DNA of 64,000 bases from a virus. Below, piece by piece: positions 1 to 64,000 of this stretch. Under the pieces are notes generated by a model that was given only the letters and a program-made list of their open reading frames with translations, ran no database searches and had not been told where the DNA came from. The stretch covers positions 1-64,000 of the IMG/VR virus record IMGVR_UViG_3300034062_004313; one strand, given 5' to 3'. How positions within the stretch are numbered: the first letter of the stretch is position 1; each line of letters starts with the position of its first letter. The translations under genes were made by a program, and so were the position numbers.

Positions 1-2
1 AT

Positions 3-1175
3 GCGTGGTCATCTGCTTTTGCGCGAAATCAGGCAGCATTTGGAAGCAGGCAAGGTTTACTTTTCTTTTCAAATAATGCGTTATTAACTGGTGGAACTTC
101 GCCGATTGATTTTTATCCCGGTGGCGGGTTAGAATCGCAGCGTTTTGTAAGAATGAAAAACTTTGGTATGGCTATGAATAGCGCAGGCACCACAGCCGAC
201 CCGGTGGCAAGCGCAATACTTGACATGAATAGCACCACAAAAGGTTTTCTTCCACCTCGTCTAACAACTACACAACGTAATACAATCGCAACACCAGCAA
301 CAGGGTTACAAATATATAACACAACAACAGGTAGTCCTGAGTTTTATAATGGCTCATCTTGGATTAGCAATGGATTAATTACCGTAGGAGCAGTTGGAGC
401 AGGAACTGCAAATGCTTTAACTGCCGCTGGTACTACAGTAACTGCTCATGTAGCTACAGTTACAACACCCGGAGTAATAACAATGCCTAATGCAATACAT
501 AGTGGAAGCGGCCAATATCCCGTATTACTTCAAGATGGAAATAACATAATACGAGATAACGATGCTTTAAGAATAAGAACAGCAGATAATTTGATTTTGG
601 GTAATGGTACTTTTGATTTTGCTGGTAGCATTTTTGGGAATTTATTCCAACTAAAAACTGGTGGAACACATAGTTTTAATACAAGTACAACAACAAATCC
701 CGTTCTTACAAGTACTGCGGGTCTTATAACTTCAAGAACTGCTTACGAATTTAATAATAGCGTAGGTATTGGATGGGTAGGTATTCCAAATGCAACCCAT
801 AATATTACTGAATTAAGAGGCAATAGTTTATTAGTTAATAATAATAGCTCAGTTTATATAATAGGTGCATTTGCAAGTGCTGTACCTGTAACATCAACAG
901 AAATAGTACTAAGACCCGGTGGGTTACAATCACACGGTAATATTGCAAAATTTAATCTTGGTGGGGCTTTAATTGAAAGTGGTGGAAATGGTACAATTGC
1001 ACCAACTTCTATATTAGATGTAAGAAGCACTACACAAGGCTTTTTACCACCAAGGATGACAACTGCCCAAAGAACAGGTATCATATCACCTGCTGAGGGT
1101 TTAATAGTTTATGATTTAACCCTACGCAAATTATTTGTTTATACCTCAACGTGGGAAATGATAACAAGTTTATAA
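3..1175 (+). CDS. Tail fibre / receptor-binding type protein, 5' truncated by window edge
   Basis: The reading frame is open from base 3 with no stop, so the gene starts outside the window; the first internal ATG is at 153. The protein is Gly/Thr/Asn/Ser-rich and carries two copies of a unit: a PGGG..ESQ-like turn, then ILDMNSTTKGFLPPRLTT in the N-terminal part and ILDVRSTTQGFLPPRMTT near the C-terminus. Each copy is followed by a short segment containing GL.IY or GL.VY. This LPPR-type repeat is familiar from Bacteroidota surface and phage tail-fibre proteins, so a distal tail or fibre role is likely. It is the first gene of a compact + strand group leading into the lysis genes. The first 250 bases or so are clearly richer in G+C than the rest. 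The fibre role is inferred from repeat type and position. Confidence 0.7.
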   Translation, partial: AWSSAFARNQAAFGSRQGLLFFSNNALLTGGTSPIDFYPGGGLESQRFVRMKNFGMAMNSAGTTADPVASAILDMNSTTKGFLPPRLTTTQRNTIATPATGLQIYNTTTGSPEFYNGSSWISNGLITVGAVGAGTANALTAAGTTVTAHVATVTTPGVITMPNAIHSGSGQYPVLLQDGNNIIRDNDALRIRTADNLILGNGTFDFAGSIFGNLFQLKTGGTHSFNTSTTTNPVLTSTAGLITSRTAYEFNNSVGIGWVGIPNATHNITELRGNSLLVNNNSSVYIIGAFASAVPVTSTEIVLRPGGLQSHGNIAKFNLGGALIESGGNGTIAPTSILDVRSTTQGFLPPRMTTAQRTGIISPAEGLIVYDLTLRKLFVYTSTWEMITSL

Positions 1176-1194
1176 ATTAAAACTAAGATATACG

Positions 1195-1202
1195 TATCTT
1201 TA
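1195..1202 (+). promoter_or_regulatory. Possible Bacteroidota -7 element upstream of the holin-like gene
   Basis: TATCTTTA matches 7 of 8 positions of TAnnTTTG and lies 22 bases before the ATG at 1225. No clean TTTG box stands at the correct distance upstream, so this is a weak call. Confidence 0.3.
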
Positions 1203-1224
1203 CAAACAAACAAAAACAAATATT

Positions 1225-1473
1225 ATGAAACAACAAAACGGATTTATCGGATTTAGCGGATTTCTAATTATGGTAGCATTTTTAGCACCATCATTCGGAA
1301 CAGCAATTTTAATTGATTCAGCATGGGCTGGATTGGTAGGTTTAGTATCAGCAGTTGCATTTTATGCAGTTAGTAAATCTAAAAAGTGGGATAGCGGTCT
1401 TACTTATTTATTAACAGGTGTAAATGCAATAGTAGGAATGGGAAAAATCGTCTACGAATTATTTATTAAATGA
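1225..1473 (+). CDS. Small membrane protein, holin-like
   Basis: 82 residues. Two or three hydrophobic stretches are visible (about residues 8-30, 33-48 and 60-80), separated by a short charged turn SKSKKWD, with a short charged tail. Size, membrane segments and position two genes before a peptidase endolysin fit a holin that opens the inner membrane for lysis, but holins have no diagnostic motif. The stop overlaps the next start (ATGA at 1470-1473), so the two are translationally coupled. Confidence 0.5.
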   Translation: MKQQNGFIGFSGFLIMVAFLAPSFGTAILIDSAWAGLVGLVSAVAFYAVSKSKKWDSGLTYLLTGVNAIVGMGKIVYELFIK

Positions 1474-1952
1474 AAACATTAATAATTAAAAAGGGTAATC
1501 ACTACAGTACGTTTTATACTTTTCTAAAATTCTTCCCTTGGATAGCAATTAATAAGAATGAATTAAAAATTACTATAGAGATTACCCCAGAGATGATTTC
1601 TGTTAGTACAGAGAAAGACTGTATTAAAGATAGCAATAAAATATTTGGTTTAAATAAAGATTTATTCTCACATCATCACAAAGACAGTTTTAGAATATCC
1701 TACATAACACACCCTAAAGGTACATTAAATGGTATTGATTATGATTGTGTACAATTCGTAGAATATGATTATATAAATAGTGTGAGAATAAGTAATGAAT
1801 TAACTGGATATTATAAAGTAGGGGATATAGCGGTAATTAATCACAAGCTCCCATACACCATAAAAATTGGTAGAAAATTATTTCCCTATCATGGAGGTAC
1901 ATGTGTAGCTAAACATGATATAATACTTAAATGTAAAATTGAATACTTATGA
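1470..1952 (+). CDS. Unknown protein between holin-like gene and endolysin
   Basis: 160 residues, not recognised. It starts with a basic, aromatic N-terminus (KKGNHYSTFYTFLKFFPWI) that could touch the membrane, then a soluble part rich in beta-prone residues with several His (SHHHKD) and Cys. It overlaps both neighbours by 4 nt, so it belongs to the lysis cassette; an accessory lysis or spanin-like role is possible but unproven. Confidence 0.6.
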   Translation: MKTLIIKKGNHYSTFYTFLKFFPWIAINKNELKITIEITPEMISVSTEKDCIKDSNKIFGLNKDLFSHHHKDSFRISYITHPKGTLNGIDYDCVQFVEYDYINSVRISNELTGYYKVGDIAVINHKLPYTIKIGRKLFPYHGGTCVAKHDIILKCKIEYL

Positions 1953-2410
1953 TAAATTCTTTAGACCTTTTAAAAAAATATGGTAAACCTTGTGATGCAA
2001 CTAATCAAGTTCAAATAACTCTACCATACCCAATGCGTCTTGCTTGGAATAAAGAGAAAAGAACAAATAAAGTTACAGTACACAAACTTATTGCTAAAAA
2101 CTTTGAGAACGTTTTCAAAGATATATTAGCTCACTATGGATTACCAAAAATTCAAGAATTGGGTATAGACTTATTTGGTGGTACATTTAATTGTAGAAAA
2201 ATGCGTGGTGGTACAGCAATGTCAAAACATGCATGGTCAGTAGCAATTGATTTACATCCTGAAGCTAATGCTTTAAAAACTCCATTTAAAGATGCTTTGT
2301 TCTCAAAACCAGAATATAATAAATTACATGAAATATTTGAAAAACATGGATTTATTAATCTCGGAAAAGTTAAGAATATGGATGCTATGCATTGGGAGAT
2401 AGCAAATTAA
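1949..2410 (+). CDS. Peptidase M15-type endolysin (D-Ala-D-Ala / L-Ala-D-Glu peptidase)
   Basis: 153 residues. The zinc site of the M15 (VanY/peptidase_M15_4) family is readable: SKHAWSVAIDLHPE gives His94 and Asp101 of the SxHxxxxAxD motif, and MHWE near the C-terminus gives the third ligand His148. Family members cut peptide cross-links of peptidoglycan, and phages use them as endolysins. There is no signal peptide, so release would depend on the holin-like protein two genes upstream. The start overlaps the previous stop by 4 nt. Confidence in the family is high; exact bond specificity cannot be read. Confidence 0.88.
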   Translation: MINSLDLLKKYGKPCDATNQVQITLPYPMRLAWNKEKRTNKVTVHKLIAKNFENVFKDILAHYGLPKIQELGIDLFGGTFNCRKMRGGTAMSKHAWSVAIDLHPEANALKTPFKDALFSKPEYNKLHEIFEKHGFINLGKVKNMDAMHWEIAN

Positions 2411-2534
2411 ATTTGGTAATCTCAATAATATTTTGTATAATACAATATAAAACATTCTTATGAAAAAGAAAGGTAAGAAAAAAGGTTGTTAAGGTTTATA
2501 CGTATAACCTGTAGAAAACGTAAAAATTTATATT

Positions 2535-3080
2535 ATGGCAAAGAAGACCTATTTACACAGAGGGTTAACTGTAAAAAGAACCGATGAACAAGCAAGAGAA
2601 CAAAATCTATTTGATTTAGAAAGGTATTGGAAAGAAACTGCCAATAAACTTTTCGTTCCATTTTCAGATACTTGCGATGAAGCATGTCCTGTACCTGTAG
2701 GACAACCAGTTAGAGTATTAGCAGATGTGTTAGAAACATATGATGGTACAGAATGGGTAGATTTAAATTCAGTAGCAGATGCAGTAACAACAACTCAAGC
2801 AACTTCTAAAACTACAGCAGTAGTAGCAAATGGTGCTAAAGGAGTTATAACAACTGTAGCTTTAGATGATGCAGCAGGTGCATATTTTCAATTTACATTA
2901 ACAAATTCGAGTATTATACCTACATCAGTTATTCAATTAACTGGATTAAATTCTGGAACTGGTCAATTGGCAGTATCATTAGTATCAATTGGTACAGGAA
3001 GTGCTGTTATTAGAGTGGGCAATGCTGATAATTCTGAAGCTTTTAATAGTTTAGTAAAAATTCATTTTAATATATCATGA
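2535..3080 (+). CDS. Virion-associated (structural) protein, function unknown
   Basis: 181 residues. The N-terminal third (to about residue 60) is polar with a Cys pair (CDEACPVPVG). The C-terminal part is Ala/Thr/Val/Gly-rich with alternating beta pattern ending in LVKIHFNIS, typical of small beta-sandwich domains of phage decoration or tail proteins. It is preceded by a 124-base intergenic stretch and followed by a coupled 46-residue gene. The structural role is inferred from composition and from placement in the late region. Confidence 0.6.
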   Translation: MAKKTYLHRGLTVKRTDEQAREQNLFDLERYWKETANKLFVPFSDTCDEACPVPVGQPVRVLADVLETYDGTEWVDLNSVADAVTTTQATSKTTAVVANGAKGVITTVALDDAAGAYFQFTLTNSSIIPTSVIQLTGLNSGTGQLAVSLVSIGTGSAVIRVGNADNSEAFNSLVKIHFNIS

Positions 3081-3217
3081 AACTAAGACAACTTAAAAAA
3101 GTAACAGTTAAAAATTCGTGTGGTGGACAGGGATGTGCTTACAAACCTTATTACGCACCAATGGGCATAAAAAGAATTGCTCTTGGAAATAAAAATTTGG
3201 TTAAGAAGATTGCATAA
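3077..3217 (+). CDS. Small basic Cys-containing protein (46 aa)
   Basis: 46 residues, starting at an ATG that overlaps the TGA of the preceding gene (ATGA at 3077-3080). Strongly basic (about 11 Lys/Arg) with a compact CGGQGC motif that could bind metal or form a disulfide. The coupling to the virion-like gene supports translation; function is unknown. Confidence 0.6.
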   Translation: MKLRQLKKVTVKNSCGGQGCAYKPYYAPMGIKRIALGNKNLVKKIA

Positions 3218-3227
3218 CATATCTTTG
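3196..3227 (+). promoter_or_regulatory. Bacteroidota-type promoter (TTTG - N20 - TATCTTTG)
   Basis: TTTG at 3196-3199, a 20-base spacer, and TATCTTTG at 3220-3227 match the Bacteroidota primary-sigma consensus TTTG-N19-21-TAnnTTTG exactly. It would start transcription near 3234, just before the gene at 3247. This is direct evidence for the host phylum and implies the last two + strand genes have their own promoter. Confidence 0.75.
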
Positions 3228-3246
3228 TAATCTAAAATTTTAAAAT

Positions 3247-3438
3247 ATGAATGAACAATTAAAACAGTTTGACTTAGTACAGTTAAAAGCATTTGCGTAT
3301 GATGCTTCAGTAAATATGCAAGGATTACAGCAACAATTACAAATTCTAAATCAAGAAATTCAAACAAGATTAAAACTTGAATCTGAACAGAAACAAGTAA
3401 AAGAACCTGCTGAATTAACAATTGTAGAAGAAGATTAA
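3247..3438 (+). CDS. Small coiled-coil protein
   Basis: 63 residues, almost entirely helix-forming, with Gln/Leu/Glu heptads (about residues 3-55) and an acidic end. Probably a small oligomerising protein. First gene after the promoter at 3196-3227 and directly upstream of the glycosyltransferase. Function unknown. Confidence 0.6.
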   Translation: MNEQLKQFDLVQLKAFAYDASVNMQGLQQQLQILNQEIQTRLKLESEQKQVKEPAELTIVEED

Positions 3439-3449
3439 AAAATAAAATA

Positions 3450-4253
3450 ATGTATATAGAGGCTGTTATAGTTTGTGTAAATTACTCTGATTTTTTAAGT
3501 CATACTTTGCCGACCAATAAGCATTTGTTCAACAAAGTGGTGGTGGTAACGGACACGAAAGACAATAATACAAAAAAGGTATGTGACTTACATAATGTAT
3601 TGTGCATACAAACTGATACAATATATACATCAGATAGCAAAATTCCAAACAAAGGAGTTGCAATTAATGCAGGATTAGAAGCCTTAGATAAAAAAGGATG
3701 GGTAGTACAGCTTGATGCTGATATTTATCTACCAACATTAACAAGAACTATTTTAGAAAGCTATCCACTGAATGTAAATTATCTTTATAGTATTGATAGA
3801 CTTATGTGTAATAGTTATGAAGATTGGTATAATTATATGCACCACAATAAAAAACCTGTCCATGAGGGTTGGATTTATCTGCATACTGATATTTTTTCAA
3901 TCGGCACAAGAATGGTGCAGTATCATGGTGACGGATATTGGCCTATTGGTTATTTTCAAATGTGGAATCCAAATCACACTTTAATTAACAGATATCCACA
4001 AGCAGAAGGTTATGATAGGAGCGATGTCCAGTTTTTAAAGCTATGGAAAAGAGCAGAAAGACATTTGATACCTGATTTACTTTGTATCCATCTGGCCAGT
4101 GATTCACACACAATGGGACAAAATTGGAAAGGTAGAAGTACCCCAATGTTTGCACCTGTAGTTGAACCCGGACGTTTTGAAATGTTTATCCAAAAAATAA
4201 AAATGTTTATGCGAAAAATATTTAAAAATAGAAAATTTAAAAAATGTTACTAA
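3450..4253 (+). CDS. Glycosyltransferase, family 2-like (GT-A fold)
   Basis: 267 residues. An N-terminal beta strand (VIVCVNYSDFL), a middle VVVTDTKD strand and the sugar-nucleotide/metal motif QLDADIYLP (DxD at residues 89-91) mark a GT-A glycosyltransferase. Conserved aromatic and His patches follow (WPIGYFQMW; a His-rich segment near residue 135). The end is a basic tail (KNRKFKK) that could contact DNA or membrane. In phages such enzymes glycosylate DNA, virion proteins or host surface glycans; position after fibre and lysis genes favours virion or surface targets, but this is inference. Last gene of the + strand block. Confidence 0.75.
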   Translation: MYIEAVIVCVNYSDFLSHTLPTNKHLFNKVVVVTDTKDNNTKKVCDLHNVLCIQTDTIYTSDSKIPNKGVAINAGLEALDKKGWVVQLDADIYLPTLTRTILESYPLNVNYLYSIDRLMCNSYEDWYNYMHHNKKPVHEGWIYLHTDIFSIGTRMVQYHGDGYWPIGYFQMWNPNHTLINRYPQAEGYDRSDVQFLKLWKRAERHLIPDLLCIHLASDSHTMGQNWKGRSTPMFAPVVEPGRFEMFIQKIKMFMRKIFKNRKFKKCY

Positions 4254-4352
4254 ATAATTTTTAGGTGCTTAGTGATATTTTTTTACATTTGATAAAATAT
4301 TTTTTGAAATGACATTTCCTGAAAAACAGTAATAACTCTTAAAAAGTAAAAG

Positions 4353-4378
4353 AAAGGATAGCAATGCTATCCTTTTTT
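4353..4378. terminator. Bidirectional rho-independent terminator between convergent blocks
   Basis: A perfect 10-bp stem (AAAGGATAGC / GCTATCCTTT) with a 3-base loop, followed by a T run on the + strand and by a T-rich tract on the - strand. It lies between the last + strand gene (ends 4253) and the last - strand gene (ends 4380), so it can stop both. The 97 bases before it (4254-4350) show no gene. Confidence 0.88.
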
Positions 4379-4379
4379 A

Positions 4380-4688
4380 TTATAGTAACTTCAACTCTTT
4401 ATAGATATAAGTTTCCTTCAATTGATTTATCATTTCCCAATTATCTAAATCCTTTTTATTATATCCTTTAGCAAATGCTAAACTTTCAGCTTTTTCTCTC
4501 CATGCTAAATATTCTTCTTCAGAATCTATAGTGTATACATTATAATAATACTCACTTCTATCTTTTCCCTTCTTATCCTTTATAGTTATTAATAAATCAG
4601 GAGACTCTTTTCTGATGTCCTGAATTGTTATGTTATGTCTTTTAAGAGCTAAGTTACTCAATTCATCTGAAAGTCTTGTATCAATCAT
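4380..4688 (-). CDS. Unknown small protein, 3'-terminal gene of the - strand block
   Basis: 102 residues, not recognised. Mixed charge, likely helical, with a Tyr run (SEYYYNVYT) and a charged EEEYLAWREKAESLA helix. Its stop abuts the bidirectional terminator, making it the end of the early/middle block. Confidence 0.6.
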   Translation of the reverse strand: MIDTRLSDELSNLALKRHNITIQDIRKESPDLLITIKDKKGKDRSEYYYNVYTIDSEEEYLAWREKAESLAFAKGYNKKDLDNWEMINQLKETYIYKELKLL

Positions 4689-4739
4689 ACTCTATTTTTA
4701 TTTAATAGAGTCTTACGATACTGAATAAATCCTTTGAAG

Positions 4740-5054
4740 TTACCTGACTGATTTTTGCTGTCTGTAATTATTCTTGCGTTTATTTTCATAATACACTGTT
4801 TTTACAAGCCCATCTAACTGTATGATAAGTATCATATCTTCTTGAGAGCTATATTTGATTTTTATTTTTAATTTAATTCGTTTTTCTTCATTCTTCTCCC
4901 ACCAAACTACACTATTTTTAGTTAATTTTATGTTATTTGGTTTAACTTGTAAACACCCTTTACATCTTTCTTCAATTCTTAATAGTGCATGGGGTGAATA
5001 ATTTAATTGTATCCACTTACCTTTAAGGAAGTTTGGTAAATATGTTTGTTTCAT
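4740..5054 (-). CDS. Unknown basic protein
   Basis: 104 residues from the ATG at 5054, chosen because it overlaps the upstream stop as ATGA; an ATG at 5072 would overlap by 22 nt. Basic, with CKGC near residue 30 and alternating beta segments (IKLKIKIKYS). Function unknown. Confidence 0.55.
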   Translation of the reverse strand: MKQTYLPNFLKGKWIQLNYSPHALLRIEERCKGCLQVKPNNIKLTKNSVVWWEKNEEKRIKLKIKIKYSSQEDMILIIQLDGLVKTVYYENKRKNNYRQQKSVR

Positions 5055-5311
5055 ACTACTTTCAATCCCCACATTAAATCAAACCAAGAAAATTCTTTTT
5101 CTGCTCCTTCTTTAGTTATTCTTAATGTTTTTTTTATTAATGGAATAGCCCATTTTTTAAATATTTCATACTCTTCTTGAGTCCATGTATAGTACATAAA
5201 CCATTCTATATCTCCTATTTTTTGATTTTCTTTAATATCATCATAATTAACTGCATGTTTCTCTAACATTTTATTAATTAGTTCTTTAACTAATTTCTCT
5301 TTTTTCTCCAT
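5051..5311 (-). CDS. Unknown small protein of a local family (copy 1)
   Basis: 86 residues. Helical N-terminus, then a Trp/Tyr-rich segment (WFMYYTWTQEEYEIFKKW). The T-x-EE-Y/F-...-K pattern recurs in the next two genes. Overlaps the next gene by 26 nt. Function unknown. Confidence 0.55.
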   Translation of the reverse strand: MEKKEKLVKELINKMLEKHAVNYDDIKENQKIGDIEWFMYYTWTQEEYEIFKKWAIPLIKKTLRITKEGAEKEFSWFDLMWGLKVV

Positions 5312-5495
5312 AATCTTTAATTAATTTATCAAATTCTTCAATTGTTTTAGGGTAATGATGTGTTTGATTTAACCAAACGCTAAACCCATCACTATTCAAA
5401 TACAACGTTGGATAACCTTTAGATGTATAACTATATCCTTCATAGTAATTATAACTATAATTATACTTTTTTACAATCTTATCAAATTCTGTCAT
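5286..5495 (-). CDS. Unknown small protein of a local family (copy 2)
   Basis: 69 residues, very Tyr-rich, ending in NQTHHYPKTIEEFDKLIKDY, which resembles the ends of its two neighbours (THPF..KTKEEFDLLSKML in the next). Overlaps the next gene by 4 nt. Function unknown. Confidence 0.55.
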   Translation of the reverse strand: MTEFDKIVKKYNYSYNYYEGYSYTSKGYPTLYLNSDGFSVWLNQTHHYPKTIEEFDKLIKDYGEKREIS

Positions 5496-5833
5496 ATATC
5501 TAACATTTTACTTAATAAATCAAACTCTTCTTTTGTTTTACAATCAAATTTAAAAGGATGTGTCCAACTATCATAATCTCCTAATGTATGATTATCTCCT
5601 ACATGATAATATCTAATTTCTAACGGAGAAAAGTAAGTACCACTTTTAAAATAACTAATAAACCACTTTCTTTTATTCTTATCTGTTTTAAAGAAACTAT
5701 AAGCTCTTCCATTAGGAGAAGGGCTTTCTTCAATCCAACCTTTTACAAATAAAAAATATCTATGGTCTAAATCATATTTACTCTGGTCTTTTGACAAATC
5801 CTGCATTCCATTTTCTTCCTGTAAGTCTTTCAT
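5492..5833 (-). CDS. Unknown small protein of a local family (copy 3)
   Basis: 113 residues from the first ATG; a second in-frame ATG at 5806 would reduce a 56-nt overlap with the upstream gene to 29 nt. The C-terminal KTKEEFDLLSKML matches the pattern of the two downstream genes; the longer N-terminus adds an aromatic region (FFKTDKNKRKWFISYFKSG). Function unknown. Confidence 0.55.
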   Translation of the reverse strand: MKDLQEENGMQDLSKDQSKYDLDHRYFLFVKGWIEESPSPNGRAYSFFKTDKNKRKWFISYFKSGTYFSPLEIRYYHVGDNHTLGDYDSWTHPFKFDCKTKEEFDLLSKMLDI

Positions 5834-6167
5834 ATTGTTCTTTATAGTATCTAAATTTAATTACATCTTCTTCTGTAGTAGCAAAATAACTACTTGCCGC
5901 CCATGTACACAACATATAATAAGGAATAGAATCTTCTGCCCATATTATATGGTCTGAATATAATCTAAGGCTTTTAAAAACATACTCTTCTGAAACTTGT
6001 CCCTTTTCTAATATTTCATTATTATAATCCATTTCTTTTTGATTATAAATATAAATTTGCCAATGAGTACGTAATTCAGTAAATTTTTTAAAATACACTT
6101 GAGTATTCTCAAACTTAATCCACCCTTGTTCTTTTAAATATCTTTCAAATTTATTTAATTCTATCAT
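5778..6167 (-). CDS. Unknown protein
   Basis: 129 residues from the ATG at 6167 (MIELNKFERYL...). A start at 6227 is possible but would overlap the upstream gene by 77 nt, so the later start is preferred. Aromatic-rich alpha/beta protein, not recognised. Confidence 0.55.
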   Translation of the reverse strand: MIELNKFERYLKEQGWIKFENTQVYFKKFTELRTHWQIYIYNQKEMDYNNEILEKGQVSEEYVFKSLRLYSDHIIWAEDSIPYYMLCTWAASSYFATTEEDVIKFRYYKEQYERLTGRKWNAGFVKRPE

Positions 6168-6414
6168 ATACTCTCTTTTTATCTGTGGCAGGAAGATATT
6201 TCCTACGTAATTTTTCACAATCTTCAATTAATCCATTCATGTAATCTTTCCATTTTTGAGAAGGTTTACCACGTTTATTAGCTTGTTCTTCAAAACCCTG
6301 TTCTATCTTATCAAAGTAATCCGTTACATAGATAGATGAAAAGGGGAGAATTTCTTCATCCCCTTCCAAATCTTCATTATACAATTTCAATTTTTTCATG
6401 TTTACAAATATCAT
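6151..6414 (-). CDS. Unknown small charged protein
   Basis: 87 residues: an acidic N-terminal part (YNEDLEGDEEILP) and a basic C-terminus (CEKLRRKYLPATDKKR). Overlaps both neighbours by 17-38 nt. Not recognised. Confidence 0.55.
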   Translation of the reverse strand: MIFVNMKKLKLYNEDLEGDEEILPFSSIYVTDYFDKIEQGFEEQANKRGKPSQKWKDYMNGLIEDCEKLRRKYLPATDKKRVYDRIK

Positions 6415-6559
6415 GTCTATAAAAAGACATAATTGTTTTATCGTACCTATATTTTATAAGATTATAAACTTCTCCTTTTTTAATAGATTTGTTACATACA
6501 GCACATTCTCTATTTCTTAGACTCTTTGGAGATTTTTCATACATTATATTCTTAATCAT
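6377..6559 (-). CDS. Small zinc-finger-like protein
   Basis: 60 residues. CAVCNKSI near residue 19 and RHDICKHEK near residue 48 form a Cys-x2-Cys plus His/Cys/His set spaced like a small zinc-binding fold; the rest is basic. Possibly nucleic-acid binding. Separated by 2 nt from the dUTPase gene upstream. Confidence 0.55.
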   Translation of the reverse strand: MIKNIMYEKSPKSLRNRECAVCNKSIKKGEVYNLIKYRYDKTIMSFYRHDICKHEKIEIV

Positions 6560-6561
6560 AA

Positions 6562-6999
6562 TTAATTTGTTGAACCAAATCCTCCAGTTCCTCTATCAGA
6601 TTCAGATAATTCTTCTACTTCTTCAAATTCAATAGGTGGATATGGTAGAATAATAATTTGCCCTATTCTTTCTCCTACTTCATAAGGTTTTTTATATTCT
6701 TTATTAGAAGGAGCAACCATAGAAGGTTTGAATTTAAAAAATACTTCTCCTCTGTAGCTCGAATCCAGAACACCAACACTATTGCTTAATATCAAACTTT
6801 TTTTACAATTACTACTTCTTGGAAAGAGAAGTCCTACAAACCCTTTTGGGATTTCAAATGCTAACCCTACCCCATAAGAATAATTTCCATCATCATCCAT
6901 TTTAATACTTGTAGCAGTTAAATCCATTCCAGCATCTCCTTCTTTAGCATAAGATGGTAAAACACTATTCGGAAATAATTTCTTTATTTTCACTTTCAT
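6562..6999 (-). CDS. dut: dUTP diphosphatase (dUTPase), trimeric type
   Basis: 145 residues, the usual size. All five family motifs are present: GDAGMDLTA (1), PRSSN (2), [15 protein letters not shown] (3), RIGQIIILP (4) and RGTGGFGST at the C-terminus (5). It hydrolyses dUTP to dUMP and pyrophosphate, keeping uracil out of phage DNA and supplying dUMP for dTMP synthesis. The start overlaps the end of recA by 35 nt, so the two are co-transcribed from the recA promoter. With the ribonucleotide reductase and the UDG-like protein it forms the nucleotide-pool and uracil-control set of the phage. Confidence 0.95.
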
Positions 7000-8101
7000 C
7001 TTCTAATATTAATTCGTTAACTAATTCATTTGTTAATTCTACTTCTACTACTTGCTCTAATAATTTTTCATCTATGGTAGGATTTAAAACTTCCAAGGTT
7101 TTTATTTTAATTTCTTCAAATAATTCTGGATTATCTGCAAGTAATTGCATTACAGAATCAATACCTTGTCCTATTTTATTCTCTTCATAGGAAAACCAAG
7201 AACCTGACTTTTTAACTACATTATTATCAACAGCCAAATTAATAAGTTCATCAAATTTATCAATTCCTGTTCCGAATACTAAATTAAATTCAGCTTGTCT
7301 GAATGGTGGAGCCACTTTATTCTTAATAACTTTAACTCTAACTTTATTTGATACAGCTTCTTCTCCATCTTTATTAGTTGTCACCTTTCTAATATCCATT
7401 CTAACAGATGCAAAAAACTTCAAAGCATTTCCACCAGAAGTTGTTTCTGGATTTCCAAACATTACACCAATCTTTTCACGAATTTGATTTGTGAATATTA
7501 CTAATGTATTAGATTTTTCAACATCGGCAGTGAGTATTCTCATGGCTTGAGACATCATTCTTGCTTGTTTACTCACTCCTACATCACCAATCTCACCTTC
7601 AAGTTCTGATTTTGGAACTAATGCTGCTACACTATCTATAACCACTACATCAAAATCACCACTTTTAATAAGTTGTCTTGCTATCTCAAGAGCTTGTTCA
7701 CCATAATCAGGTTGTGATATTTCAAGCCTATTTAAATCAACTCCCATAGATTGCATATATCCCAAATCTAAAGCATGTTCTGCATCTACAAAAGCACAAT
7801 AAGAATTGCTATCTAAAGCATGAGCTTGTGCTATAACAGATTGACATATGGTAGTTTTACCACTTGATTCTGGACCATATATTTCTACAATACGACCCTT
7901 TGGTAATCCACCAATTCCAAGAGCTTTATCTAATCCAATAGAACCTGTTGATATAGATGCTATAATCATAGGTTTATCAGTTGCTCCTATAAGGGTTCCT
8001 TTTCCAAAATCTTTTTCCATTCGAAGCTTTAAAGCTTCAATTCGTTTAGCTTTTGTATCAGCTAATACTGTATTTTCTTCTGTCTTTTTTGGTCTTGCCA
8101 T
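6965..8101 (-). CDS. recA: RecA-type recombinase
   Basis: 378 residues, close to bacterial RecA length. Walker A GPESSGKT is at residues 76-83, Walker B VVVIDS at 152-157, then loop 1 (EGEIGDVGV) and loop 2 (the NQIREK to ETTSGG region, about 205-223). The C-terminus is long and acidic, as in bacterial RecA. It is more bacterial than UvsX-like. It would drive strand exchange for recombination-dependent replication and repair, working with the RecE-like exonuclease, SSB-like protein and UvsW-like helicase in this window. Its promoter is at 8121-8151; dUTPase follows in the same unit. Confidence 0.93.
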
Positions 8102-8120
8102 ATTTTAATTTTTCTTTTCA

Positions 8121-8151
8121 CAAATTTACAAAATAAAATCCATCTCCCAAA
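8121..8151 (-). promoter_or_regulatory. Bacteroidota-type promoter for recA-dut
   Basis: On the - strand: TTTG (8151-8148), 19-base spacer, TAAATTTG (8128-8121), an exact TTTG-N19-TAnnTTTG match. Transcription would start near 8114, about 13 bases before the recA ATG. Its TTTG box lies inside the loop of the terminator at 8138-8167. Confidence 0.78.
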
Positions 8152-8167
8152 TATATGAGAGATGGAT
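8138..8167 (-). terminator. Rho-independent terminator after the ribonucleotide reductase unit
   Basis: A 9-bp stem ATCCATCTC / GAGATGGAT with a 12-base loop, followed on the - strand by a T-rich tract (ATTTTATTTTG). It ends transcripts from the reductase gene; the recA promoter overlaps it. Confidence 0.7.
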
Positions 8168-8185
8168 TAGGTTAATAATATGTTA

Positions 8186-8254
8186 CTATCTATTTGCTTT
8201 TATAGCATTATAAATAGAGTTAACAATATTCTGAACTATATTATCATGATTCAT
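8186..8254 (-). CDS. Possible 22-aa peptide
   Basis: ATG at 8254 opens 22 codons (MNHDNIVQNIVNSIYNAIKA, then NR) forming one amphipathic helix. It starts 2 nt after the reductase stop and ends before the terminator. Plausible by position but too short to judge. Confidence 0.3.
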   Translation of the reverse strand: MNHDNIVQNIVNSIYNAIKANR

Positions 8255-8256
8255 AA

Positions 8257-10773
8257 TTAACATTTTGAATTTCCGCATGATTTACATTTGAGACAACCTT
8301 CTTGAAATATTAATTCTCCACCGCAATCATCACATGATGCCCTTTCTATAAGTTCTTCTTCTAAACAATATTTCTTTAACACTCTACTGATTGCTTTTCC
8401 AAAACTTACGACTTCAAGTTCACATTTATCAATCTGCTCCATTATAAATTGAGGTTTAGCACCATGTCTTAACATACCACTAACTAACCTAGTTAATACT
8501 TGTTCATCCTTCCTTAATGCCGCAATTTGAAGATTTTTTAATGTCCCATCATCACAAACAAAGTTATAAACTCCTTTCTTTAATTTTACTACTTTACCAC
8601 TACATCCATTCTTCACATCATCAGGTAATTCAAAAGCAAATAATTCATAAGGATTATCATTAAACTTACCTATAATAACTCCATATTTAATACCTTTAAC
8701 AGAAAGAATGTGTAACTCTGCTGGTAACTCTTTTGGTCTCTTAGTAGCACTTGAATATTTAAAATCATCTGTTTTCTTTTCATGTACTAATACTCCACCC
8801 TTGCTACCATCTCTATAACAAGTAATACCCTTCAATCCTTTCTCCCAAGCATACATATAAATATCGGAAATAACTTCTTCTTTAACATCTTTAGGAAGAT
8901 TAATAGTAGAGCTAATAGCAGATGTAGTATACTTTTGTAAAACAGCTTGCATTTCAACACGTTTTTTCCAATCAATATCATTTGCTGTAGAACCAAACCA
9001 AGGAGATTCTTTATAATAATTATCAAGTTCATTCTTAGATAAACTATCAAAATCAGTTATACTATATTTTATAGAAAGATAATCCTTAAATGCTCCCATT
9101 ATAATAGGGAATGTTTTCCATCTTATACCAACTTCATCAATATAATCATAGGGTTCTCCATCATTCTCTGCTTTTTTATTTCTAAAGAAATATAAATAGA
9201 ATTGTGGTTCACAACCAGATGACACATTAAAATAATTGATAGCCTTAGTAGTAATTGATTTAGTTCCAACAGGTGCTATAGTAGACCAGTTTACGAACCT
9301 TCTACCATATTTTTGCATCCTTTTCCATTGTTCAGGAAATTCTTGTTCTACAAATGTATACCAATCATTACCATTTTTCTCTAATTCAGCACTCCATCCT
9401 TCAAATGTTCCATATTTTATAGCAAGGTCAATAGAAGCTTCAAGTTCAGTTTCAAACTTAACTCTCATAACTTGTTCTACAACTTGTAATGCTTCATCAG
9501 AATCATATTTAAGATTTAATGCAGCCAACATATCAGCAAGTCCTGTTATTCCACCACCAACTCTACGACCAGATTTAGCCATATCACTAACATTAGTCCA
9601 TAATTCTAATTCTATAGCTTTAGTAGAATCATCTTCAGGGTCAGATTTAATCTTGTTAATAATCTTATCTATATATTCAATTTCTAAATCAATAAGGTCA
9701 TCCCCTATTTCCATCTGAATATAAGAATAATATTTTAACTTATCCCAATCAATACTTGCTTCTGATGTAAAAGGATTTTTTACAATACCTAATAACATTT
9801 GTGTCAATAACCTACAAGTATCATTTACAGCCATAGGTTGTTCACCACATGCATTAGTTCCATCTATACTAAATTTCTTATAAACACTAGCAGGGTCATA
9901 GTTCATAACTCTTTCCCAAAATTGTAAACCGGGACAACCATCAGACCATACTGTATGAATACTACTATTCCATAGTTCTTTAGCTCTTATCTTTTTATAA
10001 TATGAATTCTTAACAAATCCATTATATAATTTATCATATTTTATTAATCCATTTTTTATAATTTCTTCATATGAAGAATCATATCCTAATAAATCTTCTT
10101 CAGAAATATCACATGGAAATCTAAGAATATAATCTTCATCATTTTTAACAGCTAATAAGAAGTCACCCCACATTTTGAATGATATATTAGCTCCTGTTAA
10201 CTTTGTTTTATCAAGTTTAACTGTAGCAAATTCTGGTGATTCTGGATGTCTAATATCTAAATCTTCTAAACATGCTCCCCTTCTACCTTCTTGTCCTACT
10301 TCTTTAGTAGAATTTGAATATCTCTCTCCGAATGGTAATATTCCTGTAGATGTTTTAGATGAGTTAGAAGTTTTTGCTCCTTTTGGTCTCAACTTAGATA
10401 ACCCTACACCATATCCACAACCCCTCTTAGCTGCTGATACAAGCATAGTATCAGTCTTCATGATAGAAGAATAACTGTCATCTGGTGGTGGCAACCTAAG
10501 ACAGTTACTAAGGCTTCTATATGAACCTTCTACACCTAATCCTGCTGCTACTCTTCCTTGAGGAATATTATCTTGATTTTCAAATACATTAAAGAAATAT
10601 TCCACCCATTCTTCTAATGTTTTATCTTGGTCTTTTTTAAATCTAACTCTAGCAAATTCTTTTGCCATTCTTAAATGCATATCAGAAGGTGTTTGTTCTC
10701 CTTCTTGTGCATACTTATTTTTCCACACTTCTGCTGCAAAATCATCACCTTTAAAATACTCTAATGTTGTCAT
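8257..10773 (-). CDS. nrdJ: Adenosylcobalamin-dependent (class II) ribonucleotide reductase
   Basis: 838 residues in one uninterrupted frame. Class II reductases make dNTPs from ribonucleotides using vitamin B12 and no oxygen. Supporting features: the substrate-site Cys of SLSNCLRLPP (Cys91), glycine-rich GCGYGVGLSKLRP (119-130), the radical-site Cys in NACGEQP (Cys309), and a C-terminal zinc-ribbon CxxC pair set (CDDCGGEL ... CLKCKSCGNSKC), a hallmark of NrdJ. No separate small subunit or activase is nearby. It uses host cobalamin; no B12 riboswitch is visible upstream. A strong hairpin lies directly before the start (10787-10814) and a terminator follows (8138-8167), so it is probably its own unit. 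Confidence 0.93.
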   Translation of the reverse strand: MTTLEYFKGDDFAAEVWKNKYAQEGEQTPSDMHLRMAKEFARVRFKKDQDKTLEEWVEYFFNVFENQDNIPQGRVAAGLGVEGSYRSLSNCLRLPPPDDSYSSIMKTDTMLVSAAKRGCGYGVGLSKLRPKGAKTSNSSKTSTGILPFGERYSNSTKEVGQEGRRGACLEDLDIRHPESPEFATVKLDKTKLTGANISFKMWGDFLLAVKNDEDYILRFPCDISEEDLLGYDSSYEEIIKNGLIKYDKLYNGFVKNSYYKKIRAKELWNSSIHTVWSDGCPGLQFWERVMNYDPASVYKKFSIDGTNACGEQPMAVNDTCRLLTQMLLGIVKNPFTSEASIDWDKLKYYSYIQMEIGDDLIDLEIEYIDKIINKIKSDPEDDSTKAIELELWTNVSDMAKSGRRVGGGITGLADMLAALNLKYDSDEALQVVEQVMRVKFETELEASIDLAIKYGTFEGWSAELEKNGNDWYTFVEQEFPEQWKRMQKYGRRFVNWSTIAPVGTKSITTKAINYFNVSSGCEPQFYLYFFRNKKAENDGEPYDYIDEVGIRWKTFPIIMGAFKDYLSIKYSITDFDSLSKNELDNYYKESPWFGSTANDIDWKKRVEMQAVLQKYTTSAISSTINLPKDVKEEVISDIYMYAWEKGLKGITCYRDGSKGGVLVHEKKTDDFKYSSATKRPKELPAELHILSVKGIKYGVIIGKFNDNPYELFAFELPDDVKNGCSGKVVKLKKGVYNFVCDDGTLKNLQIAALRKDEQVLTRLVSGMLRHGAKPQFIMEQIDKCELEVVSFGKAISRVLKKYCLEEELIERASCDDCGGELIFQEGCLKCKSCGNSKC

Positions 10774-10786
10774 ATATTCTTAATTA

Positions 10787-10814
10787 AAAAGAAGGGAGAC
10801 GTTTCCCTTCTTTT
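10787..10814 (-). terminator. Terminator/attenuator hairpin immediately upstream of nrdJ
   Basis: An 11-bp stem (AAAAGAAGGGA / TCCCTTCTTTT) with a 6-base loop, followed on the - strand by TTTTTAATTAAG. It ends 14 nt before the nrdJ ATG. It can terminate the 61-codon gene upstream or act as an attenuator controlling read-through into nrdJ. A -7-like TAACTTTG lies at 10855-10848 upstream but has no proper -33 partner. Confidence 0.72.
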
Positions 10815-10858
10815 GGAGTAACAATATAAATCATTTTTTATGACTTACAAAGTTATTT

Positions 10859-11044
10859 TCAATAATTTTCTTTATTAATTTGTTGGTTCTTTTCTTCTTC
10901 ACACATTAACCAAATCTTAACTTCTAATTCTTCTAATGCTTCTAAAGCATCTTCTAATTTGACCAAAGGATGCATATTAGCACCCTTAGCCATTATTAGT
11001 TCTTTACTCTTTAATTTCTGTATTATTTCTTCTACTGGATTCAT
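10859..11044 (-). CDS. Small helical protein
   Basis: 61 residues, predicted helix throughout with alternating Glu/Lys/Leu (LEDALEALEELEVKIWLMCEEE). Flanked on both sides by hairpin terminators. Function unknown. Confidence 0.5.
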   Translation of the reverse strand: MNPVEEIIQKLKSKELIMAKGANMHPLVKLEDALEALEELEVKIWLMCEEEKNQQINKENY

Positions 11045-11062
11045 TTTACAAATAAATAAAAA

Positions 11063-11082
11063 AGGGAGAATAATTTCTCCCT
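11063..11082 (-). terminator. Rho-independent terminator
   Basis: 8-bp stem AGGGAGAA / TTCTCCCT with a 4-base loop and a following TTTTTTATTTATTT on the - strand. Ends the unit containing 11146-11799. The 60 bases between that gene's stop and the stem show no ORF. Confidence 0.7.
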
Positions 11083-11145
11083 ACATTGGTTTTATATAAA
11101 ATTGGTTTTTGCTTTCTTTGGTCTCTACACTTATAATATTGCAAA

Positions 11146-11799
11146 TTACGTGCCAATAAAATTTAGTGTCAATTTGTCATAGTTTGTGACACAATTATCT
11201 GTTATTACACAATCTAAGTGTTCTTTTTCCATACTATACTTACCCCAAAGCTCACCACATCCATAACTATATCTTTTTAAATATTCCATTCCTGAATAAA
11301 AGTCTTTTTCTGCATACAACTCTTTTGCTACATATTCATAATAATATTCTGGATATAATATAACATGATGTGGAGCTTGTGGAATATTATTTGGTGTTAA
11401 ACCATATGCCGTTTTAGTATCTGGAGTTTTATAATATTTAAGAATTATACTCTTATCACTCTCTGGAAATTTACTATAACACCCTTTCATAAACATGTCC
11501 ACTGTTTTTCTCCTATCAAAAAAGTTAAAAATATAAAGTTCTCCTTTATCAGTGTGATAACAATTACTCAAATTTTTATTTTGCATCACTTCCTTTTCTA
11601 TAAATAATTTATACTCCTTACTATCAAAATCACAATGATATAATAAAAGAAATAAATAATCATCTATAGATTCATTTGTGCAATTTGAATAAAGAAATGT
11701 GCTATAATCTGTAATCTTTATGTTTTTATTCTCCTTTATTTCCAATAAAGGAAATAATAGATTTTTACTCTTGTAGTTATTCTTTATTATATATGACAT
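11146..11799 (-). CDS. Unknown protein
   Basis: 217 residues, not recognised. Rich in Tyr, Asn, Lys and Cys (CTNESIDDYLFLLLYHCDFD). The middle has a Pro-rich turn (LTPNNIPQAPHHVILYPEYYYEYV). Overlaps the upstream gene by 23 nt. Confidence 0.55.
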   Translation of the reverse strand: MSYIIKNNYKSKNLLFPLLEIKENKNIKITDYSTFLYSNCTNESIDDYLFLLLYHCDFDSKEYKLFIEKEVMQNKNLSNCYHTDKGELYIFNFFDRRKTVDMFMKGCYSKFPESDKSIILKYYKTPDTKTAYGLTPNNIPQAPHHVILYPEYYYEYVAKELYAEKDFYSGMEYLKRYSYGCGELWGKYSMEKEHLDCVITDNCVTNYDKLTLNFIGT

Positions 11800-12142
11800 T
11801 GTCCTCCAACTTTAATTTACTCATTATCCTATCTACAAAGGTAGAGCTTTCCCTTGTTAACATTTCCTTATTTTCCATTGCCCAATCTATATGTTTTTGT
11901 TGTTCTTCATTTGGAAATCCATTTCCTTTATTTGTATGACAATCAAGTGTGTAATATTTTATATTTTGTACACTATACTTACATTCTGGATAAGGACTTT
12001 TCTCTAATGTGTGGTCCATACATGCTTTATTAATTTCTCTCGGAAGAAATTTACCACAACCACATTCACATTTAAGCTTTCTTAATCTCCAAGCATAAGT
12101 AAAGAATATGTTCATTAACATACTATCTAAATCAGACTTCAT
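11777..12142 (-). CDS. HNH-like zinc-binding protein (putative nuclease)
   Basis: 121 residues. CECGCGKFLP near residue 24, CMDHTLEKSPYPECKYS near 40-56 and LDCHTNKGNGFP near 70-80 follow the layout of phage HNH/endonuclease-VII-type proteins: a Cys pair, a D-H catalytic pair, a YPE.KYS..N segment and a final C-H. This would make it a metal-dependent DNA nuclease, but the second Cys pair is incomplete, so a non-catalytic zinc protein remains possible. It abuts the next gene without spacing. Confidence 0.55.
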   Translation of the reverse strand: MKSDLDSMLMNIFFTYAWRLRKLKCECGCGKFLPREINKACMDHTLEKSPYPECKYSVQNIKYYTLDCHTNKGNGFPNEEQQKHIDWAMENKEMLTRESSTFVDRIMSKLKLEDNVIYNKE

Positions 12143-12382
12143 TTATTCTTCTATTTCATTTATAATTTCTAATGTTTCTCCTTTTTTACCAGCATTATAA
12201 GCCATTACTAACATAGTATCAATCCATAATGCATCTGATAAATCTCTTGCTAAACAATTATCCTCTGGTTCTCCATGACCAAAAGAGACACTTTTACTAC
12301 CTTCAAATGTTTCAAGCTCTATTTCTATAGAACCTTCATACATAAAATCTCCATTCTCATACTTAGTTTTTATTATTTTCAT
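12143..12382 (-). CDS. Unknown acidic small protein
   Basis: 79 residues, acidic, beta then helix (IEIELETFEGSKSVSFGHG ... DTMLVMAYNAGKKGETLEII). Its ATG overlaps the TGA of the second exon of the spliced nucleotidase gene (ATGA at 12382-12379), which is strong support for that exon. Confidence 0.55.
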   Translation of the reverse strand: MKIIKTKYENGDFMYEGSIEIELETFEGSKSVSFGHGEPEDNCLARDLSDALWIDTMLVMAYNAGKKGETLEIINEIEE

Positions 12383-12501
12383 ATTAAATCTTTTAGTGAA
12401 TAAATTCTACGATACCCTACTTCATAACGTTGATTATGTGGAGCATCAAATAAAAATGTACATATTCCTGCATTATTAAGTTCTACAAAGTTTTCATATC
12501 T
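12379..12501 (-). CDS. dNTP diphosphohydrolase / 5'-nucleotidase fusion, exon 2
   Basis: Forty codons plus TGA that form the C-terminus of the HAD-type nucleotidase begun in exon 1 (13526-14203). The residues begin RYENFVELNNAGICTFLFDA and end RRIYSLKDLI. Joined to the exon 1 end FVDD they restore the conserved HAD motif FVDDRYENF, and the frame is kept exactly (226 codons + 41 codons with stop, a 266-residue protein). Exon 2 begins after the intron terminal G at 12502. The stop is locked to the next gene by ATGA. It has no start codon of its own and no sense apart from splicing. Confidence 0.88.
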   Translation of the reverse strand, partial: RYENFVELNNAGICTFLFDAPHNQRYEVGYRRIYSLKDLI

Positions 12502-13525
12502 CTATGTGTTACCACAAAGGTTTTTTATCCTTTGTTTCTACAGTTTTATATATAGCTGTAGTCCAGACTATCTCTTCGTCCTATTTTTAGGCGTTCCCCC
12601 GCTTTCTTGGTAGATTTTATTGTCCGTTCTGGACTCACTACTAGTCGTTAGGCATTTATGAATATTCCTATTCAATTTAGCACGGGATTGTCCTTTTCAC
12701 TAAGGAGTTTCCCCGTTTAACGGAGTTTAACGATGACAGATTGTGTAATTTATATGTCATACATTTTGGAAAAAATTCTTTTATTAATTTGGTAAAAATT
12801 TTTTTACTTCTAGCTGCAATTAGTATTTCATTTTCAGAGTTAAAACTACATTCAATATTAAATGTTAATAACCAGTTTTTTAAAACTATTAAATCTTTTA
12901 TGTCAAAACAATTAGTAGAAATTTTATAAGAATATTGAGTTTTAGAACCATCATCCATAAACCAAATAGCTAAAGCTAAAGGAGATAATTTATCTAAGTA
13001 TTCTTTTGATACTACTTTTTTATTATTAACATAAAATTTATTTACAATATCGTTTAGCACTGGATTAGTTCCAATTTTACAAAAATATTGTTGATAAAAT
13101 CTGTTACTTCTTTTATCAATTTTATTATGTATTGTAGGTTTAGAACATAATCTTTTTAATAAATTATATTTATAATCTACATATTCTGAATGTTCTAATT
13201 TATGTGTAAAAGAACCACAAGCATTTTTACCTTTTTTAGTATAACCTAACCAGCTATCACCAAGTAAACCCCCAATTAAAACATCTAACTCAGTTTGAGT
13301 TAAAGTTAATTTAGAAGGTCTGTATTTAATATAAATATCGTCAGGTAGTTCAATTTTTCTTATTGTTCTTTGAATAACTTGTGTATTTACATTAAATATT
13401 TTAGCAATATCTGAAGAAGATTTACCTTCTCTTAATAATTCTATTATTTTTTCTTTATCGTATTTCATATAGATATGTTTGTAGTACAATATACTACAAA
13501 AATATCAAATTATCAAATTTATTTT
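12502..13525 (-). mobile_element. Group I intron with in-frame-sense LAGLIDADG endonuclease
   Basis: A 1024-nt intron on the - strand. The catalytic core occupies about 12502-12760: a CAATCCCGTGC P3/P4-like segment at the end of the endonuclease ORF, AACGACTA (12649-12642) and ATAGTCTG (12571-12564) as the two P7 strands, and a series of short hairpins. The boundaries obey group I rules: the last base of exon 1 is T (13526) and the last base of the intron is G (12502). The flanks fuse into one conserved enzyme. Self-splicing is expected by two guanosine-initiated transesterifications. Exact P1/P10 pairing was not modelled. Confidence 0.9.
12677..13489 (-). CDS. LAGLIDADG homing endonuclease in intron 1
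   Basis: 270 residues (262 from the alternative ATG at 13468). An N-terminal helix-turn-helix-like segment (IIELLREGKSSSDIAKIFNV, about residues 15-34) is followed by two LAGLIDADG helices: LDVLIGGLLGDSW (about 68-80) and LALAIWFMDDGSK (about 172-184), giving a monomeric double-motif enzyme. It would cut the intron-less allele of the nucleotidase gene to spread the intron. Its last codons (...NSLVKRTIPC) run into the ribozyme core, where the stop is part of GTGCTAA, so coding and RNA structure share bases. No promoter of its own is evident. Confidence 0.9.
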   Translation of the reverse strand: MYYKHIYMKYDKEKIIELLREGKSSSDIAKIFNVNTQVIQRTIRKIELPDDIYIKYRPSKLTLTQTELDVLIGGLLGDSWLGYTKKGKNACGSFTHKLEHSEYVDYKYNLLKRLCSKPTIHNKIDKRSNRFYQQYFCKIGTNPVLNDIVNKFYVNNKKVVSKEYLDKLSPLALAIWFMDDGSKTQYSYKISTNCFDIKDLIVLKNWLLTFNIECSFNSENEILIAARSKKIFTKLIKEFFPKCMTYKLHNLSSLNSVKRGNSLVKRTIPC

Positions 13526-14203
13526 ATCATCTACAAACCATTCTATACCACTTTGTTTAGCAACTTCCACCTTTGATTCTCCAAATCCTACACAATACAC
13601 AGGCATAGTAGGAAAACCATTTTTATCTAACCACTCTTTTGTCCATTCTATAGGAATACTTCTTGAAGTTATATAACAGTGAGGTTCGAAGTTTATATCA
13701 GAAGGTTTAGTTTTAACAGGAATACTTAACCAAAACTCTTTATCATCTTTCAATAAATCAAATTTAGATTTAATATCTCTATCAAAATTCCAAGTTTCAG
13801 GAACTTCCAATCTATGATGTTTAGTCCAATGTCCTACCCAATCTGCCAATACTTCATCAATATCTAATCCTATCTTAGGTCTATTTAGATAATTATGTGG
13901 TCTATCATCTCCTTGTGGATATAATTTATAATAAGCTGTAAGAAAGTGTACATTGCAAGCTAAATGAGCAGCATGAAGTTCTCCTGTTTCTTTATCATAA
14001 TCTTCTCCATTTTCAATAGCAGCCAAATGTCTCTTTAGACTACTTATAATCTTGCTCCATGCCATTCCCTTCTCCCAATTCCTCTCGGAATATTTAATAG
14101 CACCCTTAGTTAATACACTAACCATTTGTTCATGTGCAAATGGATTTACTAAATCGTAGCGTAATTTTCCTTCATTGTAGCGTAATCCTTGTTCTTTACT
14201 CAT
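13526..14203 (-). CDS. dNTP diphosphohydrolase / 5'-nucleotidase fusion, exon 1
   Basis: 226 codons before the intron; an unspliced read adds KINLII and stops at 13505. Residues 6-95 match the dATP/dGTP diphosphohydrolase N-terminal family (DUF5664/PF18909): RYNEGKLRYDLVNPFAHEQ, KYSERNWEKGM, SSLKRHLAAIENGEDYD, ELHAAHLACN. From about residue 110 a HAD-type 5'(3')-deoxyribonucleotidase begins with GLDIDEVLADW (nucleophile/acid Asp114 and Asp116), then a conserved Thr/Ser (CYITSRS) and FVDD before the splice site. Together the domains could take dNTP to dNMP and then to nucleoside, trimming or redirecting the purine pool. The start overlaps the upstream gene by 8 nt. Confidence 0.88.
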
Positions 14204-14609
14204 ATTTTTTATATTCTTTTAATTCTAAAATTCTTTCTAATTCATCAAAATGAGAATTTTCTTCATCTTCTTCTGGATATTCATCTTGTTCTAAGAATCT
14301 TTCTGATAATATTCCATCTTCATATTTAACTTGTCCGTATAACAACATTCCATTCTCTTCATATTCTAAATGAAATCCTAAATCATATTCTTTTGCTATA
14401 TCTAATATATCTACAATAGCAGGAGACCATCTAGTAGTAAAATAAATATTCTCTCCATCAACTTGAACATCAAAGAAATAATGTTCTTTTGGTTCTCTAT
14501 CTTTAAAAGAAGTTCCTATATCAGAAGTAGACATTCTTTCAAATTCTTTTAAAACTTCTTCAGTATTTTCTCCTGTAAAATACACGTAATTATTACACCA
14601 ATTTACCAT
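14196..14609 (-). CDS. DUF1281-like (YubB) ferredoxin-fold protein
   Basis: 137 residues beginning MVNWCNNYVYFTGE, the usual opening (NWCxNxVxFxG) of the DUF1281/YubB-like family found on plasmids and phages. It continues with a YFTTRWSPAI segment and a very acidic C-terminus (DEYPEEDEENSHFDELERIL). Function of the family is unknown. Abuts its upstream gene. Confidence 0.65.
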   Translation of the reverse strand: MVNWCNNYVYFTGENTEEVLKEFERMSTSDIGTSFKDREPKEHYFFDVQVDGENIYFTTRWSPAIVDILDIAKEYDLGFHLEYEENGMLLYGQVKYEDGILSERFLEQDEYPEEDEENSHFDELERILELKEYKKYE

Positions 14610-14839
14610 TATATATAAATTTCATTTAGATATACTCTGTGAATATACACATCTGGATATTTTTCATTCCACCATTCTTCAAACTCTACTAAATTAAAAT
14701 CTGAAAATTCAGATTCTTCCCAATTTCTATAATATTCTGCTAATACATCTTCATCTATTTCTTTTTCACACCAATAGAGTTCTTCAACTCCATCTCCTAA
14801 TATGTTATATAAATTACCATTCATTGTATGTTGTATCAT
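14609..14839 (-). CDS. Very acidic small protein
   Basis: 76 residues, about a quarter Asp/Glu, rich in Trp and Tyr (EEFWW-type segment FEEWWNEKYPDVYIH). Acidic, aromatic and short, the composition seen in DNA-mimic anti-defence proteins, though this is only suggestive. Overlaps neighbours by 1-4 nt. Confidence 0.5.
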   Translation of the reverse strand: MIQHTMNGNLYNILGDGVEELYWCEKEIDEDVLAEYYRNWEESEFSDFNLVEFEEWWNEKYPDVYIHRVYLNEIYI

Positions 14840-15057
14840 AATAACTCTTTTAATTCTTTTTGAGTTCTTGTTTTTAGAGATTCTTTTACTAAATCAAATA
14901 TAAAATCTTCATATTCATATATATTCTCTCTTAACATTCTTAATACTTTTCCTATTAAAATTTCCTTATTTATTTCTTGTTTGCTCTTTTCTTTCATATT
15001 TCTTTTAAGTGTAGTTATAACACCCTTATCATGTTTTCCATCTCCGTATATTGCCAT
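14836..15057 (-). CDS. Unknown small helical protein
   Basis: 73 residues, basic N-terminal half and helical C-terminal half with Leu/Arg repeats (LRMLRENIYEYEDFIFDLV). Abuts the next gene by one base. Not recognised. Confidence 0.5.
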   Translation of the reverse strand: MAIYGDGKHDKGVITTLKRNMKEKSKQEINKEILIGKVLRMLRENIYEYEDFIFDLVKESLKTRTQKELKELL

Positions 15058-15479
15058 TATATTTCTTTTAAAGTATCTAAATAAATAATTTCTGAATTTA
15101 TAATAATATATTCTCTTTCTTCTTGCTCTTTATCACTCCATACTTCAATATGTTCTGCAAATTTACCATTAAAAAATAATTCTACATACTCTTCCCCAAT
15201 TTCTTTATATGAAAGATTTGATAAATTTTTATAATCTAAAGTATAATCTTCACTTTGATATTCTACATCTTCATTTAATAATTGTTGAATTTCAATATCT
15301 CCATCTGGCATCATATCTTCTGAAACTTGGTTCCAATTTTCACATAAATCATCAATTTCAGAATTAGACATATCATTTAATGTTTCTCTTGCATCTTCTT
15401 CTGAATCACCTTCAATACTAACTTCTCCTTCATAATAACCTACTAAAGGTTGTGTTACTCTAAATGTATATGTTTTCAT
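15057..15479 (-). CDS. Acidic protein with DpnD/PcfM-like N-terminus
   Basis: 140 residues, very acidic. The N-terminal 45 residues (YTFRVTQPLVGYYEGEVSIE, then GDSEEDARETL) resemble the small DpnD/PcfM-like beta-beta-alpha domain also seen in the gene at 23776. The rest is Asp/Glu-rich. Function unknown; overlaps its neighbours by 1-4 nt. Confidence 0.5.
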   Translation of the reverse strand: MKTYTFRVTQPLVGYYEGEVSIEGDSEEDARETLNDMSNSEIDDLCENWNQVSEDMMPDGDIEIQQLLNEDVEYQSEDYTLDYKNLSNLSYKEIGEEYVELFFNGKFAEHIEVWSDKEQEEREYIIINSEIIYLDTLKEI

Positions 15480-15724
15480 ATTTCTAATTTAGTTACTTCT
15501 TTTACAATTTTAGGAATAACAACTTCTCCTTTTATTAAAATATATCCTTGCATATAATTCATATTTTGAGTAATATCATATTCAGGAATGAAATCTTCAA
15601 CTGTAATATTTTCTTCTAACATTTCATTTAAAACTTTATTTAAAATTTCTTTATTTTCAAAAGTTGTAAAATATTTATCGCCATCTTCTGTACAGTTTAT
15701 TAAAATATATTTATCCATTTTCAT
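15476..15724 (-). CDS. Unknown acidic small protein
   Basis: 82 residues (80 from the alternative ATG at 15718, which shortens the overlap with the upstream gene). Acidic helix in the middle (NEMLEENITVEDFIPEYD). Not recognised. Confidence 0.5.
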   Translation of the reverse strand: MKMDKYILINCTEDGDKYFTTFENKEILNKVLNEMLEENITVEDFIPEYDITQNMNYMQGYILIKGEVVIPKIVKEVTKLEI

Positions 15725-15974
15725 AAATTTTTTGTAATTCTTCTTGAATACCTTTCTCTAAAATAAAACCAATCTTGCTACCTAATATAGTAGAAAGATT
15801 GGTATAAAATCGCACATAATTAAATTTTAACTTAATCTGATAATATTCAAATCCATGAATAGTTACCAATTCTTCAAATACTTCATTCAAGTATTGTTCT
15901 ATTTTATCATTATTAAAAGCTAATCCATAATGACCTTTCCCTAAGAAAGGTTTCCATTTTTCATTAAATGTCAT
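15711..15974 (-). CDS. Unknown small protein
   Basis: 87 residues, aromatic-rich alpha/beta (FEYYQIKLKFNYVRFYTNL). Overlaps both neighbours by 4-14 nt. Not recognised. Confidence 0.5.
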   Translation of the reverse strand: MTFNEKWKPFLGKGHYGLAFNNDKIEQYLNEVFEELVTIHGFEYYQIKLKFNYVRFYTNLSTILGSKIGFILEKGIQEELQKIYENG

Positions 15975-16474
15975 AATTCTTCTTTTTGAAATTCTTCTAA
16001 TATTTTTTCCATTTCACAAATTGTTTCCCAATTTTTATTAAATTCTGGATTATATTTTTTAATGCTATTAATTAGCTCTAATTTATAACCATCCTCATAA
16101 TATTTTTCTGTAATAGCATCTTCTAACCAATTACAATCTCCATCAGCATATATTGATAATCTAAGGTCGTAATCATACCATTTAGTTTTATAATCAACAA
16201 ATCTAATACCATGAGTAATCTTATTATGAAGATTATGTATCCATCTATATTTTACTCTAACAATACTATTATCATTACCCAACCAATTAGTTAAACGAAG
16301 AAACCATCTTGGACACCAAAACGGTCTTGCTTTATAATCCATTAATAATACTAATGCTAATGTTTTTTTATAAATATCCCCTTCCTTATTCCAAGGAACT
16401 GCTCCAAGATAAGAAAAAGGATTCTCTGGAAAGAAAACCCTTTTTAAGTTATTTATTAATTTATACATATACAA
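15971..16474 (-). CDS. Unknown protein
   Basis: 167 residues, basic N-terminal half with Trp/Arg-rich segments (WCPRWFLRLTNWLGND) and conserved-looking His (WIHNLHNKITHGIRFVDYK). Resembles uncharacterised phage proteins with a WL.ND..H.F.G turn, but I cannot name a family. Confidence 0.55.
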   Translation of the reverse strand: MYMYKLINNLKRVFFPENPFSYLGAVPWNKEGDIYKKTLALVLLMDYKARPFWCPRWFLRLTNWLGNDNSIVRVKYRWIHNLHNKITHGIRFVDYKTKWYDYDLRLSIYADGDCNWLEDAITEKYYEDGYKLELINSIKKYNPEFNKNWETICEMEKILEEFQKEEL

Positions 16475-16716
16475 TTTACATCATGTTGTGAAATATCTCT
16501 TTCGTTATCATTTGGATTAGTATCATCAAAAAATCCTACTACTTCCAATTGCCATTGTTTAACATCATGTACTTGAGTAGGACATACGTTTGAATAAACC
16601 TTTTGGTAACAATTTCCTTCATCATCGTTACTATATATTATTGGTAAATCCATCCATTCAGGATAAGTTTCTTCTATTTCTAAAATTTCATTTTTTAAAT
16701 CTCTAAGTGTTCTCAT
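16456..16716 (-). CDS. Unknown small protein
   Basis: 86 residues from the ATG at 16716 (MRTLRDLKNEILEIEE...), preferred over one at 16764 because that would overlap the upstream gene by 62 nt. N-terminal helix, then YPEWMDLPIIYSNDDEGNCY, a strand-turn also seen in small uncharacterised phage proteins. Function unknown. Confidence 0.55.
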   Translation of the reverse strand: MRTLRDLKNEILEIEETYPEWMDLPIIYSNDDEGNCYQKVYSNVCPTQVHDVKQWQLEVVGFFDDTNPNDNERDISQHDVNCICIN

Positions 16717-17095
16717 TTCTATATTCTTTTTCACGTTCAAAAATATTTTTCCATTTATCCGCATTTTGGTACTTCTCAGTTCTATCTTCCCAATATTTTA
16801 TAAGAGCATCTAAATGACCATCATCAATTTCTTTTAATAATACCCATATGGTTTTAGGAAGAATTTCTCCATCTTTATTTCTATTTTTGCCCCATTTTAC
16901 AACGACTCTTTGTTTTTCAATGTCATCTGTATCTTCTAAAGACATATCTGTATAATTTTCTCCTATTCTACGAAGATAGGAAACTCCTCCATCAACTCCA
17001 CATTTCCCACATTTACACATATTGAAATCATGTCTATGAATTGACTGAATTATATCATTACAATTGTTACATTTTATTATATTTGCTGTTATCAT
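16703..17095 (-). CDS. DUF7695-like zinc-binding phage protein
   Basis: 130 residues. The N-terminal IIKCNNCNDIIQSIHRHDFN, followed by CKCGKCGVDGGVSYLRRIG, contains two Cys pairs, an RHDF motif and VDGG.YLRR, a pattern common to a widespread small phage protein family (DUF7695) of unknown function. The C-terminal half is a charged helix. Overlaps the GIY-YIG gene by 4 nt. Confidence 0.65.
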   Translation of the reverse strand: MITANIIKCNNCNDIIQSIHRHDFNMCKCGKCGVDGGVSYLRRIGENYTDMSLEDTDDIEKQRVVVKWGKNRNKDGEILPKTIWVLLKEIDDGHLDALIKYWEDRTEKYQNADKWKNIFEREKEYRNENT

Positions 17096-18036
17096 AAATC
17101 TTTTATGTTTATTTTAAAGAAACATTCTTGCATTCCATCAAATTTAATTTTAGGAATGTATTTATTTTCTTTATTTATTTTCTTTAATTTTTGCTCTAAT
17201 TTAAAAATATAATCAGGTTCATTTTTAATTTCTTTTAAAATTTCATAATTATAAGGAATACTATGTGCTCTTTTATCTGTTTTTAAAAAAGTTCTACCAA
17301 TTTTATAAAATTCTTCATTTTCATTCCAGCATTTGATAATATAAACTTTAAAAGAATCAAAATTTTTACTTTTCTTACCAGCATTTTCCCAATTTGTTAA
17401 ACTCCAACCAACTGGATTCTCTGAATTAATTTGTTTTAATTTTTCAAATCCACATTTAGGACATCCTCCTCCTACTAAATGTAAATTAGTAGTTTGTTTA
17501 AACTCTCCATGAATAGGACAAATTATCGAAATCTTTATTTCTTGATTTTTATAATTTAATTTACTATAATTATATGTATCACCATGAATTTCTTTTGCTT
17601 GATTTATGAAGTATTTATTTTTATCTAATGCAGTTTGTATAGATGGTATAACTTTATTTAATAAATGGTATTTTTTAATTTTACATAAACCATATTTAGT
17701 TTTTACTATTATATATTCTTTTTCTCTTTTTTCGGTTAATATATTTTCATTTGCTATTTCATAATAATTTTTATAATCTGGAAAAACTTTAAATAATTCT
17801 TTTTCAAAAAGAGATAATTTATTTAAACATGAAAAAGGACTAACTTTTCCATACTTTAATAAATTTGCTTTAAGCACTTCATACAAATTATCATTTTCAT
17901 CTTTTACAATTATAAATGATTTAGAATTTTGACTATTTACTTTATTAGAAATTTTTATTATTTCTAAATTGGATTTAGGAAAATTTTTATAAAATCTAAT
18001 TTTAAATTCTTCCAAAGTTAACTCATTGTATCTCAT
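17092..18036 (-). CDS. Free-standing GIY-YIG homing-type endonuclease
   Basis: 314 residues. The middle contains a zinc-hook DNA-binding unit typical of phage homing nucleases: HGDTYNYSKLNYKN, ICPIHGEFKQTTNLHL, GGGCPKCGFEK (about residues 145-198). The C-terminal part begins FKVYIIKCWNENEEFYKIGRT, a T5orf172/Mug113-like GIY-YIG core with the Arg in IGRT. It is not in an intron; it sits as an intergenic mobile gene downstream of the RecE-like exonuclease gene. Lower G+C and Lys/Asn-rich codon use than its neighbours are consistent with independent mobility. Preceded by the palindrome cluster at 18061-18134 and a weak promoter at 18172-18200. Confidence 0.75.
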   Translation of the reverse strand: MRYNELTLEEFKIRFYKNFPKSNLEIIKISNKVNSQNSKSFIIVKDENDNLYEVLKANLLKYGKVSPFSCLNKLSLFEKELFKVFPDYKNYYEIANENILTEKREKEYIIVKTKYGLCKIKKYHLLNKVIPSIQTALDKNKYFINQAKEIHGDTYNYSKLNYKNQEIKISIICPIHGEFKQTTNLHLVGGGCPKCGFEKLKQINSENPVGWSLTNWENAGKKSKNFDSFKVYIIKCWNENEEFYKIGRTFLKTDKRAHSIPYNYEILKEIKNEPDYIFKLEQKLKKINKENKYIPKIKFDGMQECFFKINIKDL

Positions 18037-18060
18037 AAATAAAAAATCTTCAAATTAAAA

Positions 18061-18134
18061 CACGTAGTACCAGTACGTGAATTTAAAATGAAGATTAATA
18101 AGTTTAATATTAGTAAACTGGTACTTTACAGTAC
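18061..18134. repeat. Palindrome cluster with four GTAC sites
   Basis: CACGTA-N7-TACGTG forms an inverted repeat at 18061-18079. AGTACCAGT (18066-18074) is repeated inverted as ACTGGTACT (18117-18125). GTAC occurs at 18067, 18073, 18121 and 18131. The cluster lies in the 222-base gap between 18036 and 18259 upstream of the endonuclease gene. It could be an operator or structured RNA leader; no known regulator matches. Confidence 0.5.
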
Positions 18135-18171
18135 TAATATACAACATTATAAGATATTAACCAAATTTATT

Positions 18172-18200
18172 TTTTTATTATACATGTCCGTCAGGACAAA
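18172..18200 (-). promoter_or_regulatory. Possible promoter for the GIY-YIG gene
   Basis: On the - strand TTTG (18200-18197), a 17-base spacer and TAAATTTG (18179-18172). The -7 box is identical to that of recA, but the spacer is two bases short of the usual range. A small hairpin (TGTCC/GGACA, 18184-18197) overlaps it. Confidence 0.45.
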
Positions 18201-18205
18201 TCATT

Positions 18206-18262
18206 TTATTTACTACTATCATGATTCATATAATTTTCAATCTCTTTTAATAATTTATTCAT
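18206..18262 (-). CDS. Possible 18-aa peptide
   Basis: ATG overlaps the stop of the exonuclease gene (ATGA at 18262-18259) and opens 18 codons (MNKLLKEIENYMNHDSSK). Coupling is suggestive; length is too short to be sure. Confidence 0.3.
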   Translation of the reverse strand: MNKLLKEIENYMNHDSSK

Positions 18263-19359
18263 GATTCAATTAATTCAAAGTTTGGTATTGTAATTTTTCC
18301 TTGATTTCTAAAATTCTCTACACTCATATCCCAAAGATTATTTTCTGTAGAAAACTGTAATTCTTCTATTAATTGTAGTATCCCTTTATATCTTTTATTC
18401 CCAACTTTAAAACCAGTCCAACCACCATGAAGATTATCTTCTGTAACCTTATATAACAGGGGTTGCATGTAGTTGTTATAATCAGATACAATAAAGTTAA
18501 ATTCAGGAACCACTTCATAATCTTTATATTTTGGATGGTCATTGAAATGTTGCACTGCTCCGAAAAAATATAAACTGCTTTGCAAATAATATCCATCATC
18601 CAAATAATTCCATTGGAAATTATCTATAAAGGATGACACTTTATAATCATCCAAGTATATCTTTTTAACACTATCATCTATTCTACCTTGGTCTAATTCC
18701 ATTTTCATAGGTAAACCATATACATCAAAAAGAATTGGATACTTCACAATTTTATTTTGCCATAACACTTCATTTCTTGTACCTACACTACTCTTTAAAG
18801 CTTGTACTATAGAGTCACTTTTCTGTTCTTCTTCTAATGTAATAATGGTTTTTCCAATAGAGTTTAACTTTTCTTTAAAGTATTCTTCTCCTTCTACTTC
18901 AAAACGTGTGTAAAATGTATCTTCCTTACTTTTTACAGAACCACCATTAGATTCACATAATGCTTTATATGCTTCTGAAAAACGGCTGGAGAAATCACTT
19001 GTACAAACACCATCTTCCATATCTCTAACTGTATAATCAAAAAGAAAATTAGTAAGTGTGAGCATTTGTCCACTTGGAACGGATGCTTCTGTACGTACAA
19101 AGAGATTATGAAAATTTGCAGGGTCAGTTAACTGAATATCAATAAGATTACCCATACGTATATATGGGCTTGCTGCTTTAGCTCTTTCATCTTTTTCAAT
19201 TGCATCTACATCCTTGAGTACTTTTAATTTGTAATACTCTTTTTTATCTTTACCAAACTTCTTCAAATCGCTATAAGAAAGTCTATCAATTTGCCTATAT
19301 CCTTCTATAGTATTTTCTGCTTGTAATTCCTGTGTTTTTAATCTACTGCTTTTACTCAT
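18259..19359 (-). CDS. PD-(D/E)XK exonuclease, RecE/exonuclease VIII-like
   Basis: 366 residues. The core MKMELDQGRIDDSVKKIYLD, followed directly by DYKVS (about residues 229-253), has the order hydrophobic-x-LD ... DYK of the PD-(D/E)XK superfamily as in RecE and crAss-type phage nucleases; an upstream RMGNLID provides the early Gly/acid motif. N-terminal LSYSDLKKFGKDKKEYY matches the LS.S.lk.f..sP..Y opening of RecE-like proteins. It would resect DNA ends to give 3' tails for the phage RecA. It overlaps the upstream 88-codon gene by 4 nt and sits three genes downstream of DNA polymerase. Confidence 0.72.
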   Translation of the reverse strand: MSKSSRLKTQELQAENTIEGYRQIDRLSYSDLKKFGKDKKEYYKLKVLKDVDAIEKDERAKAASPYIRMGNLIDIQLTDPANFHNLFVRTEASVPSGQMLTLTNFLFDYTVRDMEDGVCTSDFSSRFSEAYKALCESNGGSVKSKEDTFYTRFEVEGEEYFKEKLNSIGKTIITLEEEQKSDSIVQALKSSVGTRNEVLWQNKIVKYPILFDVYGLPMKMELDQGRIDDSVKKIYLDDYKVSSFIDNFQWNYLDDGYYLQSSLYFFGAVQHFNDHPKYKDYEVVPEFNFIVSDYNNYMQPLLYKVTEDNLHGGWTGFKVGNKRYKGILQLIEELQFSTENNLWDMSVENFRNQGKITIPNFELIES

Positions 19360-19622
19360 TTTTCAAATTTATCATTCCTGTTTTCAAAATCATAATCTAC
19401 ATATTCCAAATTCAAACTCTTAGCTAAATATGTTCCTACATTATCAATTGCTTCTTTAGCTTCTTGTAAAATCTCATCTGTATCAATATTACACTCCACT
19501 CTAACTGTTTCAGTTCTTTCTAAAAAGAATATCACTTCTACATCTCTGTAATACTTCTCTATTTTTAATTCATTATATGGAGCATTAATATCATGTTCTG
19601 CTCCTTGTGGTAAATTGCTCAT
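19356..19622 (-). CDS. Unknown small protein
   Basis: 88 residues; beta-rich N-terminal half (VEVIFFLERTETVRVECNID) followed by an acidic helix. Coupled by ATGA to the exonuclease gene, so perhaps an accessory to it. Not recognised. Confidence 0.5.
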   Translation of the reverse strand: MSNLPQGAEHDINAPYNELKIEKYYRDVEVIFFLERTETVRVECNIDTDEILQEAKEAIDNVGTYLAKSLNLEYVDYDFENRNDKFEK

Positions 19623-19624
19623 AA

Positions 19625-19813
19625 TTATTTTTCTTTTAATTGTTCAATAAAATCTGCTAATTCTAAAAATTGTTGGTAATCAAACCAAATTTCTTTTTTA
19701 CATTCATCTAATTCGTCATTAAATACTAATTGTATAATACTGGCTGTAGAATGATTAATAAATTCAAATGTATGTCTTACACTTTTACTATGTACTATAC
19801 TAAAATCTATCAT
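19625..19813 (-). CDS. Unknown small protein
   Basis: 62 residues with a compact alpha/beta pattern (FINHSTASIIQLVFNDELDE). Two and three nt from its neighbours. Function unknown. Confidence 0.5.
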   Translation of the reverse strand: MIDFSIVHSKSVRHTFEFINHSTASIIQLVFNDELDECKKEIWFDYQQFLELADFIEQLKEK

Positions 19814-19816
19814 AAT

Positions 19817-20275
19817 TTATTTATTTAATAAGTGTTTATAAACTTTACAAGAAATCCATTTGTTATAAGAATCTATTAATAAAACTCTTTCCATAAATTG
19901 CCAATAAGCTTCAAAGTATGTTAATTCAGCTTTTGATTTACAGAAACAAATTATTTCTCTTTTAAAATACTCTTTTCCATAAGTTTTAATATCTTCCAAA
20001 AGTTCTTTCGAACTGCCAAAATATTGAAGCCATCCAGAATCTTTAGTACTTCTTACAACTCTTTGTCTTGTTTTTGTCTCTTTAATTACTTTTTTACTAA
20101 CTTTTTTCTTTGTAGCATGAGTAAATGCTTTTTTTCCTATATAACACTTTCCCCAAAGTTCTTTAGGAATACTCTTATGCTTTATTACAGATATTTTGTA
20201 AATATAACCATAATAACCGATAGGAACATCGTAAAGACATTTTCCACTTAAATCTAACCAACAATTACTCTCCAT
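19817..20275 (-). CDS. GIY-YIG-type nuclease (SegE-like)
   Basis: 152 residues. YGYIYKISVIKHKSIPKELW then GKCYIGKKAF (residues 22-52) is a long-loop GIY-YIG core, followed by a Lys/Arg-rich stretch, GWLQYFGSS (about 88-96) and a helix with the probable catalytic Glu (AELTYFEAYWQF). The same architecture is found in phage SegE-like proteins. Located between the polymerase and the RecE-like gene; a free-standing mobile endonuclease or a repair nuclease are both possible. Confidence 0.7.
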   Translation of the reverse strand: MESNCWLDLSGKCLYDVPIGYYGYIYKISVIKHKSIPKELWGKCYIGKKAFTHATKKKVSKKVIKETKTRQRVVRSTKDSGWLQYFGSSKELLEDIKTYGKEYFKREIICFCKSKAELTYFEAYWQFMERVLLIDSYNKWISCKVYKHLLNK

Positions 20276-20307
20276 ATATTAATACTATTTCTTTATTTTG
20301 TTAATAT

Positions 20308-22410
20308 TTAGTTAAATAAACTAATCTGATTTGGGTCTTTAAACACTTGTTTAACAGACTTTTTTTGTTTTTTAATCTTAGTTATAATTTCCATCACTTT
20401 ATCAATATACCATTGTCTATACACTTTTGATAAATGTTCTTCATGAGATTCTGGAAGGAGTTTGTTACATACCAATTTCTTAAATTCAGCAGGTTGAACT
20501 TCCATATCATTAGCATTTGTTAAAGTTTTATCTTTAACATTCTTCTTAATAATCACTCCATCCTTAGAAACATAATATCTAATCAACTTAGGAAGTTTAG
20601 ATTCTGTACTTTTTCCATCTTTATATGTATATCCAATATGAGTATAAGTACTTCCAGAATTGCTTCTTGCACAAAAATCAAAAATATCCTTGTGATTATT
20701 TATAAAATCATCAACTTCTACATCTTCATTATAATACTTTTGAAGACACAAGGGTACAATAGAGAATGAAGTATTTTTATTTAACTCTTTGTAATATTCA
20801 AAATCCCCCTTCACTTTTAAATCATCATCCTTCCTCTTTGACTTATGTGGTATAAATACTCCATTTGCATATTCACCTATCTTCTTTGCAATATAATCAT
20901 TGACAGAAGTTTGAGCTATCCATGCAAAAACAGTATATTCAAAGTTACCAAGTTCTACATTATCAATTTGTTTTTCTATATCCTTTAGAATTTTAAAGAA
21001 TTCATCCCTTCTATTCTTTTTTACAATAGCATCAAAGCCATCAGTATTAGCACTCACTATTCTAAATCCTTTTTCTAAAAGAATTTCTATAATCATAAGA
21101 ATCTCTAATTGACATCCTACAGTAACTTGCATCATAGCACAAGGGTCTTCTTGCCAATCTCCCTTAGTATTCAATCTACCATAAGCACCACCATTAAGAC
21201 TTAGTTTACCCATCTCTTGTAGAGAATTATACTTAGGTTCTTTAGTATCTTTATAAAGTTGTTTGAATGATAACCTTCTTTGAATCTTACCAACAAGCAT
21301 ACGGTTCCATTCTTTACCTAAATGCCTTGGATATACACCAAACTTTCTCATAGCATTTGGATATTGAGAACCTACATCACACTGAATATATTCTTCATCA
21401 TCTAATGGTTCTATATATCTTGGAAGCTCATTACTATGAATACCACCCTTAGCTATAGTTACAGATAATTCATTATTAAACTTATGTAAAAATTCTTGTT
21501 TTTTCTCACCATCCTTTTTAGGAAGTATAGTAGTCTCTCCAATTTTATTTACAAATTCTTTAACTGTTTTTGTAGTAAATTTAGCTGTTTTAGGAAAGAA
21601 TGTTTTATATTTCTTACCATAGAATGTATTTCTTTTCTTTGGTTTTAAATCCTTTTCATCTCTTCCAGACATTTCCATGTAATCCTTCTTATTCCACTCT
21701 GCACCTATTTTAACATCATCCCAATTTAAACAATTCAGCCCCACTTCTTCTTTTATAATAAATCTATCTTTAATTTTATCTTTTCCTTCATATTGTGGAT
21801 GGTCTGTTTCACCAATTGTATAAAGGAAGTGAGTATAAGTATTATCTATATCATTATGACAATAGAATATTAACTTATCCACTTGCTCTGGAGTAAAATC
21901 AATTTGATTTACATCAATATCAAAGTTTTCAATAATTGGAGACCTAACTTCAAATTCTAATTGCTTTAGACTTACTCTCTTATTCTCATTGAAGAAATGC
22001 CAAATTCTTGGTAAATCTAATACTTGCAATGTAAAATGCTCTTCTTTATAAGAAGAAAATATATTGTAATTCTGTCTTTCAATACAATCTGAACCAAATT
22101 CTGATATCTTTGTAGATATTTCTAAATTAGTTAGAGTTGAAAAATTATCAATATTACTAAGTATATATTCTATTATTTGCTGGTCAAAGTTTATTCCATT
22201 ATACCAAACAAAATAGTAATAATCCTTTCTATCATTTAAAAACTTACAAAGACTATATAAATCATTCTGATATTGATTAATTAAGAAATCATACCACTTC
22301 TTTTCTGAAATATCAAAAAAAGATGCTAAAAAACAACCCTTTGGAGTTTCAAGGTCAGAAATGATAGAATGTGTCTTATAATTTATTTGTTTGTTTTGTA
22401 ATGTGTCCAT
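20308..22410 (-). CDS. Family B DNA polymerase with 3'-5' exonuclease
   Basis: 700 residues. Exonuclease motifs: SDLETP (Asp19, Glu21), YNGINFD (70-76) and FYCHNDID (182-189). Polymerase motifs: A, QCDVGSQYP (343-351); B, KLSLNGGAYG (402-411); C, SANTDGFD (453-460). In motif C the usual DTD is NTD, so only the second Asp is kept. Short relative to cellular PolB and with insertions like those of Bacteroidota phage polymerases. This is the replicative polymerase working with the primase (38755), DnaB-like helicase (56388), SSB-like protein (45406) and RecA. Overlaps the upstream gene by 28 nt. Confidence 0.9.
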   Translation of the reverse strand: MDTLQNKQINYKTHSIISDLETPKGCFLASFFDISEKKWYDFLINQYQNDLYSLCKFLNDRKDYYYFVWYNGINFDQQIIEYILSNIDNFSTLTNLEISTKISEFGSDCIERQNYNIFSSYKEEHFTLQVLDLPRIWHFFNENKRVSLKQLEFEVRSPIIENFDIDVNQIDFTPEQVDKLIFYCHNDIDNTYTHFLYTIGETDHPQYEGKDKIKDRFIIKEEVGLNCLNWDDVKIGAEWNKKDYMEMSGRDEKDLKPKKRNTFYGKKYKTFFPKTAKFTTKTVKEFVNKIGETTILPKKDGEKKQEFLHKFNNELSVTIAKGGIHSNELPRYIEPLDDEEYIQCDVGSQYPNAMRKFGVYPRHLGKEWNRMLVGKIQRRLSFKQLYKDTKEPKYNSLQEMGKLSLNGGAYGRLNTKGDWQEDPCAMMQVTVGCQLEILMIIEILLEKGFRIVSANTDGFDAIVKKNRRDEFFKILKDIEKQIDNVELGNFEYTVFAWIAQTSVNDYIAKKIGEYANGVFIPHKSKRKDDDLKVKGDFEYYKELNKNTSFSIVPLCLQKYYNEDVEVDDFINNHKDIFDFCARSNSGSTYTHIGYTYKDGKSTESKLPKLIRYYVSKDGVIIKKNVKDKTLTNANDMEVQPAEFKKLVCNKLLPESHEEHLSKVYRQWYIDKVMEIITKIKKQKKSVKQVFKDPNQISLFN

Positions 22411-22970
22411 AATATTGCTTGAGCTTCATTTCCTAATAACTTATTTTTCTTAGCAAATTTAAGAGTTTCCACTCTTAAAAATTCATATTGTTTCTCTGTA
22501 ACTGTTTTAAGTTTTGTTAAACCTGTACAAATTGAAATATGATGTGTATCTATTGTAACATATGTATTATCATATGGATTTAAAATATTGTTAAAGAAAC
22601 TAATTATTTTTGGTCCACCTAACATCCTTTCTATAAAACCTTTCCTATCTTTATAAAGATGAGTAAAATTATATATCATTGTAGCTTTTCCAGACATCAT
22701 TTTAGTATGTCTAATATAATCACATCTACTATCTAAAGCTTCTTTTACTAATTCTAAATTATGTTCCCAACTCTTTTGAGGTGACAATGCTGCTAACATT
22801 CCTACTACTATTTCTAATGGGATATTATGAATATCAGCTAAGTCCTGACAAATGTTGTGTGCTTCCCAATACCACTTTATACCTTCTATGTAAGTAGAAA
22901 GAGACACTCCAAGGAGCATCTCTTCCAAATTCTCTTGTACTACATCACTATTATAATTAAATTTAATCAT
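22383..22970 (-). CDS. Phage protein of the DUF7178 type (HhH-glycosylase-like pattern)
   Basis: 195 residues. The pattern GMLAALSPQKSWEHNLELVK (about 58-77), GGPKIISFFNNIL (about 118-130) and VTIDTHHISICTGL (137-150) matches a widespread phage family that pairs an ALSPxxxWxxN helix with GPKxxxFxxN and a VTxDxHxxR strand. The layout resembles a helix-hairpin-helix DNA glycosylase, but the enzyme activity is unproven; the final Arg of the usual D.W..R is replaced. Directly upstream of DNA polymerase with overlap, suggesting a replication or repair role. Confidence 0.6.
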   Translation of the reverse strand: MIKFNYNSDVVQENLEEMLLGVSLSTYIEGIKWYWEAHNICQDLADIHNIPLEIVVGMLAALSPQKSWEHNLELVKEALDSRCDYIRHTKMMSGKATMIYNFTHLYKDRKGFIERMLGGPKIISFFNNILNPYDNTYVTIDTHHISICTGLTKLKTVTEKQYEFLRVETLKFAKKNKLLGNEAQAILWTHYKTNK

Positions 22971-23328
22971 CTACATCTCTTATTAATTTGTTAAAATAAT
23001 TTTCTGATTCCAATAAATAATTTTCAATAATTTTCAACCTCTTTTTAGTTAGAGGTTTTAATAGTTCTATACTACAAACTATATAGTTATCTTCCATTTG
23101 CCTTTCTTTTACCCAATATTCCCAACCAGAAATGTCACACCAAAAATATATTTTAGCAAAACTCCATTCTTTCTTTCTATTATCAATAGAATCTTCTACT
23201 TTATTGTATCCTTTTTCAGATAATCCACTTCCCCATGACATAATAAAATTATCAATATCATAGATATTATCACAATCTGAACATAGGTTTATATCAAATC
23301 CGCTTATTTCAAATTTCATCACATCCAT
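22963..23328 (-). CDS. Unknown protein
   Basis: 121 residues, Trp/Asp/Cys-rich (NLCSDCDNIYDIDNFIMSWG; FWCDISGWEYWVKERQ). Overlaps both neighbours by 8-10 nt. Not recognised. Confidence 0.5.
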   Translation of the reverse strand: MDVMKFEISGFDINLCSDCDNIYDIDNFIMSWGSGLSEKGYNKVEDSIDNRKKEWSFAKIYFWCDISGWEYWVKERQMEDNYIVCSIELLKPLTKKRLKIIENYLLESENYFNKLIRDVDD

Positions 23329-23564
23329 CCTTCTTTAAGTTTTACAATCTTATTTCCTTTATTTTCCCATTTTTCAAACCATTCTCCCCATTCTCCTCTT
23401 TTACTCCTTATTACTATACAATAAGCACATTCTCCTTTTAAGAGTTCATTTTTCAATTCTTCTTTTAAAAGACGATAATTCTTTTTCCTAATTGTATTTT
23501 TAGAAAATGGTTCTCCCCAATCACTATAAGAATAGCTTGTAAATTGTGGTTTAAATCTACTCAT
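23319..23564 (-). CDS. Unknown basic protein
   Basis: 81 residues, basic and aromatic, with repeated WGE (SDWGEPF, GEWGEWFEKWENKGNK). Possibly nucleic-acid binding. Overlaps the upstream gene by 4 nt. Confidence 0.5.
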   Translation of the reverse strand: MSRFKPQFTSYSYSDWGEPFSKNTIRKKNYRLLKEELKNELLKGECAYCIVIRSKRGEWGEWFEKWENKGNKIVKLKEGWM

Positions 23565-23779
23565 ATCACTTCTATTATTTTTGATTTATATTTATCAAAG
23601 TATTCTACTATTACAAATTGAACAATATTATAAAATTTTTTCAAGCGTAATGAATTATTTCTTTTATCTTCTAAATAATTTTTAAGTTGCTCTATTGATT
23701 CAAATAAATGTTCACCTTTTCTGCTACCATTCTTTTTTAATGTTCCGTTATCATAATAATATAATCTTATATCTCTCAT
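23561..23779 (-). CDS. Unknown basic protein
   Basis: 72 residues from the ATG at 23779, which overlaps the upstream stop as ATGA; an earlier ATG at 23803 would overlap by 28 nt. Basic middle (KKNGSRKGEHLFESIEQLK). Not recognised. Confidence 0.5.
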   Translation of the reverse strand: MRDIRLYYYDNGTLKKNGSRKGEHLFESIEQLKNYLEDKRNNSLRLKKFYNIVQFVIVEYFDKYKSKIIEVI

Positions 23780-23979
23780 TCTAAATGATTTATAACTAAA
23801 CAAAATTCATAATCTGCTCTTTCAAAACTTCCATCTACATAATCTGATTCTATAGGAAGACTATAACCATCTTCTGTTTCATGATTATCAAATTTTTCTA
23901 TAGCTTCATCTAAAGAATCTGCATATACTTCAATAGTACTATACACTTCCCAAGTAACAGGTATTTTAAATGGTTTCAT
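23776..23979 (-). CDS. DpnD/PcfM-like small protein
   Basis: 67 residues. KIPVTWEVYSTIEVYADSLD followed by EAIEKF gives the short beta-beta-alpha unit (strand, strand with VxAxSxxEA, helix) of the DpnD/PcfM-like family, followed by an acidic turn and YVDGSFE. Function of the family is unclear. One base from its upstream neighbour. Confidence 0.6.
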   Translation of the reverse strand: MKPFKIPVTWEVYSTIEVYADSLDEAIEKFDNHETEDGYSLPIESDYVDGSFERADYEFCLVINHLE

Positions 23980-23980
23980 T

Positions 23981-24448
23981 TTATTGTTTTATAAATTGTT
24001 TAACAGCATAATCTGGTAATTCATTTCCCCAAGTATGCTCAAATAAATCTTTTGCTAATATCTTTAAACAAAAGTATAATATAACATGTTTAGCTTCTTC
24101 TTCTAAAGAACATGTGAGTACTTTACCAGTATCTTTTTCAAACTTATAATTATCTACTTCTTTCTCAACTACAAATTCATTTCCATTAATCTTAAACTTA
24201 ACAATAATTTTATAATTAAAAGCCATAAAATTTTTAATTAAAAATATTTCACCCTTAACTATGTTATTATCCACTTTAACTTTTGCAATAATATTGTCTA
24301 ATGCTTTTTCTTGAAACTCATTCAGTAATCTTATACTATCATCAGTAGGAGCTTTTTGTTCTTTAACTTCTATTTTATCTGGATAGTGTATATGTGTACT
24401 ATCATCTATATCAAAATAATTCATGATTAATATTAAAATGTTTATCAA
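23981..24448 (-). CDS. Unknown protein
   Basis: 155 residues: N-terminal linker, then a beta-rich middle (VKGEIFLIKNFMAFNYKIIV) and helical C-terminus. Not recognised. Overlaps the upstream gene. Confidence 0.5.
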   Translation of the reverse strand: MINILILIMNYFDIDDSTHIHYPDKIEVKEQKAPTDDSIRLLNEFQEKALDNIIAKVKVDNNIVKGEIFLIKNFMAFNYKIIVKFKINGNEFVVEKEVDNYKFEKDTGKVLTCSLEEEAKHVILYFCLKILAKDLFEHTWGNELPDYAVKQFIKQ

Positions 24449-24572
24449 ATTCTTTAATTATACTCCTAACTAATATATTAGAAGCATCTTCATCAAATAA
24501 TAATGAATGTTCTATTTCTTCTAACTTATCTCTAAAATAGAGAATATCTTCTATTTCGTAATATACGTCCAT
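24411..24572 (-). CDS. Small acidic helical protein
   Basis: 53 residues from the ATG at 24572 (MDVYYEIEDILYF...), 8 nt after the upstream stop. A longer read would need a TTG start and overlap the upstream gene. Charged helices; not recognised. Confidence 0.5.
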   Translation of the reverse strand: MDVYYEIEDILYFRDKLEEIEHSLLFDEDASNILVRSIIKEFDKHFNINHELF

Positions 24573-24580
24573 AATATGTT

Positions 24581-24739
24581 TTAATGAAATTCCCAATAAA
24601 GCTCTTCTAATATTTCTTCCTGTTCTTTATTTAAAACTCCCTGAAAACTATCTTGTAGTGCTAAAACTATTTCCAATTCAGGTAATTTTAAACTTTCTGC
24701 AATTCTTATTATGCAGTCTTCTAATTGTATTTGTCTCAT
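24581..24739 (-). CDS. Small acidic helical protein (52 aa)
   Basis: 52 residues (MRQIQLEDCIIRIAESL...), a clean ATG frame filling the space between the terminator at 24748-24771 and the next gene. Acidic, amphipathic. The start codon directly follows the T tract of that terminator. Confidence 0.6.
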   Translation of the reverse strand: MRQIQLEDCIIRIAESLKLPELEIVLALQDSFQGVLNKEQEEILEELYWEFH

Positions 24740-24747
24740 AATAAAAA

Positions 24748-24771
24748 CACTCCCTATATTTCAAGGGAGTG
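24748..24771 (-). terminator. Rho-independent terminator after the rIIB-like gene
   Basis: 7-bp GC-rich stem CACTCCC / GGGAGTG, 10-base loop, then TTTTTATTATG on the - strand, the final ATG being the start of the 52-codon gene. It lies 11 nt after the rIIB-like stop. Confidence 0.8.
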
Positions 24772-24781
24772 CTGTTTTAAG

Positions 24782-26155
24782 TTAATTAATTGTTATAATA
24801 CGATTCTGCAATATGGTAATTATATTCTGAACATCCTTCAAAGAAGTTTCAGGAACTTCATCTTCAATACTAAATGTATCCAATGATTTATTCTTCCATG
24901 CTTCTTTAAGTTCTTCTATACCCATATCAGAATATACCCTATCAGCTTCTTCTAATAGCTTCTCATCTATATGTACACCTTGTTCATTTGGATTGATACA
25001 TGCAATATACATTTCAGAAACACGAAATTTTTGTTTTTCATAAGTTGGTGTTACCATTATGCATTTTGCAGGGTTTACCAAAGTTACAACAGGCGTATCA
25101 CCATAACTACTGTAATCGTAGTGTACCGAGCAGTTGTGAATGCCTCCAGAATGACAGTTATCAGCATTTAAGTCAACTTCATCGCTATTAATCTTATACA
25201 AACTTGGAATTGGAAATACATATTTACCCTTATCGTGCCATGAAGTATATAATTGCACTACTTCTTTTTCACAACCTTGAGCTTTTAAATCAGCAAGATT
25301 TCCTACATAATTATTGTAACCATGATTTTGTTTATTTACATGAACTAAAACAAAAGGGTTATCATTATAAACATTATAATCACTTGCTTTCTTCTTCCAC
25401 TTCTTTACAATCTTATAGTATTCTTCATTAACAAAATCTTGTAGTTCTACATTAAACACTTCTTCAACTTCATCTTTCCATGATACCACTCTACGATAAG
25501 CAATAATATTACCCATTGGAGAAATACGAATATCATTATTTATACAATAACGTAATACATCATCTCTATCTTGAATAGGATTATTTGCTAACCAGCACCA
25601 GAAATATATTAAACGATTATAGTAATCATCAAGTTTATCATACTGTTCTTTTAATGATTCATCACATAATATACGTTCTTCCCTATTAGAAATAATTTCA
25701 GCTAATACAACATCTGGAATAGGTACATGAATACCATTTAGTTCTACTCTATTACCAAGTATTACAAAATCTGGATTATTCCTTAAAACATAGAAGTCAT
25801 CTTTAGTAATTTTTGGTAAATCCTTATCTTTAACTTCTTCTTTATAATTGAAAGAATTAAAAAAGTCTTTAACTTCTCTCTTTGTCTTTAACATCTTAAC
25901 ATTATCATAGAATGTATCTGGTACATCTGTAGCTGTTAAAATTGGATTTTCTTCATCATATAACACTACAATAACAGTTTTATCCACTTGCCTTATTGCA
26001 CTATAAGGTTTTTGTTCTAATTTATTTATATCTCCTATAAATGCTGAATTAGTACTATTCCCATTATTCATTTTATTTTCTAAATTCTTTAATTTAGAAA
26101 GTATCTCTTTTCTTTCTTCTCTACCGAAGTCAAATAATTTTTTAAAAAAGTTCAT
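24782..26155 (-). CDS. rIIB: rIIB-like protein
   Basis: 457 residues. Several features fit T4 rIIB-like proteins of large phages: GNIIAYRRVV (about 218-227), the C-terminal half with NCHSGGIHNCSVHYDYSSYG (about 330-350), VVTLVNPAKCIMVTP and FRVSEMYIACINPN. Its partner rIIA-like gene lies just upstream, separated by a 77-codon gene. In T4 rIIA and rIIB act at the membrane/DNA interface and counter the RexAB exclusion system; an anti-exclusion or DNA-protection role here is inference. The N-terminal 40 residues are a charged helix. Followed by a strong terminator. Confidence 0.72.
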   Translation of the reverse strand: MNFFKKLFDFGREERKEILSKLKNLENKMNNGNSTNSAFIGDINKLEQKPYSAIRQVDKTVIVVLYDEENPILTATDVPDTFYDNVKMLKTKREVKDFFNSFNYKEEVKDKDLPKITKDDFYVLRNNPDFVILGNRVELNGIHVPIPDVVLAEIISNREERILCDESLKEQYDKLDDYYNRLIYFWCWLANNPIQDRDDVLRYCINNDIRISPMGNIIAYRRVVSWKDEVEEVFNVELQDFVNEEYYKIVKKWKKKASDYNVYNDNPFVLVHVNKQNHGYNNYVGNLADLKAQGCEKEVVQLYTSWHDKGKYVFPIPSLYKINSDEVDLNADNCHSGGIHNCSVHYDYSSYGDTPVVTLVNPAKCIMVTPTYEKQKFRVSEMYIACINPNEQGVHIDEKLLEEADRVYSDMGIEELKEAWKNKSLDTFSIEDEVPETSLKDVQNIITILQNRIITIN

Positions 26156-26165
26156 AGCTTGTTTT

Positions 26166-26399
26166 TTAATTATTAAAATTTTCTTTTACAAAATCAATTA
26201 CTTGTTCTTCTGTATAACCTTCTGGAATATCTTCTGTATTATCTACATAAACATTAAATCCTTCCCATCCAGTATTTTCATCCCATTGTTCATGTATTGT
26301 ACAATATATCTCTACTTCCTTATCTGTATCTTCAAAAAATACTACAGTTGCATCTGTAAATTTTGTTGTTGCGTATAATTCTCCTTTTACGTATTTCAT
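26166..26399 (-). CDS. Unknown acidic protein between rIIA and rIIB
   Basis: 77 residues, acidic, beta-rich (YATTKFTDATVVFFEDTDKE) with a helical end. Coupled to the rIIA-like gene by a 4-nt overlap. Not recognised. Confidence 0.5.
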   Translation of the reverse strand: MKYVKGELYATTKFTDATVVFFEDTDKEVEIYCTIHEQWDENTGWEGFNVYVDNTEDIPEGYTEEQVIDFVKENFNN

Positions 26400-28705
26400 A
26401 CCATTTCTAAGATTTCTTCAGGAATAAGTTCTCCTTCATTAATAAATGTTTCCTCTAAGGGTGCTTTCACACAAATTTCAAACTGTTCAAAATCATTCTT
26501 ATAAAGCTTATTAAAAAGAATATATTGAGCTACATGCTTTGCAAAAACTTTCTTTCCTTCTTCATCATTTGTATATCTACTCGGAATTCTTAAAAATTGT
26601 AGAAATTCAAACTCCTTAGTAAGCTTTTCCATCTCTTTAATATCTGACATTATACTCATATCCCAAAGATTATTCTCTTCACATATTTTTAACATGTCAT
26701 TAACTGTATATTCAGCTACACTACCACTCACATCATAAATATATGTTTGAATCCTTTCAATAACATCTTTCTTATTCTGTCTTAGAGTTTCTATAATAGC
26801 AGAGAATTCTGCACTATCCAATATTGTTGAATATTGTTTCTTTACCTTTTCAGCTTTTAATTTTGTAGCTAATTTTTTGAATTTGTTTGTTTCCATGAAT
26901 TCTTTTTCGTTTTTATAATTTTGAAGATGCTTAACATATTTCTGTTCTCTGCTATTAATTAATACTACACTAACATTATTATATTTTTTAACTTTTAGAT
27001 TATCAAATATACTATCCCAATATAAAGCCCTTTCCTTATCTTCTGGAGCAAAATATAATACTAAACGATGTTCTTTACCAAGTTTTGAAATATCCTTAGT
27101 TCCTTTATCAAACATTCTACCACCATATTCTTTATTTCGTGTAGTGTAATATGTAATCTCTCCTTGTTGTTTATTTAACAACTTTCCTTCAGATTTATAT
27201 CTAACCTTTCTTGCTTCCAGCCATTCTTTAGGAATTTCAAAATTTCTGTAGTCTATACACTTAGCTACATATTCTTTCTCCAATCTTTGAGCATCTTCTA
27301 TTAATGCTCCCCAATCTTCTTTAGGAATATCTTCTAAATCTAAAATGTGATACCAAGTGTATTTATGTGCTTCATTGGTATTTTTAATTTCTCCTTTATG
27401 GTCTTTCATCCATAATACAACAGGGGTGTCATCAAATTTAAATATATAAGAAGAGTAAGCATGTTTCTCTTTTAAATAATCCACAAGTTTTCCAGTGGGT
27501 AACCTATCTACTAAAATATTAGTATTTAAGTTACTTATTCTTCCATACACGCTTTTAGTAGAAAACTTACTACCATATTTTATAGTTGCTATACAATCAT
27601 ACCTATCTGTAATACTGCTGCAACAATCTGATAAATGCTTTAAATACTTACTATTATATCCTTCCACTGTAACATTTAAGAAAGGTATATCAGATTTTAC
27701 ATCACTCACATCAATATCTTGACCATTTAGACTAATATACTTATATCTGCTATCAATAGTAGGCTTTGCTTCTATGAATGATTTGAATTGCTTTTTATTC
27801 TTATTATATTCTGTAATACACCAATCTTGAATCTTTTGAATACGGTCTTTTAACAATATTTTAGTTTCTGTAGGATATTCTAATGATTCTCTACTTAATA
27901 CAGGTATAACTCCATCTGTTAATGAAATATTAATTGCAAAGGGTAGATATATATCATCAATTTCAAGTGCATTAAAATCCAATGGATAATATACACCACC
28001 AAAATTTATATGAAGCTTTTTATCTGAACATATAGAAGAATAAGAAAATAATTCATTTTGATAAATTTTATATGTATTATCAAATTTACTATATTCATCA
28101 TCAATAAAAACATTTGCAAAATATACCAATTGAGTCCTCATCTTCCTTGAAAACTCACTCCTATCTTCCCAATTTACATCTAATATCATTTTAACTCCAT
28201 TGGGTTCTGTGGTAGGGATTTCATATAGACACTCTATAATATTTTCAGGTTCTGCTTTACGCATGATATAAAGACCTTCTACACCATCTTTCCTACAACG
28301 AAATTGAAAGAATGGTTGATATGACGTACCAGATTTGAATCCAATGCCTTTGCATCCTAGCAATTCATCTGAAGTTTCCTTAGTTGATTTTAGATATTGA
28401 GATATTACATTATCAACTTCCCATTTACTTAAACCAAGTCCTGTATCTTCCACTGTAAACTGCCATTGATTATTATTTTGTTTCAAACATACTAAAACAG
28501 GGCTACCATTTTTAGATTCAACGGAACTATCCACTCCATTTGAAGTCCATTCTCTAATAATAGAACCCGGCTTATCAGAATAAATGTTAGAACTAAGAAA
28601 ACGCATAAGCTTTGTTGTATCATTAGCACTTATTCCCATCTTTGTAACCTGTCCTACATCACCATCTGTCTTATATTGTGTTATGTGTTGCTCTTTTGTT
28701 ATCAT
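26396..28705 (-). CDS. rIIA: rIIA-like GHKL-type ATPase
   Basis: 769 residues. The N-terminal 150 residues are a GHKL ATP-binding fold: IIREWTSNGVDSSVES (N box), WQFTVEDTGLGLSKWEV (G1, DxGxG), LLGCKGIGFKSG (G2, GxGxKS). The order and spacing match T4 rIIA-like proteins of phages. The remaining 600 residues have mixed alpha/beta content with a charged middle. It likely acts with rIIB-like protein encoded two genes downstream. ATP binding is well supported; the membrane or anti-exclusion role is inferred from T4. Confidence 0.8.
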   Translation of the reverse strand: MITKEQHITQYKTDGDVGQVTKMGISANDTTKLMRFLSSNIYSDKPGSIIREWTSNGVDSSVESKNGSPVLVCLKQNNNQWQFTVEDTGLGLSKWEVDNVISQYLKSTKETSDELLGCKGIGFKSGTSYQPFFQFRCRKDGVEGLYIMRKAEPENIIECLYEIPTTEPNGVKMILDVNWEDRSEFSRKMRTQLVYFANVFIDDEYSKFDNTYKIYQNELFSYSSICSDKKLHINFGGVYYPLDFNALEIDDIYLPFAINISLTDGVIPVLSRESLEYPTETKILLKDRIQKIQDWCITEYNKNKKQFKSFIEAKPTIDSRYKYISLNGQDIDVSDVKSDIPFLNVTVEGYNSKYLKHLSDCCSSITDRYDCIATIKYGSKFSTKSVYGRISNLNTNILVDRLPTGKLVDYLKEKHAYSSYIFKFDDTPVVLWMKDHKGEIKNTNEAHKYTWYHILDLEDIPKEDWGALIEDAQRLEKEYVAKCIDYRNFEIPKEWLEARKVRYKSEGKLLNKQQGEITYYTTRNKEYGGRMFDKGTKDISKLGKEHRLVLYFAPEDKERALYWDSIFDNLKVKKYNNVSVVLINSREQKYVKHLQNYKNEKEFMETNKFKKLATKLKAEKVKKQYSTILDSAEFSAIIETLRQNKKDVIERIQTYIYDVSGSVAEYTVNDMLKICEENNLWDMSIMSDIKEMEKLTKEFEFLQFLRIPSRYTNDEEGKKVFAKHVAQYILFNKLYKNDFEQFEICVKAPLEETFINEGELIPEEILEMV

Positions 28706-28708
28706 AAT

Positions 28709-29197
28709 TTACATTTCAAATTCTTCTAATAAAATTACTTCTTCTAATCTTTTTTCACTGGGTATATTAAACACACTATTACAACTCATACATATAGATT
28801 CATAAGAATCTCCTTGAGTTAAATTTGTACTATTACAACAAGGACATTCATTTATATCTAAACAATCTTGAATATATTCATCATCATCATTAGTAAATGT
28901 AAATTGTTCACAATAATGCCAAGAGTTATATTCTTTTTTAGAAGGAACATCAGATTGAAAATACCAATCATCTATATCATAATTTGATTTGCTCCATTTT
29001 TTATATTGAACATATTCATTCTCGGCTTTATGTTCCCATCTTTTATGAGATAGACTTTCTACTAATTCAAATGCATAATTAACAGCATTTTCAAATTCAG
29101 GAACTATTATTACTTCTTCAGCATAATGTTCATTTATATAGCCTATACTGTAATTAAAAGCACAACAATCTGCTCCTCTTTTAGATAGTTCTCCAAC
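28709..29197 (-). CDS. Zinc metallopeptidase (M20/M28/M42-like), exon 2 with C-terminal zinc ribbon
   Basis: 162 codons plus stop following intron 2. It opens VGELSKRGADCCAFNYSIGY, then INEHYAEEV, the C-terminal part of the di-zinc peptidase begun in exon 1 (30364-30969), and it supplies the last metal-binding His (His226 in the spliced protein). Joined to the exon 1 end MFTD it gives FTDVGELSKRG, the usual TDV..L..RG motif. Beyond the peptidase fold a further 80 or so residues end in a zinc-ribbon pattern (CPCCNSTN ... CMSCNSVF). An upstream TTG at 29209 could mimic a start but lies inside the intron. The spliced protein is 364 residues. Confidence 0.85.
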   Translation of the reverse strand, partial: VGELSKRGADCCAFNYSIGYINEHYAEEVIIVPEFENAVNYAFELVESLSHKRWEHKAENEYVQYKKWSKSNYDIDDWYFQSDVPSKKEYNSWHYCEQFTFTNDDDEYIQDCLDINECPCCNSTNLTQGDSYESICMSCNSVFNIPSEKRLEEVILLEEFEM

Positions 29198-30363
29198 CTT
29201 TTTGTTCAAAATGAGTCGTTAATTCATTCCCGTAAATTAATACAGCTCATAATTTCTTATGAGAACAGACTATATCATCTTCCTAATATTTAGGAAGCTT
29301 TCTATTTTGAATCACTTGATTCTACTCCGCACAACCAGATAGTCGTTGAACCTTCATCCTTTCACTAGGATGCTTGGCTGCTGATTGCCCAATCCTTGTT
29401 TCTTTTACTATACTATAGTCATTGCTGCTACAGAGAGTGTACAAGGCTCTAAGGGGTTTCCAGTCAATTAAGAAAGTACAAAATAAATATTGCTATTTAT
29501 TTGGACATTTGACAAAAATACCTTATATTGTGTATATAAAATATAAATTATGGTTAATAAATTAAATAATTCTGATATTCCTACTCTTATTGAAATGTAC
29601 AATAAAAAAGAAAAAACTGCTACAATTGCTAAGTATTTTAATGTAACAGGTGCTACAATACATAACTATTTAAAAAATAATGTCAATAACTTTGAACCAA
29701 CTTTTTCAAGAAGAAAATATTCAATAAATGATAATTACTTTGAAAAAATAGATACAGAAGATAAAGCTTATTTTTTAGGTCTTTTGTATGCAGATGGAAA
29801 TGTTTATCTTAAAACAAATAGAATAAAATTATCTTTAGTTGAAAAAGATAAAGATATACTAGAAAAATTTAAAAAATTAATAGAAAGTAATAACCCTATT
29901 ACATATTATAATAGAACTAATAAAAATGAAAATTGGCAAAATGTTTATGAATTTGCATTTACATCTAAAAAAGTAACTAATGATTTAATTAAATTAGGTT
30001 GTATTCCTAGAAAAACATATTTTCTTAAATTTCCAACAGAAGAACAAGTTCCAAGCCATCTTATTCATCATTTCATTCGTGGATATTTTGATGGAGATGG
30101 ATGTGTTCTAATTACTAAGAAATATAAAAATTTAAATATCAGATTTGATGGAACTATTGAGTTCCTTAGTTCTTTACAACAATATATCTCTACAAAATTA
30201 AATTTACCAATAAATAAACTTGGTAAAAGACATAAAGATAGAGTAGATAATATTTATAATCTCTCTTATGGAGGAAATATTCTTTGTAAAAAACTATTTA
30301 ATTTATTTTATAATAACGCTAATTTATATTTAGATAGAAAATATAAAATATTTAAGTCAATTT
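29198..30363 (-). mobile_element. Group I intron with antisense LAGLIDADG endonuclease
   Basis: An 1166-nt intron on the - strand. The ribozyme core lies in about 29198-29490 and contains AACGACTA (29347-29340, within GGTTCAACGACTATC) and ATAGTCTG (29273-29266, within GATATAGTCTG), the two P7 strands typical of group IA introns, plus GC-rich hairpins. Boundaries: exon 1 ends in T (30364), the intron ends in G (29198). The exons join in frame into a conserved metallopeptidase. The endonuclease ORF is on the opposite (+) strand and fills the 5' half of the intron. Confidence 0.88.
29509..29538 (+). promoter_or_regulatory. Possible promoter for the antisense endonuclease
   Basis: TTGACA at 29509-29514, an 18-base spacer and TATATA at 29533-29538 resemble a sigma-70 promoter of the general bacterial type rather than the Bacteroidota type; the ATG follows at 29550. 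AT-rich sequence makes chance matches likely. Confidence 0.4.
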
Positions 30364-30371
30364 ATCTGTAA
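29550..30371 (+). CDS. LAGLIDADG homing endonuclease, antisense in intron 2
   Basis: 273 residues. N-terminal helix-turn-helix-like part (ATIAKYFNVTGATIHNYLK, about 23-41), then LAGLIDADG helices KAYFLGLLYADGNV (about 73-86) and HFIRGYFDGDGCV (about 172-184), so a monomeric two-motif enzyme. It is the only ORF on the + strand within the 59-kb - strand block and cannot be made from the host transcript of the intron. Its last codons and stop (30369-30371) cross the splice site into exon 1, so endonuclease and peptidase share 8 bases on opposite strands. It would target the intron-less peptidase allele. Confidence 0.88.
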   Translation: MVNKLNNSDIPTLIEMYNKKEKTATIAKYFNVTGATIHNYLKNNVNNFEPTFSRRKYSINDNYFEKIDTEDKAYFLGLLYADGNVYLKTNRIKLSLVEKDKDILEKFKKLIESNNPITYYNRTNKNENWQNVYEFAFTSKKVTNDLIKLGCIPRKTYFLKFPTEEQVPSHLIHHFIRGYFDGDGCVLITKKYKNLNIRFDGTIEFLSSLQQYISTKLNLPINKLGKRHKDRVDNIYNLSYGGNILCKKLFNLFYNNANLYLDRKYKIFKSIYL

Positions 30372-30969
30372 ACATACAACATTGATAAGCATATCCATAT
30401 TTTTTATTAATGTGTTTTGTTGCTTTTTTAAAATTTTCTGAAACTGTGATTACACCATTTGTTGATTCACTAATATCTCTTTTATATGAATTTCTATCTC
30501 CTTGTATAAGGAAAGAACAATCTTTAAAAAATTGTATATCAGCATTTTTAGAACCTATTGCTCCCACTTCTTCTGATTTAGCAAAAAAACATTTAATATT
30601 ATCAAATTTCTGTAGAGCTAAAAGATTTAACATACAACCTAATTTATCATCTGCTCCTAATCCACATTGTATCATAGCTGTATTATCCATTCCAAATATA
30701 TAATCCTTATTCCAAATAATACTAAAATCTTTAATTTCATCTTGATTTATATCAACATGGGCTACAAAACATGGATATATTTCAGCTTCTCCCTTAGTTA
30801 CATATAAATTACCAAACTTATCCTTCTCAAATGATACACTTTTTATATTGTCAAATATCCAACTCTGAAGAAAGTTTATCATAACATCTTCTTCTTTTGT
30901 TTGAGAATGACTTCTAATTTCTAATAGTTTGTGTAATAACCTGTATTGTTCTTTATCAAATTTATACAT
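30364..30969 (-). CDS. Zinc metallopeptidase (M20/M28/M42-like), exon 1
   Basis: 202 codons before intron 2; unspliced read adds KLT and stops. Di-zinc peptidase signature: FVAHVDINQDE (His71, Asp73), GADDKLGCMLNLLAL (Asp107), FFAKSEEVGAIGS (Glu133-Glu134) and IQGDRN (Asp158); the fifth ligand is in exon 2. These enzymes trim peptides or amino-acyl groups using two zinc ions in the cytoplasm. A role in a phage is unclear: peptide recycling, removal of a host factor or inactivation of a peptide signal are all possible. Eight nt overlap with the upstream gene. Confidence 0.85.
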
Positions 30970-32272
30970 GTTCTAATAATTTATAAGTGCTTGTTTCTTC
31001 ATCGTATTCTAATTCTTTTTCTTTTATCCAATCATCTTCTTCTTCTACGTAAATAAAATTATCATCCCCCCTAATAAAATATACATCATGATATTCTGAT
31101 TTTAATAAATTACTGTCATCTTGATAAGCATAATCACCATCATATAACTCTATTGCATTATCACAATGACAATGTATTCCATTATATAAACAAATTACAT
31201 CATTTTCATGACATATTCCATCATGATAAGTATCTTCACTATCATTTCGCAATATAATATCTCCATTATAATCTGTCACCCAACATCTTTCACAAACATA
31301 TTCTTCTTGTCTTCTACCCCTTGTTATTCTATTAAAATCATCATCGGAATCATGGTTTGAATCACAACAATCACAATAATAAGAATCTTCTTCATTATTT
31401 ACTAATGAACCATCCGTTTCCTGTAAATTTTCTTCTCCTCTATTAGATATGTAATGTCCATCTAAACAACAAAGTGTATCAGCATAAGGATAATAATCTA
31501 AATCATGTTGTCCATACTGTAGTTTTATAGTTATATCTCTTGAAATAAAGGGTTTAATTATATTTTTATTAGAAATGTTTATATATCCAAGCTTTTCTAA
31601 ACAATTCTGCATTGACATGTTAATTTCATTATTAACAGCATATATTCTATCATAATAAGTAGTTTCACTATCAGGATGCCATAATATACAACGAGATTTC
31701 ACTCTTTCTGAATCTGTAAGAATAACAGCTAAACTAACTTGTTTTTCATTTAAAGAATATATATCTAAATAATCTTGACAACTTTCATAACGCATACAAC
31801 TAGCAAAAATATCAGAATTATTTCCATCTGATTGTTTACCATAATTTGAATAATTATCTTCTAAGTAATATTTCTTAATATCATCTCCTTTAACTATACA
31901 AACAATAGATGTGTCTATACACTCATAACACTGTTTATTTTGGAAAGTATATAATTGTACAAAACGTTCTAACATCTTATCAGGAATAAGTGGAATAAGT
32001 TTTTTAATTACTTTACCTGCTGTAGACATTATTCTTTTATCTGGATTCCAGCAATCTGAATAATTTAAAGTTTCTATCTTTTTTTTATCAAGAAAACTTA
32101 TCATATTATGATTATCTCTTGCTATACCAAAATAATTTCTATAATCTTTATGTTCTTCATCTAAATTTAACTCAAATATTTTTAAAAATTCTTCTTTAAA
32201 TTCTTCTTTTTCTGAATCTAATACAGAACATATTCTATGTCTTAATTCATCTGAAATTGTAATATATATCAT
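30962..32272 (-). CDS. Large phage protein with Cys-rich middle, function unknown
   Basis: 436 residues. N-terminal 240 residues are helical with scattered Cys (KQCYECIDTSIVC). The C-terminal half has zinc-binding-like clusters (YYCDCCDSNHDSDD, YVCERCWVTD, GICHEN, CHCDNAIELYDG) and ends very acidic (YVEEEDDWIKEKELEYDEE). Similar Cys/Asp-rich proteins occur in large phages, often without known role. A metal-binding or protein-interaction function is likely. Coupled to the next gene by 4 nt. Confidence 0.55.
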   Translation of the reverse strand: MIYITISDELRHRICSVLDSEKEEFKEEFLKIFELNLDEEHKDYRNYFGIARDNHNMISFLDKKKIETLNYSDCWNPDKRIMSTAGKVIKKLIPLIPDKMLERFVQLYTFQNKQCYECIDTSIVCIVKGDDIKKYYLEDNYSNYGKQSDGNNSDIFASCMRYESCQDYLDIYSLNEKQVSLAVILTDSERVKSRCILWHPDSETTYYDRIYAVNNEINMSMQNCLEKLGYINISNKNIIKPFISRDITIKLQYGQHDLDYYPYADTLCCLDGHYISNRGEENLQETDGSLVNNEEDSYYCDCCDSNHDSDDDFNRITRGRRQEEYVCERCWVTDYNGDIILRNDSEDTYHDGICHENDVICLYNGIHCHCDNAIELYDGDYAYQDDSNLLKSEYHDVYFIRGDDNFIYVEEEDDWIKEKELEYDEETSTYKLLEHV

Positions 32273-32514
32273 TCGAATAGTTTTCCTTGTTTTTTATTTT
32301 GAAAATTTAATTGTTCTCCATCCATAAGCATAATTTCATCCTTAACTATAGATAAATGCACCAATGCACTAAATACTTGTTCATATAAAAGAGAAGACGG
32401 GATAGCTTTCCCGTCTAAGTCTTCTTCAAGTTCTTTCTTATATGCTTTTAATGCTGGTTCTGCTTTCTTTATTAATATTCTTAAACTTTGTTCTACTTCT
32501 TTTTTTAATTTCAT
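32269..32514 (-). CDS. Small coiled-coil protein
   Basis: 81 residues, helical with Leu/Lys/Glu heptads (VEQSLRILIKKAEPALKAYK). Overlaps neighbours by 4 nt each side. Not recognised. Confidence 0.5.
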   Translation of the reverse strand: MKLKKEVEQSLRILIKKAEPALKAYKKELEEDLDGKAIPSSLLYEQVFSALVHLSIVKDEIMLMDGEQLNFQNKKQGKLFE

Positions 32515-32930
32515 ATTAAATCTTTTATATCAAATCCATCTGTAAAATATTCTACACCGCTATATTTACCAGAAGCTGTAATAATAAAATCACCATCTTT
32601 ATAAAACCTTATGATATTATATACTATCTGGTCTTCTGGTTCAAGAAATAGATTTTTATTTTCTTTATACCATTCTTCATCAAGGAATGCCCAATCAAAA
32701 TCTCCTTCTATAAAGTCTTGTAATTCTTCTTCTACATCAAAAAATTCTACACCAAAGTTTGCAAAATATTCTAGAGAAAAGAAATCATCTTTAATATTAT
32801 CTATTGTTTCTTTACATCTAAGAAGAAAATCTTTATTAACATAGAATATACAAACATCTATATTTAAAAATTCATCATTATTAAATGCTTTTGCTATTAC
32901 TATTCCTGTGTTTTCTTTACTAAATTTCAT
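32511..32930 (-). CDS. Unknown acidic protein
   Basis: 139 residues, acidic (FFDVEEELQDFIEGDFDWAF), ending in a beta-like segment with GKYSGVEYFTDGFDIKDL. Not recognised. Confidence 0.5.
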   Translation of the reverse strand: MKFSKENTGIVIAKAFNNDEFLNIDVCIFYVNKDFLLRCKETIDNIKDDFFSLEYFANFGVEFFDVEEELQDFIEGDFDWAFLDEEWYKENKNLFLEPEDQIVYNIIRFYKDGDFIITASGKYSGVEYFTDGFDIKDLI

Positions 32931-32962
32931 TTATTTTTAAATTTTTAACAATTATTTCATTC

Positions 32963-33283
32963 TCAAATGCATATGGAATTATACTCGTTATCTTCCATAT
33001 TTTCATCAAACTCTTTTTTAAGTTTTAAGTATTGTTCATATCTCTCTTTCTTACTTTCTTCTCTTTTATTTTTCCAGAATAGTTCTCTTTCTTCTATTTC
33101 TTCTGGAGTTTCTTCTATATCTCTATATACTGCTATAAAAGTATTTTCATTATCATCAAATCTATTAGGATGCTCTACTACAATATAATCAGTTGATAGT
33201 AAATCTACTTCAAATTTAGACACTCGAATTTTATCATAATGTCCATCTAACTCTTTTTCAAAAATGCACTTGTTAATAATCAT
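32963..33283 (-). CDS. Unknown charged protein
   Basis: 106 residues: beta-like N-terminal half, then a long charged helix (EETPEEIEERELFWKNKREE, continuing Lys/Glu-rich). Not recognised. Confidence 0.5.
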   Translation of the reverse strand: MIINKCIFEKELDGHYDKIRVSKFEVDLLSTDYIVVEHPNRFDDNENTFIAVYRDIEETPEEIEERELFWKNKREESKKERYEQYLKLKKEFDENMEDNEYNSICI

Positions 33284-33307
33284 ATTTATTCTTTCTTTTA
33301 AACCAAC

Positions 33308-33589
33308 TCATGATTCGTATTTAGTTTGTATTATTCTTGAATCTTGTATAATTCTATCTTTTGGGCTTGCACAAGCTTTTAAAAGAACATGAGAGTCTTC
33401 ATTATGCATATGTAATCCTATCCACCACATTTTTCCTTGAAATTCTCTAAGTCTTATCCATTTGTACATGTAATAATGTTTTCTACCTCTACCTTGTTCA
33501 TTTACTCCTTTAAAGTGATAAATTTGTAGTAGGTCATATTCTTTTATTTCTCTTCCTTTTCCATCAAAATAAGGTGCTTCTATTTCCAT
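33308..33589 (-). CDS. Small phage protein with His/Trp-rich core
   Basis: 93 residues. EIKEYDLLQIYHFKGVNEQG, RKHYYMYKWIRL, WWIGLHMHNEDSHVLLKACA resemble a small phage family with a K.yHF ... YMYK ... hL core of unknown function. Adjoins the UDG-like gene with one base shared. Confidence 0.55.
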   Translation of the reverse strand: MEIEAPYFDGKGREIKEYDLLQIYHFKGVNEQGRGRKHYYMYKWIRLREFQGKMWWIGLHMHNEDSHVLLKACASPKDRIIQDSRIIQTKYES

Positions 33590-34335
33590 TAAAAATAAAA
33601 ATCTGCTGGAATCTCTTTGGGTTCCATTGTTATTGAATCATTTTCATACCACCACTTCAAATCAAAACCATTATTATCTTTTACGATTTTAGCTACATTC
33701 CGAAATGTGTTCTCACTATCCCAATCAGTTTGATTATATGCTGCACTAGCTGGATGGTCAAGCTTAAAACATCTTTGAAATGGATATAACCACTTTTCAA
33801 CTTTATGTGTGTTTTTTCCCAAGAGTATAACTGGAACTCCTGTAACACCTATAATATCCTTTATAAATGCTTCTGTGAATGGTTCCCACAATTTGTTATG
33901 ACTTTCAGCTTTCATATGTTCTACAGTAAGCCCAAAGTTATACATTAATACTCCTTCTTTACCTAAATAGGATAAATCACATTTACGTTCTATAATTTGT
34001 TCAGGAAACTCTTTCTGTATACTATCATACCACTTCTCTAATGAAGGTTGTTCTTTATTAGTATTTGAGCAAGAGAGAGCTATACCATCAGCAATTATCA
34101 CTTTTTCCTTTGTTATAGAGTGGTAAGGACATAAACCCACGACCAAAACCTTTAGATTATTATAATCACATTCTTTGAAAGCTCTGAATGTTTGTGTACT
34201 ATCAGGAAATATCTTCTTTCCACGTTTGCTTAATAGTTGTAATTCTGCTAATATTGGTTCTAAGTGTTGAACCACTCCTTTTTGTTGGAGTGGTTCAAAC
34301 CAAGAACTTAAATTTTCTTCTAAATTTTTAATCAT
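33589..34335 (-). CDS. Uracil-DNA glycosylase-like protein with altered active site
   Basis: 248 residues with the full family 1 fold order: VVGLCPYHSITK (67-76) in place of GQDPYH, GIALSCSNTN, GVLMYNFGLTVEHMKAESHN (128-147) in place of GVLLLNxxLTV...SH, and HPASAA (194-199) in place of HPSPLS. The catalytic Asp of the first motif is Cys and the Gln is Leu, so ordinary uracil excision may be weak or lost, while the uracil-pocket Asn and His are retained in part. UDG-like genes are conserved in crAss-type phages next to replication genes. Roles could be a changed base specificity or a non-enzymatic replication function. Confidence 0.8.
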   Translation of the reverse strand: MIKNLEENLSSWFEPLQQKGVVQHLEPILAELQLLSKRGKKIFPDSTQTFRAFKECDYNNLKVLVVGLCPYHSITKEKVIIADGIALSCSNTNKEQPSLEKWYDSIQKEFPEQIIERKCDLSYLGKEGVLMYNFGLTVEHMKAESHNKLWEPFTEAFIKDIIGVTGVPVILLGKNTHKVEKWLYPFQRCFKLDHPASAAYNQTDWDSENTFRNVAKIVKDNNGFDLKWWYENDSITMEPKEIPADFYF

Positions 34336-34546
34336 AATCTTCTATTTCTGGTTCATATACTTCTGCTCTATAATCAACTTTAAAAAAGAAATCATCAATC
34401 ATATTAATATGAGTTTCAAATCCTTCATCTGATTTATCCCAATCTCCACATAATGCCATTTCTGCATCTATACGAAGAGTATTAAGTATTTCACAAGATT
34501 CTTTTAAATGTTGTTCTGTTTGATGTAATTTTTCTACTATATTCAT
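34328..34546 (-). CDS. Small acidic helical protein
   Basis: 72 residues, two helices, acidic end (DYRAEVYEPEIEDYD). Overlaps the UDG-like gene by 8 nt. Not recognised. Confidence 0.5.
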   Translation of the reverse strand: MNIVEKLHQTEQHLKESCEILNTLRIDAEMALCGDWDKSDEGFETHINMIDDFFFKVDYRAEVYEPEIEDYD

Positions 34547-35341
34547 CTATGAATAAATTAAATGATTTTCAAAACTATCTTCCATCATTTCAAAATTAAT
34601 ATCTTCTATACTTTGCCTAATAAACCTATCTTCAAATTCAGAAGTGATAAAATCAGTAATATCCCTATGATGTTTAAAATAATCAGTAGGATGTGCTCTT
34701 TTAGCAACATGTGTTAGGTGATTGTAAAATTCCCATGCTGTATTATTATTACCACCATAATCATAGGTTGGCTTATTAATCTCTGCTTTCAAATCAGACA
34801 TTTGACGAGGATTAAGAATATCTTGTGTAATGAACATTCTTCCACAAAGTTCAGCCATTTCAATATGAGAAACATCAACCTTCTTCAAATTCTCACGAAG
34901 GTCTACTAATTCCTTAAATTCATCTACTGCTTTTTCCATTTCCTTATCAAATGTTAAGAATGCTTCAACATCAACATCTCCCATATGCTTACGCTTATAG
35001 TTAAACTTATCTCCTGCTATCATACCATTATCACAAACGAATACAGAAGCACCCATCGCATACTTGAATGATGTCTTCTTATTATAACTATTGATAAATG
35101 CTACCATAAGCCCCATTTCACTATCACCATGATTTAATGTAAAGCTACCAGTAGCAATATTACCACCTTCTGCTGATTTATAAACCTCATTCCTTACATG
35201 ATAACCAAACTTACTAAATGTATTCTTCATGTTCTTTATTGCTTCATCATGTGAAACAACCGTATACCTTCCACCTTCAAAATTTGGAAGTGTTACTGCG
35301 CTTAAAAATCCTTGTTCTACAAATTGTGTTTTACGTGCCAT
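34547..35341 (-). CDS. DUF932 family protein
   Basis: 264 residues. Order of features matches DUF932 (phage/plasmid-like protein TIGR03299 group): YTVVSHDEAIKNM (27-39), a beta-rich middle (GLMVAFINSYNKKTSFKYAM, then GASVFVCDNGM), a helical linker, and NNTAWEFYNHLTHVAKRA (about 198-215). Common in phages of Bacteroidota and on plasmids; suggested to act in DNA transactions but not proven. The strong GC-normal codon use and full length suggest a functional, well-expressed gene. Confidence 0.75.
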   Translation of the reverse strand: MARKTQFVEQGFLSAVTLPNFEGGRYTVVSHDEAIKNMKNTFSKFGYHVRNEVYKSAEGGNIATGSFTLNHGDSEMGLMVAFINSYNKKTSFKYAMGASVFVCDNGMIAGDKFNYKRKHMGDVDVEAFLTFDKEMEKAVDEFKELVDLRENLKKVDVSHIEMAELCGRMFITQDILNPRQMSDLKAEINKPTYDYGGNNNTAWEFYNHLTHVAKRAHPTDYFKHHRDITDFITSEFEDRFIRQSIEDINFEMMEDSFENHLIYS

Positions 35342-35345
35342 AATT

Positions 35346-35687
35346 TTAATTTATTGTAATTGTTTTTTCTTCTATTTTTTGTTCTATAATTTCTGCTATT
35401 TCTTCAAAAGATACCCCTTCATCATTTTTATTAGCTAAATCCATCCATTCAACATTTCCTATTAGTTCATCAAATAAGCTGTAATTATATCTTTTACCAT
35501 CTAATAACATATAATCATCAGGGTCAGACTGGGAGGCAAAAGAGCAATATGGTTCAAATCCATTAATTTTAGCCCATACACCTAAACAGCAAAATCCTTT
35601 ATTATCTGTAAGAGTTCCTTGACATTGTTGATAATCTCCACTGCGTAGAGCTTGTATCCATTCTTTTTTATTTACTGATACTTTCAT
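35346..35687 (-). CDS. Small phage protein of a common uncharacterised family
   Basis: 113 residues. KKEWIQALRSGDYQQCQGTL, then TDNKGFCCLGVWAKINGFEP, is a widespread phage motif (W..ALRSG.Y.Q..G.L......FCCLGV) of unknown function, followed by an acidic helical tail. It follows the 59-codon gene at 35691 by 3 nt. Confidence 0.65.
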   Translation of the reverse strand: MKVSVNKKEWIQALRSGDYQQCQGTLTDNKGFCCLGVWAKINGFEPYCSFASQSDPDDYMLLDGKRYNYSLFDELIGNVEWMDLANKNDEGVSFEEIAEIIEQKIEEKTITIN

Positions 35688-35690
35688 AAA

Positions 35691-35870
35691 TTAAATTGTG
35701 AAATTTTCTTGTATTTCTTTTTTAATATCTACTAATTGATTTATTAAATCTTCTAAATCTTCTAAATCATCTAATCTAATGATAAATTTATTAAAATCTA
35801 ATAATATAGATTTATTTATTAAATCTCCATCTTTATCATACTCATTTACTGAAAATAATATTTCTTTCAT
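35691..35870 (-). CDS. Small acidic helical protein (59 aa)
   Basis: 59 residues, one long acidic helix (RLDDLEDLEDLINQLVDIKK). ATG overlaps the stop of the GNAT gene (ATGA at 35870-35867). Function unknown. Confidence 0.6.
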   Translation of the reverse strand: MKEILFSVNEYDKDGDLINKSILLDFNKFIIRLDDLEDLEDLINQLVDIKKEIQENFTI

Positions 35871-36214
35871 TTTACCACTTTAAATAATACTTTTTCTATT
35901 TTGTATCCTTGATTAATAAACTCCTTTAAACTATTCTGATTACAATGTGCATAAACTTCTTTATGTGTATCTCCAATAAGAAAGTTCCTATAATTACAAA
36001 GAAGTTTATATATACCATGTCCTCTATGTTCTTCTTTAACATAATCATGACATAAGTATATAACATGTTCATGTTCTACCCATCCTGCTATACCAACTAA
36101 TACACTATCTGTATTAAAACATCCTATATAGTTAGCATAAGCATCAATTAAATCTGGCTTTATAAGAAGAAACTCTTCTTTAACTTTATTAAGATATATT
36201 CTTTCTAAATTCAT
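35867..36214 (-). CDS. GNAT-family acetyltransferase
   Basis: 115 residues, shorter than most GNAT enzymes. HVIYLCHDYVKEEHRGHGIY, followed by KLLCNYRNFL, carries the beta4-(R/Q)GxGxx-helix acetyl-CoA site (HRGHGIYKLL), and the C-terminal VYAHCNQNSLKEFINQGYKI is the usual NxxxxxxYxxxGF-like end. It would transfer an acetyl group from acetyl-CoA to an unknown amine, perhaps a host protein. Confidence 0.72.
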   Translation of the reverse strand: MNLERIYLNKVKEEFLLIKPDLIDAYANYIGCFNTDSVLVGIAGWVEHEHVIYLCHDYVKEEHRGHGIYKLLCNYRNFLIGDTHKEVYAHCNQNSLKEFINQGYKIEKVLFKVVK

Positions 36215-36444
36215 ATTTCATTTTTTAACCAAACCACTATATCTCCTCTAAAATCTGAACTAATTCCCATTTTTGCACTACAAACTAAACATTTTTTATA
36301 AATGTAAGTTTTCTTACTCTTTTCAAGAACTTTATAATAAAACTCTTCAGAATATTTTTTATCACAATTAGGACATTTAAAATCTGTCTCTGCTAAAGAT
36401 AATATTCCATTAGGTATAAGTATTGAATGTCCCATAACTACCAA
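36211..36444 (-). CDS. Zinc-ribbon protein
   Basis: 77 residues with two Cys pairs (FKCPNCDKKY and KKCLVCSAK) separated by a basic linker, forming a likely treble-clef or ribbon. Overlaps neighbours by 4-7 nt. Confidence 0.55.
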   Translation of the reverse strand: MVVMGHSILIPNGILSLAETDFKCPNCDKKYSEEFYYKVLEKSKKTYIYKKCLVCSAKMGISSDFRGDIVVWLKNEI

Positions 36445-36950
36445 GGTAAATCATCAATTAAATCACTAATTACTTTCATACTATTTTCAATATCTTCTTT
36501 ATGTTTTGGATTCTTTTCAGCATAACATTGTTTTGCTTGTAGAACATAATTAACATTTTGTATACATATTTCTCTTCCAAGAAATTTCACCTTACTATGT
36601 TGAAGTTCTTCTTGACTAACTTTAAAACAGCAAGTATTAACACCCTTAATTTTAACACTTGTTCTTTGAATTGGTTCTCCATTCATATCTGTTACTGTAT
36701 CAGATTCTACTGTAGTATCACCATTTTCAGTAAACATTTTCCAAAAACCACTTTCTCTACCCCTACAATAATCCAAACTATCTCCTTTTATAAAGAACAA
36801 ATCAATATCTTTTACAGGTCTATCTATAAGATTAATAGCATTTAAAGCTATACTACCACCAAATATTGCATGGGGCATATGTTTAATAATTAAATCAATT
36901 GCTCCCAATATTTCGGAAGATACATTTCCTTCTTTTTCTAAATTATTCAT
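36438..36950 (-). CDS. Nucleotidyltransferase-fold protein
   Basis: 170 residues. FGGSIALNAINLIDRPVKDI, then DLFFI (about residues 31-55), is the GGS..............DxD core of minimal nucleotidyltransferases, and YVLQAKQCYAEKNPKHKEDI (about 142-161) matches the helix (K..Y.....KH..Di) that follows in this group. It may add a nucleotide to a protein or small molecule (AMPylation-type toxin or tRNA modifier) or be a degenerate relative. No helper antitoxin (HEPN) gene was recognised adjacent. Confidence 0.65.
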   Translation of the reverse strand: MNNLEKEGNVSSEILGAIDLIIKHMPHAIFGGSIALNAINLIDRPVKDIDLFFIKGDSLDYCRGRESGFWKMFTENGDTTVESDTVTDMNGEPIQRTSVKIKGVNTCCFKVSQEELQHSKVKFLGREICIQNVNYVLQAKQCYAEKNPKHKEDIENSMKVISDLIDDLPW

Positions 36951-37171
36951 TTTATATTATTTATGATTTCTTCCCACTCTTCTTTTTTAATATATCCTGT
37001 TTCACCCGCATAATATTTTGATTCTTGTAACTTTTGAATTTTATTTACATGATGTTTAGTAAATTCTATCATTAATGTTTTTACTATTTTAGAATCTATT
37101 GCTTTTAATTTTTCATAATTAAAACCATAAGAAATAGAATTTTCTTTATTTATTAATTGTTTTGCTGTCAT
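36947..37171 (-). CDS. Unknown basic protein
   Basis: 74 residues, basic helices with an unusual run KIQKLQESKYYAGETGYIKK. Coupled by ATGA to both neighbours. Not recognised. Confidence 0.5.
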   Translation of the reverse strand: MTAKQLINKENSISYGFNYEKLKAIDSKIVKTLMIEFTKHHVNKIQKLQESKYYAGETGYIKKEEWEEIINNIK

Positions 37172-37479
37172 AATAATTCTATTTGTGGTGCATTTAAAAT
37201 ACTATCTCTATTTATTGTAAAATCTACAGGAATATAGTCTTCATATCCTATATCTTCAAAAAAATGATTACGATATTCTGTACTTTTAACTTTATCATCG
37301 TCCACAGGGTCTAAATAATCTTTTCTAATTTTTACATTTTCAACTACATTAAGTCTATCTAACTTAATCATTTCTTTTGCATATTCTTTCATTGCTTGTT
37401 CTACAACTCCTTTTCTCCAAATAATATGATTGTATTCATCTATTTCAAGATGATTTTTTAATATTTTATCTGCTGTCAT
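37168..37479 (-). CDS. Unknown protein
   Basis: 103 residues; helical N-terminus (QAMKEYAKEMIKLDRLN) resembling the end of large phage helical proteins, then an acidic linker (DPVDDDKVKSTEY). Not recognised. Confidence 0.5.
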   Translation of the reverse strand: MTADKILKNHLEIDEYNHIIWRKGVVEQAMKEYAKEMIKLDRLNVVENVKIRKDYLDPVDDDKVKSTEYRNHFFEDIGYEDYIPVDFTINRDSILNAPQIELL

Positions 37480-37622
37480 AATTTTTCATTATTAAACCAT
37501 TTTCCCCAATATTCTTTTTCGTGAGGATTTTCTTTTAAAAAGAAAATAATCATTTCATCTATAAACTCTTGATAAGAATATAAATCATTTTTTAAATGTT
37601 CTAATATTTCTTCTTCTGTCAT
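37476..37622 (-). CDS. Small acidic protein (48 aa)
   Basis: 48 residues, acidic helical with aromatic end (NPHEKEYWGKWFNNEKL). ATGA overlaps at both ends (37622-37619 and 37479-37476) make translation very likely. Confidence 0.65.
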   Translation of the reverse strand: MTEEEILEHLKNDLYSYQEFIDEMIIFFLKENPHEKEYWGKWFNNEKL

Positions 37623-37819
37623 AATTTTACTATTTTACTTGATACTTGTTCATATTTTCTTTTTCCAACCTTCTTTAATTTAGTTTCTACAATAACATTA
37701 AGATTTCCATATTCATGTCTATTATTAATTGCTTCTTGTAATGTATCACACACTTCAAAACAATAAGCATCATCTGGACGGTCTATATATCTACTATCAT
37801 ATATTTCGTATACTGTCAT
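37619..37819 (-). CDS. Unknown small protein
   Basis: 66 residues; beta N-terminus (MTVYEIYDSRYIDRPDDAYC) and basic end. Not recognised; coupled to both neighbours. Confidence 0.5.
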   Translation of the reverse strand: MTVYEIYDSRYIDRPDDAYCFEVCDTLQEAINNRHEYGNLNVIVETKLKKVGKRKYEQVSSKIVKL

Positions 37820-38592
37820 AAATTTGTATTGATAAAATTCTTTAAAATCTTAATTTCATTTTGTAATGCTTCATATCTCCTACCACTTGTCCATTGACTG
37901 CTGCAATCTTTTTCAAGTTGTTTAATTTGCCATTCTAATATAGGTTTTGCATATAGTTTAGGTAACCATCGCCTTTTATCAAACATAGGTAATGTTCTAT
38001 ATTCAATAACATGATGAACATGTGGAAAGTTTTTAAAATCAATCATTTCAATATCCATATCAGAAATACATTGTTCAATTATAGACTCACTTCCAAAATC
38101 TCCTTGAGTAATCCATTCTTCTTTTAATTCTGGTAATTTACCATTAAAGTGATTTTTAATAATTGTATTAGCTTCTTCTGCAACTTCCCATAATTGTTTA
38201 AACTTCTCTAATGATATTTCTTTCCTAAATTGAGAATATCCTGAATAAAGATTATATGAAGCATTATATTTTCCACCTTCACTTGTTAAAGCTCTTGAAT
38301 AAATATTTCTATTATATGCAATTTGCTTCATGGATTTTTTATAGTGATTATCTGCATGAGAACAAGAAACCGTATGTTCTAATACATAAATTTCACCATC
38401 TTCTATAAAGAATTTTTCATAATATACAGCATTCATATATGCAGCAGCATGATACCTATCAAATGTATGACTACCAAAGCATTTACCTTGAAATTCTTTA
38501 ATCAATCCATCTAATTCTTGAATCCTATAATTATTCTTTTCTTGTTGTTTAGCATCTGCTAAAGCTTTTTCGGCTTGTTGTACTGCTGTCAT
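37816..38592 (-). CDS. Unknown protein
   Basis: 258 residues. N-terminal coiled coil, then a region with several conserved-looking His, Tyr and Trp (GSHTFDRYHAAAYMNAVYYE, EHTVSCSHADNHYKKSM, FPHVHHVIEYRTL) and a helical end. The His clusters suggest a metal site, but I cannot assign a family. Confidence 0.55.
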   Translation of the reverse strand: MTAVQQAEKALADAKQQEKNNYRIQELDGLIKEFQGKCFGSHTFDRYHAAAYMNAVYYEKFFIEDGEIYVLEHTVSCSHADNHYKKSMKQIAYNRNIYSRALTSEGGKYNASYNLYSGYSQFRKEISLEKFKQLWEVAEEANTIIKNHFNGKLPELKEEWITQGDFGSESIIEQCISDMDIEMIDFKNFPHVHHVIEYRTLPMFDKRRWLPKLYAKPILEWQIKQLEKDCSSQWTSGRRYEALQNEIKILKNFINTNL

Positions 38593-38768
38593 AATTTAAT
38601 TTTTAATTCTTGAAGAAAGTTGATAAATATATCTACACTTATATCATTTATTTCTAAATGGTGTGTTTCAGATAAAGGATATTCTCCAAAGAATTTTATT
38701 CTAAGTCTTGTCTTTTCTTCAATTCTAATTCTTTCTAGTTGGTCTTTATAATAATTATACTCTTCCAT
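38589..38768 (-). CDS. Small charged protein (59 aa)
   Basis: 59 residues; charged helix first (QLERIRIEEKTRLRIKFFGE), then a mixed end. ATGA with the following gene and a 14-nt overlap with the primase gene. Function unknown. Confidence 0.6.
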   Translation of the reverse strand: MEEYNYYKDQLERIRIEEKTRLRIKFFGEYPLSETHHLEINDISVDIFINFLQELKIKL

Positions 38769-39774
38769 TTAATTTAATTTTTAATAAGTAATCCAATGCT
38801 TCTAATCCATATCCTTCAACAAAATCAGCAGGGTCTTCTATATCTTCATTCTTATAATGATGATTATCAATATTAAACCAATCCCAACCTGTACTTTTTG
38901 TTATTTCAATAGAAGTAGCTTTACCTTGTGGGTCTGTACCAAACCCCATTATGTTATGTTCTGTAATAGCATTAATTCTCTCAACATTATTACTAAGTTC
39001 TGGAATTAACATTATTTTTGCATTCTCACTTTGAGTTGATATACTGTGATAATTCAAATAACGAGCTACTAATTCATCCTTTTGACTCTTCCAAGTAAAC
39101 ATGTAAGAGAGTTTTTCAGGTATGTTCTTATATCTATAATAGTTCCATAAATAAGAATTCTCCATACCACTTCTCCATTTATCTCCCTTGCCTACATTTG
39201 GACCAATTCTCATTATCTTTGCTCTTTGTATATCTTCTGCCCAATAACCAAATGTTAATTCTCCTTCAGTTTTGGGTTGAACCTTCTTATTTATAGCCCA
39301 TTTATCTACTCTGAATAGATTATTTTCTCTAAGGAAAGTTTCAGGTAAATAATATTTATCCCAATAAGCTGCATGTGCTTTATCGAATGGTATATCATCG
39401 AATTCAATATATGGAATATCTTTTTCAATTGGTGTAGATTTAATATTTTGAATAATAGGTTTATATTCTTTAATTTTCGTTGCTAATCCTAAATCTTGAA
39501 TGATTTTACTCATTGCTTCAGAAAATGTTAATCCATATCTTTTTTGTACAAATGCTATTGCATTACCAGTCCAGTTATCCCCTCCGTAGTCAATTCCAAT
39601 CCAACTCCCATTTACACTCTGTTTAACTCTAAAGCTTGGAGCATTTTTTTCAGTTCTGAATGGGGAAAAAATATTCTTTCTTTGAATTTGTCCTAATTCA
39701 TATTCAAAAATATTTCTTCCACCATCAGTCATTTCTAATATCTTCTTCGGAGTAAAGTTTGTTGTTCTGCTCAT
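38755..39774 (-). CDS. DnaG-like DNA primase
   Basis: 339 residues. The N-terminal part reads like a DnaG zinc-domain relative without the Cys set (ILEMTDGGRNIFEYELGQIQ, NIFSPFRTEKNAPSF, WIGIDYGGDNWTGNAIAFVQ). The TOPRIM region follows: FTWKSQKDELVARYLNYHSI, KIMLIPEL (early acid), IMGFGTDPQGKATSIEI and EDPADFVEGYG (DxDxD-like). Related primases are seen in crAss-type phages. It would make RNA primers for the family B polymerase. Start at 39774 keeps the conserved KKILEMTDGG segment; an ATG at 39732 would remove part. Confidence 0.75.
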   Translation of the reverse strand: MSRTTNFTPKKILEMTDGGRNIFEYELGQIQRKNIFSPFRTEKNAPSFRVKQSVNGSWIGIDYGGDNWTGNAIAFVQKRYGLTFSEAMSKIIQDLGLATKIKEYKPIIQNIKSTPIEKDIPYIEFDDIPFDKAHAAYWDKYYLPETFLRENNLFRVDKWAINKKVQPKTEGELTFGYWAEDIQRAKIMRIGPNVGKGDKWRSGMENSYLWNYYRYKNIPEKLSYMFTWKSQKDELVARYLNYHSISTQSENAKIMLIPELSNNVERINAITEHNIMGFGTDPQGKATSIEITKSTGWDWFNIDNHHYKNEDIEDPADFVEGYGLEALDYLLKIKLNGRV

Positions 39775-39964
39775 ATCTTTCGTATTCTAATGATTGTAAT
39801 GCTACTTCTTCTGCTAATGCACTACATCTTTCATAATCTTCTAATAAATGTTCTACTCCTTCAAAGCTAATATCGCTTAATAATTGATTATCAAACCATA
39901 TTTGCATAGTATCTTCTTTTGTAGAGTAAGTAATATGTTCGAGAAACTTTTCTTCTTTTGTCAT
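39725..39964 (-). CDS. Unknown small acidic protein
   Basis: 79 residues, acidic, helical (GVEHLLEDYERCSALAEEVA). Overlaps the primase gene by 50 nt. Not recognised. Confidence 0.5.
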   Translation of the reverse strand: MTKEEKFLEHITYSTKEDTMQIWFDNQLLSDISFEGVEHLLEDYERCSALAEEVALQSLEYERYEQNNKLYSEEDIRND

Positions 39965-39988
39965 TTCTTTAAATTATTTAAATGTTCT

Positions 39989-40051
39989 TTATCCTGTAGA
40001 GTGCCCGCAAAGTTTGTTGTTAACTAAATGTAATTTTTCTAATTTATTCAT
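39989..40051 (-). CDS. Possible 20-aa peptide
   Basis: ATG overlaps the upstream stop (ATGA at 40051-40048) and opens 20 codons (MNKLEKLHLVNNKLCGHSTG). Coupling is suggestive only. Confidence 0.3.
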   Translation of the reverse strand: MNKLEKLHLVNNKLCGHSTG

Positions 40052-40602
40052 AGTTTAACATATTTATCATACTTACCTGAATAAGAATTAATATATAGTC
40101 TCCATTTACCTACAAACATTTTCTTAAATAGTTTAGTACCGAGTTTTACAATTTCTTCTTCTGTCCAAAAACCATTTGTTTTATCACCTATTTTACATCT
40201 TAACCATCTATCTCTATCATAATGTTTATCATGTTCTAAGTCTCTTTCATCAACAGGTCGAACTAATTCTAAATTTAGAAAATCTCCATATTTAGGTTCA
40301 GTACCAGATGTAAAAGCTCCACTTACTGAAACTTTTCCAATTTGTTCTGGAGTTTCACAAAAAGATAAACTATAAGATTTTATTCTTCCATAGTAATGAA
40401 TTGCTCCTATTGAACCTAACCAAGAAGTTATATATAATTCTACATTTCTATATCCATCTTTATCATATGAAGGATAACATATAACATCTTTTTCATACTT
40501 ATTTTTTAAAACTATATCCTTTCCAAAATCATATGGTATAGGAAATTCCCAATGATTATTATAGTCTCTAAAGTGGTCTTCTATTTTAAATTTCTTTGGC
40601 AT
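40048..40602 (-). CDS. Unknown protein
   Basis: 184 residues, beta-rich with aromatic and charged turns; ends in a Tyr/Lys-rich tail. Not recognised. Two nt downstream of the methyltransferase gene. Confidence 0.5.
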   Translation of the reverse strand: MPKKFKIEDHFRDYNNHWEFPIPYDFGKDIVLKNKYEKDVICYPSYDKDGYRNVELYITSWLGSIGAIHYYGRIKSYSLSFCETPEQIGKVSVSGAFTSGTEPKYGDFLNLELVRPVDERDLEHDKHYDRDRWLRCKIGDKTNGFWTEEEIVKLGTKLFKKMFVGKWRLYINSYSGKYDKYVKL

Positions 40603-40604
40603 AT

Positions 40605-41075
40605 TTATTTTTTAATTGAATATATCACTTCTTCATCTTTTGATGTTCCTTTATGGTCTAATAATATTTTATTATCATCCCATCTTCCTAAATCTTGATA
40701 TTTTGTTACATTTTCAGGAATTGTAATATATAAAACTTCAGCTTCATCATCCATATAATCTATACAAGTTTCAACAAAATTAGAGTGACATGGACGAGCA
40801 AATAAAAATAAAGCTTTCTTTCCTAATCCTTTAATTAACTTTTCAGAATTTTCTACTGTCTCAGGCCACCATTGAATACCTTTACTTATAAATTTAAATG
40901 TATTAACATGAAATAAAGGATATGGTTCTATACACATTATTTTAGCTCCTATAGCATTCATTTCTAATGCAAATTCACCTGTACCAGCACCAACATCCAC
41001 TATAAATCTATCTCCTGCATAATCCTTAATCCATTGTTTTAATTCCATATTAGGAATAAAAAATCTAATTCCCAT
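40605..41075 (-). CDS. SAM-dependent methyltransferase-fold protein
   Basis: 156 residues, shorter than full class I methyltransferases. FIVDVGAGTGEFALEMNAIG, then AKIMCIEPYP, is the glycine-rich motif I with the motif II acid (Glu). No DPPY/NPPY-type DNA-methylase motif is seen, so the target may be protein, RNA or small molecule, or the domain may bind SAM only. Overlaps the upstream gene by 11 nt. Confidence 0.68.
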   Translation of the reverse strand: MGIRFFIPNMELKQWIKDYAGDRFIVDVGAGTGEFALEMNAIGAKIMCIEPYPLFHVNTFKFISKGIQWWPETVENSEKLIKGLGKKALFLFARPCHSNFVETCIDYMDDEAEVLYITIPENVTKYQDLGRWDDNKILLDHKGTSKDEEVIYSIKK

Positions 41076-41439
41076 TATAACTATTTATAAAATTATCAAA
41101 ATCAATATTATTTATAGAACACCAAAACATAATTGTGTCTTTTTGCTCTTTATTAGGTTTTTTAGCTTCTCCATAAACTTTACTATTCTTACCAGTCCAT
41201 GTTAGTATTCTAATCCAATTAAGTTTTTCTAATGCTACATATGGATAAGCACTTAATATACTTCCACATATCTTTTCTATTTCATCATTAGCTTTAAAAA
41301 AGTCTCCTTTATTCTTCCATGTAAAATATTCAGAAGCCCATACGTTATGATTCATATAACTACATTCATATAAATCACCATCTGGATTTATCCAAGCATT
41401 ATCTACTCCTTTATATTCTTTAGTCTTCAGTGGTTTCAT
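41065..41439 (-). CDS. Small phage protein of unknown function
   Basis: 124 residues. AWINPDGDLYECSYMNHNVW, then ASEYF, followed by a helical Trp-rich C-terminus, resembles uncharacterised phage proteins with a WI.P.G..Y....H..WA opening. Function unknown. Confidence 0.55.
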   Translation of the reverse strand: MKPLKTKEYKGVDNAWINPDGDLYECSYMNHNVWASEYFTWKNKGDFFKANDEIEKICGSILSAYPYVALEKLNWIRILTWTGKNSKVYGEAKKPNKEQKDTIMFWCSINNIDFDNFINSYNGN

Positions 41440-41674
41440 ATGTTATTAAATCTGGATTAAACATTTCAAATACTAATTTACCATTTTTATATCCTTGATA
41501 TGCTATTTTTTGTTTATAACCTTTAATACATCCAATATCAAATTCTTGTTCACTATCTACCCAATTAGATTGTATTTCATCTACATGATTAATGCAAGGA
41601 GAATTAGGTACTACTAAAAAATATACATCTTGATTTGTTTGTATGCTTTTAATTTTCATTATTAGTATTTTCAA
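41420..41674 (-). CDS. Unknown small protein
   Basis: 84 residues, mixed alpha/beta with a single Cys pair region (SPCINHVDEIQS). Overlaps both neighbours. Not recognised. Confidence 0.5.
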   Translation of the reverse strand: MKILIMKIKSIQTNQDVYFLVVPNSPCINHVDEIQSNWVDSEQEFDIGCIKGYKQKIAYQGYKNGKLVFEMFNPDLITYETTED

Positions 41675-41876
41675 GTTCTGTAATTACATTCTCTAAATCT
41701 TCAACTTCAACTTCTAATTCACTAATTCTACTCTTTAACTTTTCATTTTCATCTTCTAAATCTGTATATTGGTCTTTAAAATTATTAAAGAACTCTATTG
41801 CACTATCAAATGCTCTTTCTGTACTTCTATCCATGATATGTTTATAATAATGATTTGAATCTATTTCCTTTTTCAA
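41649..41876 (-). CDS. Coiled-coil protein
   Basis: 75 residues; an ATG at 41834 (MDRSTERAF) is an alternative start that removes a 35-nt overlap. The C-terminal 40 residues are a clear coiled coil (DENEKLKSRISELEVEVEDL, then ENVITELENTNNEN). Probably oligomeric. Confidence 0.6.
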   Translation of the reverse strand: MKKEIDSNHYYKHIMDRSTERAFDSAIEFFNNFKDQYTDLEDENEKLKSRISELEVEVEDLENVITELENTNNEN

Positions 41877-42024
41877 TTAAATATTTAAGTGCTTCAATAT
41901 GTTCACTTTGAATTTTTATAGTTTCTTGAAGCTCTTTAATTAATAAATTCTTTACTTCTATTAATTGACTATTAATATCTAAAAGCTCTAATATTTGAGA
42001 TTGTTCTTTTGTTAATATTCCCAT
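41842..42024 (-). CDS. Coiled-coil protein
   Basis: 60 residues, Leu/Ile/Glu heptads almost throughout (KEQSQILELLDINSQLIEVK). Next to another coiled-coil gene, so the pair may associate. Confidence 0.6.
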   Translation of the reverse strand: MGILTKEQSQILELLDINSQLIEVKNLLIKELQETIKIQSEHIEALKYLIEKGNRFKSLL

Positions 42025-42818
42025 TTTTCTGGATTTAATTCTTTTACATTTTTAAAATCAGATTCTTCAAACTTTTTCAATCTTCCTAAATAATAATGTC
42101 CTTTAAGTCCACTATATTCATTCTCAAGATTCTTTTTATACTTAGTCCATGTAGGAAGAGTATATTTAGAGAATGTTCCTGTATTAATCTCTGCAAGCAT
42201 TTTAACAGGAAGGAATTCTTTCCACACCTTCTGATGCAATTCTTCATCTGCATATAATAAACATACTAAATGATACTCTCCTGTATCTGGAATATCCTTC
42301 TTTAATCTACCTATATCTCCTTGTAATAGTTTGTCCCAATTAAGAAATATATTAGCTTGAGGGTCTTTCATGTTCCTATTCAGGAGCATTTTTCTTAAAT
42401 GTAGCACTTCTTCTTCTCCCTTACGTGCTATATGATATTCTTTATCTCCTATTATTTCTTTATTGGTTGGTTTTCCATCAACCCATACAACATTTTCGAA
42501 TTGTTTAAAGCTATCCCATAAATCGTCTTCTGTATTAGCAGGTTGTGTATCTCCTACACAATTGATATACTTTTTTATACCAGATTTATATTCAATATTC
42601 TCATCAGAAATGTATATAGTATACTTATAAATTTCATCTGATAAATCTTGAAGATATATATCTATCCTAGCATGGTTTACACCATTTCTTTCCCAAGTGT
42701 AAGGTTTAAAATCTTCTGGATATTCTCCTGTAAGTTGTTCTATTTCTTCTTCGTCAATATTTATTCCAACAATCTTCATTTTTTGGAATCCTGTTTTCAA
42801 ATGACTATAATCGTTCAT
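42012..42818 (-). CDS. Unknown conserved-looking phage protein
   Basis: 268 residues. Beta-rich N-terminal half with an LQDL...TIYI segment, an EDDLWDSFKQFENVVWVDGK stretch, then a helical half (VCLLYADEELHQKVWKEFLP, TGTFSKYTLPTWTKYKKNLE). Resembles uncharacterised proteins next to replication genes in large phages, but no domain can be named. A possible partner of the SSB-like protein is speculative. Confidence 0.55.
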   Translation of the reverse strand: MNDYSHLKTGFQKMKIVGINIDEEEIEQLTGEYPEDFKPYTWERNGVNHARIDIYLQDLSDEIYKYTIYISDENIEYKSGIKKYINCVGDTQPANTEDDLWDSFKQFENVVWVDGKPTNKEIIGDKEYHIARKGEEEVLHLRKMLLNRNMKDPQANIFLNWDKLLQGDIGRLKKDIPDTGEYHLVCLLYADEELHQKVWKEFLPVKMLAEINTGTFSKYTLPTWTKYKKNLENEYSGLKGHYYLGRLKKFEESDFKNVKELNPEKWEY

Positions 42819-43089
42819 CTTTACGTTTTTTCATTTGTTCATTTAATAATTCTCTTAGTAAATTAGTGTTGATTTCTTCTAAATAAAAACTCGGAAAACT
42901 TTCTGGAATTCCATATTCATCAAAACAATACGCTCTACCATTTTCATCTAAGAAACAAAGTTCATCTTTAATTTCTCCTTTAACAATCTTAATTCTTAAT
43001 TCTAACAAAGAAGTGGAACAATACTCACCATATAATTCCCTATCAGGAAATGTATATATCTTTTGAGTTTTAACTTTATAATCACTCAT
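42805..43089 (-). CDS. Unknown small protein
   Basis: 94 residues; two Cys (EYCSTSLLELRIKIVKGEIK, then DELCFLDENGRAYCFDEYG) near the middle, basic end. Overlaps both neighbours. Not recognised. Confidence 0.5.
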   Translation of the reverse strand: MSDYKVKTQKIYTFPDRELYGEYCSTSLLELRIKIVKGEIKDELCFLDENGRAYCFDEYGIPESFPSFYLEEINTNLLRELLNEQMKKRKDERL

Positions 43090-43483
43090 ATTTCTTTTTT
43101 AAGTTTTCTAACAAGGTTCTTTCTCGTTTCTCTTGAGCTTCTTTTCTATTTTTAGCTGCTAATTTAGCACTTTCACTCCTTTTCTTATCTAAATCCAATC
43201 TTTTTTGAAGCTCTTCATCTGTTTCCCATCTGTAAACAGTAATTTCTAAATCTTTATCACCATCATAACCATATTTAATACCCATTTCTATTTTTGCATA
43301 TTCTTCGAATGGTGTACAATATACTGATTTTTGTATTATATCACATGCTTCTTTAAGTCTATCTTTTATTCCTAATATATTTTTAGCTACTTCTTCAATA
43401 TCTCCATAGAGTAAATTAAAATCTAAATAGATATATGGAACATCTCTTATTTGTACTAATTGTTTATTTATATTTTTGTCCAT
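43082..43483 (-). CDS. Unknown protein with charged C-terminal helix
   Basis: 133 residues; the last 50 are strongly charged and helical (DLDKKRSESAKLAAKNRKEA, continuing to a KKKYE-like end). Not recognised. Confidence 0.5.
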   Translation of the reverse strand: MDKNINKQLVQIRDVPYIYLDFNLLYGDIEEVAKNILGIKDRLKEACDIIQKSVYCTPFEEYAKIEMGIKYGYDGDKDLEITVYRWETDEELQKRLDLDKKRSESAKLAAKNRKEAQEKRERTLLENLKKKYE

Positions 43484-43895
43484 ACCAAATTAAGAATTGA
43501 TTAATTGCATGTACTAACTTTTCTTTATTATTATCTGTATCTTCAAAAGCTTCCCACATAGCTAAGTGTACATCATTAGTTTCAGTTCCTAATATAAAAT
43601 TTTCAATAGATTTAATTTGAATAAACCTATTTATTTTTAAATAAACTTCCATAATCCAATTCCAGTCTGAATGAAATTTTAAATCTTCTAATAATATCAT
43701 ATATCTTAAAATTACTTCTCCACTTTCAAAATGATTTATTTTACTAGTTAATTCTTTAGAAAAAGGAGTTTTAAATAAAGATGTGTCTATTTTATACATT
43801 AAATTTGAACTTTCAGGATATGCTCTAATATATTTCATATCCTTTAAAAATTCAGCACATCTTTTATTAAATTCTATTATTTCTTCTTTATTCAT
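43464..43895 (-). CDS. Unknown helical protein
   Basis: 143 residues, mostly helical, with an aromatic/Trp end (NQFLIWYGQKYK). Overlaps neighbours by 20 nt. Not recognised. Confidence 0.5.
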   Translation of the reverse strand: MNKEEIIEFNKRCAEFLKDMKYIRAYPESSNLMYKIDTSLFKTPFSKELTSKINHFESGEVILRYMILLEDLKFHSDWNWIMEVYLKINRFIQIKSIENFILGTETNDVHLAMWEAFEDTDNNKEKLVHAINQFLIWYGQKYK

Positions 43896-44153
43896 TTACT
43901 TAATCTTTAAATGAAAATTTCCATTATATAATATTTTTGCTTGTTTTGGTAATGGTTTATAACTATCTGATGTATATAATGTAGGATATTCAGAATTCAT
44001 TAACCAAGTAGGTTCTACATCAATTCCAATTATATCTTTAACCCATTCTCTACAGGTTTCTATACTATCTGCTGCTGTAACTATAACAAAATGAGATTTA
44101 TAATCAGGAAAAGAACCTTCTCCTTTATATTCACTTACATATATTTTGTTCAT
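43896..44153 (-). CDS. Unknown small protein
   Basis: 85 residues. IYVSEYKGEGSFPDYKSHFV, then IVTAADSIETCREWVKDIIG, matches a small alpha/beta phage fold of unknown function. One nt from the upstream gene. Confidence 0.5.
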   Translation of the reverse strand: MNKIYVSEYKGEGSFPDYKSHFVIVTAADSIETCREWVKDIIGIDVEPTWLMNSEYPTLYTSDSYKPLPKQAKILYNGNFHLKIK

Positions 44154-44347
44154 ACTTCTATTTCTGCTTTTTGCATTATTAAGAATAATTCATTCGATTT
44201 CTTAACTATATAATCTTCTATATCAGTAAGATTACTATAACAATATGTACCATCATCTTTAAAAAGCATCATATCAGCTTCAAGATTTTGTAATAAATTT
44301 GTATATGATTCTTTTAGTAACAATAAATTTTTAAGTTTCTCTGTCAT
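44150..44347 (-). CDS. Small coiled-coil protein
   Basis: 65 residues, helical (LLLLKESYTNLLQNLEADMM). Function unknown. Confidence 0.5.
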   Translation of the reverse strand: MTEKLKNLLLLKESYTNLLQNLEADMMLFKDDGTYCYSNLTDIEDYIVKKSNELFLIMQKAEIEV

Positions 44348-44514
44348 ATTTCTTTTTTAGGTAAATTATTAAATAATAAAGTTAGTATACTGGACATAAA
44401 CATACCAATACCTAACATATTAACTTCCAATGAATTTTTAATAAAAATCATTAGTATTGCAGAAAGAATTAATATAGAAATATTTACTACATTAGTTATA
44501 TCTTTACTTGTCAT
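44344..44514 (-). CDS. Two-segment membrane microprotein (56 aa)
   Basis: 56 residues with two hydrophobic spans (about 9-26 and 33-48) and a charged end (LPKKEI), so likely an inner-membrane hairpin. ATGA overlap with the next gene (44347-44344) and overlap of 11 nt with the upstream gene. Could affect host membrane functions or superinfection; unproven. Confidence 0.6.
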   Translation of the reverse strand: MTSKDITNVVNISILILSAILMIFIKNSLEVNMLGIGMFMSSILTLLFNNLPKKEI

Positions 44515-44833
44515 AATTTACTTCTATTTTTGAATTAATTATTTTTCTTAATACTATACATCTTTGTTCTTGTCTTTCAACAGCAAGTTGCCACATTATT
44601 ATTTCCTTCTTTAATTCTAATATCTTGCTTTCATATCCTGCATTAGAAGTTCTTTGCATACTTAAAGAATCTTCATATGCTTCTTTACTTATCATTCTTT
44701 CAGCTTGCCATTTAGCACCTTCAATAAATGAAGAGCTAAAACCATAGAAATTACCAACTTTTGAAGTAAATTCCTTATTTAGTTCTTTATTAGCATAATT
44801 TCCAGCAGCTTCTTCAAGTTCTTTGTTTATCAT
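44504..44833 (-). CDS. Unknown helical protein
   Basis: 109 residues, largely helical with a coiled-coil-like C-terminal half (KILELKKEIIMWQLAVERQE, then QRCIVLRKII). ASSF..GAKW-type segment (FSSSFIEGAKWQAERM) resembles small uncharacterised phage proteins. Not recognised. Confidence 0.5.
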   Translation of the reverse strand: MINKELEEAAGNYANKELNKEFTSKVGNFYGFSSSFIEGAKWQAERMISKEAYEDSLSMQRTSNAGYESKILELKKEIIMWQLAVERQEQRCIVLRKIINSKIEVNYDK

Positions 44834-44836
44834 AAT

Positions 44837-44998
44837 TTATTTTATAATTTTACATCCATCTTTATTAGTTATACCAAAACCATTCCATAATTGATAATAG
44901 AATAAACCATTCTCTTCTTTTATGAATGGGAATATATCACTACTATATTTAGATTTATCTAATTTCATCATATTAGTATACCAAAATATTTGTATCAT
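44837..44998 (-). CDS. Small protein (53 aa)
   Basis: 53 residues, aromatic (FWYTNMMKLDKSKYSSDIFP, then FIKEENGLFYYQLW). ATGA with the upstream gene's stop (44998-44995). Not recognised. Confidence 0.6.
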   Translation of the reverse strand: MIQIFWYTNMMKLDKSKYSSDIFPFIKEENGLFYYQLWNGFGITNKDGCKIIK

Positions 44999-45204
44999 AA
45001 TTTATTTTTAAAATAATTATATACTTCTGGTATATGTTTTTTATAATAAGATTGATTTTCCATACACCATTTTTTAACTTCTTCTGATGTTTTAAATGGT
45101 TTAATATGTGATTTTCCTGATTGAATCATATTAAATAACCATTCAAGTTCATCTATAAAATCTTTAACGAGCCATCCTTCCCAAATGTGTTTATTTAGAT
45201 TCAT
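44995..45204 (-). CDS. Unknown small protein
   Basis: 69 residues with Trp-rich helix (KHIWEGWLVKDFIDELEWLF) at the start and a basic tail. ATGA overlaps both neighbours. Not recognised. Confidence 0.5.
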   Translation of the reverse strand: MNLNKHIWEGWLVKDFIDELEWLFNMIQSGKSHIKPFKTSEEVKKWCMENQSYYKKHIPEVYNYFKNKL

Positions 45205-45356
45205 TTATTTTTACTTCTCCAAAGTTTTATTGCTTCTTTTATAGTATAAAAAAAGAATTTTTCTGAATTTATATTTATGCATCCATTTCTATATTTATAA
45301 GCATAAATATCTTTTCTTATTTTAGTTTTACTAATTGGTTCTTCAAATAAAATCAT
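45201..45356 (-). CDS. Small basic protein (51 aa)
   Basis: 51 residues, basic with aromatic cluster (SEKFFFYTIKEAIKLWRSKN). Begins 11 nt after the terminator hairpin and overlaps the next gene by ATGA (45204-45201). Not recognised. Confidence 0.6.
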   Translation of the reverse strand: MILFEEPISKTKIRKDIYAYKYRNGCININSEKFFFYTIKEAIKLWRSKNK

Positions 45357-45366
45357 AATTAAAAAA

Positions 45367-45388
45367 CCCCCTGTATTTCTACAGAGGG
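45367..45388 (-). terminator. Rho-independent terminator after the SSB-like gene
   Basis: On the - strand, CCCTCTGTA pairs with TACAGGGGG across a GAAA tetraloop, followed by TTTTTTAATT. Eighteen nt after the SSB-like stop. Its tetraloop and T run make it one of the strongest terminators in the window. Confidence 0.85.
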
Positions 45389-45405
45389 CTTTATTTTGAG
45401 GTTAA

Positions 45406-46221
45406 TTAATCTTCATCCTTTACACTATCCCAATCAACAGGATAGTCATCGGGAGCATCTTCATCTTCTTCCTTCTTCACTTCAACTGGTTTTGTTATAT
45501 ACCATTCAAAGTATTCTTGGAAAGCTTTATCCAATGCTACAATTTTCTCATTATCTTCTGCTGAAATAGGTTCTCCAAGCTTATAAACTGGTACACTAAA
45601 TTTCATTGCATCATTACTTCTTATAGTAGACTTATTGATTTCAATCCAATTGTCATAGAGTTTATCACTATATACTTGTGTGAAACCAAACCATCCGGCA
45701 ATACGGTCTTCAAAATCCTTGCTCTTCAAATCTACACCACCTGAAAGTTGACTTCCCTTCAATTGAAGGTTCCAAATTTCAAATTCTCCTTCATTATCCA
45801 CTACAATATAAACAGATTGATGCCTTTTAACAGAGAGAGATTTAAGTTTATCCTTCACCTTTGAAGAATCTCCAGCTTTAAATTCATATAGTTTACCATC
45901 CTTATTACGTATAGTAACTACCATATTCTTATCACCTTCTGAAAAACGCCTGTTCCTAACTTCATTACTCCATGCACCCTGTTTAGTAGTTTCATTATAC
46001 CCTTTAAAATTAAAGGTGTCAGGTTCAATCACTGCAAACCTAAATGGTAGCTTTACAGGAACGTTTTCTTCTGTCACTTTATCATAAAAAGTGAAATTAC
46101 CACCAACTAATTTCTTAATTTCATCACCATCACTGTCTGTTGTAATCTTGTAAACGCTTTTCCATTGCAAATACTTTTTACATGGACTTTCTTTAATGTT
46201 ACTGCTTGTTGTTTTACTCAT
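45406..46221 (-). CDS. Putative single-stranded DNA-binding protein
   Basis: 271 residues. An N-terminal LQWKSVYKITTDSDGDEIKK strand region, beta-rich middle with aromatic and basic residues (NFTFYDKVTEENVPVKLPFR; HQSVYIVVDNEGEFEIWNLQ) and an intrinsically acidic tail (KKEEDEDAPDDYPVDWDSVK, then DED) are the layout of phage SSBs (OB-like core plus acidic tail that binds partners). It is followed by a strong terminator, as expected for a high-level product. Position near the UvsW-like helicase fits. No sequence motif is diagnostic, so this is an inference from layout. Confidence 0.5.
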   Translation of the reverse strand: MSKTTSSNIKESPCKKYLQWKSVYKITTDSDGDEIKKLVGGNFTFYDKVTEENVPVKLPFRFAVIEPDTFNFKGYNETTKQGAWSNEVRNRRFSEGDKNMVVTIRNKDGKLYEFKAGDSSKVKDKLKSLSVKRHQSVYIVVDNEGEFEIWNLQLKGSQLSGGVDLKSKDFEDRIAGWFGFTQVYSDKLYDNWIEINKSTIRSNDAMKFSVPVYKLGEPISAEDNEKIVALDKAFQEYFEWYITKPVEVKKEEDEDAPDDYPVDWDSVKDED

Positions 46222-46239
46222 TCTATTTTTGTTTAATTG

Positions 46240-46404
46240 TTAATACTTACTTAAATCTATTTCTTTAACTGTTTTATCTAAAGTTAATTTAGCTTCTTTA
46301 ATTTCAAATTGTTCTATTATTTTATCTTTAATATCATCATATATTTCTAAAACTTCTCGTAAGCTATAAGAACTATCAGGAACTAAAACTATTTCTATTT
46401 TCAT
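46240..46404 (-). CDS. Small acidic/helical protein (54 aa)
   Basis: 54 residues (MKIEIVLVPDSSYSLREVLE, then IYDDIKDKII). Overlaps the upstream stop as ATGA (46404-46401). Not recognised. Confidence 0.6.
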   Translation of the reverse strand: MKIEIVLVPDSSYSLREVLEIYDDIKDKIIEQFEIKEAKLTLDKTVKEIDLSKY

Positions 46405-46937
46405 TTTACTTGATATTTAACTCCACGACAAATAAAATAGTTAATCGTCCTTGGGTCTACTAAACGATTTCTTGTATCATAATCTTTAGATGGGTCTTTT
46501 GCAATTTGCATATCTACAAAATGTAACCTACTATTAACATCAAGGCTACCAAAATGACGACCAACCATTAATCTTTCTTCTCCTTCTAATGCTCTTTTAA
46601 CAGTGGCTTTGAATGCTTTTTCAACATCTTTAGGAGCAGTGTTATTATGAGTATTCATAATTTCCAAAAGTACATCTTTAGCATCTACCTTTTTGTTAAA
46701 ATTAACTGTAATTGCCACTGCTGTACATGTCATAAATTTCTCAATAACTTCTGTTCTTGAAAGAGTTTCTGTTTTTTCAAATTCAGATGCAGAAGAAAGA
46801 AAACTTTCTGCATATCCTTTATTCACTTCAATTTCTTCACCATCATCATTTTTCAAAATAACTTGATTTCCATTAACTGTTTTTACGGTGTAAAATTGCG
46901 TTTCTGACGCTACATCACCAATTTTAATTGTTTTCAT
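46401..46937 (-). CDS. Unknown conserved-looking protein
   Basis: 178 residues: small beta-barrel-like N-terminus (IGDVASETQFYTVKTVNGNQ), then a helical region and a C-terminal RHFGSLDVNSRLHFVDMQIA stretch ending with DYDTRNRLVDPRTINYFICR. Reminds me of proteins encoded next to SSB in Bacteroidota phages; function not known. Confidence 0.55.
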   Translation of the reverse strand: MKTIKIGDVASETQFYTVKTVNGNQVILKNDDGEEIEVNKGYAESFLSSASEFEKTETLSRTEVIEKFMTCTAVAITVNFNKKVDAKDVLLEIMNTHNNTAPKDVEKAFKATVKRALEGEERLMVGRHFGSLDVNSRLHFVDMQIAKDPSKDYDTRNRLVDPRTINYFICRGVKYQVK

Positions 46938-46943
46938 ATTTAC

Positions 46944-47783
46944 TTATTTGTTTAAAACTTTTTTATAAAATCCTGTACTTACATCTTTCTTTTCAATTAC
47001 ATTCTTAGTATATGTATTTAATGCTTCTGTACGAACTGTCATAGACATTTTCAATCCAGCACCTGTTCCATCATAACTTTGTGTATTACTTCTATCAATT
47101 TTCAGATTTTGAATAGATTCTTCAACATCTTGTGTTGTACCTACAAAAGTAATTGTAAAATTCTTACTATTAAGTTCTTCTATCAATTTTGACACATCAT
47201 TAGCAGAATATACTATTGAGTGATTATTCTTACCATCAGTAATAATACTAACTATAATCTTTTCATTTTCAGGAATATCTTTTAAATCATTTAATGTCAT
47301 TCCTACAGCATCATATAATGCTGTCATGTTATCTGTTACAATTTTCTTAAATTTTGGAGTTTTAGATAGGCGATATGTATAATTATCTACTACTGTATGA
47401 AATGTTCTTAACGTGTAAGTATAATTTACATCCTTAGTATTTAATACTTTTTCAATATCACTTTTAACCATTTCATTTGCAGCAAATATTTTACTATCAC
47501 TATCACCCTTTGTAAATCCATCATCCATACTTCCACTTCTATCTACAATATTAACAATATGAATTGTAGGAATATCTTTTACTTTAGTCTTTTTATTAGA
47601 TTTTTGTAAATAATCATCTACTTTTTGTAAATAATTATCTACTTTTTGTTTTGCATCTTCAAAAGGATATTCATTTTTTGTTTTAAAGTAATTCTTTAAA
47701 AATTCTACTGTTAATCCTTCTCTTTGAGCTAGTACTTCTTTTCTTTGTTTGTTTGCTTTTGTAAATTGATTTTTGTTTACCAT
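46944..47783 (-). CDS. VWA (von Willebrand factor A) domain protein
   Basis: 279 residues. After a helical basic N-terminus, the VWA fold begins at about residue 71 with IHIVNIVDRSGSMDDGF (MIDAS DxSxS at 81-85), followed by DNMTALYDAVGMTL (MIDAS Thr) and IVSIITDGKNNHS (MIDAS Asp, about 165-175). All metal-dependent adhesion-site residues appear present. VWA proteins act in protein-complex assembly, often with MoxR-type ATPases; none is seen nearby. Its role in a phage is unknown. Confidence 0.78.
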   Translation of the reverse strand: MVNKNQFTKANKQRKEVLAQREGLTVEFLKNYFKTKNEYPFEDAKQKVDNYLQKVDDYLQKSNKKTKVKDIPTIHIVNIVDRSGSMDDGFTKGDSDSKIFAANEMVKSDIEKVLNTKDVNYTYTLRTFHTVVDNYTYRLSKTPKFKKIVTDNMTALYDAVGMTLNDLKDIPENEKIIVSIITDGKNNHSIVYSANDVSKLIEELNSKNFTITFVGTTQDVEESIQNLKIDRSNTQSYDGTGAGLKMSMTVRTEALNTYTKNVIEKKDVSTGFYKKVLNK

Positions 47784-47910
47784 ATAATCGTTTTAATAAT
47801 AATTTATTCTTTTCCCATTGTAACCAATAACTATTTAATTTATTTGGATTTTGCTTGTGTATCTTAATATTTATTTTATACCATCTAATTAAATTTAGTT
47901 TGGATGCCAT
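47683..47910 (-). CDS. Small basic protein overlapping the VWA gene
   Basis: 75 residues, Lys/Arg-rich throughout. The N-terminal part lies in the gap upstream of the VWA gene and overlaps the preceding 55-codon gene by 16 nt, which fits the local style; the last 100 nt overlap the VWA gene in another frame, so the C-terminal part may be fortuitous. Probably nucleic-acid binding if expressed. Confidence 0.4.
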   Translation of the reverse strand: MASKLNLIRWYKINIKIHKQNPNKLNSYWLQWEKNKLLLKRLYGKQKSIYKSKQTKKRSTSSKRRINSRIFKELL

Positions 47911-48062
47911 AATCTAATCCATTTTCGTTCTGTAAAGTTACTGAAAATAGTGTAATAAAACAAAAATATTTCACCACTTTCTTCATTTTTTTCTATGCTT
48001 GGTCTTATAGCAATTTGAATAAATGCTATAATAGCTAAAGGTATTAAGAGATATGCTAACAT
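47895..48062 (-). CDS. Membrane microprotein (55 aa)
   Basis: 55 residues with a hydrophobic N-terminal span (MLAYLLIPLAIIAFIQIAIR) and an acidic then basic/Trp-rich end (ERKWIRLWHPN), so N-terminally anchored. Start overlaps the upstream stop by 7 nt. Confidence 0.6.
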   Translation of the reverse strand: MLAYLLIPLAIIAFIQIAIRPSIEKNEESGEIFLFYYTIFSNFTERKWIRLWHPN

Positions 48063-48697
48063 TTGTATTCTTCTTTAATTATTTCTATAATTTCTTCTTT
48101 TTGAGCTTTAGTAAATAAAGGGTCTTTTAATTTTTTCCAAGTATTTAAAGGACTAAATCTGCTACCATTTGTATATATTACATAAGGTGTATTATTATAC
48201 CATTGTATTTCTTTAATAATTCCACTATTAGTTCTATCTTCCAATTTAAAAATTTCTCCGTCACTAAGACGTTTAACACTACCTATAGTCCAACGTTCTT
48301 TACAAAATCCTTCTAACCAAGCATTTATATTACTTTTATCATTTAAAATTTCATAATTCTCTTTGTATGATTCTGTTGGTTCAAGAGTTAATATTTTCCA
48401 TTCTTTCTCTTTATATTCTATCCATGTACCATCTTTAAAATTTGCATTTACTTGTTTAATAGGGTAAGTTGTAGAACCTCCTCCATCAAAGTTCCAAGAT
48501 ATAGTAACTAAATCATTAACTACCTTTTCTATACAATATTTACTATGATATTTTGTAGTAAACTTAGTACCTACAGGTACACATAATTCTTCTTTCTTCT
48601 TAGGTATATACCATTTATTTTGATACCATACTCCATTTGATATAGGATATATATTATCTGTTTCTTCAAATTCTATTCCATCTATTGTTATATTCAT
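48056..48697 (-). CDS. Unknown protein with small beta-domain repeats
   Basis: 213 residues, beta-rich: repeating WYxNxxY/W, VPVGTKFT and LSDGEIFKLEDRTNSG-type segments suggest two or three small SH3-like or Tudor-like modules and a helical basic end. Not assigned to a family. Confidence 0.5.
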   Translation of the reverse strand: MNITIDGIEFEETDNIYPISNGVWYQNKWYIPKKKEELCVPVGTKFTTKYHSKYCIEKVVNDLVTISWNFDGGGSTTYPIKQVNANFKDGTWIEYKEKEWKILTLEPTESYKENYEILNDKSNINAWLEGFCKERWTIGSVKRLSDGEIFKLEDRTNSGIIKEIQWYNNTPYVIYTNGSRFSPLNTWKKLKDPLFTKAQKEEIIEIIKEEYKC

Positions 48698-48709
48698 AAT
48701 TCAAATTTT

Positions 48710-50050
48710 TCATTTTACTCTTTCTCTTTTAATTCTTAAAATTTCTTCCCTAATATGGTTCGTATTTGAATTCCAATTGGTATTCTTTAAACACCATATT
48801 AAATAATTATCTGGAGCATCTGTAACCTTTTGTCCTTCATACTTACCAAAATTGAAATATACATTCCATTCATCAGATTTCCAAGGACGAATATGTTTTA
48901 TATCAACATCGCTTAAAAGTCTATCTTGACTATATACATTCCAATCTCCTAAACTATTCTTTTTGAATCTAATATCTTCAAGTTTTCCGAACCTATTATA
49001 ATTACCAGCTAAATCTGTTATGATACATTTTTCTTTTAAAAGATGAATTCTTGTACCTCTTCCACCTCTTTGTGTAACATTAGATAAGGAAGCTGTAGGA
49101 TTAGCATCTATAATGTGACTTATTTCAGGATAATCAAATCCAATTGCAAATATTGAAACATTAAAAACAGTTCTTATAAGTCCTGCTTTATATTGTGTTA
49201 CAATACGTTGCCTTTCTTTATCAGGCATTCCACTATATACACATGCTGAATTAGGAACTCTTGCTGCTAATGCTTGTGCTTGAGCTATACTTTTAACAAA
49301 TACTAATATAGCATTGGAATCACTATCTATAATACGATTGATAATTCTTTGTTCTATATTATTATTCTTATAAAATCTTTCTATACTATCATCTGTATAT
49401 TCTGCTCCAGTACTATTAAAAACTAATCCACCTGTATCCCAATCGAATAGTTCATATTCCAACTTGCTCCAAAATCCCTGTTTAACAATATCTTCTACTT
49501 GCATAAGATAGATAATATCTTTAAACATAGGTCTTGTAGAACCACGTTTGGTTAACATCTCCACCTTTGTATATCTGTTTCCACTAAAATCTGTTCTTTG
49601 AGCAAGTTTATATGGAGTGGCTGTTAAACCAAGTATTTTTTTAATACCACTTTCCTTTATAAACTTTCTATATTGACCTACATCTCTTGATGCTGTATGT
49701 ACTTCATCGAACAAGCAGTTTTTATAACCCATTCTTTTAAATTCAGAAGCATATTTAACAGCAGTTTGTATAGTAGCATATGTAGACTTTCCAAACTCTT
49801 TTTGTTTGAAGGAAGCAGAAAATATAGAAGCTTCACCACCAAAACCAATCATCTTTTCATAGTTTTGACCAAGAAGCTCCTTTGAAGTTGTTAAAATTAT
49901 TGTATTCCCTTCTATTTGTTTTGGAATAAGCGCACAGAGCAAACTTTTTCCAAAGGCTGTCGGGCATACCATAAGACTTTCAAAGTTCTTTTTATCAAAC
50001 TCTGAAAGTCCTATATTAACTGCTTCTTCTTGATATGGTCTTAATATCAT
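48710..50050 (-). CDS. Superfamily 2 helicase, UvsW-like
   Basis: 446 residues. Motifs: Q-like LRPYQEEAV (3-11), I CPTAFGKS (29-36), II LFDEVHTASRD (113-123), III GLTATPYKL (141-149), IV/V region with LVFVKSIAQAQALA and FAIGFDYPEI, VI QRGGRGTR (about 325-332). It would use ATP to migrate branched DNA or resolve R-loops during recombination-dependent replication, as UvsW does in T4. Works with RecA, the exonuclease and the SSB-like protein. Overlaps the next gene by 4 nt upstream. Confidence 0.87.
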   Translation of the reverse strand: MILRPYQEEAVNIGLSEFDKKNFESLMVCPTAFGKSLLCALIPKQIEGNTIILTTSKELLGQNYEKMIGFGGEASIFSASFKQKEFGKSTYATIQTAVKYASEFKRMGYKNCLFDEVHTASRDVGQYRKFIKESGIKKILGLTATPYKLAQRTDFSGNRYTKVEMLTKRGSTRPMFKDIIYLMQVEDIVKQGFWSKLEYELFDWDTGGLVFNSTGAEYTDDSIERFYKNNNIEQRIINRIIDSDSNAILVFVKSIAQAQALAARVPNSACVYSGMPDKERQRIVTQYKAGLIRTVFNVSIFAIGFDYPEISHIIDANPTASLSNVTQRGGRGTRIHLLKEKCIITDLAGNYNRFGKLEDIRFKKNSLGDWNVYSQDRLLSDVDIKHIRPWKSDEWNVYFNFGKYEGQKVTDAPDNYLIWCLKNTNWNSNTNHIREEILRIKRERVK

Positions 50051-50433
50051 TCATCCATTTTTAATGGTTTAAACTTTTCTTTTTTAATCACAATTCCTTC
50101 TTTCAACAAAGCTATACATTCTCTCTTACAATATTCGTTAAAAACAAATGCTTTATAAAAATTTTCACGCATATACCTTTTGAATGTATATTCAGCACTA
50201 TCTCCTTCTTGTATTGGAATACGTAGTATTACTGGATGTATTTTAAATTCTTCTTTCAAATATTGTATACTTTTTGCATTTTTGTATATTTCATACATAT
50301 GTTTAGCAAATCTTTTATTAAAATGGTCTTTCACACTACAATAAAGAAGAAATATTTCTACTTCTCCTATTAGTTCTCTGCCGAATGCTGCAACTCTACG
50401 ACCATCTTCTAAATATCTCTTAAAATTTTTCAT
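50047..50433 (-). CDS. Unknown basic protein
   Basis: 128 residues, basic helical protein with several Arg/Lys clusters (LEDGRRVAAFGRELIGEVEI). Coupled by ATGA to the helicase gene; may be its accessory. Not recognised. Confidence 0.5.
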   Translation of the reverse strand: MKNFKRYLEDGRRVAAFGRELIGEVEIFLLYCSVKDHFNKRFAKHMYEIYKNAKSIQYLKEEFKIHPVILRIPIQEGDSAEYTFKRYMRENFYKAFVFNEYCKRECIALLKEGIVIKKEKFKPLKMDE

Positions 50434-50666
50434 TCTTTTAAATATGCTGGTAAAATTAAATAATAACCATTTTCATAATGGTCTTTTGGTATAACATATT
50501 CTTTTAAATACATTTGTGCTTCACCTTCAGTATCAAAATTTGTTTCTTTAATACTAAATGTTTGAATTTCTTCTGTAGAAGATTCACCATTTCTAGCATA
50601 ATAATCAGTTGAAGGAACATGTACTTCTTTATAATCAAAGTAACATATTATATACTTCTTTTTCAT
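50430..50666 (-). CDS. Unknown protein
   Basis: 78 residues, beta-rich (KKKYIICYFDYKEVHVPSTD). Coupled by 4 nt on both sides. Not recognised. Confidence 0.5.
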   Translation of the reverse strand: MKKKYIICYFDYKEVHVPSTDYYARNGESSTEEIQTFSIKETNFDTEGEAQMYLKEYVIPKDHYENGYYLILPAYLKE

Positions 50667-50866
50667 GCTTCCAAATCTAATAGGTTACCAATTGTTTTTA
50701 ATGAACCTGCTAATTGTTTAGCTAAACTTATTAATGCTTCTCTTTCTAAAGATTCTAACCATATATCTTGAGTATGTTCTTGACAATCTTCAAAACAAGT
50801 TGGTGTTTTTTTATCTTCTCCATCAAACTTATCAAATATATAAATTCCGCTTAAATTTCTTCTCAT
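50663..50866 (-). CDS. Unknown small protein
   Basis: 67 residues with a Cys pair (TCFEDCQEHTQDIW) and a helical end. Coupled to both neighbours by ATGA. Not recognised. Confidence 0.5.
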   Translation of the reverse strand: MRRNLSGIYIFDKFDGEDKKTPTCFEDCQEHTQDIWLESLEREALISLAKQLAGSLKTIGNLLDLEA

Positions 50867-52212
50867 TTTTTAATCTTTTGTTTTGTAAATTCTGCTAAGT
50901 CCAAAAGTACATTCTTTTTTCCTACTAAACTAAAATATGATACTAAAAATTCTGCAAAATCTGCATCTACATCAAATTCTTTATCTATAATAATACATTT
51001 ATTGTATTTATCTTCAATAGACTTTTGACCAAATATTGATGCTTGTTTAATATCACATTCTATATGAATATCATAAATTCTTTCAATTTGGTCTTTTATA
51101 GATTCCTTTGTTTGATTGAATATTGTACATATTACTTCAGTTGGAGTAGATTTTATAGTAACATTCTTACTATAAGTCCACATGTCATCACCAATACTCC
51201 TTAATACTTTACCACTACTATTATATAGTTTATGACATTTAATATTCTTCTCTAAATCTTTGAAAGTGTGTGGTGTACAATATTCAAACTTATCTTCAAA
51301 ATACTTAACAAGAAAATTATTAGGACTATAGAATGACACTTTATTTAAAACATCATTCTTATCTAAATATTCTTCTTCACGAATAATAAAACTTGCTAAA
51401 GTATTATCATTAGTATATTGTAAATATCCTGTTAATTCAGATAAAACACTCCAATAATCATTTAGCATACGTCTTTCATCTATCTCTCCAAATTCACTAT
51501 TAAAATTAAAGAAAGACTTTTCATTTACATTCTCATAAACAAGTATACCTTTCTTATATATTCTTAAATGACCATCTGGACTTTCAAAAATATAACCCTT
51601 AATATTATCATAATTATCTTTTATTGGTAAATATACTTCATGATTCTTAGAATTAAGTATATATTTATCTCTATCTAACCAAACTTGATAAAATAGATTA
51701 TGTTCATCAAAGGTTAATGTTATTTTAGTCCCATTAATATCTAAAGAATAAGAATCACTATCATTTGTATAATATCCACCTTCATCAAGCATATTACTAT
51801 ACAACTCTCTCCATGCTTGCCACAGTTCCCAATTATGTCCTAATTGTAATGCAAATCCTGTATGAATATCTGATTCTTCTGTAGTTCCCCAAGGTTCTAC
51901 ATATGAATTACCACATGGAGTTTTAGTAACATGGAATGATATTAATTCTTTACACTTATTAGTATAATCACATTCTTCATTCCTTATGAATGGTTCATAT
52001 AAGTAAGAATAAGACTGTTCTTCTTTATCAGTAGACTCTTTATATACCTCTATTGTAATATCAACATTATTTCTTAAAAGAAGAGCAATAGCATATTTTA
52101 ACCCACTGTCAAATGACCCAATCTTACTATCATCTGTTCTTTTTGAACTATCACCCATACTACTTATGTCAATAGGAGATAAAAGAGTAGGTGTTATAAA
52201 ATTTATTTGCAT
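50863..52212 (-). CDS. GHKL-like ATPase-fold phage protein
   Basis: 449 residues. The first 50 residues carry SSMGDSSKRTDDSKIGSFDS, then GLKYAIALLLRNNVDITI: a GHKL-like lid (IG.F..GLKYA) without a clear N-box Asn/Asp upstream, so ATPase activity is uncertain. The remainder is a long beta/alpha region with WELWQAWRELYSNMLDEGGY. A similar family, with this GHKL-like start and a helical tail, is found in large phages. Encoded at the head of a unit with a strong terminator behind it. Second GHKL-type protein in the window. Confidence 0.6.
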   Translation of the reverse strand: MQINFITPTLLSPIDISSMGDSSKRTDDSKIGSFDSGLKYAIALLLRNNVDITIEVYKESTDKEEQSYSYLYEPFIRNEECDYTNKCKELISFHVTKTPCGNSYVEPWGTTEESDIHTGFALQLGHNWELWQAWRELYSNMLDEGGYYTNDSDSYSLDINGTKITLTFDEHNLFYQVWLDRDKYILNSKNHEVYLPIKDNYDNIKGYIFESPDGHLRIYKKGILVYENVNEKSFFNFNSEFGEIDERRMLNDYWSVLSELTGYLQYTNDNTLASFIIREEEYLDKNDVLNKVSFYSPNNFLVKYFEDKFEYCTPHTFKDLEKNIKCHKLYNSSGKVLRSIGDDMWTYSKNVTIKSTPTEVICTIFNQTKESIKDQIERIYDIHIECDIKQASIFGQKSIEDKYNKCIIIDKEFDVDADFAEFLVSYFSLVGKKNVLLDLAEFTKQKIKK

Positions 52213-52221
52213 AATATAAAA

Positions 52222-52247
52222 CCGTCTGTAAATTTCTCTACAGACGG
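52222..52247 (-). terminator. Rho-independent terminator upstream of the GHKL-like gene
   Basis: 9-bp perfect stem CCGTCTGTA / TACAGACGG, 8-base loop, then TTTTATATT on the - strand. It ends the unit at 52268-52567 and lies 10 nt before the next start. Confidence 0.85.
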
Positions 52248-52267
52248 CTATTTAATTTAATGTGAAT

Positions 52268-52567
52268 TTAAAAATTTACTGTCTTATCTTCTTCTTCTGT
52301 GTAAAACTGTTCAATAAAATCTTGAATAAGTTCTTGTTCTTCTATAAGTTTTTTAATTTCTGCAAACATTATCTTAACTTCTGCCATTGTTACTTCACCT
52401 ACATTACTCAATCTTTCTTGAATTTTTTCCATCTTACCTTCAATCTCATACTCTAAATCTGAAATCTCTTTGTTGAATTTCCTTAATTCTGTGTTAACTA
52501 CTTTCTTAAATACCACTTCACTCTTGTTTTCTTGTGCTCCTTGTTGGAGAAGTTCTAAACGTGTCAT
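52268..52567 (-). CDS. Coiled-coil protein
   Basis: 99 residues, helical and acidic through the middle (KFNKEISDLEYEIEGKMEKI, then QERLSNVGEVT), likely a coiled coil. Ends acidic (FYTEEEDKTVNF). Strong terminator follows. Possibly abundant. Confidence 0.6.
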   Translation of the reverse strand: MTRLELLQQGAQENKSEVVFKKVVNTELRKFNKEISDLEYEIEGKMEKIQERLSNVGEVTMAEVKIMFAEIKKLIEEQELIQDFIEQFYTEEEDKTVNF

Positions 52568-52707
52568 AATTGTTGATTTTTTATTGTTTTTAAAATTAAC
52601 TCTGTTACCTTTTTAATATCTACTACTTGTATAGATTCTGTTTTAGATAATGGAAATTTCTTTTTAGTTGTAACTAAAATTTTCTTAATTTCTTTTTCTA
52701 AATTCAT
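52564..52707 (-). CDS. Small basic protein (47 aa)
   Basis: 47 residues, Lys-rich helix (IKKILVTTKKKFPLSKTESI). Overlaps its neighbours by 4 nt (ATGA) and 1 nt (TAATG). Not recognised. Confidence 0.6.
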   Translation of the reverse strand: MNLEKEIKKILVTTKKKFPLSKTESIQVVDIKKVTELILKTIKNQQL

Positions 52708-53078
52708 TATATTCTTGTTGTTTTTAATTCTTCTGCAATTTTTCTATATGCTTGTTCTTGTTCTTCCATTCTTTTTTTAACTATTTCAATAAGTTCTCTT
52801 CCTTGTTTTTCAAGTTCATATTCATTATTGCTTCCATTATGTCTGAGCCTATTTGCCGTTACATATACTTTTGCAATATCATTAATAGATAAACATCGAA
52901 TATCTTGAAGAGTTTTAATTTTATCTATATCTACACTCACTTTAATCCATTCTACACTATCTTCTACTACACATGCTGGAATAAAATCATTATTTTCATT
53001 AGTATAGCACATATTTTCTCTTAATAAGCTTTCATCAGGCCAAACTATAATGCCACTTTTTCTATGCTTGTATTTCAT
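52707..53078 (-). CDS. Unknown protein
   Basis: 123 residues: mixed N-terminal half with YKHRKSGIIVWPDESLL, acidic-basic helical half. Overlaps the upstream gene by 4 nt. Not recognised. Confidence 0.5.
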   Translation of the reverse strand: MKYKHRKSGIIVWPDESLLRENMCYTNENNDFIPACVVEDSVEWIKVSVDIDKIKTLQDIRCLSINDIAKVYVTANRLRHNGSNNEYELEKQGRELIEIVKKRMEEQEQAYRKIAEELKTTRI

Positions 53079-53305
53079 TTTGAATTTTTTAATACTTCTT
53101 CTATAGCTATTTTTAAATCTTTTAAACCTTTTCTTGTTATAGGACCGATTGTTGTAGTATTAAATCCTAAATCTCTTTTAGTTGCTCTACTATCTTCTTT
53201 TGGATATATTGCATTATCCATCATAGAAACATATCCTGTATTATTAATTAAGTCTATATTAATTAAATAAGTTCCTAAAACAATTTGCTTTTGAACGAAT
53301 TTCAT
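53075..53305 (-). CDS. Unknown small protein
   Basis: 76 residues; IVLGTYLINIDLINNTGYVS strand region then a basic end. Not recognised. Confidence 0.5.
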   Translation of the reverse strand: MKFVQKQIVLGTYLINIDLINNTGYVSMMDNAIYPKEDSRATKRDLGFNTTTIGPITRKGLKDLKIAIEEVLKNSK

Positions 53306-53508
53306 TTTATCTTATTTAAAATCATTTGAGTATGAAGAAATATAGTTTTACCACAATTAGTTTTATATGGTGCTGGATTATTATCAATATTCAATAGAAA
53401 ATGGACAAATGCCTGATGAAAACTACGTTCATCAAGTATTCTTGTGTCACAACTTTTGCTTATGTTATCAATATAATATTGATATGCTTTTTGAATGTTT
53501 ATTTGCAT
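53302..53508 (-). CDS. Unknown small protein
   Basis: 68 residues, helical with Cys and Tyr (QKAYQYYIDNISKSCDTRIL). Two nt downstream of the RNA ligase gene. Not recognised. Confidence 0.5.
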   Translation of the reverse strand: MQINIQKAYQYYIDNISKSCDTRILDERSFHQAFVHFLLNIDNNPAPYKTNCGKTIFLHTQMILNKIK

Positions 53509-53510
53509 AA

Positions 53511-54695
53511 TTATTTTTTAGCATCATATCCAAGTGACATGTACTTGCAGGAAAAGTTATGATTTTCATCTCTAATAACTATACCTTCTACCATATTATC
53601 TCTGAAGTAAGTTTCACATTCTTCTTTAATTTCTTCAATAGTGTTAAAAGTCTTATCGAAAACCAAATCTGTTATAGGAACATTTAATTCTGTAGTAATT
53701 CTTTTAAACTCTTCTTCTCCAAGCTTTATAGATTGGTCTTCATATTTACAAACATTAAAGAATTTAATTCCTACAGGAAGTTTAGCATGTGGATTGTTCT
53801 TGTTACCACTTCCTTTCATGTTTTGACCATAAATTTCACCCTGAAGTACTATGTTGACATTGTTTTTCTTACAATAAGATTCTAATAAATCAAGATATTT
53901 CATTCCATGTTTAACAAAATCACTGTCATTAGGTACTTCTTCGTAGAAATTTAAATCAGGCTTAGTCCAAAATAACACTTTTTCTAAGAAAGTTTTATTA
54001 CGTCTTCCTGTAACCTTTTTTGTAGATAGTGGTTTACCTTGATTACGAGAAGCAATTCCTTTTTTACCATCTTTATACCACTCTGTTATAGAGCTACCAT
54101 CAATTTTAACACGACCAATAAGTCTTTTAGGAAGAATCTTCTCAAAATGTTTAACTACATTATTAAAATTCTCTTCATCTGTTTTAACTACTCCATCTGG
54201 AAATTTAGTAGAGGCTCCACCTTTAATTCCAGCACCAGATTTATCATCAGGTTCTTCATATTTAGTAATTCCTAATTCTTGTGCTAAATCTAAAGTAGTT
54301 AAAGGTAGATTATGACCATGAGCAGTCATTCCTGTATAATCTTGAACTTCTTTATATTGTAATAATATACCATTACTATACACTGGAAATCCATCTCCAC
54401 GATGTAAATTAAACTTCTTAGCACGAATACGTCTTGGTAATCCATTTGTTTTTCCTAACATACTCTTGCTTTCATCTCCATTAGGACGAATGAACGATTC
54501 GAATAGTGGAATATCTGAAACACAATAATCAGGAAATATTAATACTGCTTTATCTCCAACTTTATAAATATCTTTTTGACTAACTAATTCATATCCAAAC
54601 TCTTCAATAGTGAGCAACTCTATCGAGTTGGCTTGTTCTTCTCCTTTAAATAAGGGAATCTTTTCTTTTATTATAACAATTTGTACGGCTTCCAT
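53511..54695 (-). CDS. RNA ligase (Rnl5/DraRnl-like)
   Basis: 394 residues. N-terminal ~120 residues form an OB-like domain (DKAVLIFPDYCVSD), as in the Deinococcus DraRnl (Rnl5) group. The adenylyltransferase core has motif I RVKIDGSS (Lys197 as AMP acceptor), motif Ia-like IASRNQGK, motif IIIa VGIKFFNVCK, motif IV VEGIVIRDE and motif V FSCKYMS. These enzymes seal nicks with a 3'-OH RNA/5'-phosphate; phages use them for RNA repair after host anticodon nuclease attack. A matching 5'-polynucleotide kinase is not recognised in this window. Confidence 0.88.
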   Translation of the reverse strand: MEAVQIVIIKEKIPLFKGEEQANSIELLTIEEFGYELVSQKDIYKVGDKAVLIFPDYCVSDIPLFESFIRPNGDESKSMLGKTNGLPRRIRAKKFNLHRGDGFPVYSNGILLQYKEVQDYTGMTAHGHNLPLTTLDLAQELGITKYEEPDDKSGAGIKGGASTKFPDGVVKTDEENFNNVVKHFEKILPKRLIGRVKIDGSSITEWYKDGKKGIASRNQGKPLSTKKVTGRRNKTFLEKVLFWTKPDLNFYEEVPNDSDFVKHGMKYLDLLESYCKKNNVNIVLQGEIYGQNMKGSGNKNNPHAKLPVGIKFFNVCKYEDQSIKLGEEEFKRITTELNVPITDLVFDKTFNTIEEIKEECETYFRDNMVEGIVIRDENHNFSCKYMSLGYDAKK

Positions 54696-54871
54696 TATTT
54701 TTCGTATTTAGTTAATATTAAAATAACTCCTGTTAAAAATCCTGCTGGCATCCACCAAACAGCATATAATAATATCAACCACCAATTTCCTACTAAAGCA
54801 CTTAATACTATAGGAAATATCCATATAGCTATTATTATTAGTATTGATAATGTAATTATTATTGTTTTCAT
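54695..54871 (-). CDS. Two-segment membrane microprotein (58 aa)
   Basis: 58 residues. Two hydrophobic spans with Trp (about 5-26, ITLSILIIIAIWIFPIVLSA, and 30-52), ending in basic TKYEK. Overlaps the RNA ligase start by TAATG (54697-54693). A membrane partner of unknown role. Confidence 0.65.
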   Translation of the reverse strand: MKTIIITLSILIIIAIWIFPIVLSALVGNWWLILLYAVWWMPAGFLTGVILILTKYEK

Positions 54872-55008
54872 TCTATTTGTTTTAAAAGTTCTTCTATTTT
54901 ATCCATTACTTCTAACAATTCGTATATTTTTCCTGAAATAAAATCTGTACGTTGTAATGATTCTAAATATTCAACTCTTTGTTCAAGTTCTTCATACAAC
55001 TCTTTCAT
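54868..55008 (-). CDS. Coiled-coil protein (46 aa)
   Basis: 46 residues, acidic coiled coil (MKELYEELEQRVEYLESLQR, then IYELLEVMDKIEELLKQIE). ATGA overlaps at both ends. Confidence 0.65.
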   Translation of the reverse strand: MKELYEELEQRVEYLESLQRTDFISGKIYELLEVMDKIEELLKQIE

Positions 55009-55181
55009 AATTCAAATTTCTTTTTAAATTTATCCCAATCTAAATCATCAAAATGATTCGAAACATCTTTTAATATTTCTTCAACATCTTCCCATTTTAC
55101 ATATTCTCCATCATGTTGTTCTTCCATTCCTGCTGAAATAGAGTCGAATTCTGTATTTACATATAAATCATATCTTTTCAT
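55005..55181 (-). CDS. Small acidic protein (58 aa)
   Basis: 58 residues, acidic (MEEQHDGEYVKWEDVEEILK). ATGA with 55008; overlaps the upstream gene by 14 nt. Not recognised. Confidence 0.6.
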   Translation of the reverse strand: MKRYDLYVNTEFDSISAGMEEQHDGEYVKWEDVEEILKDVSNHFDDLDWDKFKKKFEL

Positions 55182-55386
55182 AATACAAAGGTTTTAAAAT
55201 AAGATTAATACGGCAATTAATAAAAAAATCAGTAGGTTTTCCTATTTCCATACCCTCTTTAAAAACTAACCATTCTTTATTATTTTGACAATATGCTATT
55301 TCGTAATTATTTATTTTATATCCTCTATTAGGAACGTAATAATTTCCTCTGAATATAGGAGCATACTGTTCTTTAAGTAATCTCAT
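55168..55386 (-). CDS. Unknown small protein
   Basis: 72 residues with aromatic/basic content (LKEQYAPIFRGNYYVPNRGY). Coupled to the next gene by 4 nt. Not recognised. Confidence 0.5.
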   Translation of the reverse strand: MRLLKEQYAPIFRGNYYVPNRGYKINNYEIAYCQNNKEWLVFKEGMEIGKPTDFFINCRINLILKPLYYEKI

Positions 55387-55628
55387 AATTTCTCTTTAAG
55401 TTTATTATACACTGTATAAATACCTAAATCCTTAGCTTTATTTAAAGCAGTTAATGCAAATTGAATTTTTTCCTTTCTTACAAATTCAGAATTAGCTCCT
55501 GCTATGAAGTCTTCTATTGCTGAATTAGCTAAGTCATCTGTTTTTACAGGGTCAGTAAAATTATTGATTTTTATTCTCCATCCATAATTTCTAGCTTCTT
55601 CTTGTAAACTCATAATTAATGCCTCCAA
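55383..55628 (-). CDS. Unknown helical protein
   Basis: 81 residues, helical with AIEDFIAGANSEFVRKEKIQ, a segment reminding of small phage proteins with a FI.GA.S...R......AL core. Not assigned. Confidence 0.5.
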   Translation of the reverse strand: MEALIMSLQEEARNYGWRIKINNFTDPVKTDDLANSAIEDFIAGANSEFVRKEKIQFALTALNKAKDLGIYTVYNKLKEKL

Positions 55629-55885
55629 TTTAAATTTAAATCTCTAATATTAGTTAATGCAGAAGTGTAGTTTTCATAATTCTTCCAATCTCCTCCACAA
55701 TTATATACCACTCTCACTTGTTCTGTAGTCCATTCAGGAACTTCTTTTACAATACCATTCTCCCATCTATCTTCATAACCATCTGTACTTATTCCATCTT
55801 CTTCGAATATTGGTACAGAATTTCTATAATGAGAAGGGAGATAGTGTACTTTATCTCCCTTTTTAAGTTTTGCTATATCTATCAT
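55616..55885 (-). CDS. Unknown small beta protein
   Basis: 89 residues. IAKLKKGDKVHYLPSHYRN, then ENGIVKEVPEWTTEQVRVVY, YNCGGDWKNYENYTSALTNI resembles a small SH3-like fold seen in phages (KkGdkVhy.p....ENGiVK...). Function unknown; starts right after the stop of the 36-codon gene. Confidence 0.6.
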   Translation of the reverse strand: MIDIAKLKKGDKVHYLPSHYRNSVPIFEEDGISTDGYEDRWENGIVKEVPEWTTEQVRVVYNCGGDWKNYENYTSALTNIRDLNLNWRH

Positions 55886-55996
55886 TTATAAAGATTTTAA
55901 ATAGAAATAAGTTTTAAACAATTGAAGTTTTCTTTTTATAGATTCATAGTATTGCATAGACTTAGACCATTCTGATTTAGCAGACATTTGTGCCAT
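55886..55996 (-). CDS. Small basic protein (36 aa)
   Basis: 36 residues with a good ribosome-binding context (AAAGGTG before the ATG). Stop TAA directly precedes the next ATG. Basic and aromatic; not recognised. Confidence 0.55.
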   Translation of the reverse strand: MAQMSAKSEWSKSMQYYESIKRKLQLFKTYFYLKSL

Positions 55997-56043
55997 TTCA
56001 CCTTTAGTTTAAGCATATTTAATTGATTATAATAACTAAAAAA

Positions 56044-56196
56044 TTAATCAAATATCCATTCAATTAACCATTTGTTGCTTTTGCGATTTATTATCCTATA
56101 TAATAATATCCACATCAAAACAGGCATACTTACTAAAACAAGTATTATTTTTAGTAAGCACCCAATAGCAATCATTGTTGCTTCCGAATAAAACAT
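56044..56196 (-). CDS. Membrane microprotein (50 aa)
   Basis: 50 residues. Hydrophobic span about 7-34 (MIAIGCLLKIILVLVSMPVL, then MWILLYRIIN), basic RKSNKW after it and an acidic end, i.e. a single-pass membrane peptide. Located between two other small genes, 15 nt downstream of the 59-codon gene. Confidence 0.6.
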   Translation of the reverse strand: MFYSEATMIAIGCLLKIILVLVSMPVLMWILLYRIINRKSNKWLIEWIFD

Positions 56197-56211
56197 TTTA
56201 GTTTATTTATT

Positions 56212-56391
56212 TTAAGACCATTCCCACCAATTTGATTTTTTATGAACACTACCTTTTCTAACCTTTTTGTTGAAAAACCTCTTCCAGAATTTACCACATG
56301 GTTTAACAAAAAAACTTTGAGCAGGAGTATTTAAATTTTCCTTTGTTTTCTTTTTGTTACCTAAAAAGACTTTTAATTTATCTTCATTCAT
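56212..56391 (-). CDS. Small basic protein coupled to the helicase gene (59 aa)
   Basis: 59 residues. Very basic (NKKKTKENL ... KFWKRFFNKKVRKG), ending WWEWS. Its ATG overlaps the TGA of the DnaB-like helicase gene (ATGA at 56391-56388). Basic C-terminal half and coupling suggest a DNA-binding accessory of the helicase. Confidence 0.65.
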   Translation of the reverse strand: MNEDKLKVFLGNKKKTKENLNTPAQSFFVKPCGKFWKRFFNKKVRKGSVHKKSNWWEWS

Positions 56392-57293
56392 TTTAAATGT
56401 TTTTCAAATGGATATAAATCTGTACTTCCATTATTATAATCTACGTATCTATTAGTTTTAGGATTAAATCTCATTTTTACTGTACCGGGCAATCCTACTA
56501 ATTTTTGTTTCTTAATCTTTTCAGATTTAAAAATTACATAAGTATCTGTTTTATCTTTAGCATAATTAGGTCTACATACTATAATAACATTATCTGCTGT
56601 ATCTGAATATGTACCACCCTGTTTAATAGTATATTTAGAAGGTTCTGGATAATTACCTGTATCATCTTTTTTAGGTGTTTGCTGATGCATCACAAGATGT
56701 ACTGATACATCTGGAAAATCCACTACAAAGTCATTAAGATAACCCATGAAGTAGCCTCCAAATAAGTCATCCCTATCTGGACTTTCTTTACTACGAGTGA
56801 TACGAATATGTGGGTCTATAATAAATCCATAGAGAGAGGGGTCTTTTTCTTTCATTCCTCTCCACAACTTAACAAGATTTTCAATTGTATTATCAGGAAG
56901 TGGGATATGAATGAAAATGAATAAATCCTTTAAAATCTCTAAACATTTAACATATAAATCTGGTCCAATAAAATTTGGATTATCTTTGTCAGTAGATTTA
57001 CCTGAAAGAGTATGAATAATTTCATCATAAAACCATTCAGCAGGACTATCTTCTGGAGCATAGAATACAAACTTTTTCTTTTCTTCCAATGCTTTAATAA
57101 GAGCAAGGAACCTTATCATAGTTCCTTTGCCTTCATTATTATAACCTGTCCAAATATTTACTTCTCCTTGTCTCCATGTCCACACTTGGTCAATTTCATC
57201 AATATAACATGTAGTTCCCTTAACATGACCATTGAGTAATGTTTCTACCATATGTTCCTGAACATCTCTTATTCTTATTACTCTTTTACTCAT
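56388..57293 (-). CDS. DnaB-like replicative helicase (RecA-fold ATPase)
   Basis: 301 residues, the C-terminal ATPase portion only. VNIWTGYNNEGKGTMIRFLA carries the Walker A (GYNNEGKGT, 50-58), KKFVFYAPEDSPAEWFYDEI the switch strand, LYGFIIDPH the Walker B, SVHLVMHQQTPK the H4/sensor region, then KQGGTYSDTADNVIIVCRPN as in DnaB (QG...D.AD.v...R). The usual N-terminal helical domain of DnaB is absent; it may be supplied by another protein or dispensable. Likely the replication-fork helicase for the primase and polymerase here. Confidence 0.85.
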   Translation of the reverse strand: MSKRVIRIRDVQEHMVETLLNGHVKGTTCYIDEIDQVWTWRQGEVNIWTGYNNEGKGTMIRFLALIKALEEKKKFVFYAPEDSPAEWFYDEIIHTLSGKSTDKDNPNFIGPDLYVKCLEILKDLFIFIHIPLPDNTIENLVKLWRGMKEKDPSLYGFIIDPHIRITRSKESPDRDDLFGGYFMGYLNDFVVDFPDVSVHLVMHQQTPKKDDTGNYPEPSKYTIKQGGTYSDTADNVIIVCRPNYAKDKTDTYVIFKSEKIKKQKLVGLPGTVKMRFNPKTNRYVDYNNGSTDLYPFEKHLK

Positions 57294-57298
57294 ATTAA

Positions 57299-57598
57299 TT
57301 ATTCACTACTTAAATATTCTAATCTTGATTGTAAGTTTTCTATTTCTTCTTGAAGTTCTTGTTTTTCTAATTCAATTCTTTCATCATACTCTCTTTTACG
57401 TAATTCAAATTCTTCAATAGTTTCTCCTTCCATTTTATAACCAGAAATTGTAGATACTTTATTATATGTATTTAATTTTATAAATTCTGCTCCTGAATTT
57501 TTAATCCTATTAAATACTTCTTCAAAATCAGCTATTGACATTCCATCAAGAATGCTCAATTCGTGTATTGTTTGTTTTTCAATTATTTCTTGTTTCAT
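57299..57598 (-). CDS. Coiled-coil protein
   Basis: 99 residues; compact N-terminal half then charged coiled coil (ELRKREYDERIELEKQELQE, then EIENLQSRLEYLSSE). Directly upstream of the helicase in the same unit; perhaps a loader or partner. Not recognised. Confidence 0.55.
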   Translation of the reverse strand: MKQEIIEKQTIHELSILDGMSIADFEEVFNRIKNSGAEFIKLNTYNKVSTISGYKMEGETIEEFELRKREYDERIELEKQELQEEIENLQSRLEYLSSE

Positions 57599-58206
57599 TA
57601 GAAAAAATCTTTTTTAGTTAAAATTACTTTTGGTTTTTCTTCTACGTAATTTTCATAATCTAATGCCATATCAGAACCTTTTTCATTTCCTTCTTTAATT
57701 ATATATCGCATGATTTTTTGATTACGTATTTCACAATGTTTTAACAAAAGCTTCTCAATACGCTCCAAATCTGTCATAGTATATTTTCCTATGAACTTTT
57801 TAAGCTTACCTTCTAAATCTAATACACCACATAAATAAGGCCATTTTTGTACTTTACCATCAAATACAAGATTTGGACTATTACTACCTGTCAAATTTAA
57901 TAACTTATCTTGTAATTTCCTATGTAATTCTGCTACCCATTGTGAAAAGGATAAAGGTTTCTGAACTTCTTCTGAATTTTGTTTATTATTATCAACATTT
58001 TCTTCATTTTTGTTAATTATATTAAACATTGTAACTATTTCCTGTCCTTTATCTGATAGCACTTCACCATCTATATATCCTTTTGCTTTAAGAATATTAT
58101 AATATCCTGTAAGTCGGTTTACTTCAGGTAAATTATTAATATTCTGAAGGACATATAGATGATTGAAATCCAAACCACTTGCAAATAAAAATTCTTCTTT
58201 AATCAT
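57598..58206 (-). CDS. Winged-helix-like protein, possible helicase loader
   Basis: 202 residues. N-terminal LNHLYVLQNI-like segment (LDFNHLYVLQNINNLPEVNR, GYYNILKAKGYIDGEVLSDK, GQEI) has the pattern of a winged helix; then a linker, then a helical/beta half with GTC-type turn WPYLCGVLDLEGKLKKFIGK. It sits two genes upstream of the DnaB-like helicase. A role in replication initiation or helicase loading is inferred from the combination. Confidence 0.5.
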   Translation of the reverse strand: MIKEEFLFASGLDFNHLYVLQNINNLPEVNRLTGYYNILKAKGYIDGEVLSDKGQEIVTMFNIINKNEENVDNNKQNSEEVQKPLSFSQWVAELHRKLQDKLLNLTGSNSPNLVFDGKVQKWPYLCGVLDLEGKLKKFIGKYTMTDLERIEKLLLKHCEIRNQKIMRYIIKEGNEKGSDMALDYENYVEEKPKVILTKKDFF

Positions 58207-58405
58207 TAATTATATCTTGTTTATACTTCTCAAAATCTACACCCTGTCTTTCTTTTTCAAACTTTACTAATTCATATAATCCAATCAATAAAGTATGAGG
58301 TATACTAATTGTATTGTTATCTTTATCAGTATATTCTATACGATTATATTGTGGATTACATGATATTCTATCTTCTAAATGGAATATTCCGTTTCTAATT
58401 ATCAT
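58199..58405 (-). CDS. Unknown small protein
   Basis: 68 residues, beta then helix (FHLEDRISCNPQYNRIEYTD; SIPHTLLIGLYELVKFEKER). Coupled by 8 nt to the winged-helix gene and by ATGA upstream. Not recognised. Confidence 0.5.
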   Translation of the reverse strand: MIIRNGIFHLEDRISCNPQYNRIEYTDKDNNTISIPHTLLIGLYELVKFEKERQGVDFEKYKQDIIND

Positions 58406-58479
58406 AAATCTTTATTATTCTTATCACTAAATAAATACATTAATACCATTATAAGTAAAACTATATATACTGCTACCAT
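58402..58479 (-). CDS. Membrane microprotein (25 aa)
   Basis: 25 residues: one hydrophobic span (VAVYIVLLIMVLMYLF) and a charged tail SDKNNKDL. ATGA overlap with the next gene (58405-58402) and 7 nt overlap with the upstream gene, so it is likely translated despite its size. Confidence 0.5.
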   Translation of the reverse strand: MVAVYIVLLIMVLMYLFSDKNNKDL

Positions 58480-58820
58480 AAATCTTCTGAATGTAATTCT
58501 TTAATTGTATTAAATCTTCCTCTATCAATCTGTCCTGCTAAGAATGATATGAATGCTGCTTCTATACGGTCTACAAAACGATTTTTTGAGGTTAAAAAAC
58601 CTTGTACATACTCTCCTACACTATTTTCTCCATTTGTAACTCCCCTAAGACCAGTTACAGCATTTAGTTGTTGTATACAATGAGGATGCCTATGACCACA
58701 AAAAACAACTCCTTTATCTATATTAATAGGACTTCTATTTAAATCAATTTCTTTCTTTAAAGGTATTTCTTTGTACCAAATTGCAGAACATAATATATAC
58801 TCAACTTGATTGTTTATCAT
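58473..58820 (-). CDS. Phage protein of a common uncharacterised family
   Basis: 115 residues. VEYILCSAIWYKEIPL, VVFCGHRHPHCIQQL and GFLTSKNRFVDRIEAAFISF, LAGQI form a widespread phage pattern (EYI.CaAIwy ... GhRH..ci ... FLTS.NRFVdR.EA...A..AGQi) with no known function. The conserved His/Arg set suggests a small enzyme. Confidence 0.65.
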   Translation of the reverse strand: MINNQVEYILCSAIWYKEIPLKKEIDLNRSPINIDKGVVFCGHRHPHCIQQLNAVTGLRGVTNGENSVGEYVQGFLTSKNRFVDRIEAAFISFLAGQIDRGRFNTIKELHSEDLW

Positions 58821-59068
58821 GATTGTATAATTAGTCCATTAGGAAAATAAGATTTTTCATATTCTGTCATACTATTACTTACACTTTCCCAATCTGATAC
58901 AACAGGAATAATTGTACTCACTTTTAAAATTTCTTTATAAACAGCATTAATAAGTTCATTTTGATGTATTTGATTAATACTGCTTGAATACATATTTATT
59001 GATTCAAGACGAGTTATTCTATCTTCAATTTCTTTCTTACCTTCTTCTGTTAAATATATACCTTTCAT
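58817..59068 (-). CDS. Unknown helical protein
   Basis: 83 residues, helical with charged ends (TEEGKKEIEDRITRLESINM). Coupled to neighbours by 1-4 nt. Not recognised. Confidence 0.5.
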   Translation of the reverse strand: MKGIYLTEEGKKEIEDRITRLESINMYSSSINQIHQNELINAVYKEILKVSTIIPVVSDWESVSNSMTEYEKSYFPNGLIIQS

Positions 59069-59340
59069 TATGTTACATTTTCAAGTGGATAACAGTTTAA
59101 TATTGATTCTTTATCTATACATATCCAGAAGTCTTCTAAATCTTTAATGTCTTTTCTTGTTATTTCTTGTGGTACTACTTCCCATTCTTCTTCATCTAAT
59201 GGTTGTACATTCAAACCACCTTTTTCACTAGCACATATTAATGCAGCTTGTACATGTAATCTACATAAGTATTGAAACATATGTTGATAATCATTAAATT
59301 CACCTGAAGATTCTAATTCTTTCCATGTTGGTATTTTCAT
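59068..59340 (-). CDS. Unknown small protein
   Basis: 90 residues with LCRLHVQAALICASEKGGLN as a central helix and acidic ends. Not recognised. Confidence 0.5.
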   Translation of the reverse strand: MKIPTWKELESSGEFNDYQHMFQYLCRLHVQAALICASEKGGLNVQPLDEEEWEVVPQEITRKDIKDLEDFWICIDKESILNCYPLENVT

Positions 59341-59477
59341 TTTAATAATTCTCTTATTTCAATTAATAAATAACGACATTCAGTTATCATATCTCCATCT
59401 TCACCATGAGTGTAGTCTTCCATATGAGCTAATTTTTCATCTATATTATCAATTTTCTCCAAAATAATTTCATTCAT
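59337..59477 (-). CDS. Small acidic helical protein (46 aa)
   Basis: 46 residues, amphipathic helices (MNEIILEKIDNIDEKLAHME, then DMITECRYLLIEIRELLK). ATGA at 59340-59337 and 8-nt overlap with the upstream gene. Function unknown. Confidence 0.6.
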   Translation of the reverse strand: MNEIILEKIDNIDEKLAHMEDYTHGEDGDMITECRYLLIEIRELLK

Positions 59478-59655
59478 ATCCATTAATTTCTATTGAAAGT
59501 GTCCAAAATAACCAACCAAAATAAATACCATATCTGTTATCATAGTCTCCATGAATTTGAAGTTGTGGAAGTATATCAAAACACCAGAAATTAGGATTTC
59601 CATTCTTTTTAGATTTATACCATGCATCAAGTGTAACTTTTATTTTATTTGACAT
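59470..59655 (-). CDS. Unknown small protein
   Basis: 61 residues, Trp-rich beta (IKVTLDAWYKSKKNGNPNFW, then CFDILPQLQI ... GWLFWTLSIEI). Resembles small phage proteins with a strand-turn-strand core. Not assigned. Confidence 0.5.
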   Translation of the reverse strand: MSNKIKVTLDAWYKSKKNGNPNFWCFDILPQLQIHGDYDNRYGIYFGWLFWTLSIEINGYE

Positions 59656-59869
59656 ATTGTATCATATCTTTATTTGTATAACCCCATACATTAGGATTAT
59701 TATGTTCACAATATTTTAACACTTCTCTACCAGATTCTAAAACTTCTTCTTCAATAACTTCGTAGGTTATATCCCAATATTTTCCGTACAATTTAAATAA
59801 GTGATTCCATTCTTCGGTTTCACTCATTAAGTTTCCATTCATCTTAAACTTAAATTTTCTATTTTCCAT
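59645..59869 (-). CDS. Unknown small protein
   Basis: 74 residues: beta start, acidic helix, WGYTNKDMIQYVK end. Overlaps the next gene by 11 nt. Not recognised. Confidence 0.5.
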   Translation of the reverse strand: MENRKFKFKMNGNLMSETEEWNHLFKLYGKYWDITYEVIEEEVLESGREVLKYCEHNNPNVWGYTNKDMIQYVK

Positions 59870-59902
59870 TCTACAAAGTTATGTCAAAATATGTTAAGAA
59901 GT

Positions 59903-60085
59903 CTATAACTTACTACCAAATTTTTGATAGAGTTTTCCTAACTTCAATTGAATTTTATCAATCTCTTTTTGAGCTTTCTTATGATTCTGAAAAACATAAT
60001 GTTGAGACAAAACTACATCTATAATATCTTGTGTAGATGATAATCTATCAACTATTTCGTGATAATGTCCTTTATTTAGTTTCAT
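59903..60085 (-). CDS. Small helical protein
   Basis: 60 residues, helical with a basic end (QKEIDKIQLKLGKLYQKFGS). Coupled to the upstream gene by 4 nt. Not recognised. Confidence 0.5.
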   Translation of the reverse strand: MKLNKGHYHEIVDRLSSTQDIIDVVLSQHYVFQNHKKAQKEIDKIQLKLGKLYQKFGSKL

Positions 60086-60267
60086 AATTCTGTATTTAGT
60101 ATCCTTTCTTTAACCTTTTGTAAATATTCTATTGCTGCACTAATATGTTGCATGTCTAACCATGCTACACTATTACGATGGTTATTTACTGCTATATCTA
60201 TACCATATCCTTGGTCTGTAAAATACAAACCATCTCCTATATGTTGTGCTGGAATTAAATCTTTCAT
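60082..60267 (-). CDS. Unknown small protein
   Basis: 61 residues (DLIPAQHIGDGLYFTDQGYG, then AVAWLDMQHISAAIEYLQKV-like helix). Resembles small phage proteins with a single domain; not assigned. Confidence 0.5.
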   Translation of the reverse strand: MKDLIPAQHIGDGLYFTDQGYGIDIAVNNHRNSVAWLDMQHISAAIEYLQKVKERILNTEL

Positions 60268-60282
60268 AATTTACTTGTTATT

Positions 60283-61173
60283 TCAATTAATTTTTTTAAA
60301 GTTTTCAAACCATTCTTTTACATCAAAGCTATTACCTAATTTTAAAGATTGTAATTTTAACGTGTGTTTGTTGAAAGTGTTTAATAAATCAAATACTTCT
60401 TCCTCACTATACATTCTATCTACTTGGTATTTAGTTCCATTAATAAAAGATTGTATACAATGAGCAGCATAACTCGTATTGTTAAATCCAGATTTTTTAC
60501 AATCTTGATAAGCAGCTTCTTCAAGCGTTTCTTGTTTAGGATTTTTACATTTTACATTTACAAATCCTCTACATTCTGTATCACAAATGCATTCTGATTG
60601 ATATTCTTGTTTAGGTTCTTCTTGTGGAATGATGATTTTAAACCGTGTACCGAATTTAGGTTTATTACCGTGTTTGTACCAAAATTCTTTGTCATAAACA
60701 GACCAATTACCATAACCATCTTTGTATTCTATTTTAACTTCTACTTGTTCACAACTTGGATTCTTAACAAACCACTCTAAAAACTCATCATCAATAGCTT
60801 GAACACCATCTTTGATTAAGTCTGGGTCTGTTGTTAGGATTATTTTTTTACAATATCTAATTTCATGGGTTAAGTTATTAAAAGAAAATAATAATTGTTG
60901 CCCGTGCTCAACATTACCTAATTTTATATTAGAAGGTTTTACTATATAATAGTTATTATCGTTGATAGGATTTCCTTTTAAATCTATGCACCCTGTAACA
61001 TAATCAGCTATAACCCAATCTCCTTCTTTAATTTCTTCTGAAGAAGTGATGTATACGTGTTGGTTAATGGCTGGATTACCAAAGTTTTCATTACTTAATC
61101 TTAATTCTGAATTACAATTAAGTTTTACTAACCTACTTGGTTTGTCTGTTGGTAACAGATGTATGTTTTTCAT
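60283..61173 (-). CDS. Conserved Bacteroidota-phage protein of unknown function
   Basis: 296 residues. A recurrent module of Bacteroidota phages is visible: GDWVIADYVTG, a YYIVKPSNIKLG strand, IRYCKKIILTTDPDLIKDGV, QAIDDEFLEWFVKNPSCEQV. It is followed by a Cys-rich piece (SECICDTECRGFVNVKCKNP) and the frequent C-terminal helix unit ETLEEAAYQDCKKSGF ... FINGTKYQVDRMYSEEEVFD (cargo-less helical end). The role is unknown. Its base composition is a little richer in G+C than neighbouring genes. Confidence 0.6.
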   Translation of the reverse strand: MKNIHLLPTDKPSRLVKLNCNSELRLSNENFGNPAINQHVYITSSEEIKEGDWVIADYVTGCIDLKGNPINDNNYYIVKPSNIKLGNVEHGQQLLFSFNNLTHEIRYCKKIILTTDPDLIKDGVQAIDDEFLEWFVKNPSCEQVEVKIEYKDGYGNWSVYDKEFWYKHGNKPKFGTRFKIIIPQEEPKQEYQSECICDTECRGFVNVKCKNPKQETLEEAAYQDCKKSGFNNTSYAAHCIQSFINGTKYQVDRMYSEEEVFDLLNTFNKHTLKLQSLKLGNSFDVKEWFENFKKIN

Positions 61174-61174
61174 A

Positions 61175-61639
61175 TTATTTGTTTTTAACTATTTCTATTA
61201 ATTTTTTAAGACAAGTAAGTTCTACTTCTTCGTAAGTTTTAAATGCAAACCCTCTTTCAAAAATTAAAATATTTAATTTTTCATTATCTAAACGATTTCT
61301 AGGGGTATCTTGCTTGCACTCATCCATTAAATTACTATACAAATCTTCTTGTCCTGTAATATCATTTTGTTCTCCCTTACTTATGTCAAAATGAAAATAG
61401 TTATTATGTATACTCTTATAAAAATAATTTTCTTTTCTTATTTGCACATGTAAATCATACTTATCTCTAAACCATCTAAATGCTTGTGAGAATGTTGGTC
61501 TAAGAGTAATGCCATCACCTTGTCTATCAAAAGATTTCAAATAAAACTTTTTGTTTAGGAAATGTCCAAAACAAGGTTTATCAAAACCTAATTCTTTAAG
61601 TTCTACTGCTTGTTCGTATGGGATGAATTCTTTTTCCAT
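61175..61639 (-). CDS. Conserved Bacteroidota-phage protein of unknown function
   Basis: 154 residues beginning KEFIPYEQAVELKELGFDKP, then CFGHF, with RPTFSQAFRWFRDKYDLHVQ in the middle and TYEEVELTCLKKLIEIVKNK at the end; this is a frequent, uncharacterised module in phages and prophages of Bacteroidota. One nt from the downstream gene. Confidence 0.65.
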   Translation of the reverse strand: MEKEFIPYEQAVELKELGFDKPCFGHFLNKKFYLKSFDRQGDGITLRPTFSQAFRWFRDKYDLHVQIRKENYFYKSIHNNYFHFDISKGEQNDITGQEDLYSNLMDECKQDTPRNRLDNEKLNILIFERGFAFKTYEEVELTCLKKLIEIVKNK

Positions 61640-61812
61640 TATTTTTTAAAGATTTTATCTAATTTTTTAGCAACTTTAGGTTGTTCTTCATCTGAAATAG
61701 AGTCAAAATAACAATTTAATTCTTCATAAGCTTTTTTATATTGAGCTTTTTCTTTTTTAAGAACTTTAATTTGTTCTTTCAATTTTACAACTATCGGTAT
61801 AGAAGCTTTCAT
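61639..61812 (-). CDS. Small basic coiled-coil protein (57 aa)
   Basis: 57 residues, Lys-rich helix (VKLKEQIKVLKKEKAQYKKA). TAATG overlap with the next gene (61641-61637). Not recognised. Confidence 0.6.
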   Translation of the reverse strand: MKASIPIVVKLKEQIKVLKKEKAQYKKAYEELNCYFDSISDEEQPKVAKKLDKIFKK

Positions 61813-62042
61813 AATCCTATTTCTTTTTTAAAGAGTTCCAATTGAGATGTTATTGATTTTATATCAACACATTCATAAATCCTATCAATTTTAACATTCT
61901 CAACAATTCTATTAGTATATTCTTCTAATAGTTGTTTAAGTTCTTCAGGAGTAAATACAAATGCTTCAAAAGACTTATCATGAAAATGATAATCTTCTAA
62001 TTCTACTTTAGTAGGTATATAAACTGTTTGTAACTGTTTCAT
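61809..62042 (-). CDS. Unknown small protein
   Basis: 77 residues; FHDKSFEAFVFTPEELKQLL, followed by a helix and an acidic end, resembles uncharacterised Bacteroidota-phage proteins. ATGA with the next gene. Not assigned. Confidence 0.5.
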   Translation of the reverse strand: MKQLQTVYIPTKVELEDYHFHDKSFEAFVFTPEELKQLLEEYTNRIVENVKIDRIYECVDIKSITSQLELFKKEIGL

Positions 62043-62044
62043 AA

Positions 62045-62473
62045 TTATTGATTTTTTCTATTCCCAAACATAAAACCTACATTAAAACACCAAAAGTATT
62101 TAGATGCAGTTATTTCACCAAAACCTCCATACACCTGATAACGAATGCCAAAAACAGGCTTTATCCTTTTTTCCAGTTCATCATTCTTGTTATAAAGAGA
62201 TAGTTGCTGAATGCCCATAACAGGGGCAACGTATGATTCTTTTTGCACGTCAATCCAATGAGCGTAATTAACCTTTATACCGGCTGTTTGGTAACCTGTG
62301 TAGTTCACTTGATATGTTCCTAATAGAGTTATCCTTTCGTGAAATAATTGCGCAACCCCAACCTCCGCAACGCCCTGCATTCCCCATCCTGTCATACCTA
62401 ATGCAATAGCTGCTACTGGTTTTATTTGACCATATGTAGCAGTACTAATTAACAATAATATTAATGTTTTCAT
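62045..62473 (-). CDS. Exported protein, probable outer-membrane beta-barrel
   Basis: 142 residues from the ATG at 62473, chosen because a clean signal peptide starts there (MKTLILLLISTATYGQIKPV, cleavage expected after ...TYG). A longer frame from 62539 would bury it behind 22 polar residues. The mature part has alternating beta pattern with Gly and aromatic girdles (GVAQLFHERITLLGTYQVNY, VFGIRYQVYGGFGEITASKY) and ends FNVGFMFG, typical of small barrels. G+C content is clearly above the surroundings, pointing to recent capture. A receptor-masking or superinfection-exclusion role is possible. Confidence 0.65.
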   Translation of the reverse strand: MKTLILLLISTATYGQIKPVAAIALGMTGWGMQGVAEVGVAQLFHERITLLGTYQVNYTGYQTAGIKVNYAHWIDVQKESYVAPVMGIQQLSLYNKNDELEKRIKPVFGIRYQVYGGFGEITASKYFWCFNVGFMFGNRKNQ

Positions 62474-62588
62474 AATTATAAAAGTGGATTTACTATTTTC
62501 TTTTTCTGAATTAAGTTCAAAACTTAGATTATTTTTCATTTTCTTTTTTTACAGGGTGGAAATAATGTTTGCCATATAGCCATTAATC

Positions 62589-62684
62589 CTATGAAACTTT
62601 GTCCACAAACCAATACCATATACGTACTATATATGTACGCATAAATTCGTATATTATTATAAATCCTATTATTTTCCAAAACAT
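62589..62684 (-). CDS. Membrane microprotein (31 aa)
   Basis: 31 residues (MFWKIIGFIIIYEFMRTYIV, then RIWYWFVDKVS), one hydrophobic span and basic/aromatic end. TAATG overlap with the upstream gene (62686-62682). Followed by about 50 bases with only a 15-codon ORF. Confidence 0.45.
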   Translation of the reverse strand: MFWKIIGFIIIYEFMRTYIVRIWYWFVDKVS

Positions 62685-62866
62685 TATTCAAAAATTGCTG
62701 TTATTTTACATGGTTCTTTTATACAAAATCTGCATTCGTTTTCAGCTTCTATATAGTTATTATATTTAGTAGCAAATATCCAACCTCTAAATCTTTTTTG
62801 ATTACTATCCCAAAAAGCTTGTGTTGGGACAGTTTCTATTACAAAATATTGTTTCATATTCTCCAT
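62684..62866 (-). CDS. Unknown small protein
   Basis: 60 residues, aromatic-rich; YFVIETVPTQAFWDSNQKRF then a C-terminal Cys pair (AENECRFCIKEPCKI). Not recognised. Confidence 0.5.
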   Translation of the reverse strand: MENMKQYFVIETVPTQAFWDSNQKRFRGWIFATKYNNYIEAENECRFCIKEPCKITAIFE

Positions 62867-62936
62867 AATTATTCATTAGTAAATATTGTTTCTTAAACTT
62901 GTCAATAATTATCATCTTCACATTCAATATTTAGAT

Positions 62937-63146
62937 TCATAAATCAAAATTGTTTAGTTCAAGTTTATCCCATATGGGACCAGTATAACCGCTTTCTTCT
63001 ACAAATTCATCATAATACTTATTACATTCTTTTTTAGTACCTTCTTTAAGAACTTTAAAACCTTCTCTTTGAGATGCAAAATCTAATTCTGTTTCATCTA
63101 TAAAATGCAGTTGTTGTTGATTATCAAGAATTACGTAGTGATTCAT
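62937..63146 (-). CDS. Unknown small protein
   Basis: 69 residues with beta start (MNHYVILDNQQQLHFIDETE) and acidic/aromatic end. Overlaps the upstream gene by 23 nt. Not recognised. Confidence 0.5.
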   Translation of the reverse strand: MNHYVILDNQQQLHFIDETELDFASQREGFKVLKEGTKKECNKYYDEFVEESGYTGPIWDKLELNNFDL

Positions 63147-63324
63147 TTTCTTTTTCTTTTGGTGTTAGTCTTATTAAAGTTGTATCCCATTTATTACCTT
63201 CTTCATCTTCTACTCTACCAAATAATTTTCCTTTGCTTAATAATTTAACTATAGAAGAGTTGTTATATTCTTTATCTAAAACATAATATTCCCCTACATT
63301 TAAATCTTTACTCCAATCTATCAT
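63124..63324 (-). CDS. Unknown small beta protein
   Basis: 66 residues. LNVGEYYVLDKEYNNSSIVK, then GRVEDEEGNKWDTTLIRLTP suggests a small SH3-like barrel. Not assigned. Confidence 0.5.
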   Translation of the reverse strand: MIDWSKDLNVGEYYVLDKEYNNSSIVKLLSKGKLFGRVEDEEGNKWDTTLIRLTPKEKENESLRNS

Positions 63325-63485
63325 GTATTATATCTTGATGGTAATCTAAGAGCTTCAAGTTCATATTTAATAAGAGCATCTTTATCTAATTTAAAAATTA
63401 AATCAGCAATATATTCTCTTATTTTTAAATAACCTATAATTTCTGGATTATCAGAAACATTAGCCCAATTAATTTCTATTTGCAT
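63321..63485 (-). CDS. Small helical protein (54 aa)
   Basis: 54 residues (MQIEINWANVSDNPEIIGYL, then KIREYIADLIFKLDKDALIK). ATGA with the next gene (63324-63321) and 10 nt overlap with the upstream gene. Not recognised. Confidence 0.6.
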   Translation of the reverse strand: MQIEINWANVSDNPEIIGYLKIREYIADLIFKLDKDALIKYELEALRLPSRYNT

Positions 63486-63730
63486 AGTGGATTATTATAC
63501 TGTTTACGAATAAGAGAATCGGGAAAACATTCAATCATAGCTTTCTTCCATGCAGTTTTCATAGAGTATATTTTATTTCTTTCTTCTATACTCTTCTTAA
63601 ATACACTCCTATCTATAGGTTCTTTATATCCTTTATTAATTTCCTTAAATAATTGCTCCCTTTTTTGAAGAGCATTTGCAATATCATTATTATCTTTAAA
63701 AATGCTATGTTCTGTTAATGTAGTTACCAT
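63476..63730 (-). CDS. Unknown basic protein
   Basis: 84 residues, basic and helical (KREQLFKEINKGYKEPIDRS, VFKKSIEERNKIYSMKTAWK). Not recognised. Confidence 0.5.
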   Translation of the reverse strand: MVTTLTEHSIFKDNNDIANALQKREQLFKEINKGYKEPIDRSVFKKSIEERNKIYSMKTAWKKAMIECFPDSLIRKQYNNPLCK

Positions 63731-63909
63731 ACTATAAATGTTTCTTTTTTAGAATTTTTTAATAATTTATGATTATTATCCCATACAGGATTCTTATTAC
63801 CATCAATGAATACAGATGGTATCATAGTTGTTCGTATACCTTTTGGTACTAAATCAGAGTTTTTAGGCTCTGATTTAGTATTAAAGATAGATTTTATTAG
63901 TTTTAACAT
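63724..63909 (-). CDS. Unknown basic protein
   Basis: 61 residues; basic start (MLKLIKSIFNTKSEPKNSDL), ending WDNNHKLLKNSKKETFIVW. Overlaps neighbours by 7 nt. Not recognised. Confidence 0.5.
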   Translation of the reverse strand: MLKLIKSIFNTKSEPKNSDLVPKGIRTTMIPSVFIDGNKNPVWDNNHKLLKNSKKETFIVW

Positions 63910-64000
63910 AAATTAAATGTTTTAGCCAAAATTAAATCTATATCTTTTTTTGAAGACTTTGGATTTAAGATGTAATTAATAAAATTCTCTGACTTACGTT
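63903..64000 (-). CDS. 3' end of a gene cut by the window edge
   Basis: Open - strand frame from the edge: RKSENFINYILNPKSSKKDI, DLILAKTFNLC then TAA at 63905-63903, overlapping the next start by 7 nt in the usual local style. Too little remains to name the product. Confidence 0.5.
   Translation of the reverse strand, partial: RKSENFINYILNPKSSKKDIDLILAKTFNLC

Follow-up and report, generated by a model that had tools for sequence, protein, structure and literature searches.

A group I intron interrupts a metallopeptidase gene in the viral DNA analysed here, and a LAGLIDADG homing endonuclease gene is carried within it on the opposite strand. The window, i.e. the whole stretch that was analysed, comprised 64,000 nucleotides (positions 1 to 64,000 of IMG/VR virus record IMGVR_UViG_3300034062_004313). 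With reasonable confidence, the arrangement is interpreted as a mobile group I intron whose LAGLIDADG gene is antisense; splicing would restore the peptidase, and the intron would home into intronless alleles. The features discussed below are as follows.

30364..30969, minus strand, exon 1 of the metallopeptidase: 202 codons, ending ...MFTD with T at 30364; homologues contiguous over the junction
28709..29197, minus strand, exon 2: 162 codons plus stop, opening VGELSKRG and holding the conserved His226
29198..30363, minus strand, group I intron of 1166 nt, ending in G at 29198; limits set by the coding join, core from Rfam
29246..29521, minus strand, ribozyme core (guide region, P2-P9): RF00028, 80.4 bits, E 4.4e-21
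29504..29513, minus strand, proposed internal guide: G29506 opposite U30364; Rfam puts the P1 3' strand there
29513-29509 with 30360-30356, minus strand, putative P1 extension: GUCAA with UUGAC
29481..29502, minus strand, P2 hairpin: AAAUAAAUA-GCAA-UAUUUAUUU; from sequence, folds and the Rfam alignment
29298..29476, minus strand, P3: CUUUCU (29476-29471) with AGAAAG (29303-29298); from sequence and the Rfam alignment
29268..29344, minus strand, P7: GACUAU (29344-29339) with AUAGUC (29273-29268); from sequence and the Rfam alignment
29297-29279, minus strand, P8 hairpin, inside the P7 span; from sequence and the Rfam alignment
29550..30371, plus strand, LAGLIDADG homing endonuclease gene: 273 aa, Pfam LAGLIDADG_3 E 6.4e-12 in two stretches

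Peptidase gene and proposed splice junction

The peptidase was read on the minus strand in two open frames, 30969-30352 for the first part and 29197-28709 for the remainder. The last codon of exon 1 is GAT (Asp202), the first codons of exon 2 are GTT GGA (VG), and the length of each exon is divisible by three. When 30364 was joined to 29197 (junction sequence TTTACAGAT/GTTGGAGAA), translation gave a stop-free metallopeptidase of 364 residues. A reading of TD-VG with U before the intron and G at its end is satisfied by T30364 and G29198 only, which are the two bases proposed in an earlier, sequence-only reading of this DNA.

Homologues from Cellulophaga phages, an uncultured 636-kb phage, a gut phage fragment and an IMG/VR contig could be aligned over TD|VGEL without a break. 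In the six-sequence alignment Thr201 and Asp202 were invariant, as were all candidate metal ligands (H71, D107/D108, E133/E134, D158 and H226). The last of these is encoded by exon 2, in agreement with the sequence-only reading, which had assigned a metal-ligand His to that exon. A wider search added 80 further loci (85 in all), and in 85/85 a single uninterrupted match covered residues 195-215, the junction TD|V being read straight through. The peptidase is therefore whole in every homologue examined and interrupted in the present phage. None of these loci had the two pieces as separate genes, the finding that had been named beforehand as speaking against an intron. A neighbouring gene of 436 aa was also matched in about half of the 85 loci.

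The family name (M20/M42-like) was taken from homologues annotated as peptidase, and exon 1 alone stayed below the cut-off against Pfam M42. No near relative of the present virus record (155,874 bases), with or without the intron, was found; among the polymerase matches listed, the best E-values were those with crAss-like phages, at 27% identity.

Ribozyme core

The match to RF00028, on the minus strand, covered the full model and reached 80.4 bits (gathering score, 50) when a stretch of 361 bases was scanned. These data bear out the proposal of a group I intron in the peptidase gene, for which self-splicing would be expected. At the gathering score the whole window gave no Rfam match at all, which is a false negative, and RF00028 was absent from the seven matches obtained with a 2.5-kb stretch. 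The core passed the Rfam filters on the 361-base stretch only; the filters are presumably stricter with long input. An nhmmer profile made from 81 other intron cores, with the present core excluded, scored 67.2 bits (E 2.2e-19), and blastn with the core matched 515 phage records at E <= 1, of which 298 were at E <= 0.001. P2, P3, P7, P8 and P9 could be located in the sequence in the correct order. The core had been placed at 29198-29490 in the sequence-only reading; that range does hold a group I core, but the guide and P2 lie just upstream of it, at about 29513-29481.

Putative P1 and guide sequence

The guide was expected directly 5' of P2. The best canonical register near P2 sets U30364 against G29506 and pairs exon GAU with GUC, giving three exon pairs, and exon 2 GUU with AAU would add a partial P10. 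A fold in which a short linker replaced the endonuclease segment formed both P1 and P2, with a duplex energy that was equalled by 19% of shuffles. P1 is thus weak. The endonuclease ORF is located between the 5' splice site and the core, and the gene likely lies inside the P1 loop (about 840 nt), where it would separate the exon from its guide.

Two other guide positions were considered and rejected. GACUGG (29465), prompted by a AATTGACT repeat, was dropped; AATTGACTGG is a conserved core sequence in homologous introns. GUCUGU at 29270, the top exon complement, belongs to the 3' strand of P7 and was therefore excluded.

Endonuclease gene

Two motifs of PF14528 (LAGLIDADG_3) were matched in a single chain, and D82 and D181/D183 are invariant among relatives. 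The gene is intact, and its product is predicted to be a two-motif endonuclease with cleavage activity. It lies on the plus strand, with the core and the host gene on the minus strand, and so departs from the usual sense arrangement in phages. Exon 1 holds the last 8 bases of the ORF (30364-30371), and the stop TAA and the final sense codon, apart from one base, fall within exon 1 or at the junction; the antisense ORF crossing the 5' splice site had been correctly described before. A helix-turn-helix match at the N-terminal start was below the family cut-off, and a sequence search of solved structures returned no relative of the enzyme.

It had also been proposed that the antisense arrangement decouples expression of the endonuclease from that of the host gene. 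This gained no support from promoter-like sites, since 20 were found and 21.0 were expected in shuffled sequence. Sigma-70-like sites near 29502-29531 were likewise rejected as no more than chance.

Relatives of the endonuclease

Close relatives were found as sense intron genes, e.g. in terminase genes (L007, L011), and also as free-standing genes (L010, L014, L017, L018). At two loci with a phosphoesterase-like gene (L284, L288), the endonuclease gene is flanked by the upstream exon and the core and so matches the present intron in position, yet its orientation is sense; the L288 gene is fragmented. At three more (L250, L306, L312) it is likewise 5' of the core and sense. Of the gene-core pairs of the relatives that lay within 700 nt, a script classed 24 as sense and 6 as antisense. 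Among the latter, L260 is a free-standing gene at the start of its host gene, beside a partial copy of that start. The earlier statement that such genes are usually sense thus applies to near relatives of the enzyme. In other phage introns, however, LAGLIDADG genes are repeatedly antisense, and the present case is not unique. A quick tree of 80 relatives had long branches and low support, and did not settle the number of orientation changes.

The partial copy in L260 (2427-3330) lies past the LAGLIDADG gene and is recoded (MNRADTLSKTSKDLMMKE versus MNIQTKADSLAQTSKHLMLSE). L257 and L281 resemble L260 in that free-standing LAGLIDADG genes lie antisense beside host genes; these two and L018 were rejected as antisense intron cases, being separate elements. 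In L010 (3840-4792), the end of the free-standing LAGLIDADG gene is a near copy of the C-terminus of the preceding gene (MKEVEEHFKKKGL).

Antisense LAGLIDADG genes in other phage introns

Two exact-pattern scans of viral contigs yielded 168 distinct cores and were then extended by homology. Among the genes near a core in the 168-core survey that matched the present LAGLIDADG profile, five were sense and four antisense, counts that depend on the two exact patterns and on homology and are not population frequencies. One locus (L143, 4266-5400) has a group I intron with a core of 74.9 bits, and the gene on its opposite strand is 33% identical to the present endonuclease over 228 positions. This intron splits a JAMM-type metalloprotease at the HSH motif (...GLIH|SHHNMATNFSGTD); the homologue in phage cr112_1 is unbroken (GLIHSHNNMATFFSGTD).

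A capsid-like gene (L337) contains two introns, each with an antisense LAGLIDADG gene between its P7 strands, and the spliced protein matched that of Synechococcus phage S-EIVl in one piece at 69.6% identity. L333 has an intron and an antisense gene at the second of these sites, with the first site uninterrupted. A search with the L337 and L333 enzymes, in which L404 is L337 and L405 is L333, detected further loci with a core antisense to the gene (L406-L411, L428). In all five that were checked (L406, L407, L409, L410, L428), the P7 3' motif stood at the start of the gene and was followed by a capsid exon. LAGLIDADG genes antisense to a phage intron have thus been found repeatedly, with three or more host genes affected and the position of the gene varying. 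The present arrangement is nevertheless uncommon. In the S-EIVl record (L454, KJ410740.1 60659-61964), most of the capsid-like match is covered by an ORF annotated on the opposite strand, and this match is probably mis-annotated there.

Proposed mechanism and alternatives

In the pathway that we favour, the insertion point of the intron directly follows the codons of the invariant Thr-Asp and precedes that of the next residue. The precursor transcript of the minus-strand peptidase gene would fold into the ribozyme, by which 1166 nt would be removed and the peptidase restored. The endonuclease would be translated from a plus-strand transcript, its gene most likely being accommodated in the P1 loop, across which P1 would have to pair. 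The enzyme is predicted to cut intronless peptidase alleles at the junction or close to it; the intron and the endonuclease gene would then be copied together during repair from an intron-bearing genome. The steps beyond the sequence anatomy are modelled on the known behaviour of mobile group I introns.

An unlikely alternative, though one that deserves weight, is that a free-standing endonuclease was inserted into the 5' end of an existing intron and damaged its splicing, so that the peptidase is broken or poorly spliced and the gene a passenger. The weakness of P1 over about 840 nt would fit such an event, as would the free-standing state of the four close relatives listed above, and exon 1 without splicing would give a product of 205 aa that is missing His226. 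However, exon 2 is open over 162 codons with its conserved residues kept, as expected if it is still translated, the core scores far above the Rfam threshold, and other introns of this enzyme family have genes between the upstream side and the core. It is less probable still that the endonuclease does not home the present intron and is a separate element, with its target elsewhere and the intron serving it as a shelter. Such behaviour has a parallel in cyanophages, where the insertion site of the psbA intron is cut by a free-standing enzyme encoded outside that intron (Zeng et al. 2009, as cited in PMC5931967), and in the antisense free-standing relatives beside host genes (L257, L260, L281). 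The present gene, however, is within the intron and abuts the exon 1 junction, and its sense relatives are located in introns of other genes.

That there is no intron, and that the two pieces of the peptidase are separate genes, is very improbable. Each piece has its own open frame, and a TTG lies 12 bases upstream of exon 2, but this reading is already contradicted by the uninterrupted genes at all 85 homologous loci and by the complete group I core exactly between the pieces. The mobile intron remains our preferred interpretation. A further suggestion, offered as speculation that we consider doubtful, is that the antisense LAGLIDADG gene is a stable, recurrent design: the endonuclease transcript, complementary to the P1 strands and the 5' splice site, might make endonuclease expression and host-gene splicing mutually exclusive, thereby timing homing against the function of the host gene.

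Comparison with known systems

Antisense endonuclease genes are established in introns of myxomycete nuclear rDNA, and their expression has been shown for I-DirII and I-DsqI (PMC3073962, PMC9548176). As in the present phage, these are group I introns with the endonuclease gene opposite to the ribozyme and the host gene. The myxomycete enzymes, however, are of the His-Cys type and reside in eukaryote rRNA genes, whereas here a LAGLIDADG gene lies 5' of the core in a protein-coding phage gene; the I-DsqI gene is in P9 and contains a spliceosomal intron.

The introns of T4, Twort-type phages and Bastillevirinae (PMC2988022, PMC3984707, PMC11878797) share the type of ribozyme core and the host context, and carry LAGLIDADG, HNH or GIY-YIG genes in loops. 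Their endonuclease genes are sense to the ribozyme, in contrast to the antisense gene described here. In T4, endonuclease genes are read with their surroundings, except for the free-standing segD (PMC2988022). The latter is also a phage homing endonuclease gene opposite to its neighbours, but it is a free-standing GIY-YIG gene with no intron. The S-EIVl-like capsid introns (L337, L333/L405, L406-L411, L428) resemble the present one in being phage group I introns whose LAGLIDADG gene is antisense and belongs to the same broad family. They differ in host gene, in enzyme clade and in the position of the gene, which is between the P7 strands or slightly past them instead of 5' of the core. Within the open-access literature, word look-ups in two reviews of bacterial introns and intron endonucleases (PMC3984707, PMC3943268) and in a 2025 survey of phage introns (PMC11878797) returned no passage on an antisense or opposite orientation.

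In the present intron and in the lineage of capsid introns the gene is read the opposite way, so that the host transcript cannot serve for translation of the endonuclease, whose own RNA would be complementary to the ribozyme. This opens a phage system to direct tests of transcript interference and of independent promoters. A single family of homing enzymes thus has genes in both orientations, and in several loops, among phage introns.

Other elements in the window

The sequence-only reading had placed another intron at 12380-14203 (minus strand), with a LAGLIDADG-like ORF in sense (12677-13489) that is flanked by a nucleotidase-like exon and ...VELNNAGICTFLFDAPHNQRYEVGYRRIYSLKDLI. This intron has P7-like strands. 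A scan of 1.3 kb of this region returned no RF00028 match at E <= 1, a length at which the intron in the peptidase gene could also be missed. Two minus-strand ORFs at 17092-18036 and 19817-20275 resemble GIY-YIG type nucleases, as judged by eye only.
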